In this document: positions 1 to 30,039 of the stretch, piece after piece
Position numbering within the stretch: the first letter of the stretch is position 1
Layout of the letters: each line of letters opens with the position of its first letter
IMG/VR virus record: IMGVR_UViG_3300042392_000200
Location: 1-30,039 of that record
Length of the DNA stretch: 30,039 nt
Reading direction: 5' to 3' (one strand)
From: a virus
Position numbers and translations under genes: made by a program
The notes under the pieces: generated by a model
Database searches by the model: none
Told to the model about the DNA's origin: nothing
What the model saw: only the letters and a program-made list of their open reading frames with translations

Positions 1-85
1 GTGCTGCCGAAGAAGGTGCTACAGAAAGTCCAACGATTGCTAGGGCTGCAGCAGTAGCAATTGAGATTTTCTTAAATGAATTCAT
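1..85 (-). CDS. Secreted protein with N-terminal signal peptide (partial, runs off window)
   Basis: The ATG at 85 opens 28 codons that stay in frame to the window edge. The peptide begins MNSFKKIS, then a hydrophobic stretch (IATAAALAIVGLSV), then APSSAA, so it has the n-, h- and c-regions of a Sec signal peptide with a likely signal peptidase I site after the SSA. A Shine-Dalgarno-like AAGGAAT lies a few bases upstream, and the gene starts 17 nt after the large terminase stop, so it is probably co-transcribed. Signal peptides of this composition are common in Actinobacteria. The mature protein is outside the window, so its role (surface protein, adhesin, exclusion factor, lysis-related) cannot be judged. 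Confidence 0.8.
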   Translation of the reverse strand, partial: MNSFKKISIATAAALAIVGLSVAPSSAA

Positions 86-102
86 TTTATTCCTTTTCTT
101 AT

Positions 103-1884
103 TTATAGTAGATTTAGTCTATCCAGATAATCTTTTACATCATCTGGCATAGGTTTATATTGTATCACATTGTTACTATTACTGTCAAACTGCTTAGGTC
201 TATCACTAATAGTATGAACCTCAACCACTTGGTTTTGATCTTTTGGGGTATGCGATATTGCCCCAAATATTGCTCCACACACAGCATCGGCCAAGTCTTT
301 TGACTTTTTGCGTGGGTGGTCAACTCTATTATTTTTCATAATCTTTAACTGTGTTAGTTCATCAAACAAAAGTTCAATTGCTGGCATAGCAAGTCTTTCT
401 TCGTATACAAGCATAGCCATATCCTCATAATGCTTTTTAGCAACAGAAACAGTATCAGTTCTCATTCCAACCTGCTTCAATTCATTTTGAATATCAAATG
501 ATTGCCAACGGTCAAATGAAACCATTCCAATATTAAAACCAAGTCTTCTTAAGTTCTGAATCCACTGCTTTACTTCTGATAGATTAACTGGTCCTTCAAT
601 CTTTGGCTCCCACCAGGCTACTGCATCTACTACTACAATGGGTGCTACTTGTTCGTAGTTATTAATTACCTGGATATTTACCCACTTATCTACGTGAGCA
701 ATTGCTACCGCACACTTATCGTGCTTTTGTGCAAGGTCTGCGTGTACATAATAAACCTTGTCTGGATCAGGCTTAAACGATTCATCAAACCTTTTAAAGT
801 TATCTACTGGGTTTCTTAATGTCATACAAGATCTTATTTTTTCTACCTGTTTAAAAAATGCATCAGAGGCAAAGGTTGGAACACACGCAAAGCGCATCAT
901 TGCATCTCCAAGGTCTGTCATAAATGCAATCATAAAGTCGTCAATCTTGCGTGTAGGGTTTACTTCCCAAGTGGGTCTTTTTAATGCGAATACACCTGGG
1001 TACTTGTATGAAATAATTTGATCTTCATCCCAGGAAATTTCAAACGAGTTGTCTGGACTGTCTTCTGGCAGTAGTGGGTTAATAGTAAACTTGTGTGTTC
1101 TTTCTATTACTTCTTTTTCAGCAATAACATCATCATATTTTTCTGAAATAAAGTCTCCTGGATATCTTGGGAAGGAAAGCAAAACAACCTTGCCAAGGTC
1201 AGGGAAACGAGAGTCTACTGAGCCACGAAAGGCTTTATAAATATTATCAGCAGTCTTTCCTTGTTCGTTTCCTGTATTAACTTCAGATGCAAAACCAGAA
1301 ATCTCATCAAGAACTGCAAGAAGAAGGTTTAGACCTTCGTGTGATTCTCTTTCTGAGTGACCAGAGTAAACAGTAATTGATTTATCAAACTCAACAGAGT
1401 CAGCCTTTGCATAATACTTTCCAATAAACCAAGGGGACCTTTCAATCTTAGACTTAAAACCTTTAAAGAAAACATTCTTAGCCTGTTGTGCGTTAATAGC
1501 CACATTAATAAGGTCAATAGCATCTCCAGATGGCTTACCAAAATACTTTGCTGGGTCTTTAAGGCATAGAAGTTTGTATACAATGTATGCACAGGCTACT
1601 GTTGATACGAAGTCTTTTCCAGATCCCTTGCCAAGTTGCAGAATGATTTCGTTCTTTGTGTACTTATTGTAATACTGTATACCCTTTTCCTCACCCAGAA
1701 TATTGATTACATCTTCTTTACGATAGATCTGGCTCATTGCCTCAACGATATCGTACTGAATATCTGACAATGGAGGCTGTCCAAGGTATGCCTCACCTTC
1801 AACAAATGTTCTTGCGTCTACAGGCATCTCATTAAAGTGGTCGTCCTGTAGTGCTTCTAAGAACTCATTGAACATCGTGGACAA
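103..1884 (-). CDS. terL: Terminase large subunit (packaging ATPase-nuclease)
   Basis: This is the DNA-packaging motor that docks on the portal, pumps genome DNA with ATP and cuts concatemers. At 593 aa its length is usual. The N-terminal ATPase shows a Walker A motif GKGSGKD (residues 85-91) and a Walker B with catalytic acid in LLLAVLDE (D193, E194). The C-terminal RNase H-like nuclease shows the expected acidic residues in YVHADLAQ (D383), VSFDRW (D458) and DLADA (D533). The start is probably the TTG at 1884, because GAGGTGA sits 6 nt upstream; the in-frame ATG at 1875 is 15 nt from it. The start overlaps the end of the small subunit gene by 20 nt, which suggests coupled translation. Confidence 0.93.
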   Translation of the reverse strand: MSTMFNEFLEALQDDHFNEMPVDARTFVEGEAYLGQPPLSDIQYDIVEAMSQIYRKEDVINILGEEKGIQYYNKYTKNEIILQLGKGSGKDFVSTVACAYIVYKLLCLKDPAKYFGKPSGDAIDLINVAINAQQAKNVFFKGFKSKIERSPWFIGKYYAKADSVEFDKSITVYSGHSERESHEGLNLLLAVLDEISGFASEVNTGNEQGKTADNIYKAFRGSVDSRFPDLGKVVLLSFPRYPGDFISEKYDDVIAEKEVIERTHKFTINPLLPEDSPDNSFEISWDEDQIISYKYPGVFALKRPTWEVNPTRKIDDFMIAFMTDLGDAMMRFACVPTFASDAFFKQVEKIRSCMTLRNPVDNFKRFDESFKPDPDKVYYVHADLAQKHDKCAVAIAHVDKWVNIQVINNYEQVAPIVVVDAVAWWEPKIEGPVNLSEVKQWIQNLRRLGFNIGMVSFDRWQSFDIQNELKQVGMRTDTVSVAKKHYEDMAMLVYEERLAMPAIELLFDELTQLKIMKNNRVDHPRKKSKDLADAVCGAIFGAISHTPKDQNQVVEVHTISDRPKQFDSNSNNVIQYKPMPDDVKDYLDRLNLL

Positions 1885-2401
1885 CTGTAATCACCTCATT
1901 GTCTTTTGCAAATGCAGACAATCTTCTCATAATTTCATCACGAACTTGTGGGTATTCAGATGCAATATCTTTTAAAATAAGCACAAGAATCTCTTGGCGT
2001 TTTTCAATTTCCATCATTTCTTCTGCAAGTTCTTTGTTCTCAAGAAGACCAGCCTTCTGTAACATATCAATACGCTTTGATTCTATATCCATAACAAGTT
2101 TAATGGCAGCAGTTTTTGCGCTAAGATTATTTGTCATTGATGCTTCATCAATAACTTCGTAAGTACGAGATACTAACTTGCTATAGTGTGTATCTGCTGC
2201 TGCAAGGGCTTCTTTTGCACGAGCACGGATAGCATCATTAGCAGATGCCATTACCTTCCACTCATTAATAAGTGTTACAACTTTTTGTCTTGGAATAGCA
2301 AGTTGCTTTGAAATGACTGTTGGGTCATTACCTTTTAAATACTCTTCAACAACTTGATTAACTTGATCAAGGTGCTTTACTAAATCATCTTCAGTTGACA
2401 T
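1865..2401 (-). CDS. terS: Terminase small subunit-like DNA-binding protein
   Basis: The 178 aa protein has an N-terminal helix-turn-helix (about residues 14-50, with the pattern VVEEYLKGNDPTVISKQLAI), followed by a long charged helical region (about 55-170) likely to form a coiled-coil oligomer. A DNA-recognition HTH followed by helical oligomerisation is the usual small terminase plan, and the gene sits directly before the large subunit, overlapping it by 20 nt. A GAGGGC ribosome site precedes the ATG, which overlaps the DUF3310 stop by 11 nt. Sequence conservation in this family is low, so the call rests on architecture and position. Another HTH regulator is possible but less likely. Confidence 0.75.
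   Translation of the reverse strand: MSTEDDLVKHLDQVNQVVEEYLKGNDPTVISKQLAIPRQKVVTLINEWKVMASANDAIRARAKEALAAADTHYSKLVSRTYEVIDEASMTNNLSAKTAAIKLVMDIESKRIDMLQKAGLLENKELAEEMMEIEKRQEILVLILKDIASEYPQVRDEIMRRLSAFAKDNEVITVVHDVQ
1891..1897 (-). promoter_or_regulatory. Ribosome binding site favouring a TTG start for terL
   Basis: On the minus strand this reads GAGGTGA, 6 nt before TTG at 1884 and 15 nt before ATG at 1875. The spacing favours the TTG start, which adds three residues. The site lies inside the small terminase coding region. Confidence 0.55.
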
Positions 2402-2633
2402 ACTTGCCCTCTAGTCTATTGATTTCATCTTTGATATAAAAGATTGCCTTTTCTAAATCCTGGATAGTCTTTGACTCATCCTTGAGTCCTGCTCTCCAAA
2501 GGTACTTAAAAGCATTACCAATATTAAAATTGCGGTGGCGAGTAATCTCAATACACTCAATACCAGAAGGATCTGATGTGTAGTGTAATGGATTGTTGAC
2601 TTGATCAACTGTAATGTTTAGATTATCACTCAT
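2391..2633 (-). CDS. DUF3310 family protein
   Basis: The 80 aa protein carries the DUF3310 pattern: VNNPLHY (residues 13-19), SGIECIEI, then FNIGNAFKYLWRAGLKD and a C-terminal helix with DLEKAIFYIKDEI. The family is widespread in phages of many hosts and is sometimes loosely called nucleotide kinase, but no P-loop is visible and the biochemical role is not known to me. A longer frame exists upstream, but ATG 2633 has GAGGAAG just before it and overlaps the end of the membrane protein gene (TATGAGTGA), so I chose it. Confidence 0.85.
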   Translation of the reverse strand: MSDNLNITVDQVNNPLHYTSDPSGIECIEITRHRNFNIGNAFKYLWRAGLKDESKTIQDLEKAIFYIKDEINRLEGKYVN

Positions 2634-2760
2634 AGTCTTCCTCTTCATCAAGTTCCCAATCAAATGCTTCTGGAATTCCTTTTAATACAGCAAATGCAAA
2701 ACCAAAACCAACTGTACCTGCTACAGCAAGTGCTATCAATGTCTTTTCAAATTTATTCAT
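2626..2760 (-). CDS. Small single-pass membrane protein
   Basis: This 44-codon gene has a short charged start (MNKFEKT), one hydrophobic segment (about residues 8-26, LIALAVAGTVGFGFAFAVL) and a very acidic tail ending DEEEDYE. That is a single transmembrane helix with an acidic, probably cytoplasmic or membrane-proximal, tail. It could also be read as an uncleaved signal anchor. Its ATG overlaps the upstream HTH gene stop as ATGA, GGAAG lies just upstream, and its own end overlaps the DUF3310 start. These couplings on both sides argue for a real gene. The function is unknown; a holin-like role cannot be excluded, but it is not next to any recognised lysis gene. Confidence 0.75.
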   Translation of the reverse strand: MNKFEKTLIALAVAGTVGFGFAFAVLKGIPEAFDWELDEEEDYE

Positions 2761-2912
2761 CGCTTTGACTTCCTTAATCCAAATTTAGCAAGGTAGACGT
2801 AGATAGTTTCAACACTTGATCCACACTCCTTTGCAATTTCTTCTGGAGACTTCTTATCCACAAGATATCTCTTACGCATAAAAACTTCTGATGTATATAG
2901 TTTAGCACTCAT
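2757..2912 (-). CDS. Small helix-turn-helix DNA-binding protein
   Basis: The 51 aa product contains a compact HTH: KKSPEEIAKECGSSVETIYVYLAKFGL (residues 19-45) matches the helix-turn-helix layout of resolvase or sigma-like short DNA-binding proteins, followed by a basic RKSKR tail. I take ATG 2912 as the start because it lies 4 nt after the stop of the preceding gene. The frame is open further upstream, but that part overlaps the preceding gene in another frame and has no protein-like character. It ends in an ATGA overlap with the membrane protein gene. A local transcriptional regulator is plausible; the target is unknown. Confidence 0.7.
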   Translation of the reverse strand: MSAKLYTSEVFMRKRYLVDKKSPEEIAKECGSSVETIYVYLAKFGLRKSKR

Positions 2913-2916
2913 GATA

Positions 2917-3561
2917 TTAATTGTCAACTTCTTTCTCAGTAATATCATAGTTAAACCTATCAGAATTTTCCATAATCCATTTATCTTGATTTTCGACATC
3001 ATATTTTCTTTCATTAATTATTCTATCAATCAAGTATTCTTTTTCAAGTGTAAAAGATGGCTCGTATATTCGAACTCTATTGTTGGGCTGTATTGCAAAA
3101 TTTCCATCATCTCTTTGAATTACGTGACCACATTTATGATCTGCAGGGCTTTCAGAATACCCATCATCTAAAACATTTGTATCTGGATTATGCCAGTCTA
3201 ATGTGAATAGGTAGGTTCCTTTGTGCATTGTTTTTGTTCTATCTATATAAGACATTCTAAGATTGGTTAGATTTTCAAATTGCGTTACAGCAATGTGATG
3301 GCTAAAAGAATTCCACAAAACTAAATTATGCAGATCAACTTCAGGGATACCTGGCTCTGTACAAAAAGCAGAGATTGGAAGTCTCCACCATAGTCCACCA
3401 TCTGGCATCATAATATGAAACAGTGGGCTTCTAGACTTTAAACTTGAAACACCAAAGACTACACATTCAAAGTATTTGTCGTGGCTATCTCGGTGATTTC
3501 TTAAATAGTTGCCTCTCACATAGCAATGTATAGGTGGTATGTTTGCATTTAACTCTGGCAT
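2917..3561 (-). CDS. Conserved phage protein of unknown function
   Basis: The 214 aa protein is soluble, with no signal peptide or membrane segment. It is rich in aromatic residues and His/Trp/Asp, with segments such as HCYVRGNYLRN (12-22), MMPDGGLWWRLPIS (51-64), YLFTLDWHN (about 117-125) and QPNNRVRIYEPSF (about 158-170). I recall similar uncharacterised proteins in phages of aquatic bacteria, including cyanophages, but I cannot name a domain. Its ATG overlaps the RuvC-like stop as TAATG and the upstream sequence has GGAGGGGC, so it is translated in the same operon. Position among recombination and packaging genes hints at a role in DNA metabolism or virion maturation; that is inference only. 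Confidence 0.8.
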   Translation of the reverse strand: MPELNANIPPIHCYVRGNYLRNHRDSHDKYFECVVFGVSSLKSRSPLFHIMMPDGGLWWRLPISAFCTEPGIPEVDLHNLVLWNSFSHHIAVTQFENLTNLRMSYIDRTKTMHKGTYLFTLDWHNPDTNVLDDGYSESPADHKCGHVIQRDDGNFAIQPNNRVRIYEPSFTLEKEYLIDRIINERKYDVENQDKWIMENSDRFNYDITEKEVDN

Positions 3562-4157
3562 TATTCAGCCCCTCCTACTGCTTTATTCCAATTTTTAATT
3601 GCCCAATGACCAATTCCACAGGCATCGGCAACATCATTATCTGTTATTGTCCTATCATATTGCAAATTAATAAAATTAATTGTTCTTTGCTTTCTTAGTT
3701 CTCTTTCGTGTGTTTTAAGCCACGATTCTGACTTCCCTGGATTTTGTGACTTAATAAATAGTTTTTCATCCTTAGATATCTTTTTGTTTCCAATAAAGTT
3801 TTGCCAAGTAATTGGAGCAACCTTACCTATAACCTTAGTTCCAGACTGCCCCGCTGAGCCAAGAATTGCTCCTTGAACTAAAGCCAGGTCTGCTGCCGTC
3901 TTGGGACTATTCATAAATACAGTATGCTCAATAACTATTGCCTCAAACCCACCATACATATCAAGGAATAGTTTAACCTTTTGACCTGCATCCATAACCT
4001 TTTCGTAGGTGTCTTTTCCTTTAAAGTTGATCTTGCCTACTGATTCCAAAGTTTTTTCTTGAGTATTAAAAATAGCAAAGGCAAGACTATTAGTGCTTGC
4101 ATCTATAGCACAAATAGTTTTTGGAAGTTTAGTTCCTATTGCCTCTGCTAGTTTCAT
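3561..4157 (-). CDS. RuvC-like Holliday junction resolvase
   Basis: The 198 aa protein has the RNase H-like fold markers of RuvC: an initial strand with catalytic Asp in ICAIDASTNSLAFAIF (D19), a second acid in AIVIEHT (E77), and a C-terminal helix DNDVADACGIGHWA with D175 and D178 matching the DxxDA motif. Such phage enzymes cleave four-way junctions and branched replication DNA, cleaning concatemers before packaging. The residues look intact, so activity is expected. It starts in an ATGA overlap with the zinc protein gene and ends in TAATG with the next gene. It is a second candidate resolvase in this window besides the Hjc-like gene at 5548-5829. Confidence 0.85.
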   Translation of the reverse strand: MKLAEAIGTKLPKTICAIDASTNSLAFAIFNTQEKTLESVGKINFKGKDTYEKVMDAGQKVKLFLDMYGGFEAIVIEHTVFMNSPKTAADLALVQGAILGSAGQSGTKVIGKVAPITWQNFIGNKKISKDEKLFIKSQNPGKSESWLKTHERELRKQRTINFINLQYDRTITDNDVADACGIGHWAIKNWNKAVGGAE

Positions 4158-4429
4158 TTTAAATTATCCTTAATTTCCTTTAGTGCTTTTGCTACATCAG
4201 AAGGATTTACATTACATTTCACACAAAGATTTTCATCATTATATATTGATAAAGCCTCTTTACACGACTTGCAATTTCTTTCCTTGCCTTTTCTTTTTTG
4301 TCTTCTAGAAATTATATACCTTGCAGCAATTTTTTCTTTTGTTGAAAGGTCTCTACATTCTGGTGAACAATATATTTGATAGACAATCTCTGTTTGAAAT
4401 TCTCTATCACACCATTGACAATGCTTCAT
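4154..4429 (-). CDS. Protein with two four-cysteine zinc sites
   Basis: The 91 aa product has CQWC (C4, C7) with CSPEC (C21, C25), then a basic linker SRRQKRKGKER, then CKSC (C53, C56) with CVKC (C69, C72). This gives two zinc-finger or zinc-ribbon sites joined by a basic stretch, typical of small nucleic-acid or protein binding adaptors. Its ATG has GGAG 7 nt upstream and overlaps the Cas4-like gene end by 23 nt; its stop overlaps the RuvC-like start as ATGA. Coupling to both nucleases suggests an accessory role for them, which is inference. No enzymatic motif is visible. Confidence 0.75.
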   Translation of the reverse strand: MKHCQWCDREFQTEIVYQIYCSPECRDLSTKEKIAARYIISRRQKRKGKERNCKSCKEALSIYNDENLCVKCNVNPSDVAKALKEIKDNLK

Positions 4430-5207
4430 CTATAGGCTCCAAGGACTTTAGTTTAAAGTCTCCCTTACCAGCATCTGCACAAGCCTTTTTAATAGGACAT
4501 GATTTGCAAATCTTTGAATTAGAGCGATAGTTCTTTTCAGGCAGAGTTCTGTCGACCCAAGCCTTACGAACTGATCTCATCCATTCAAACGTCTGGTCTA
4601 CCCACCGACGATAATAATCATTTACTTCTACTGGAAGAATAAGCAACTCGTGATTGTTTTTATTTTCATAAATAAGAACTGCTTTAGGCTTCTTAAGAAT
4701 TTTCATATAGATAAGTAACTGTACTAAATGACCAGTCTTTGGTTTCATATGCGCCTTGCGGTACTCAAAACCCTCATTCATCATTGTTTTAATTTCACCA
4801 AGGAGTTCTTCTCCCTGCCAGTTAACAATAACATCCCCATACCCAAAAATTGGAGGATCATTATTTGTTATTTTAAATTCTGAATCAACAAGGAAGTCGG
4901 GAACATTGCCCATTGCTTCCTGAATTCTTTCGTGAGACTTTGTTCCTGCAGTCATATTGGCTGCACTGTATGGTGTTGCATCATCTTCAAACATTTGTCC
5001 GTCAAAAGCAAGGTACCAATATCTTGGACACTCTCCGTGCCCATAGGCAATAGTTGATGGTGCAAAAGTCTTCTTTTGCGTTTGTTTTTCAATACGATTA
5101 ACAGTATATCCAGACTGAATTTTTTCAGTCAAACCAGCAACATCTATTGAGTGTACTGGTGGTTTTTCCTGCTTAACCATAATCTGCTGTAATAAACTTT
5201 TTGTCAT
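4407..5207 (-). CDS. Cas4/RecB-like PD-(D/E)XK nuclease with Fe-S cysteines
   Basis: The 266 aa protein shows the Cas4/AddB-type plan. A first cysteine is in GECPRYWYL (C60), then H92 (SHERIQ), D125 (GYGDVIV), E138 and K140 (GEIKT), Q163 in HLVQLLIYM, and a C-terminal CKSCPIKKAC triple (C234, C237, C243). The H, D, ExK and Q are the nuclease motifs, and the four cysteines match the 4Fe-4S staple. These enzymes degrade DNA ends and make single-stranded tails for recombinases, which fits the nearby RecA-like gene. No cas1 or cas2 or CRISPR array is present, so a CRISPR role is not indicated. A candidate promoter lies just upstream. Confidence 0.88.
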   Translation of the reverse strand: MTKSLLQQIMVKQEKPPVHSIDVAGLTEKIQSGYTVNRIEKQTQKKTFAPSTIAYGHGECPRYWYLAFDGQMFEDDATPYSAANMTAGTKSHERIQEAMGNVPDFLVDSEFKITNNDPPIFGYGDVIVNWQGEELLGEIKTMMNEGFEYRKAHMKPKTGHLVQLLIYMKILKKPKAVLIYENKNNHELLILPVEVNDYYRRWVDQTFEWMRSVRKAWVDRTLPEKNYRSNSKICKSCPIKKACADAGKGDFKLKSLEPIDEALSMV

Positions 5208-5225
5208 TTTTTACTCGTTTCTATT

Positions 5226-5254
5226 AGTATAAGTATAGCAGATTAGCGTGTGAT
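5226..5254 (-). promoter_or_regulatory. Candidate sigma70-type promoter before the Cas4-like gene
   Basis: In the widest gap of the window, the minus strand reads ATCACA (5254-5249), a 17 nt spacer, then TATACT (5231-5226). A second TATACT is directly adjacent (5237-5232). The -10 matches the consensus in five of six bases and the -35 in four of six. Transcription would begin near 5219, about a dozen bases before the ATG at 5207. It would allow separate expression of the nuclease and terminase genes. No experiment or clear SD supports it. Confidence 0.35.
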
Positions 5255-5548
5255 GTACTTGAGTGCTGAGACTAAATTATTAAGTGATTCTGCTGCTGTG
5301 TAATATAGATTCTTTTTACCACGATCTGACTTATCAACATTAGCCATCCAGGTAGCCTTAAATGCCATCTTTGCTGCGATTGCCTGAAGCCTTACGATCT
5401 CTACGTGAGCCACATTAATTGGGATGTCTGGCTTAATAATTAGTTTAGCAATCATTGTGAGTGCAACGGTAAGTTCTTCATCCTGCATATAGTCTGCAAT
5501 CTCTGCAAGACCATTTACCATATCTATTGTTGTTCCTTGTTGTTCCAT
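5243..5548 (-). CDS. Conserved small helical phage protein, function unknown
   Basis: The 101 aa product appears all-helical, with no cysteine and no membrane segment. Segments IADYMQDEELTVALTMIAKL (about 17-36), HVEIVRLQAIAAKMAFKATW (about 48-67) and the ending YYTAAESLNNLVSALKYITR look well ordered. I recall related small proteins next to RecA or nuclease genes in actinophages, without known function. GGAGG lies 4 nt before the ATG, which overlaps the previous stop as TAATG. It lies between two PD-(D/E)XK-type genes, so a partner role in DNA processing is possible, but nothing in its sequence shows catalysis. Confidence 0.75.
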   Translation of the reverse strand: MEQQGTTIDMVNGLAEIADYMQDEELTVALTMIAKLIIKPDIPINVAHVEIVRLQAIAAKMAFKATWMANVDKSDRGKKNLYYTAAESLNNLVSALKYITR

Positions 5549-5829
5549 TATTCCTCCACTAGATCTTCTAATATACTCATCTCAATTATAGCAAGTCTGA
5601 CTTTAGAGTTACCCTCGCCCATTACCACCACAATGGCTGGATCCTTGCCATTTTTCATTGCATCAGTAGTAGCCTTTGCCCAAACCTCTTTATTTAATGT
5701 AAAAGATTTTCCAACCTCTTTAAAGTCAACCACAAAGTTTTTCCAAGAAGCATCACCCTTTTGGGTATTACGACCAGAGTTTTTGTGCTGCTTAGCACCT
5801 ATTCTCTTAGACTCACTCTTCTCCGTCAA
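5548..5829 (-). CDS. Hjc-like PD-(D/E)XK Holliday junction resolvase candidate
   Basis: The product matches the layout of small phage resolvase-like nucleases: a basic start KSESKRIGAKQHKNSGR, then QKGDASW with the first Asp, then FVVDFKEVGKSF with the DxK motif, and a later strand PAIVVVMGEG. In the longer reading from 5853 these are D34, D43 and K45 of 101 residues. Archaeal Hjc and phage relatives use exactly such a D...(E/D)xK set. The ORF has only TTG starts. TTG 5829 follows AGAAGG, although the spacing is short; TTG 5853 has no ribosome site and its extra residues overlap the upstream gene more. It begins within the end of the zinc protein gene. Function is medium confidence, and the exact start is unsure. 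Confidence 0.65.
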   Translation of the reverse strand: MTEKSESKRIGAKQHKNSGRNTQKGDASWKNFVVDFKEVGKSFTLNKEVWAKATTDAMKNGKDPAIVVVMGEGNSKVRLAIIEMSILEDLVEE

Positions 5830-5989
5830 AATCCTTCTTCTTTCTTCTTCCAAGATAAACTTTGCTTAGATGTTTATCTTTACACATCCAGGTCATTTCT
5901 TTTGTTTCTGCATAAAGTCTAAGAGATGTGACTTCTACTTTGCAGTTATGACAAATAAACTTTCCGTGATAGACAGTATAACTAGGCAT
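5813..5989 (-). CDS. Small zinc-binding-like protein
   Basis: A 58-codon gene from ATG 5989 to TGA 5813. It starts MPSYTVYHGKFICHNCKVEV, so it has a CxxC pair (C13, C16), a single later cysteine (C36 in WMCKDKH) with H40 nearby, and a very basic end (GRRKKKD) followed by acidic residues. A four-ligand zinc site of type CxxC...CxxxH is plausible. The ATG overlaps the recombinase stop by 8 nt and the end overlaps the resolvase-like gene, giving coupling on both sides. The size and lysine/arginine patch fit a nucleic-acid binding accessory protein. No family name can be given. Confidence 0.7.
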   Translation of the reverse strand: MPSYTVYHGKFICHNCKVEVTSLRLYAETKEMTWMCKDKHLSKVYLGRRKKKDFDGEE

Positions 5990-6992
5990 TTAGTTTTGCC
6001 TTGATTGATTCTTGCAAGTCAAGATCCTCTCTTACACGATTAACAAATGCTTCTTTACCCTGGACTTTTGTGCCATCAGGAAGTATGTACCAAGCACCTG
6101 TGCGCTCTACGATACCATTTAGTTCTGCGGTAGTAACCAAATCACCAATGGTATCAAGACCAATATCGTCACCTCTAAAATAAAAATCATACTCACCAGA
6201 CTGGAACCCTGGAGAGGTTTTGGAGAACTGTAGTTCCCACTTAATAGTTCTACCAATCTTTTCTTCAATTAATTTATCTCCTACCTTGATCTTTCCCTTA
6301 ATCGCTTGATTGTCTGACTCTGAAGAAAAGAGTTTAACAATACATGAGGAATAAAACTTAGTAGCCTGACCACCAGAAGGCTGCTGGCTAGTATACATAG
6401 CATTGATATTGTTACGAGACTGAGAAATAAGAACAAGCAAAGTTGGCTTAACTTTATTGTTTGCATAGTTAAGCATTTTCCATGCGTTACTAAAGTCACG
6501 GGATTCTGCTCCAATCTGTTTAGTGTTTTCTAAGGCTTTCATTTCATCTGTATCTTTTTCAAAATAGATTGCTGGAAGCATTGATGTGATAGAGTCTACA
6601 ACGATTAGGTCTACGCCAGCATTCATTAATCCTACGCCAACATCTACCATATCACTAATAGTTCTTGCTTGTGAGTAGATTAGTTTTTCTGGGTCTACCC
6701 CCAAAGTTCTAGCCCAGTCTTCAGAGTATGACATCTCTGAGTCAATCCAGGCACATAACTTACCCTCTGCTTGCGCTAGAGCAATCATCTGAAGGCACAT
6801 AGAAGACTTTGCAGAAGACTTTGAACCCCAGATAAGAACTTGTCTGCCATAGGGAAGCCCACCACCAAGTGCACGGTTTAGTCCATAACTAGGGGTAGGC
6901 TGGTACTCATAATTAACACCAACTCCACTACCCAATCTTTTTCTCAACTTAGGATCAAGTTGTGCTAACGCTTCTTCTATACTAACTGACAT
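5982..6992 (-). CDS. RecA/UvsX-like recombinase
   Basis: The 336 aa strand-exchange ATPase has GSKSSAKS as Walker A (about residues 56-63), the RecA catalytic Glu in AWIDSEMS (about E86), Walker B LIVVDSITSM (D133), and an L2-like region from SQSRNNI to PSGGQATKFYSS, which parallels the GGNALKFYAS segment of bacterial RecA. The usual second Gly of the P-loop is Ala, recalling UvsX, in which this position is also changed. The C-terminal RecA tail domain is reduced. ATG 6992 is chosen over ATG 6998 because GGAGG lies 6 nt before it but only one base before the other. The start overlaps the polymerase stop. It likely drives recombination-dependent replication with the nearby nucleases. Confidence 0.9.
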   Translation of the reverse strand: MSVSIEEALAQLDPKLRKRLGSGVGVNYEYQPTPSYGLNRALGGGLPYGRQVLIWGSKSSAKSSMCLQMIALAQAEGKLCAWIDSEMSYSEDWARTLGVDPEKLIYSQARTISDMVDVGVGLMNAGVDLIVVDSITSMLPAIYFEKDTDEMKALENTKQIGAESRDFSNAWKMLNYANNKVKPTLLVLISQSRNNINAMYTSQQPSGGQATKFYSSCIVKLFSSESDNQAIKGKIKVGDKLIEEKIGRTIKWELQFSKTSPGFQSGEYDFYFRGDDIGLDTIGDLVTTAELNGIVERTGAWYILPDGTKVQGKEAFVNRVREDLDLQESIKAKLNA

Positions 6993-9900
6993 GTACATCC
7001 TCCAATGTTACTGTTCCGTCTTTTGTTTTTCCAAAACTAAATTTATAAGATTTTCCTTCTTCTATATGCATATATGCTTTTGCAAAAGATGTAGGAAAAA
7101 CTGTAATAGAATGAAGATCTCTTGCAGTATCTGCCAATGTAAGAGATGCCATCTTCTTTCCAGTCTTTGTAATTCTTGGTTTAAAAGAAACTACAAACAT
7201 TTCTTCATCCTTGTATGGCAGTTGCTTGTAACTTAAGAACTTCACAAGAGCATGAGATGATTCTTTTATTTCATCAGAAGGTATGAAAGATACAATCCTG
7301 TTGTCATTACAAAGAACCAAGTAAGAACGACCAGTCTCAATAGTCGTATTTTCATCATCAAATATACCGACGCTGCCAGTTTTGTCCAAAATTTCAACTC
7401 GTGACCATCCTGTTCCCCTTTTAATTGATTTTACCATACCCATAAAAATGTATGATCCTTTTTCTTCAAAGTCAACAATATCCTGAATGAAAGCATAGTA
7501 GTGAGAAGGTATTGTAATATTAAACTCTGGAAGGTTTAAGTACTCATACAGGTTCTCTTTAATCTCCTGATCATTTCTAGGATTATCATTAAATGTTGCT
7601 GCACCAATTACTCTAAGTGCTTGGAGTGCACGAGAGTTTACTCCGTTGCCCTTGGTAAATGTAAATTCTTCAAGTTCTTTGTACGAATTAAATGGTCGTG
7701 CTGCAATATATCTTTCTGCAATTTTATCAGATATGAACTTGATAGCAGTGAGTCCAAACCGAATACCCTTACCCTCAATTTTAAAATCGATATCCGAATC
7801 GTTAATGTGAGGTAACTTAACGCTAATACCCATTCTTTTTGCTTCAATAAGATATTCAGTTCTTGCATCCTTATCCTTTTCATTCTTTAGCACTGAGTAC
7901 ATAAACTCAAGTGGATAATAATACTTTAGCCACGCTGTCCAGTAAGATAGAGTTGAGTATGCTACTGCGTGTGACTTATTAAATGAGTACCCTGCGTGAG
8001 CCTCAAAGTCATGCCATAAGTCACGAGCAATGTTTGGAGAGACAAACTTAGAGGCACCCTCTACGAACTTCTCTTTAAACTGATCAAATTCTTTAGCATC
8101 TTTTTTCTTGCCAATGATCTTTCTAACCTTATCTGCTTCCGACATGGACATACCGCCAAGGTGTACGCATGCTTGCATAACTTGTTCCTGGTAAAGAATA
8201 CAGCCATAAGTGTCCTCCGTAAATTGTTTTAGTACTTGGTGAGTATAAGAAATATTTTGACGACCATGTTTACGATCAACATAGTCTTTTCCGATAGTAT
8301 TCATTGCACCTGGACGAACAAGAGCATTAGATGCTGCAAGTTCATTTAGATTCTTGACACCCATCTTAACAAGAAGGTTTGTGTATGGTGCTGCTTCACA
8401 TTGGAATACGCCTTTTGTATATCCGTCAGACAACATCTGATAAACATTTACATCATCCATCTTGATTTTTAGAAGATCTATCTTTTTACCATCTCGCTCT
8501 TTGATTATGTCAATTGTATTCTTAAGAACAGATAAAGTCTTAAGACCAAGTGCATCAATCTTAATTAAGCCAATTCTCTCAGCCTCTTCCATATCAACAC
8601 CTACAACAGGAATTCTTTCATCAGAGCCAGTAGATGATCTTGTTTCAAGTGGTGCGTATCTAAAGATTGGTTCCTTTGCAGTTACAACACCTGCTGCGTG
8701 AATACCTGTGCCACGAATGCGACCACGAAGTTGTTCTCCATACACTTCTACCTCTGGATACTTTTCACGAAACTCTCTTGTTGATTTTGAAGTACAGAAA
8801 TCATCCCAAGTATCTACAGTCTTTAATACTTTATTGACATCTGATAGAGGAATGTTGAGCACTCTTGAAACATCTCTAACAATTCCCTTGCCAGTAAACT
8901 GAAGGAAGGTAGCAATAGATGCAACATGTCGATACTGTCTAACAAGATAGTCTTTTACTTCTTCACGACGAGTATCCTGAATATCTGTATCAATATCTGG
9001 AAAGTCATTACGCTCTGGGTTAATAAAACGGAAGAACAAAAGGTTGTGCTCAATAGGATCAATGTCTGTAATCTTTAGTGCATAACAAACAAGAGAACCA
9101 GCAGAAGAACCACGACCTGGACCGACCATAATCTCTTCTTTCTTAGCCCAGTTGATCATGTTGCTTACAACAAGGAAGTATGGAGCAAACTTTTTATCCT
9201 TAATAATCTGCAACTCTTCTTCAAGTCTATCAAGGTACTCTTGGTTTTCTGACAAACCTCGCTCTACCAAACCTTCAAGTGCAACCTTTGCAAGTTCTTT
9301 ATCAGGACTTTTGTACTGTACTGGCAATAGGTTTAGTCCTTCTTGAATGCCATAGTCTCCGACTGTCTCTGCTAATAGGAGTGTGTTTGAGTATATGTCT
9401 GGTCGATCAATACCCTGCGATTCCATCGCTGCCTTAATCTCTTCGTATGAAAGCAGGTGGATATCAAACTTATTAAATGTAATCTGACGGTCTTCGCCAT
9501 ATAGATAGTCAAGGCGTTCCATCATACTGCCTTTTTTCTTTGACTTTTCATATGTTGCATCTTTTACGAACTTGCCGTGTGTATTCATAAGCAACTTAAA
9601 CTCTTGAACTTCTTTTTGTGATGGATCAACATGGTGGCAGTCTGGTGTAACAATAACTTTAATGCCAAACTCGTCTGCAAGTTCAATTAAGTACTTGTTG
9701 ATATGTGCTTCGTTGTGAGGCATAACCTCAACATAATAGTCATCACCAAAGCGCTCCTTAAACCAAGTCAAATACTTCTTAGCAATAGCAAACTCTTCTT
9801 CTTCAAGTGCTTTAACTAAAACGCTGCTTGGACAAGCAGAAGAAACAATAATTCCCTCTTTGTATTTTTCTAATATCTCAAAGTCAAATCGTGGCTTCTT

Positions 9901-10257
9901 AAAGAAACCATCTGTCCAAGATAGTTCGCTAATCTTATTAAGGTTTTCTAAACCAATTTGATTCTTGGCTAGAAGGATAATGTGGTTGTAGACAAGATCT
10001 TGCTGACCTTCTCTTTCAGACTTATCTCTTTTATCAGATATGTCTGAACACATATATCCTTCTAGACCTAGAATTGGCTTAATGCCCTTTGCTTTTGCAA
10101 TACGGTGCAGTTCCCTATGCCCAGATAAAGTACCGTGGTCAGTGATGGCAATTGCTGGCATCCCTAACTCAACTGCACGGTCAACATATTCTTCTGGAGT
10201 AGCAATCCCATCAAATAATGAGAAGTGTGTATGGACATGTAAGCCTACGTAGTTCAT
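6982..10257 (-). CDS. dnaE: DNA polymerase III alpha subunit (DnaE-type)
   Basis: The 1091 aa C-family replicative polymerase begins with a PHP domain: LHVHTHFSLFDG (H7, H9), AITDHGTLSG (D40, H41) and TPDCHHVD near 204-210. The palm follows with VGPGRGSSAGSLVCYAL (about 378-394), the catalytic pair in DFPDIDTDI (D423, D425) and the third acid in LIKIDALGL (D568). The fingers and the helix-hairpin-helix region follow, and the end is OB-fold-like, with IFMGMVKSIKRG and SLTLADTA. Length is close to cellular DnaE. The ATG at 10257 is two bases after the stop of the SSB-like gene; the open frame extends to a TTG at 10302, but the extra residues overlap that gene and are not DnaE-like. I saw no clear QxxLF-type clamp motif. 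It would copy the phage genome with the helicase and primase upstream. Confidence 0.95.
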   Translation of the reverse strand: MNYVGLHVHTHFSLFDGIATPEEYVDRAVELGMPAIAITDHGTLSGHRELHRIAKAKGIKPILGLEGYMCSDISDKRDKSEREGQQDLVYNHIILLAKNQIGLENLNKISELSWTDGFFKKPRFDFEILEKYKEGIIVSSACPSSVLVKALEEEEFAIAKKYLTWFKERFGDDYYVEVMPHNEAHINKYLIELADEFGIKVIVTPDCHHVDPSQKEVQEFKLLMNTHGKFVKDATYEKSKKKGSMMERLDYLYGEDRQITFNKFDIHLLSYEEIKAAMESQGIDRPDIYSNTLLLAETVGDYGIQEGLNLLPVQYKSPDKELAKVALEGLVERGLSENQEYLDRLEEELQIIKDKKFAPYFLVVSNMINWAKKEEIMVGPGRGSSAGSLVCYALKITDIDPIEHNLLFFRFINPERNDFPDIDTDIQDTRREEVKDYLVRQYRHVASIATFLQFTGKGIVRDVSRVLNIPLSDVNKVLKTVDTWDDFCTSKSTREFREKYPEVEVYGEQLRGRIRGTGIHAAGVVTAKEPIFRYAPLETRSSTGSDERIPVVGVDMEEAERIGLIKIDALGLKTLSVLKNTIDIIKERDGKKIDLLKIKMDDVNVYQMLSDGYTKGVFQCEAAPYTNLLVKMGVKNLNELAASNALVRPGAMNTIGKDYVDRKHGRQNISYTHQVLKQFTEDTYGCILYQEQVMQACVHLGGMSMSEADKVRKIIGKKKDAKEFDQFKEKFVEGASKFVSPNIARDLWHDFEAHAGYSFNKSHAVAYSTLSYWTAWLKYYYPLEFMYSVLKNEKDKDARTEYLIEAKRMGISVKLPHINDSDIDFKIEGKGIRFGLTAIKFISDKIAERYIAARPFNSYKELEEFTFTKGNGVNSRALQALRVIGAATFNDNPRNDQEIKENLYEYLNLPEFNITIPSHYYAFIQDIVDFEEKGSYIFMGMVKSIKRGTGWSRVEILDKTGSVGIFDDENTTIETGRSYLVLCNDNRIVSFIPSDEIKESSHALVKFLSYKQLPYKDEEMFVVSFKPRITKTGKKMASLTLADTARDLHSITVFPTSFAKAYMHIEEGKSYKFSFGKTKDGTVTLEDVHVS
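6999..7003 (-). promoter_or_regulatory. Ribosome binding site deciding the recombinase start
   Basis: A perfect GGAGG on the minus strand lies 6 nt before ATG 6992 and just one base from ATG 6998, so the downstream ATG must be the one used. It is embedded in the last codons of the polymerase gene. Confidence 0.7.
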
Positions 10258-10258
10258 A

Positions 10259-10912
10259 TTACCAATCAGCGTTTGTTGCTGAGGTGGCAGATGGGCCGTC
10301 AAAGCCCAAGTAGAACGCTTCTTGTTCCGCGTATGGAATCTTGCGTAGTGCAGACTCTAATGGATAAGGCTTGATGTCTCCCCAATTAAATGGTTCCTTA
10401 TCTGGTGCTGATGGAATTAGTGTGTAATTAGTTTCAGTTCCCTGACCATTACGCTTTAACTTCCACTGTACATTTGAGATGCTTCCTGTTTCAAGAGCAT
10501 ACTCACGAATTGTGTTAAATGATGATTGCTTGCTGATACCCATTGACCAGATTGCAACATAAGGTGCTTCAATACCATCGTCTACAACTACGTTGCAATA
10601 GAAACGAAGACGGGCTCTCCAGCCAGCCTTTGGATCCTTACGATGCATTTCTTCTGCCCAGTCACGACCTTCTGTATCCATTGTGTCTACAGCCTTGCGC
10701 TTGTAGTCCTTTGGGTTTGTGTGTTCTGATACAACGATTGCTAGACCACGATCAGGACTATAGTTTGCTGAATCCTCATCTAGTTCTTCTAAGAATCTAA
10801 TCTTTACTGATTGTCCATCAGCAAGTTTTAGCCACTTAACCTTTGGGCCGTCGCCACCCTTTGGGCCATCTAGTACTGGACCCATTTCTTTGATTCCTCT
10901 TAGTATTGCCAT
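10259..10912 (-). CDS. Probable single-stranded DNA-binding protein
   Basis: The 217 aa protein starts MAILRGIKEMGPVLDGPKGG, has a strand-rich core with VKWLKLADGQSVKIRFLEELDED (about 25-47), ARLRFYCNVVVDDGIEAPYVAIWSMG (about 100-125) and NVQWKLKRNGQGTETNYTLIP (about 147-167), and ends in a flexible tail after FYLGFDG. The core reads as an OB-fold like those of phage gp32/gp2.5-type SSBs, and proteins of this form lie beside primase and polymerase in actinophages as I recall. There is no cysteine cluster for the gp32 zinc site. The AAAGAGAAA before ATG 10912 is a weak ribosome site. Position between primase and DnaE supports the call. Confidence 0.65.
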   Translation of the reverse strand: MAILRGIKEMGPVLDGPKGGDGPKVKWLKLADGQSVKIRFLEELDEDSANYSPDRGLAIVVSEHTNPKDYKRKAVDTMDTEGRDWAEEMHRKDPKAGWRARLRFYCNVVVDDGIEAPYVAIWSMGISKQSSFNTIREYALETGSISNVQWKLKRNGQGTETNYTLIPSAPDKEPFNWGDIKPYPLESALRKIPYAEQEAFYLGFDGPSATSATNADW

Positions 10913-10936
10913 GTGTTTTCTCTTTTCTGTGTTATG

Positions 10937-11881
10937 TTAGTTTAGCATAGACTGTATTGATTTGTCAAACTGGAAGTCCAGTTCTTTAATTGACTTATCG
11001 TCCATGTCTCCTATATCTTTATATTCTTTGTTTAGTTTAATTACGGATACACGAGAACCAAGTTTTTCAACTATCTTAGTTCTCATATTTCCACCTGCTT
11101 CATCGTTATCCGCAATGACAATTATATCATTAAAGTACTTCTGAAGCAATTCTATTTGTATGTTTGATACATTGGACCCTAATGTTGCTACTGCTGGAAA
11201 GCCACACTGGTCAAGCCTAATAGCATCAAAGGATGACTCTACTATATAAACCTTACCAGAACTTTTAACTCTGTGTAGGTTAAATAGGGTTTTAGATTTT
11301 GGCAACCCTGGAGTATTCTTAAATTCTTTGCCCTCGATAGATCTTCCAACAAAACCAATTGCTAAACCATCTGGACTGTGGACTGGAACAGTTACCATAT
11401 CCTGTTTTTCTGAATAGCCTAAAGCAAATTTTGATGCTGACTCTTTAGTAATTTTTCTATAGTTAAAATAATCTCTTGCTCTGCTAGAAGACAGCAGTTC
11501 ATTGTGAAGTCTTTTAAGAACAACCTCGTCAAATAAAGTAAACTCTGGTTTTTTGTAAAGGGCTCTATCAACATCCTGTTCTATACTTGTTTCTGCTTCT
11601 TTGCTTTTAATAAACCTTGCAGCCTCAAAGTATGTCCTGTTAGACATATGCATAACAAATTCAATAAATCCAGTTACGTGGTGACAAGCAAAACAAAAGA
11701 AGGTTCCGCTATTCTTATCTATTTCTCCTGCTGGGGTTCTATTGTTGTTGTGATATGGACAAAAAATAATATAGTCTGAGTCAACCTCAGACTCAATCGT
11801 TACACCTGTTCCTGTGAGAACTCTTTTGATTTGTTCTTTTGTGTATAGATTGCCGTGCTTCCGTCTATTCCTGCTATCCAT
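10937..11881 (-). CDS. DNA primase (CHC2 zinc finger and Toprim)
   Basis: The 314 aa enzyme makes RNA primers for lagging-strand synthesis. The N-terminal zinc-binding domain shows CPYH (C41, H44) and CFAC (C63, C66). The Toprim domain shows the glutamate in VYIVESSFDA (E215) and the metal-binding DxD in VIADNDEAGG (D258, D260). It is shorter than bacterial DnaG (near 600 aa) and has no visible C-terminal helicase-binding domain, as in many phage primases. ATG 11881 is the only good start before the zinc finger and overlaps the upstream gene by 82 nt. It is separated by 24 nt from the SSB-like gene. Confidence 0.92.
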   Translation of the reverse strand: MDSRNRRKHGNLYTKEQIKRVLTGTGVTIESEVDSDYIIFCPYHNNNRTPAGEIDKNSGTFFCFACHHVTGFIEFVMHMSNRTYFEAARFIKSKEAETSIEQDVDRALYKKPEFTLFDEVVLKRLHNELLSSSRARDYFNYRKITKESASKFALGYSEKQDMVTVPVHSPDGLAIGFVGRSIEGKEFKNTPGLPKSKTLFNLHRVKSSGKVYIVESSFDAIRLDQCGFPAVATLGSNVSNIQIELLQKYFNDIIVIADNDEAGGNMRTKIVEKLGSRVSVIKLNKEYKDIGDMDDKSIKELDFQFDKSIQSMLN

Positions 11882-12153
11882 TCGCTTTGTTTTCTCCCCG
11901 TATATGTTCCGTGTACTGTTAGTTGAAATTCAAAATATTTTTTCTTGTGGTTATAGTCTATCGTAAAATCTGGAACTATGTCAAGCCTTGGAACGTAGCC
12001 TGATAGTCGCATCTCGGATTCAAGCAATCTGACATACTCTGCCTTAAGCCTACCAAGAGCAGACTCATCATGGATAATCCCGTCAAGATAAAACTTCTTG
12101 ATTGGCTTATGATGATAGAAGGTAGGTGGGATAACTTCTTTACTTTGCGACAT
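11800..12153 (-). CDS. Conserved phage protein between helicase and primase, function unknown
   Basis: The 117 aa product reads as a mixed alpha/beta protein: YHHKPIKKFYLDGIIHDESA (about 13-32), a helix LGRLKAEYVRLLESEMRLSGY, then strands PDFTIDYNHKKKYFEFQLTVHGTY and a C-terminal EWIAGIDGS...QKNKSKE. I recall related small proteins in actinophages with the same ending, so the 82 nt region that overlaps the primase start is probably genuine coding in both frames. No catalytic motif is seen. Its place between helicase and primase suggests a replication accessory role, possibly a helicase loader or primase partner; this is inference. There is no Shine-Dalgarno before the ATG; see the promoter candidate upstream. 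Confidence 0.75.
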   Translation of the reverse strand: MSQSKEVIPPTFYHHKPIKKFYLDGIIHDESALGRLKAEYVRLLESEMRLSGYVPRLDIVPDFTIDYNHKKKYFEFQLTVHGTYTGRKQSEWIAGIDGSTAIYTQKNKSKEFSQEQV

Positions 12154-12158
12154 ACCAT

Positions 12159-12164
12159 ATTATA
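12159..12164 (-). promoter_or_regulatory. Candidate -10 element for a leaderless transcript
   Basis: The minus strand reads GGTATAATA, then GGTATAAT's hexamer TATAAT ends 5 nt before ATG 12153. With a usual 6-7 nt distance to the start site, RNA would begin at or next to the ATG. The gene has no Shine-Dalgarno. No clear -35 is present. Leaderless mRNAs are common in Actinobacteria, and the same nonamer precedes ATG 15029. Confidence 0.35.
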
Positions 12165-12165
12165 C

Positions 12166-13386
12166 CTACTTATCTTCATAGTCTTTGTATCTGTAGTATC
12201 CTTTGTCAAAATCAACCTGGACAAGGAAGTCTCCCATAAATCCATTACGATTCTTTCTAAAGGCACATTCAATAATATCGCTGTTTGATGCTCTACCCAA
12301 AGCAATAACCCAGTCAGCATCGTAGGCAATCTGTCTTGACCAAGCAGTTTGTCCAAGCGTAGGAACACCACTGAGATCGTTCACATCATCTGGGGTAGCA
12401 GATGAGATAGCAATGATTGGAACCTCTTCACCAATAGCCATTAGTTTAAGTTCTCTTGAAAGGTTCTTCATTCGTACCGTTTCATTATCTGACTTCTGAT
12501 TAGGAGCCATTAACTGAAGGTAGTCAACAATTACAAAGTCTGGCTTGTATTGATCAATCTTTCCACGAAGAACAGAAGGATTAATTTCTCCACCTTGGTC
12601 ATTAGAAATAATATGAAACTCTGGCTTACCCTGTAAATGCTTAGCATGCCAAGCCTTAAGAGTATCTAGTTCAACATCTCCATTACTCAACTTGCGATGG
12701 GACCAAAGACCTTCGCCCATAATAGTAAATACACGATTACGAACTTCTGTTTCTGACATCTCAAGTGAGATTACAAGGGGTGTCCTACCCTGTTTCCAGG
12801 CCTGTACAGCGAAGTATAGAGCCATCCACGACTTTCCTATACCTGGGTATGCTAGAAAGACTCCTAACTGCCCTGGCATAATTCCAGAAGGAAGATAGTT
12901 GTCAAAGCCTGGAAGGTTTGTTTTAATTCCAACATGACCTGCTGCTTGCTGTACCTTTAAGTTTTCAAAGTAAGCAACTGCTGACTCAAGGTCAGTCACA
13001 TCAATGTCACGAATGGCTGCAGTATTTTTCTTTAACTCGGAGGTCTGTGTAATTAAATCATTTAAGGCAACTGAGCCTTGGTTGTTTTGAACATTGCCTG
13101 CTGCGGATCTTAGAATATCTTTTAGGCTATCATTCAAGTATTCCCCCTGTAACTCTTCAAGGTGATGTTTGGTTGCTCCTACATTTGCTATCGGAGCAAA
13201 GTCTCTAAACTTTTCTGTAACAAGTTCTGCAGGTGGAAGTGACTTATTATTTTCAAAGTATAGTCTTATAAAGTTCCAGATATCTCCGTGAGTCCTCAGA
13301 AGATTGTCAACATTGGCTTGTAATAATACGTGGATCTGTTTATCTTGAAGAACTGCAGTAATTAGTTTAGACTCTGTATTATTCAC
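12166..13386 (-). CDS. dnaB: Replicative DNA helicase (DnaB-type)
   Basis: The 406 aa hexameric helicase unwinds the fork for the phage polymerase. The RecA-fold motor has Walker A AYPGIGKSW (G182-S186), the catalytic Glu in VISLEMS (E209), Walker B FVIVDYLQLM (D288) and a later arginine-finger region ending FRKNRNGFMGDF. The N-terminal ~150 residues form the expected helical domain, including a sequence NNKSLPPAELVTEKF typical of phage DnaB-like proteins. The start is GTG 13386: GGAG lies 7 nt upstream and the codon overlaps the end of the preceding gene. No ATG starts the domain. It ends 12 nt before the 117 aa gene. Confidence 0.93.
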   Translation of the reverse strand: MNNTESKLITAVLQDKQIHVLLQANVDNLLRTHGDIWNFIRLYFENNKSLPPAELVTEKFRDFAPIANVGATKHHLEELQGEYLNDSLKDILRSAAGNVQNNQGSVALNDLITQTSELKKNTAAIRDIDVTDLESAVAYFENLKVQQAAGHVGIKTNLPGFDNYLPSGIMPGQLGVFLAYPGIGKSWMALYFAVQAWKQGRTPLVISLEMSETEVRNRVFTIMGEGLWSHRKLSNGDVELDTLKAWHAKHLQGKPEFHIISNDQGGEINPSVLRGKIDQYKPDFVIVDYLQLMAPNQKSDNETVRMKNLSRELKLMAIGEEVPIIAISSATPDDVNDLSGVPTLGQTAWSRQIAYDADWVIALGRASNSDIIECAFRKNRNGFMGDFLVQVDFDKGYYRYKDYEDK

Positions 13387-13687
13387 TTAGCCACTCCTTT
13401 GCCATTCTTCTACGCTCTGCTCTCTCGTTGTCATCTCTGCTTTTATCTTTTTGTGCTTGTAAAATCTTTTCTGCATTATATGCAAAGTAATTCCAAGATG
13501 GATTCTCTGCAACCTTAAAGTAATACTCAAGTATATCGTAACACCCTGAAATTCCGTATGATTCAACTAGGGCATCTGAAGCCCACTGTTCTACATTTAG
13601 ATTAAGAGATGGCTTTGATTCGTACCTTGCGGTATGATACTTGCTGTATCTTGAAAGCAAAGCCATTCGGTCTTTGCGCTCAGCCAT
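13379..13687 (-). CDS. Small conserved protein upstream of helicase, function unknown
   Basis: The 102 aa product is helical and charged. It opens MAERKDRMALLSRYSKYHTARYESKPSLNLNVEQW and has a central YGISGCYDILEYYFKVAENPSWNYFAYNAEKI and a very charged ending DKSRDDNERAERRRMAKEWLSE. It overlaps the helicase start by 8 nt and starts as TAATG at the stop of the previous gene, so translation is coupled to the helicase. A helicase loader or regulator would fit its position and size, but no loader motif is visible and the sequence alone does not show it. I recall similar proteins beside replication genes in actinophages. Confidence 0.75.
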   Translation of the reverse strand: MAERKDRMALLSRYSKYHTARYESKPSLNLNVEQWASDALVESYGISGCYDILEYYFKVAENPSWNYFAYNAEKILQAQKDKSRDDNERAERRRMAKEWLSE

Positions 13688-13893
13688 TATTCGTTAATCT
13701 CTGCCTTTGCTTCGTTAATCTTGTCGGTTAACTTGTCTTCAACAAACTTGTAGACTCGCTCAAAAGCCTGGTCTGCAGTTTCTCCATTACGTCTTGTGTC
13801 AACTACCCCAAGGTCAAGCCTTAGCGATTGAAAGTTTCCTAGGTTAAGCGTGTATCCAAGTGTAACAGATACCTTTGTGTCTTCGTTTTCCAT
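13687..13893 (-). CDS. Small conserved phage protein, function unknown
   Basis: The 68 aa product starts MENEDTKVSVTLGYTLNLGNFQSLRLDLGV, then VDTRRNGETADQAFERVYKFVEDKLTDKINEAKAEINE. The first half reads as two or three strands and the second as a long helix. I recall this pattern as a conserved hypothetical near primase/helicase genes in actinophages. ATG 13893 is chosen because GAAGGG lies 6 nt upstream; a longer frame to 13974 exists but its extra part overlaps the HTH gene and has no support. Its TAATG end couples it to the next gene. Biological role unknown. Confidence 0.75.
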   Translation of the reverse strand: MENEDTKVSVTLGYTLNLGNFQSLRLDLGVVDTRRNGETADQAFERVYKFVEDKLTDKINEAKAEINE

Positions 13894-13899
13894 TTCATA

Positions 13900-13905
13900 C
13901 CCTTC
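13900..13905 (-). promoter_or_regulatory. Ribosome binding site deciding the start at 13893
   Basis: GAAGGG on the minus strand is 6 nt before ATG 13893, and lies directly after the HTH gene stop. It supports the short 68-residue reading over the 95-residue one. Confidence 0.6.
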
Positions 13906-13906
13906 G

Positions 13907-14449
13907 TTAAATGGACTCGCTCCAGATTGGAACGAACTGTCCGTCTTCTGTTCTCCTATATGTAAGTATACCATCGCCCATTCTTCGTGTCAACTCTTGC
14001 TTGCTGGGCGTAATATCATTAGTAATTAATTTATCTTTTCTTGGTCTACCAATATGGTGTGTAGCAAGTATATCACGAATGTCTCTTACCTGCGATTCTG
14101 AATAGTATGACCTTACCTGAAAACCTCTTGCACCACCTTTTTGAGATCCCATTGGAAAAGGAATAACGCCCCTTTTCATTAAGTCTGGCATATATTTTTT
14201 ATGACGATTAACTAAATCAGCAGTCTCTCTAACTGTGTATGCTCGTTCTCTTTTCTTTTTAAAATCACTAATTAAACAACTTTCAATTTGATCTTTTGTA
14301 ATATTATAAACAGACATAATACCATTAGATTTATTTAGGTGATAAACTCTAACAAGGTCTCCATTTAAGAACCAAACCTTTTTGTTCCCTGGAATTACAG
14401 GGAGGACATTGTAGCCTTCGCTCTCAATACTTCCTTTTTTAACAGCCAT
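13907..14449 (-). CDS. HTH DNA-binding protein (MerR/excisionase-like) with GRPR motif
   Basis: The 180 aa protein has an N-terminal strand-rich part (to about 60: VWFLNGDLVRVYHL), a basic linker FKKKRER, then a winged-HTH-like AYTVRETADLVNRHKKYMPDLMKRGVIPFP (about 70-99) followed by RSYYSESQVRDIRDIL (113-128), which resembles MerR/excisionase folds, and an AT-hook-like HHIGRPRKDK (131-140). It should bind DNA. A strong GGAGGGG site precedes ATG 14449, although that ATG lies 55 nt inside the previous zinc gene. It sits at the junction of tail and replication modules, so a regulator of the early genes or an origin-binding factor are both possible; neither is shown. Confidence 0.75.
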   Translation of the reverse strand: MAVKKGSIESEGYNVLPVIPGNKKVWFLNGDLVRVYHLNKSNGIMSVYNITKDQIESCLISDFKKKRERAYTVRETADLVNRHKKYMPDLMKRGVIPFPMGSQKGGARGFQVRSYYSESQVRDIRDILATHHIGRPRKDKLITNDITPSKQELTRRMGDGILTYRRTEDGQFVPIWSESI

Positions 14450-14586
14450 GACCCCTCCGCATAACTTTCTGGTGGATTATAAAAATTTCTTGATCCACAC
14501 ATCATACAGTAAGTTTCAAGATGTCCAATTGTACTGTATTGTCTGTCAAGAAACATTCTCCCATTACATTTTTTACATTTTAGCAT
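14395..14586 (-). CDS. Small zinc-ribbon protein
   Basis: The 63 aa product begins MLKCKKCNGRMFLDRQYST and then has YCMMCGSRNFYNP, giving a four-cysteine zinc ribbon (C4, C7, C27, C30) with the CxxCxG...CxxCG look of small transcription-factor-like ribbons. The ATG overlaps the preceding stop as TAATG. The last 55 nt overlap the HTH gene in another frame, so only the first 44 codons are coded alone. The zinc site lies entirely outside the overlap. Role unknown; adaptors of this kind often bind nucleic acid or RNA polymerase. Confidence 0.7.
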   Translation of the reverse strand: MLKCKKCNGRMFLDRQYSTIGHLETYCMMCGSRNFYNPPESYAEGSWLLKKEVLRAKATMSSL

Positions 14587-15029
14587 TAATTAGGTACGCC
14601 AATAATAATTAAGTTAACATCAATCGCTAGATCTCCAGATGTATTAAATTTTACAACACCTTCAAGTCCAGAAGTTGTTATGTTTTTTAAAACAATTGTA
14701 ACATTTTTACCAGCAACTGTATTTCCCGTATTGATTGCTGTTGCAGTTGCAATTGGAGCATACTTAAATTCTCCAGGAAAAGAATACGTAAAAGACTTTT
14801 CTTCTCCAGCAGTAATTGTTCCGCTACTTACTACACGAACATTACCACCAATGACTCTGGCCTCACTACCTTTAATATTTTGTCTACCAGCATTCGGGGT
14901 GTCAATTGATGTATACTTGTAAGTTGCTGGAGATATAGCAGAGGATAACTCATTAATCACTTGTGCTAATTGAGAAATATAAGTTACATCTAGTGGTTGC
15001 CCACGCTCAGGTAAAGGGATTTTTGCCAT
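14586..15029 (-). CDS. Minor virion protein with H-type lectin-like C-terminal domain
   Basis: The 147 aa product starts MAKIPLPERGQPLDVTYISQLAQVINELSSAISPATYKY, a helical oligomerisation-like head, then a strand-rich domain: VRVVSSGTITAGEEKSFTYSF (about 64-84), FKYAPIATATAIN and GVVKFNTSGDLAIDVNLIIIGVPN at the end. A short helix plus beta-rich trimer fits receptor-binding or decorating phage proteins with an H-lectin fold. I recall very similar proteins in phages of aquatic bacteria. It is the last tail-module gene. It starts 7 nt after the previous stop with no Shine-Dalgarno; a promoter candidate overlaps this gap. Confidence 0.6.
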   Translation of the reverse strand: MAKIPLPERGQPLDVTYISQLAQVINELSSAISPATYKYTSIDTPNAGRQNIKGSEARVIGGNVRVVSSGTITAGEEKSFTYSFPGEFKYAPIATATAINTGNTVAGKNVTIVLKNITTSGLEGVVKFNTSGDLAIDVNLIIIGVPN

Positions 15030-15035
15030 AATACT

Positions 15036-15044
15036 ATTATACCA
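15036..15044 (-). promoter_or_regulatory. Candidate extended -10 promoter, leaderless
   Basis: The minus strand reads TGGTATAATAGTATT then ATG 15029. TATAAT (15041-15036) has the TGn extension directly upstream and ends 6 nt before the ATG, the spacing expected for transcription starting at the A of the ATG. The gene has no ribosome site. The shared GGTATAATA also lies before ATG 12153. No good -35 is visible. It lies at the end of the tail module, so it could switch on the replication genes. Confidence 0.4.
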
Positions 15045-15507
15045 CTAGGCTTACTGGATCAGACTCAAAAAGTGTAGCCTTAATAAACCTTTGTTTGGGA
15101 AATGTCGGGACTTGAAGTGCAAACATTGCTGTATTGTATCCTGATGGAACTAAAATTGTGTATGAGGATGTCTGGATAGATGCAACATACTGAAAATCAT
15201 CTGTACCCCATTTAACATACAAATCAAAATCAGATTTTAAATTTGCTGGAGGAGCCCAGACAAGGTTAATAATTTCTTTGTTTGCGCTTGTCACTACAGA
15301 ATGTGAAATCCAAGGCTCTGGTGTTGGCAGCAATTCTCTATCTATTTCAGGCTCAACATTAATTTTATATCTTGGAGACCAATGAGAATTTCTATTTCTA
15401 TCTTCAGAAACTATTCTATATCTAACTAAATAATTTTGTAAGACTCCACTAAACGCTGGAAGATCTTGTTTTTTAATTATTACTTTTTTTACTATCGGGT
15501 TTGACAT
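15037..15507 (-). CDS. Tail/virion protein with fibronectin III-like fold
   Basis: The 156 aa product has a lysine-rich start (KKVIIKKQD), strands YLVRYRIVSEDRNRNSHWSPRYKINV (about 26-51), NLVWAPP and DFDLYVKWGTDDFQYVASIQ (about 93-112), and SSYTILVPSGYNTAMFALQVP near the end. Alternating short strands with Trp, Tyr and Pro residues read like an Ig/fibronectin-type domain common in tail tips and fibres. Its ATG forms TAATG with the fibre gene stop. I have seen the YRIVSEDRN pattern in minor tail proteins of similar phages. Role: probable tail-tip or fibre component, unproven. Confidence 0.6.
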   Translation of the reverse strand: MSNPIVKKVIIKKQDLPAFSGVLQNYLVRYRIVSEDRNRNSHWSPRYKINVEPEIDRELLPTPEPWISHSVVTSANKEIINLVWAPPANLKSDFDLYVKWGTDDFQYVASIQTSSYTILVPSGYNTAMFALQVPTFPKQRFIKATLFESDPVSLVV

Positions 15508-16868
15508 TAAAGAACATCCATCCCAAACCTAAACTCAATATGGTTTGTAGTGTTTGCGTTCTTTACAATAGTTTCTGAGTTAGTATTTTTAATTACAGAG
15601 TAACCAGACAAACCATAAACTGGATTAGAAGAAGTAATGTTTTCTAATCTTAGCGCATCTAAGCAAACATAGTAGTCATCGCTTGGAGATGCAATCTGTA
15701 CTGTTGGAGACACTGCAGTTGAAGATACTGTTGTTCCTGCTTTGTTGTACTTTATGGTAGTTGATGTAACTTCTGTAATTTCAAATGTACCGTCAAACCT
15801 TTCAGAGTTTCCCAAACCAGCAACAATAATTTTGTCTCCTACAGCAAAACTATGATTCGCAGAAGTTGTTAAGGTTACAACAGTAGAGGTTGCAGATTTA
15901 TTACTAACCAATGCAGTTCCTTTTATTACTGTAGCATAAAACTTTACAACATCAACAACCTTCCAAGTAAACCCAGTTGTTTTAACTAAGTCTTCAAGAG
16001 CAACTGAAGAAACAAAATATCTATTTGTTGCAAAATCAACACCTGCGTCTGTTTCTTTTATTGCTACCCCAAGTCTTGCGTACTGTGCTCCTGTAGCATT
16101 TGCCTCATCTGTATCGGAAAATTCAACAAGAATTCTTACTTCGTCTGGCTGGACTACAGACTCTCCATCTTTATTTATAACAGAAAATGCAAGTTTGAGT
16201 TGATCAGTAGGAGCATTCTTATCAAAGTCAAGGCTTGCTCCAGTTAAATGTATATGGTTTGATTCTGCTGCAATGCCAACTACTCCACTTGTAAGAGATA
16301 GATTGCTCGTATTTCCTCTTAAAACCATTATGTTATTTAAGAATCTACATCTTTCATACCGATCAAGTCTACTTGGTTCAGTAAAGGTTGGGTTATCTGC
16401 GTTTGTTTGAAATACTGTATTTGTTGTGCTTATAACGTTGTCTGGTGGAGTTGAACCTGAGTCTAAGCGTGTATAAATTGACGGAATTGCAACAGCACTA
16501 TTTTGATTATGATACTCCCAATTTTCTGCTCCACTAAAAGAGTAGATGGTTTTGCTATCATACGCTCCTGCACTTGGGTTAGCACCAGCAGACCAAACAC
16601 CCACCTCAGTTATTTCATATCGTTCTGCTGTTGGAAGTTCTGCTGTAAAAACAATTTTTGATTGACCACCTTCAGTAACATAGCCACGAGAGGTTATTGG
16701 AACACGAAACATTTCAAAATCTAAAGATTCTTTTAGTGAGTAGTCTCCAAGTGTTCCATCGGAGGCAAGTGGTTTTGCTCCACATCCAATAGCAATATGT
16801 GAAGCATAGGCAGGAGCCTGCCCAATAAGATATTTAGCCAAAATATTTTTACCTATATTAGTTATCAT
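15507..16868 (-). CDS. Tail fibre / minor tail protein
   Basis: The 453 aa protein has a fibre-like N-terminus (MITNIGKNILAKYLIGQAP, then HIAIGCGAKPL at about 24-34 and YEITEVGVWS at 84-93), matching tail-attachment ends of phage fibres. A strand-rich middle (about 175-310) resembles a jelly roll. A module at 313-391 appears inserted (see separate entry), after which the fold resumes with DDYYVCLDALRLENI (397-411). GAGGAG lies before the ATG, directly after the upstream stop. It likely contacts the cell surface, though no catalytic site is visible. It has no collagen-like or coiled-coil trimerisation motif that I can see. Confidence 0.75.
   Translation of the reverse strand: MITNIGKNILAKYLIGQAPAYASHIAIGCGAKPLASDGTLGDYSLKESLDFEMFRVPITSRGYVTEGGQSKIVFTAELPTAERYEITEVGVWSAGANPSAGAYDSKTIYSFSGAENWEYHNQNSAVAIPSIYTRLDSGSTPPDNVISTTNTVFQTNADNPTFTEPSRLDRYERCRFLNNIMVLRGNTSNLSLTSGVVGIAAESNHIHLTGASLDFDKNAPTDQLKLAFSVINKDGESVVQPDEVRILVEFSDTDEANATGAQYARLGVAIKETDAGVDFATNRYFVSSVALEDLVKTTGFTWKVVDVVKFYATVIKGTALVSNKSATSTVVTLTTSANHSFAVGDKIIVAGLGNSERFDGTFEITEVTSTTIKYNKAGTTVSSTAVSPTVQIASPSDDYYVCLDALRLENITSSNPVYGLSGYSVIKNTNSETIVKNANTTNHIEFRFGMDVL
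15696..15932 (-). other. Domain apparently inserted in the fibre protein
   Basis: Residues 313-391 contain VVTLTTSANHSFAVGDKIIVAGL, then FDGTFEITEVTSTTIKYNKAG. This is a small beta module (hsF-vGD-i-v-G...F-Gt-eit-v-stTi-Y) that recurs in phage tail proteins. The flanks VVDVVKFYATVI and DDYYVCLDALRLENI read as neighbouring parts of one fold, so I infer a loop insertion. Confidence 0.5.
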
Positions 16869-17480
16869 TTATAACTCCTCTTCATATATTGTACCATTAA
16901 GTATATCTCCATCAGTTAATATTTCTACATCTACCTGCTCATCAGGCTCAAGTGATGAAACATTTATAATAAGATCTCCAGTAGTTGGATCTATGTATAC
17001 GACCTCTTCATTTGGGCCTGTTCCATAGGCTGGTAATTTTAACTCTAACCTTATGGGAAAGTTTTTAAAATATGTGTCTAAAGTATTTTCAATTTTAATA
17101 ATGTTGTTTGGGTTGTACTGTATGTATAAGTCTTTTAGATTTTTAATAGGGCTATACAAAACGTCTTGACCATTAACAATATCGTTTCTTGAAATATTAA
17201 TTAATTCTTGTCCCCCAATATTTTCAAAAATTAAATCTACCATTATCTCGTCTGCAAGAATTGGATTGCCTAAAGCAACTAGCGCTGGTGTTGCAGCCTT
17301 AACAGAGTCATCTAGAGATGTTCTACTTGTTTCTCCAGATTGGCTTGCTGCTGATTGATTTGCTGCTGGTTGATCTGCTACTGGAGTTAGGCCTATGCCA
17401 AGATTTGGATTTGCCCAACCCCATATTGTCAAAGGATTTCCGCCTGCAATATTTGCTGTTGCCGATACGTATTCTGCCAT
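16869..17480 (-). CDS. Minor tail protein, function unknown
   Basis: The 203 aa product starts MAEYVSATANIAGGNPLTIWGWANPNLGI, has a low-complexity Ala/Gln/Ser linker (about residues 35-54), then a region with ILADEIMVDLIFENIGGQELINISR (about 74-98), a strand-like FPIRLELKLPAYG and a highly acidic end. Its ATG overlaps the large hub protein stop as TAATG, and its stop abuts the fibre start, so it is part of the tail operon. No domain is recognised. Acidic, soluble and without membrane segments, it is probably a tail-tip or fibre connector, a guess from position. Confidence 0.65.
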   Translation of the reverse strand: MAEYVSATANIAGGNPLTIWGWANPNLGIGLTPVADQPAANQSAASQSGETSRTSLDDSVKAATPALVALGNPILADEIMVDLIFENIGGQELINISRNDIVNGQDVLYSPIKNLKDLYIQYNPNNIIKIENTLDTYFKNFPIRLELKLPAYGTGPNEEVVYIDPTTGDLIINVSSLEPDEQVDVEILTDGDILNGTIYEEEL

Positions 17481-20400
17481 TACACTACCTCGCTTAAAAA
17501 TATTGTCATTGATGGACCACTTTGATCTTTGGAGTACTCTATATTATACACAACAAACCTACTGTCTTTTGGTGCAACTTTATCTATTCCTTTATCAGTG
17601 TAGTCTACTGTAACAATATCTCCCAATTGAATCATCGGGTTTGCAAAAATCTTAACTCCAACTGACTTTCTTGGTTTCATTATTTTTTCAATAACCCAAG
17701 ACATTAAGTTTTCTGCTGCATCCTGTGACTGAATATATGGAACTTCTAGTGTAAAATCTTTTTTACCATAAGTCATTCTGCTTAGTTTTATATCTTGATA
17801 ATCTTTTTTAAACTTAAAAGGATTTGTAATTAAAGATGAATTAACAGTTTGCGGGTCGGCCAAGTTACTATTTTTTGAAAAATACTCATCAACTGTTAAG
17901 TCTCTATTTGATTCCTGAGTAAAAGCAATTCCCTGAATTCTTAAATAGTTTCCGCTACTTTCGTCTAGACTTAGTTGTGTGTCCGTTGAATTAAATACTA
18001 AAAACTCTGCCCCATAGGATCCTGCTCTAAATCCAGAAACGGTGTATCCTTTTATTCTGTTAAATGTTGGAGATAGTTTTGCATACAATGCTGGATAGGC
18101 TTTGTCATATTTAATATTAAATGATGCTGCCTCTCTCATAATAGTTCCAAACTCTTCAAAGTACATGTCAAAAGCAGGTGGCTCAGCAGAACTTATTCCT
18201 GAAAGGTAGGAGTTTTGTATGGCGCCACTCATAGCATACTTTTCAAATGAAGAGTTTGCACTAACTTCAGAATCTCCAAATGCTGAAGAGATTGGGGTAT
18301 TGAGTTTAAAAGCAGTATTTTGTGAATAGTTATTTGCAAGAGCATAGATATTTTCAAACATAACTCTTGATGAACCACGAACAAATAGCGCCATATTATT
18401 GTATGCTGGCAATGGATCTTCATCGTCTACAGTTGCAATAAGATTATTATTTAAATATAAAAAGAACCTTCTTCGTGTTCCTAAATCCTGGTACTCAACA
18501 GACAAATCATAAACAGTTGGATTTTGTTCTGTTGCCATACGAGATTGACCAGTAAACTTTCCATCGTCAACTATAATATTTGCCAGACCTTCGTACAATT
18601 TAATTGGAATAGCAGATGAACCAGAAGCCTTTATCTTATAAAACATTACATTATTTACATTTGTTTTTTCAGGATCTACTAAGTTGTTGGCACCTAAAGC
18701 AATAATTTCAAAGTAGTATCCATTGTTTGTTGCTGGGTTAATCATTACTGCCATTCCTCCGCTCCCCCCAATGATACTAATATCTTTGTCTGGAGTTGTT
18801 CCTGGAACTGTAAAGTATGTAGATGCTCCGACAGGGGTTTGTCCTCTGTTGGCGTTATTCTCAATTTTTCCAATAAGCCTAAGTCTGGTTCCAAAATGTT
18901 TAAACTTGTTGTCTAACGGCTTATATACATAAGATATAAAATCTGTTGGAGACTCTGTAGTTGTAAACCCTGGACCATTCATAACTAATGCAGATGACTG
19001 AACAGTACCAACCTGTGTAGACAACATTGCATTTATGTTAGACTCTGAAATATATTTAGAAGACAATGTGTTTTTAATAATTCCATTTCTTGATGTTTTT
19101 TCTGCAAGTGTATTGTTTATTCCTGCTGGACCAACTGTTGTTGTTGGCATGCCTTGATCTAACTTAAATAAATATTTTGACTCCATAGTACAACCACGTA
19201 CGTTGGTATTGTTAGACCAGTATGAATCTATCCCCGCAGAATGTGAGGCAACCTTTGTTCCAAACTGTCCTCTTCCGTGTTTTGCTACTTCTCCATTTTT
19301 AAGTTTTGATATTCCAGACACTTCCTCGTAGTTTGGCTCAGCGTATATTCTTACTAAACCTGTAGGATACATTTTTCCATTAAACGGTAGTGATGAAAAA
19401 TATTTTTCATATTCCTGAACGCTGTTAATCCAAACATCGCCAGTGCCAGATATGTTATATTGAACTGCATCATACTTTATAATTTCTCCGTTAGAATAAA
19501 AGTATCCGTTATATCTTGTAATCCAGTAAACTGCCTCACCCAGATCTATCACATTGTTTACTATTGTATTATTCTTTACTGATGGTAAGTCTAAAGATAG
19601 GCTTGAGTTAAGTGGTATTGCACTTAGCATATAGGTTGATTGATTTCCAACTTCCCCGTTAATAGACTTGGTGTATTCGGTTCCACCAACCTCCCAAAGA
19701 AGAACTGGCTTATATATCCATACCTTTTCGCTGTCTACAAGGCTTGCCTGCTTTATTGAACCAATAGATCTTTGTATATGCCTTGTGCTATAGACAATTT
19801 TTCCACCATTGTAAACTTCGTTTTCTTGAGAAGTAATTTCTAAAATATTTGACAACTTGACATTATTTCTTTCATTTTTAACTACCCCAGAATCATAAAA
19901 GTCTGTTGAGCCATAAAGGGTTAGATCTGTTTGTCTTTGGTCTTTTGATGGCATTATATAATCCTTGCTCATCATAACAAAGTTATTGTACTCGTCAAAG
20001 AACATGGCAGTCTGTGTTGATACAGCGATATCTTCTAAGACTTTGGCAACACTTTTTCCTGGTGGAATAAAAAAGTACGGAATAACAATTTCTGATTCTT
20101 CTTCAACTCTTTTAAAAACATAGTTAGAAAACCCTATGGAGTCAAGAAGCAGTGATACTGCAGAACTTACAGAGGTGTTGGTTAGCAACATTTCTGGAGC
20201 AATCTGTGATTCAAAATAAAAATATAGATCTCTGAGATTTAAAGAAACGGTTTTTGATTGGTTGTCTAGTTTTGGAAATCCATCGGAGTACATAGTCTTG
20301 ATTGGTAGGTAATACTCAGTTCCAGAATTATCTGTAATAACTTCATAAAGTTTAATTTGAATATTTTTAGAAACATACTTACTAATAATGCTTAAACTAT

Positions 20401-21769
20401 TTGATGGATGAAAAGCATCATCAAAATCAAATAAAGAAAGTGATCCTGTTGACGCAAGAAGTTGTCCTACTGGAAGACCGCTTGCTCCAAGATCAGAGGC
20501 GCTTTTGTTAACAGAAAAACTTAATACCCTATCACTTAAATCGGAAACTAATCTTGGCGATAGTTCAATAAGATCAAAGGTAGAATCAAATTTATTCATT
20601 GTATCAATAATGACTCTTATTCCAGAAATATACTCGAACTCTTTATACTTTGTTTGATTGTTCAATGTAAATGCGGGTGGATTAGTTAGATCTGTAACAA
20701 AATTTGTAAGAGTTCCAACGGCAGAATCTTCAAGTGACCAACCATAAGATGGTATAAAAGTTTTCCAACTTCCCAAGTGCCATATATGATAAACACCTAG
20801 AGATGTACTATTTGAAATAATTAAATATGCATCTCCCTCTTGGCCTTCTGTTGGTCTTAATGTCTCAGATGATAGTTCTGCAATAAATTTAAAATTATTT
20901 GAATATGCTTTTGGTACAACTAATCCATAAGAAACTTCTACGTACCCATCAGATCCAAAGATTGGCTTGCCATCTTTTCTTCTCTCTTCATCAGAAAATG
21001 ATATAGCATCAACCCAGGTATTGTTTTTTAATACTTGAATCTTCCATTTTTTTGGAGTTGTTTGATTTACTTCGTTATAGTACGGGTCTAAAAATGTTTC
21101 AGAAGAGTTTGAAAATGTTCCGTAATCTAATTCCCCAATATTGGTTTGTGTTTTTACCACTATCCTGTTTGCTGGGACCATTTGTTTGTATACTACAAAT
21201 GGAGCAGTGTCTTCTATTCTGTGTCTTCCATTAATAGTTTTGTTGGCAATTCCATATTCCGTACCGACTTCTGTTCTAAAAGAAGTCCAGTACTTAAAGG
21301 GATCATTCTTGTCTGACATATAGTACCTTGGTCTTTTTGCCATATTAATGTTTGGGTTGTGAATATATCTTCCATTTAAAAATGTTGCCTTGTTGATTCC
21401 AGATCTTGGTCTTTGATAACTAAAGCAGTCTTCTAGTGAATAGAGCATCTTCATTTTTTCTTTAATGGGTTTTAATGTATTTGGAGTTTCATTATCTTCT
21501 GGATCTATTCCACCATCAATAGTGATATCTGCATCTGTAGCACCAGTATAGTATTTAATTGCTCCAGCAGTAGTTCCAGAATCTAGTGGGTCAAAAGTGT
21601 TTGGAATTGTTCTGTATACAGAGTCTTCTTGCATTGGTCTATATCTGTAGTTTCCTATTAAAGATATGTTTGTTGCAATATTCATATTCCATTCAGCGAT
21701 CACTGATGATCTTGTTTGAACAGAAGAGTTTGTTTCTATATAGTTTAATAAATCTTTATCTTGAAACAT
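17480..21769 (-). CDS. Large tail hub / minor tail protein with lectin-like domain
   Basis: The 1429 aa protein starts MFQDKDLLNYIETNSSVQTR at ATG 21769 (TAATG with the previous gene, GAAGAGG upstream); an extension to 21802 overlaps that gene and is not supported. It has long strand-rich modules. About residues 930-1145 read as a concanavalin/LamG-like jelly roll (NGYYFEIIALGANN, RRRFFLYLNNNLIATVDD, MALFVRGSSRVMFENIYA), which could bind host surface sugars. The C-terminus (SWVIEKIMKPRKSVGVKIFA, LGDIVTVDYTD, FVVYNIEYSKD, SMTIFLSEVV) looks like a gp27/gpD-type hub end. It should form the tail tip ring or central fibre. No lysozyme or peptidase motif was seen. Confidence 0.8.
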   Translation of the reverse strand: MFQDKDLLNYIETNSSVQTRSSVIAEWNMNIATNISLIGNYRYRPMQEDSVYRTIPNTFDPLDSGTTAGAIKYYTGATDADITIDGGIDPEDNETPNTLKPIKEKMKMLYSLEDCFSYQRPRSGINKATFLNGRYIHNPNINMAKRPRYYMSDKNDPFKYWTSFRTEVGTEYGIANKTINGRHRIEDTAPFVVYKQMVPANRIVVKTQTNIGELDYGTFSNSSETFLDPYYNEVNQTTPKKWKIQVLKNNTWVDAISFSDEERRKDGKPIFGSDGYVEVSYGLVVPKAYSNNFKFIAELSSETLRPTEGQEGDAYLIISNSTSLGVYHIWHLGSWKTFIPSYGWSLEDSAVGTLTNFVTDLTNPPAFTLNNQTKYKEFEYISGIRVIIDTMNKFDSTFDLIELSPRLVSDLSDRVLSFSVNKSASDLGASGLPVGQLLASTGSLSLFDFDDAFHPSNSLSIISKYVSKNIQIKLYEVITDNSGTEYYLPIKTMYSDGFPKLDNQSKTVSLNLRDLYFYFESQIAPEMLLTNTSVSSAVSLLLDSIGFSNYVFKRVEEESEIVIPYFFIPPGKSVAKVLEDIAVSTQTAMFFDEYNNFVMMSKDYIMPSKDQRQTDLTLYGSTDFYDSGVVKNERNNVKLSNILEITSQENEVYNGGKIVYSTRHIQRSIGSIKQASLVDSEKVWIYKPVLLWEVGGTEYTKSINGEVGNQSTYMLSAIPLNSSLSLDLPSVKNNTIVNNVIDLGEAVYWITRYNGYFYSNGEIIKYDAVQYNISGTGDVWINSVQEYEKYFSSLPFNGKMYPTGLVRIYAEPNYEEVSGISKLKNGEVAKHGRGQFGTKVASHSAGIDSYWSNNTNVRGCTMESKYLFKLDQGMPTTTVGPAGINNTLAEKTSRNGIIKNTLSSKYISESNINAMLSTQVGTVQSSALVMNGPGFTTTESPTDFISYVYKPLDNKFKHFGTRLRLIGKIENNANRGQTPVGASTYFTVPGTTPDKDISIIGGSGGMAVMINPATNNGYYFEIIALGANNLVDPEKTNVNNVMFYKIKASGSSAIPIKLYEGLANIIVDDGKFTGQSRMATEQNPTVYDLSVEYQDLGTRRRFFLYLNNNLIATVDDEDPLPAYNNMALFVRGSSRVMFENIYALANNYSQNTAFKLNTPISSAFGDSEVSANSSFEKYAMSGAIQNSYLSGISSAEPPAFDMYFEEFGTIMREAASFNIKYDKAYPALYAKLSPTFNRIKGYTVSGFRAGSYGAEFLVFNSTDTQLSLDESSGNYLRIQGIAFTQESNRDLTVDEYFSKNSNLADPQTVNSSLITNPFKFKKDYQDIKLSRMTYGKKDFTLEVPYIQSQDAAENLMSWVIEKIMKPRKSVGVKIFANPMIQLGDIVTVDYTDKGIDKVAPKDSRFVVYNIEYSKDQSGPSMTIFLSEVV

Positions 21770-22425
21770 TATGCCTCTTCCAGTGTTAGAGACACATTCC
21801 AAAAATCAAAGTTCAAACCACTTCTTTTAACAACTGAGTAACTAAAGTCTGAAAAAAATACTTCTATAATTTCATTATATTTATTTATATTATTAAACCT
21901 ATTGTCTGTTTCCCCTGCATCTGTATCTTCAAAGTTTGTGTACTTGTCATATGAAAGATATACCCAAAAAGACCCTTTATGGTTATCATACCAATCAAGC
22001 AGTTCGACTCCGCCTGCTCCGCCATCAGTTGTAAACTCTAATGGATTTTGTCTAGAAGCAGTTTTAATCATATCCGCATTTCCGTTGGTATCAAAATCTG
22101 CTTTAGTATCATATGCTCTTGATGGCAACATATTCCAAGATGCTGTAATTTGTAGTTTATCCGCAATATGGTATGACCTCATACGGCCATTGATCATTCT
22201 TTCCCGTTTTTCAATTCTAGTAGGCTTAAAGTCAATACCTGACCTGTTATCATCTGAAAGTATTAAAAACTCCCCATTGGACCCTTCAGAGGCTGTATAT
22301 GACCCTATCTCGTTGCCATCTGGTATATAAAACCCATCAACTTTTGTTCCAGGGTTGTCAGAAAATAACATTGCCTGTGGTCTGGAGTATTTCTTTCTAC
22401 CAGACATGTAGTTATTAGTTGCCAT
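21769..22425 (-). CDS. Distal tail-like minor tail protein
   Basis: The 218 aa protein has a conserved-looking order: an N-terminal arm (MSGRKKYSRPQAMLFSD), a strand region FLILSDDNRSGIDFKPTRIEKRERMINGRMRSYHIADKLQITASWN (about 53-98), FWVYLSYDKYTNF (about 152-164) and a C-terminal EVFFSDFSYSVVKRSGLNFDFWNVSLTLEEA. The closing F-W-N-V-S-L-x-L-E-E-A is what a distal tail protein (Dit) or tail-tube-end protein shows in related siphophages, and the gene lies between tape measure and hub as Dit does. It starts TAATG at the tape measure stop. No enzymatic motif. Confidence 0.7.
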   Translation of the reverse strand: MATNNYMSGRKKYSRPQAMLFSDNPGTKVDGFYIPDGNEIGSYTASEGSNGEFLILSDDNRSGIDFKPTRIEKRERMINGRMRSYHIADKLQITASWNMLPSRAYDTKADFDTNGNADMIKTASRQNPLEFTTDGGAGGVELLDWYDNHKGSFWVYLSYDKYTNFEDTDAGETDNRFNNINKYNEIIEVFFSDFSYSVVKRSGLNFDFWNVSLTLEEA

Positions 22426-25400
22426 TATATCCTAGTCCCCCTCATTTTTTGACCATCTATGCTTTTTATTTGTGCCATTACAACTCTTGCAATTTCATTA
22501 GGGTTTGATTCTGACAATACATTAACATTGATACTATAATTATACACTGAGTCCCCTACTGAATCTCCATTATTTATTGCTTTCATTTTATCTATACCTT
22601 GAGATTGGACTGCATACTTGCTCATAACAAATTCTCCTGGGGTAAGCATTGCAGGAACTGTGTCGGTTCCCTTTGCATATCCTCCAGAATTAAACAAACT
22701 TGAAACAAATCCACCTGAAGAAAAAGTTGGAACCTGTTTACGGGGATAATTACCATAACCAGTACCAAAGTTAGGGTTTGAAGTATTGAATAGTTGTGCT
22801 TGTTCATTGAATTTGAGATCTCCTGCAGCAAGTGCTTCTGCTTCCTCCTTGTCTTTGAGTTCTGCTGCTGCTTTAGCAACTGCTGCTGCCTTTACGGCTG
22901 CTACTTTGACAGGATCAGTTTCTGCTGGGACTGGATAATCTGGAATTTCATAACCAATAACCTCTCCACGACTATTCTTGATTGGCTGAGGTTGAAGAGT
23001 TAAAGAGTTTGATCCTCGTCTATCAGTGTCGGAGACGACATCAGTCGGACCTCCAAAAGACCTAGAACCATAATCTCCTATATTCTCTTTGGTTTTTAAA
23101 GCACGATATAAAGCCCAAGAAGTTCCTGTCCAACTATAAAAATAAAAAAAGTTGTCATCTGCTAGTGCTGTTGCATCGGGACGATTGTTGTAGTCTAGTA
23201 ATGGGTGGGTTTGAGCCCTCTCTGCATTTAGTTGTCCTCTCTGACTTTTTTCGCTAATTCTTCTAAAATCATCGTCTAGTCCTGCTTCTCTTAGTTTTGC
23301 GCGTTGAGCGATATTCAATCCTTTGTCGCCGTAATTTCCATATTCAGTTTTTCTAGGATCTGGCAGTCCAAGTGCTATGATTTTATCTATATATGTTTGA
23401 TCAAATGCAGCATCTGCTGCTGCGGTTTGTGCATTGATGCTTTGCTCAGTTGATATCAATGATGCTTTATTTGCTGCATCCCCTTGTTTTAGGTTTTTGG
23501 TTTCATTTCCACCTGCACCATTTCCACCTGCACCATTTCCACCTGCACCATTTCCACCTGCACCATTTCCACCTGCACCATTTCCATCCCATGTTCCTAG
23601 GCCTTGACTTGCTGGGGCTGTACTATCTGCTGTTACCTTTGCTGCTTTTGCTGTTGCAACTTTTGCTTTTGCTGCATCAACTTTCTTAGACAGTTCTGAA
23701 AACTTACCAGCCTCACCTTTGTTTGTTGCATCTTTAAATGCCCTTTCTGCATCAGCCAATTCTTTTTCTGCAACAGTTAGTGCCTGATCTGCTGCTGCTT
23801 GTTGTTGAGTCTTGTTTTTTGCATCAAGAACTCCCTGTGGAGTTTTATTGTATGCTTTTAACTTATCAAGAACGGATTGCCACTTCTTATCAATTGCATC
23901 TGTTGATGCAAGGAGTACTCCAAGTTGTTTATCCAGGTCTTTACCTGCTAAAGTATTAGCATCTATTCTTGCCTTTATTCTATCCCAACTATATCTTGTT
24001 TGATCTAATACTGTTATCTCATCAACAAGTTTATCTATTTGTTCTTGAATTAAAGTGTTGGCATATGTTAAATCTTCAATTTTATCTTCTAGAGGCTCTA
24101 GTTGCTTTGTTTGAATCTCTAATATTTTATCTTCTTTATCTCTAATCTTAAGAAGTGCTCCTTCACGAAGTTCTTCTAGTCTATAAATTTCATCTTGCTT
24201 AACTCTTATTTGTTCTTGGATTGCAACTCTTCCAGGGTCTGTCTCCATTCTATAAAGTTGTTGAGATATTTCAAACTGACGGCTTTGTATATCCTTTTCA
24301 CTTAACCCGCTTTGTGGCCCACGAAGCCCATCAATCTCATTTTTTCTTGCTTGCTCTAAAGCATCTGAAGCATCTGTCTGAAGTCTTCCTGCTGCATCTG
24401 CACGGTTTGCTTGCATTGCTTGTGCAGCAGATGAGATATCTCCCTTTGATAATGCATCCGCAAGATCGAGTTGCCCCTTTTGTTGACTTAATATTCCATC
24501 ATTAATATTTGAAACCTTTTGAAGCGCTTCTGCTTGCTTGTCATATTTTTCATTAATCTTTTCTGCTGCATTAGAAATTAAGGCTAAGTCATTTGATAGA
24601 GTGGTATTTTCTGTATTTAGTTTTTCCATAGCACGATCACCAAAGATGGGATTCATTTCTAGGTCTCTATTTAAATCATTTACTTCTTCTGATAAACTCT
24701 CAATTGGTCTTGAATAATTTTTTTCAATTGCTCTTTGATCTTTTTCAATTTCACGATTAATTAGTTCAATTTGTCTTCTAAATATTGCTGCAGATGCTTC
24801 TGCTTCTTTAATTGATTTGTTATTAGCATTCATTGTGTCAACCATTGCAGTTGTTCTTGGGTCTGCACCAGTTCTTAGCAGGCTTTCTTGAACAGCAAAC
24901 ATTTCATCTACAAGTTCGAGTCCTGGTTTAGCAGACTCAGAGAATTGTCCAGCATTAAATTTAATTTGAATATCAATAATCTTTTTAGCCTCAATAGAGT
25001 TTAAATAATTTGCTATCTCTTCAGAATCAACCTTTCCATCTTTAAGGTCTTCAATTAAATGTCTTGCAAGTGCTGGGTCATTTAATACCTCTGTCATCTG
25101 GTCTGCAGAAAATCCTGCAAGTTGCATTGCTGTTGAAAGTTTTGGCATTTGCTCAAGTAGTTTAAACTCTTCATTTGCCATAATCATTTTTTGGCTAAGT
25201 GCAAATCTTTCAGTCTCAGATGCAGCCTTTTTTAAATCTTCAATGTACTGTTTTCTTTCTGGACTTCCAACTTTACCAAGAGCACCTGATGCAATTGCTG
25301 CTGCAGTGGCTGCATCTTGAACATGCTCTAGTGCTTCTGTTGCACTTGCTCCACTTGCAATTAGCATTTTAAATGCTGTTTCTTGGTTTGTAATTTGCTC

Positions 25401-28400
25401 TACTGTTTCTCTATTAACAACATTGGCTTCTCCAACTATCGCCTCATTGTATGTCTTCATCATTTTTACACCAGTAGGAGTAAGTCCTTCAATATTTGCT
25501 TTTGTTTTTGGTAGGGCTTTTCCTTTTTTATCTTTTTTAAACTTAAAGATTGCTTTATCCCCCGTGAGTTTTGCTAACTCATTAAAGTCTTTTGCAGACA
25601 TCCCCATAATCATATCTCTAAATTCTTTTGGAACCTTCATTCCTATCATTCTTTGTTGAAGGCCATCAAACATCTTAAATGCAGTAGACATGTCTTTCTT
25701 TACTTTTGGATTACTAAATGCAGCAAGCATAGACTGTAATGGTTTTGTTGCATCAAATGCACCATCACGAACATTCTTAATACGCATAGCAAGATCATCA
25801 AGGAAGTCTAGAGGGTTTGATCCACCTACTTTAGGAGTTGCTGCAGGCACATCTGCTCCAACAGAAGTTACTCCTCCTAATCCTGACATTTCAAGTTTTT
25901 CAACTGCAAAATCACTATCTGAAAGAAGTTTTAATGCTGCAACATTTTTTGCTAAAATTGCTACATAAGCATCGGAGCCAATTGCAATTCCGTCTATATA
26001 TGCTTGATTCATAGCCTGCTGAGCAGCAAGAAATTCTATATCTGCAGTACGGGTTTTATCGTTTACTGTAGCCTCATATATCTGCTGTGCTGCAAGTTTT
26101 TGCAAGTACTCTGTTTGTTGCTCAAGAGTTCCTTTCTTAAACTGTTCCATTCTATCTTCGTTCTTTTCTAATGCATCGGTTGCAGCCTTCATATTTGGAG
26201 AGACATCGGCAGAGGCATCAACGGTCTTGCCATCTTCTGAGGCTAAAGATGTTTTGCCAGCCTTCTTAGCATCTTCTTTTATTTTTTCAAGTGCTGCTTG
26301 CTCTTTCTTGATTGTTTCAAGTCCTGCAAGGCCTATGGTTGTAACCATAATCTCAAAGTCAATTGTATTTCCATCTAGAGCCTGAATACTTTTTAGGGTT
26401 TCCATCATTGAGTCAAACTGCGCTGGATCTTTCTTTTTCATTACCATTTCTGTAATAATTGAAGTTGCTTGTTTTTTACCCTCTGAAGTACCAAATCCTG
26501 AAAACATACCAAACAATTCTTTTGTTTTGGATGTACCCTTTGTTTTAATTGCTGCGTTTAGCAAGAAATCCATTTCGTTTAACTTGCCACTGAACAGATC
26601 CATATAACTTGTTGCTTCTGATGGACTCAAAACCTTGCTTCCAACAAGCATTTCCATTTTTGCCTGGAATTGTTGTGCTCCTTTTTCTCCAGCAAGACCA
26701 GTAGTTACATTCTTACCCAGTTCGGAATTGTACTCTCCATAAGTAGTATCATTTACAAGGTTTTTAGTTTTCTTTAAAAATGTTTTAGAAGCCTCTTCTT
26801 GATCTGTACCCTTGTATGTTGACTCAACCTGTGCTTTAGATGCATCAAAGTATGCATCCTCACGCATTGCTTGCTTACCCCAAACAGAACCACTATAAAC
26901 TTTATCAAAACTTGCTGCACTTCTATTTATTTGTGAAAGAACTTGATCATTCATAAATTGAGTGTCTTTTACATTCTGAGCATTAAGTGCAGAAAGTTGT
27001 GTTTCAATCTCTAATTTCTTTTGTGCATTTGCTGTTGATGCTAACTCTGCTTCTAATTTTTGTTTTGCAGTTTCATACTCAACCTGTACCTGGTCTGCCA
27101 TCATTGTTGCCAACTCTAAGTTGTTCATATTTAATGCTGCAAGTGCTGCTACTTCTTTTCTTGCTCCTTGTCCAAATCCTGACTTTGATGCAACATTATC
27201 TTCAAGGTTATTGGTTCTTTGTCCTGCCTTTGCCATTATTGCAACTCTGGCTTTCATAGGTTCCTTTTCTAGATCTTCACCATCAGGTCCAATCAGTGAG
27301 GTTAGTTGACCAATAACCTGCATTTCAAGTTTTGCATCTTTAAGTTCTATAGCCAAGGCTGCTGCGATGCTGTTTGCTGCGTTACTGTCTAAAACTCCAT
27401 CTGCAACTCCTGTTGCAAGTTTTAATGCTAGATCTGATACTGCTTTATCTTGGCCAAACTCTTTAACATTTTTTTGAAAAAGTTCTTTTTCTTTTTTGCC
27501 AGGTTCGGATCCTAAAAATTGTTTTCCAAATATATCGTCAATCTTAACTGCTTCATCATACTTTCCATACTGGCTTTTTTCTCTACGCTTATCCATTTTT
27601 TCAGATGCGCCAACCCTACCAGTCATTTCTCCTATTGCCTTTAATCCACTTCTTGTTGCTGAAAGATCTTTTGCAAACTGTGCTGCTTTGCCAGCCATAG
27701 CATTAAGGTGCTTATTAAATAGGTATGCTCCTGCTGCTACGGCTGCTAGGGCTACTACAATACCCTGCGGTCCTGTCAATCCCGCAATCATTGGGGCGAA
27801 CTGTGCAACAGTTGCTGCGCCACCAAGTGCTGCTGTTACTTGTGGTGGTGCTCCTGCCATACCAGCAACCATTGCTGCTGTACCTAATGCTCCTGCAGCC
27901 TTTCCAGAAACCTTTCCAACCTTTTCTTTACGCATTCCACGTTTCTTTTTGCCTAGTTGACTCTTCGTAAGAGTTGTAGGTTGTCCAGTTTCTGGATCAA
28001 AAAGTATCTGCCCCTTCTTGTCCCTTGTGTAGGTTGATGCTTCATCATAGGCTTCTACAGATCCCATTGCTGTTGCTGGGTTTACATAATTATTATTTGT
28101 TTGTGCTCCTGCAGGGATAATTCCATTTTCTGCTGCAAGTCTTGCTGCTTCGTCTGCATTATTTTTTGTAAGCCTATCTCTCTCTATCTTCTTTTGTTTT
28201 TCAATTTCTTCATTTACTTTTGCAATGCTTTCTGAAGAGTTTGCAATATTTTCTTGTGCTATTCCAGTTGCCCCTGTTGCTTGAAGAACTTCTCCAAGAT
28301 TTCCAGTTGTTGCATTTGTTATTTGTGCACCAGTTAAAAGGTTTTCTGTATTTTGTGTTTGAGCATCAAGGGCATCGCTAGTTACATTTGCAAGTTCATC

Positions 28401-30039
28401 TGTTTTTTCTGCAACTAATACTGTTGACTTTGCTGTATCAGTGGTACCCTCAGCAATAACTTTCTTTGCTTTTTTAACTGATGGGGTTAGGCTTGATTTT
28501 TCTTTTGCTTCTGATGTTGATCCTACTCTTGCTCTAGCACCAAGTTTTCTTCTTTGTCTATCTTCTGATTTAAGAATTTGTCTCTCTTCATAGTCTTCTG
28601 GATTATTAAGGTCATCATAGAATGCCTTGTTTCCAACATCCATCTTTTCATTTATTACTTCTGTTGGAACTGCAGTGTTACCAAGTGTTGAAGATTGTGC
28701 AGATACTCCTGCCTGCCCTTCTTTCATTCCAAGAGTTAAACCTTCTGCAACTTCTTTTCCTGCTTCAATGGCTTTTCTAGATGGTGAGTCTGCTGCTGTT
28801 CCAGCCTCGCTTCTAACTCCATCAATTGCTGCTTGACCAACGGTGGCTCCTTGTGATCTAGCATCTGTAACGGCTGCTTCATCTACTTCTATAAAATTAC
28901 CTTGGCCACCAGGCCTTCTTACTTCTGTGCCACCTGTTTGATATGTTCCTCGCTCATTGTATTTTGGTTTATCTGCTGTATAGGCTTCACCTTTAACGTT
29001 TGTTTCACCTCTAGCAACTGCATCTGCGTTGGCAATTGCCTTCTGTTCTGCGTCCATGTGGAGCCTTACTCCAGTAACCGTTTCTCTTGCTACTTTAAAA
29101 ACTTGACCAAGTTCAGTATCTAGTCCAGCAACCTGAGAACGAACAGTTTGCTCAATTCCTTGAAATACTACGTCGTCAAATATTTGCCCTGGGTTGGCTT
29201 GCTTCCATCGTGTAACTTCTTGTAAAAGTCTATCATCATATACTTGTAATGCTCCAGACAGTTGTTCAAAGTTTCCACCACCGATTTCAACTGCTTTTGA
29301 CCATTTTGAAACTCCAGTTGCTGAAAAGTCTTCCAAGAAAGCATCAATTGTTGGAACAGTATTTCCTGGAATATCTTTATATTTTTTAATCTCTGGGGAT
29401 CCATCGGCCATTGCTTTATTTATCTGCCCCTGAAGCATGTATCCAAATCCACTTACTGGGCTGGCGGTAGGCATTGCAACATTGGTTCCATTTGCTTGAT
29501 TACTTGCTTCAATTGCTCTTTGAAGATTTAAAAGTTCTGATTGCGTTTTTTCATGTGTTATGTTTATAGTTCTAGATAACTGATCAATTGGAATTGAAGT
29601 AGATGTTTCAGCATGGGAAAACTGCTGAACTTGTTGTTGGCTTGCTCTAGGATTGTAAAATTTATGTAGGCTTGCATCTGCCCCTGCAGTTCCTACTTTT
29701 TTAGTTGCCGTAGATGCTCCAGAAGCAGTTAATTGCCTACCTCTACTTTCTGCAGCATCTGCTGCTGATTCAATAACACTTTTTACGCTACTAACCAAAG
29801 ATGCTCTTAACTGCTCTAAACTTGCTTCACTACTATCAGTTACTGTTCTGCCAGTTGCTTGTGCGTAGGCAATAAGTTTTTCTGCAGAAGTTTTATTAAT
29901 AAACTCAAATTGTTTACCAATTTCATCTGCTACACCTGCTGAATCATTAGAGCGACTAGCCATCTGACTAATAAAGGTTTGTTGATCACCAGTAACAACT
30001 CTTCCAGTTCCTTGATTATATCTTTTTACGGATCCATTT
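22425..30039 (-). CDS. Tape measure protein (5' end outside window)
   Basis: This is the longest gene: 2512 codons from ATG 29963, but the frame stays open to the edge (25 more codons, including RYNQGTGRVVTGDQQTFIS) and ATG 29963 has no ribosome site, so the true start is probably outside. Numbering below uses ATG 29963. It has extensive Ala/Gln/Lys/Glu helices, a hydrophobic Gly/Ala segment near residues 670-755 including IVVALAAVAAGAYLF, coiled coils near 1720-1825 and 1910-1990, a GAGGN linker near 2127-2153, and a conserved end GTDTVPAMLTPGEFVM. The protein sets tail length and is ejected with DNA. No transglycosylase or peptidase domain was recognised. Confidence 0.93.
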   Translation of the reverse strand, partial: NGSVKRYNQGTGRVVTGDQQTFISQMASRSNDSAGVADEIGKQFEFINKTSAEKLIAYAQATGRTVTDSSEASLEQLRASLVSSVKSVIESAADAAESRGRQLTASGASTATKKVGTAGADASLHKFYNPRASQQQVQQFSHAETSTSIPIDQLSRTINITHEKTQSELLNLQRAIEASNQANGTNVAMPTASPVSGFGYMLQGQINKAMADGSPEIKKYKDIPGNTVPTIDAFLEDFSATGVSKWSKAVEIGGGNFEQLSGALQVYDDRLLQEVTRWKQANPGQIFDDVVFQGIEQTVRSQVAGLDTELGQVFKVARETVTGVRLHMDAEQKAIANADAVARGETNVKGEAYTADKPKYNERGTYQTGGTEVRRPGGQGNFIEVDEAAVTDARSQGATVGQAAIDGVRSEAGTAADSPSRKAIEAGKEVAEGLTLGMKEGQAGVSAQSSTLGNTAVPTEVINEKMDVGNKAFYDDLNNPEDYEERQILKSEDRQRRKLGARARVGSTSEAKEKSSLTPSVKKAKKVIAEGTTDTAKSTVLVAEKTDELANVTSDALDAQTQNTENLLTGAQITNATTGNLGEVLQATGATGIAQENIANSSESIAKVNEEIEKQKKIERDRLTKNNADEAARLAAENGIIPAGAQTNNNYVNPATAMGSVEAYDEASTYTRDKKGQILFDPETGQPTTLTKSQLGKKKRGMRKEKVGKVSGKAAGALGTAAMVAGMAGAPPQVTAALGGAATVAQFAPMIAGLTGPQGIVVALAAVAAGAYLFNKHLNAMAGKAAQFAKDLSATRSGLKAIGEMTGRVGASEKMDKRREKSQYGKYDEAVKIDDIFGKQFLGSEPGKKEKELFQKNVKEFGQDKAVSDLALKLATGVADGVLDSNAANSIAAALAIELKDAKLEMQVIGQLTSLIGPDGEDLEKEPMKARVAIMAKAGQRTNNLEDNVASKSGFGQGARKEVAALAALNMNNLELATMMADQVQVEYETAKQKLEAELASTANAQKKLEIETQLSALNAQNVKDTQFMNDQVLSQINRSAASFDKVYSGSVWGKQAMREDAYFDASKAQVESTYKGTDQEEASKTFLKKTKNLVNDTTYGEYNSELGKNVTTGLAGEKGAQQFQAKMEMLVGSKVLSPSEATSYMDLFSGKLNEMDFLLNAAIKTKGTSKTKELFGMFSGFGTSEGKKQATSIITEMVMKKKDPAQFDSMMETLKSIQALDGNTIDFEIMVTTIGLAGLETIKKEQAALEKIKEDAKKAGKTSLASEDGKTVDASADVSPNMKAATDALEKNEDRMEQFKKGTLEQQTEYLQKLAAQQIYEATVNDKTRTADIEFLAAQQAMNQAYIDGIAIGSDAYVAILAKNVAALKLLSDSDFAVEKLEMSGLGGVTSVGADVPAATPKVGGSNPLDFLDDLAMRIKNVRDGAFDATKPLQSMLAAFSNPKVKKDMSTAFKMFDGLQQRMIGMKVPKEFRDMIMGMSAKDFNELAKLTGDKAIFKFKKDKKGKALPKTKANIEGLTPTGVKMMKTYNEAIVGEANVVNRETVEQITNQETAFKMLIASGASATEALEHVQDAATAAAIASGALGKVGSPERKQYIEDLKKAASETERFALSQKMIMANEEFKLLEQMPKLSTAMQLAGFSADQMTEVLNDPALARHLIEDLKDGKVDSEEIANYLNSIEAKKIIDIQIKFNAGQFSESAKPGLELVDEMFAVQESLLRTGADPRTTAMVDTMNANNKSIKEAEASAAIFRRQIELINREIEKDQRAIEKNYSRPIESLSEEVNDLNRDLEMNPIFGDRAMEKLNTENTTLSNDLALISNAAEKINEKYDKQAEALQKVSNINDGILSQQKGQLDLADALSKGDISSAAQAMQANRADAAGRLQTDASDALEQARKNEIDGLRGPQSGLSEKDIQSRQFEISQQLYRMETDPGRVAIQEQIRVKQDEIYRLEELREGALLKIRDKEDKILEIQTKQLEPLEDKIEDLTYANTLIQEQIDKLVDEITVLDQTRYSWDRIKARIDANTLAGKDLDKQLGVLLASTDAIDKKWQSVLDKLKAYNKTPQGVLDAKNKTQQQAAADQALTVAEKELADAERAFKDATNKGEAGKFSELSKKVDAAKAKVATAKAAKVTADSTAPASQGLGTWDGNGAGGNGAGGNGAGGNGAGGNGAGGNETKNLKQGDAANKASLISTEQSINAQTAAADAAFDQTYIDKIIALGLPDPRKTEYGNYGDKGLNIAQRAKLREAGLDDDFRRISEKSQRGQLNAERAQTHPLLDYNNRPDATALADDNFFYFYSWTGTSWALYRALKTKENIGDYGSRSFGGPTDVVSDTDRRGSNSLTLQPQPIKNSRGEVIGYEIPDYPVPAETDPVKVAAVKAAAVAKAAAELKDKEEAEALAAGDLKFNEQAQLFNTSNPNFGTGYGNYPRKQVPTFSSGGFVSSLFNSGGYAKGTDTVPAMLTPGEFVMSKYAVQSQGIDKMKAINNGDSVGDSVYNYSINVNVLSESNPNEIARVVMAQIKSIDGQKMRGTRI
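23505..23586 (-). repeat. 15-bp tandem repeat encoding (GAGGN) linker
   Basis: Five exact copies of ATTTCCACCTGCACC (23505-23579) are followed by a partial seven-base copy. On the minus strand each encodes GAGGN in the tape measure frame. Being in frame and identical at DNA level, it looks like recent slippage or duplication in a flexible glycine linker. Confidence 0.95.

Follow-up and report, generated by a model that had tools for sequence, protein, structure and literature searches.

An extended −10 element predicted to yield leaderless mRNA in a lineage of putative freshwater actinophages

An extended −10 promoter that would yield a leaderless mRNA for gene B, a predicted lectin-like fibre protein, is our preferred reading of the DNA preceding ATG 15029, and from the sequence comparisons described here we put its probability at about 0.9. 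The window, by which we mean the whole 30,039-nucleotide stretch analysed, is an entire 30-kb virus record and probably a genome fragment. The minus strand carries its main genes, which comprise tail genes, gene B, an HTH-like gene, a DnaB-like helicase, primase, SSB, DnaE polymerase, a recombinase, nucleases and terminase, with some of these names assigned from sequence and from synteny with the Streptomyces phage Comrade. This gene order supports the position that the first-pass annotation had given to the promoter, at the boundary between tail and replication genes.

The predicted promoter before gene B and its conservation

On the minus strand, the region reads CCTAG-TGG-TATAAT-AGTATT-ATG, with the TG at 15044..15043, the TATAAT at 15041..15036 and the start codon at 15029..15027 (Table 1). 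The TGN abuts the hexamer, the hexamer ends six nucleotides before the ATG, and no Shine-Dalgarno (SD) sequence lies between the two, a layout that had been described at first pass and is borne out by direct reading. SD-like tetramers occur at 13 of the 27 gene starts of the window, or about half. The TAA stop codon of the upstream gene falls inside the hexamer, 7 nt from the ATG. Since the N-terminus of gene B, MAKIPLPERG, is conserved in relatives, we take the start codon to be correct. Across the window as a whole the hexamer shows no enrichment, with 21 copies found against 29 expected, yet a TATAAT placed 5-6 nt ahead of any of the 27 gene starts is expected only 0.027 times, and the arrangement GGTATAATA-N2..6-ATG occurs twice against 0.02 expected from shuffles. 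It is therefore the placement of TATAAT that is improbable, an argument that the first-pass annotation had made and that these counts uphold.

Table 1. Coordinates of the promoter-like elements, genes and minor motifs discussed in the text
Feature	Position	Strand	Basis or remark
Extended −10 element TGGTATAAT	15044..15036	minus	Read from sequence; homologue conservation
Spacer AGTATT, 6 nt	15030..15035	minus	Seventh base after the −10 is the A of ATG, the predicted +1
Gene B, 147 aa, N-terminal helix and beta-sandwich	14586..15029	minus	ORF; predicted structure
Upstream gene, 156 aa	15037..15507	minus	ORF
Second site GGTATAATA, candidate weaker leaderless promoter	12158..12166	minus	Sequence and conservation
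Gene after the DnaB-like helicase, 117 aa, phrog_17515, function unknown	11800..12153	minus	ORF; PHROG match 8.9e-22
TTGACA-17-TATACT with TG	13993..13965	minus	Inside the end of the HTH-like gene; 11/12 consensus
Terminator-like stem AGTCTGAGGTTGACTCAGACT	11793..11773	minus	Inside the primase gene

To follow the element through related phages, we collected loci whose proteins resemble gene B, the helicase or a tail gene product, and the motif was not used for selection. TATAAT was invariant in all 86 distinct sequences upstream of gene B homologues, down to about 40% protein identity. The TG was kept in 95% of them, while the columns upstream of TGG drop to 34-62%. The distance from TATAAT to ATG was 6 nt in 52 sequences, 9 in 26, 5, 7 and 8 in one each, 15 in three and 16 in two, so that 81 of the 86 fall at 5-9 nt. 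None of these 81 carries an SD tetramer in the spacer, compared with five of the five at 15-16 nt (Fisher 3e-8); the gene B family thus has homologues in both leaderless-type and SD-led form. Irrespective of how far away the ATG lies, 91% of homologues have A as the seventh base after the hexamer, as do most of those with a spacer of 9, a pattern expected from a transcription start fixed at that base.

We propose that TGN-TATAAT acts as an extended −10 promoter for a holoenzyme that would carry a housekeeping-type sigma factor; from the geometry, transcription is predicted to begin at the A of ATG 15029, the seventh base past the hexamer. The gene B mRNA would have no 5' leader, and the ribosome of the actinobacterial host would initiate at the 5'-terminal AUG without SD contact. 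Situated inside the tail-to-replication gene run, such a promoter would make transcription of gene B independent of upstream read-through, and the small genes after gene B may be transcribed from it as well. Transcripts from promoters further upstream could also cover the gene cluster; on these, gene B would be without an SD, and its translation would have to be coupled to the preceding stop codon.

The alternative that survives best is a real promoter whose mRNA carries a short leader of 1-5 nt. It accommodates the distances of 7-9 nt, mostly 9, seen in about one-third of the homologues, and a +1 may fall 5-9 nt from a −10 element. The sharp peak at 6 nt and the A at the seventh base nevertheless favour the A of ATG as +1, making a short leader unlikely; its effect on translation would in any case be nearly the same as that of a leaderless start.

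Translational coupling would instead make TAATAGTATTATG a stop-start junction, at which gene B is reinitiated after the upstream gene and the promoter-like string is incidental, as the TAA within the motif of the window might suggest. Among the relatives, however, the upstream stop lies at +2 (58 sequences), −6 (22) or elsewhere (6; −7, −9, −25, −29) relative to a hexamer that stays invariant, so conservation of the motif is not due to the stop. In some gene B homologues, moreover, 15-16 nt separate the motif from the ATG, with an SD in between, and the motif precedes dozens of unrelated genes in the near-complete relatives. On the moving stop, the homologue comparisons and the permuted-hexamer comparison given below, we rejected stop-codon coupling, which we regard as very improbable.

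Leaderless-type sites across nine related genomes

Nine near-complete relatives of 98-119 kb were scanned in segments, and sites were counted without gene calling, a start being an ATG that opens at least 40 codons at a given distance, d, from TGNTATAAT. Such an ATG stands at exactly d=6 for 70 of 234 TGNTATAAT sites, compared with 3 of 1568 sites for 19 permuted hexamers (Fisher 1.6e-62). Because the nine genomes share ancestry, their sites do not make independent counts, and a tally of families is the more cautious measure: the 147 leaderless-type sites fall into at least 45 protein families, 25 of which occur in at least two genomes, and these families include dioxygenase-like, methyltransferase-like, ferritin-like and cement-protein-like genes. 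The d=6 peak is common to the near-consensus variants TATACT (22 sites), TATGAT (9) and GATAAT (7), and none was found in the nine relatives for TATATT, CATAAT or TATAAA. Start codons at d=6 comprised 70 ATG, two GTG and one TTG, and the d=6 sites of the nine genomes have no conserved −35 column, in keeping with an extended −10 promoter, which can largely or wholly dispense with a −35.

Distances of 10-14 nt are sparse in the nine relatives, with four sites, and a second mode lies at about 15-30 nt. There, an SD tetramer accompanies 45 of 70 sites, as against 1 of 99 at d=4-9 (Fisher 1e-21). At the d=9 sites the seventh base is a purine in ten of ten cases, as for a +1 with a 3-nt leader. Further d=6 and d=7 sites occur in contig G011 (50.7 kb), whose gene B and helicase proteins are identical to those of the window. 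Enrichment of the motif before start codons in full genomes, with SD sites lacking there, was the check that the first-pass annotation had proposed, and the relatives pass it; the homologue and genome-scale comparisons together support its claim of an extended −10 element with a leaderless start, the exact +1 being predicted from geometry. In the related phages, dozens of genes would then have the leaderless layout, alongside a second promoter class with a leader and an SD.

These counts also bear on the idea of an A/U-rich ribosome-binding element, for example one for protein S1, which would act in RNA and not as a promoter. The motif is A/T-rich and keeps a fixed distance to ATG in most homologues, as such an element might. 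Permuted orders of the same six letters nonetheless produce no peak, a TG accompanies the motif two bases upstream, and the motif recurs with SD sites at 15-30 nt. We rejected the A/U-rich element on the permuted-hexamer and homologue results, and we hold it to be marginally less probable even than coupling. Chance placement, with which the lack of TATAAT enrichment in the window would agree, is refuted by the placement statistics, the homologue conservation and the genome-scale peak, and its probability is negligible.

The split between leaderless and SD-led genes might constitute a regulatory programme, with one class favoured at a given time of infection, although we consider this a long shot. 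If it were true, the phage would time its genes at translation as well as at transcription, and the trigger could be, for instance, intact 70S ribosomes or altered initiation-factor levels that favour 5'-AUG starts.

Very short ORFs of about 41-60 aa, several with CxxC pairs, also follow the TGNTATAAT-N6-ATG layout in the nine relatives (L211-L262); one example, MIENRPQDKCHYCDKPGDY, is found in seven genomes. Gene finders may overlook such short leaderless-type ORFs. A multi-copy family of small proteins, about 130 aa in length, accounts for 22 sites in eight genomes, with a leaderless-type promoter for each copy.

Host and comparison with known systems

An actinobacterial host had been guessed at first pass, and the relatives lend support to this assignment. 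WhiB, described as confined to Actinobacteriota and as a key marker by which actinophages can be recognised (PMC10202952), is encoded in nine of the nine near-complete relatives; none was found in the partial window. The best helicase and tail-protein matches are to Streptomyces phages, and the nearest named phages are the Streptomyces phages of Stanwilliamsviridae, with a helicase about 38% identical. The low GC content of 34-41% would suit low-GC freshwater actinobacteria as host, and the virus probably infects lake and river actinobacteria. A WhiB scan of genome contigs for a host returned one match, CANGYR010000020.1 (L272), which comes from a metagenome and is binned as Chitinophagaceae. 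It encodes a phage-type WhiB, 80% identical, and is probably a mis-binned phage contig.

Comrade, a member of Stanwilliamsviridae, has the same replication order as the window: helicase, small gene, primase, SSB, DnaE, recombinase, Cas4-like exonuclease, RuvC-like gene and terminase. Unlike in the relatives, its extended −10 elements form no peak at d=6, and the phage collection contains nothing that matches gene B. As controls, in which the numbers are small, Comrade (NC_048728; 47% GC) had 0 of 4 extended sites at d=6 and showed no peak when the pattern was relaxed, and Bacillus phage SPO1 (40% GC, 100 kb) had 1 of 10, indicating that the layout is neither a mere by-product of low GC nor general to the phage family.

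The leaderless mechanism itself is already known, both from TA-led genes and from mycobacteriophage Corndog. TA-led leaderless genes make up on average about 19% of genes in Actinobacteria (Zheng et al. 2011, PMC3160421). Like the sites described here, they have TANNNT about 10-12 bp ahead of the start codon and no SD; several low-GC genomes show a TG peak before the hexamer, and the initiation type can switch between related genes (PMC3160421). They are known from bacterial and archaeal genomes (PMC3160421), whereas the present sites belong to a phage lineage and have a near-consensus TATAAT with a sharp 6-nt spacing. In mycobacteria, an RTG at +1 was found to be necessary and sufficient for leaderless initiation, AUG or GUG at +1 directing it, and leadered and leaderless promoters share the −10 (PMC4633059). 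Those starts were measured by TSS mapping and ribosome profiling (PMC4633059), whereas ours are predicted from sequence and are nearly all ATG. The cluster O mycobacteriophages such as Corndog have two predicted leaderless promoters, PL1 and PR2, which likewise belong to phages of actinobacteria and have +1 at the opening base of the start codon (PMC4351075); against these two stand at least 45 gene families across our nine relatives.

In the open-access literature we found this one precedent for leaderless actinophage genes, with few promoters per genome and no genome-wide class, and earlier reports may exist elsewhere. What the present comparisons appear to add is a phage lineage whose leaderless genes make up a class that spans the genome, next to SD-led genes, and one family that occurs in both states. 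In uncultured freshwater actinophages, which are abundant, the rule would let promoters and start codons be read from sequence, including those of very short genes that SD-dependent gene finders would misplace. The gene B family provides a ready set for testing evolutionary switching of initiation type.

Gene B, the second site and minor motifs

Searches of PHROGs and Pfam, and of the phage collection by tblastn, returned nothing for gene B, and the fold comparison was the one informative approach. An AlphaFold2 model built from 23 homologues reached a pLDDT of 75.8. By Foldseek, the model matched the R1 pyocin fibre, with E=3.7e-5 for 6cl5, as well as Helix pomatia agglutinin, with E=2e-4; E values for these matches ranged from 4e-5 to 4e-4. 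From this modelled fold, gene B is likely to be a lectin-like tail-fibre tip.

Before ATG 12153, the sequence reads GG-TATAAT-ATGGT-ATG, with a 5-nt spacer. This is the same nonamer as at gene B, without the TG, as the first-pass annotation had noted correctly. The TATAAT is present in 46 of 46 distinct homologous sequences and is kept also where the end of the preceding gene differs (L043, L053, L059, L155); the bases preceding it are coding and conserved anyway. The site departs from the extended −10 form, with AGG or AGT in place of TGN and an A at −3 in 46 of 46. We saw no −35-like hexamer here by eye, and the 5-nt spacing is rare, occurring at 1 of 234 extended sites in the nine relatives. 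The second site is less certain owing to the missing TG and the rare spacing, and from its sequence we lean only slightly towards a leaderless promoter. As a recurrence of the first site it is conserved, but its lack of a TG and a visible −35 and its unusual spacing mean that it does not count as an independent repeat.

The TTGACA-17-TATACT match (Table 1) is conserved in 72 of 86 relatives; as it lies within conserved coding sequence, it provides no independent evidence. For the 95-aa ORF listed from ATG 13974, the later codon that opens MENEDTKVS is more likely the true start. Matches like the terminator-like stem occur in numbers at chance level. Lastly, TGCTATACT precedes ATG 5207, the start of the Cas4-like gene on the minus strand, by 24 nt, forming a candidate leadered promoter, and it recurs in the near-identical contig G011 (L279).
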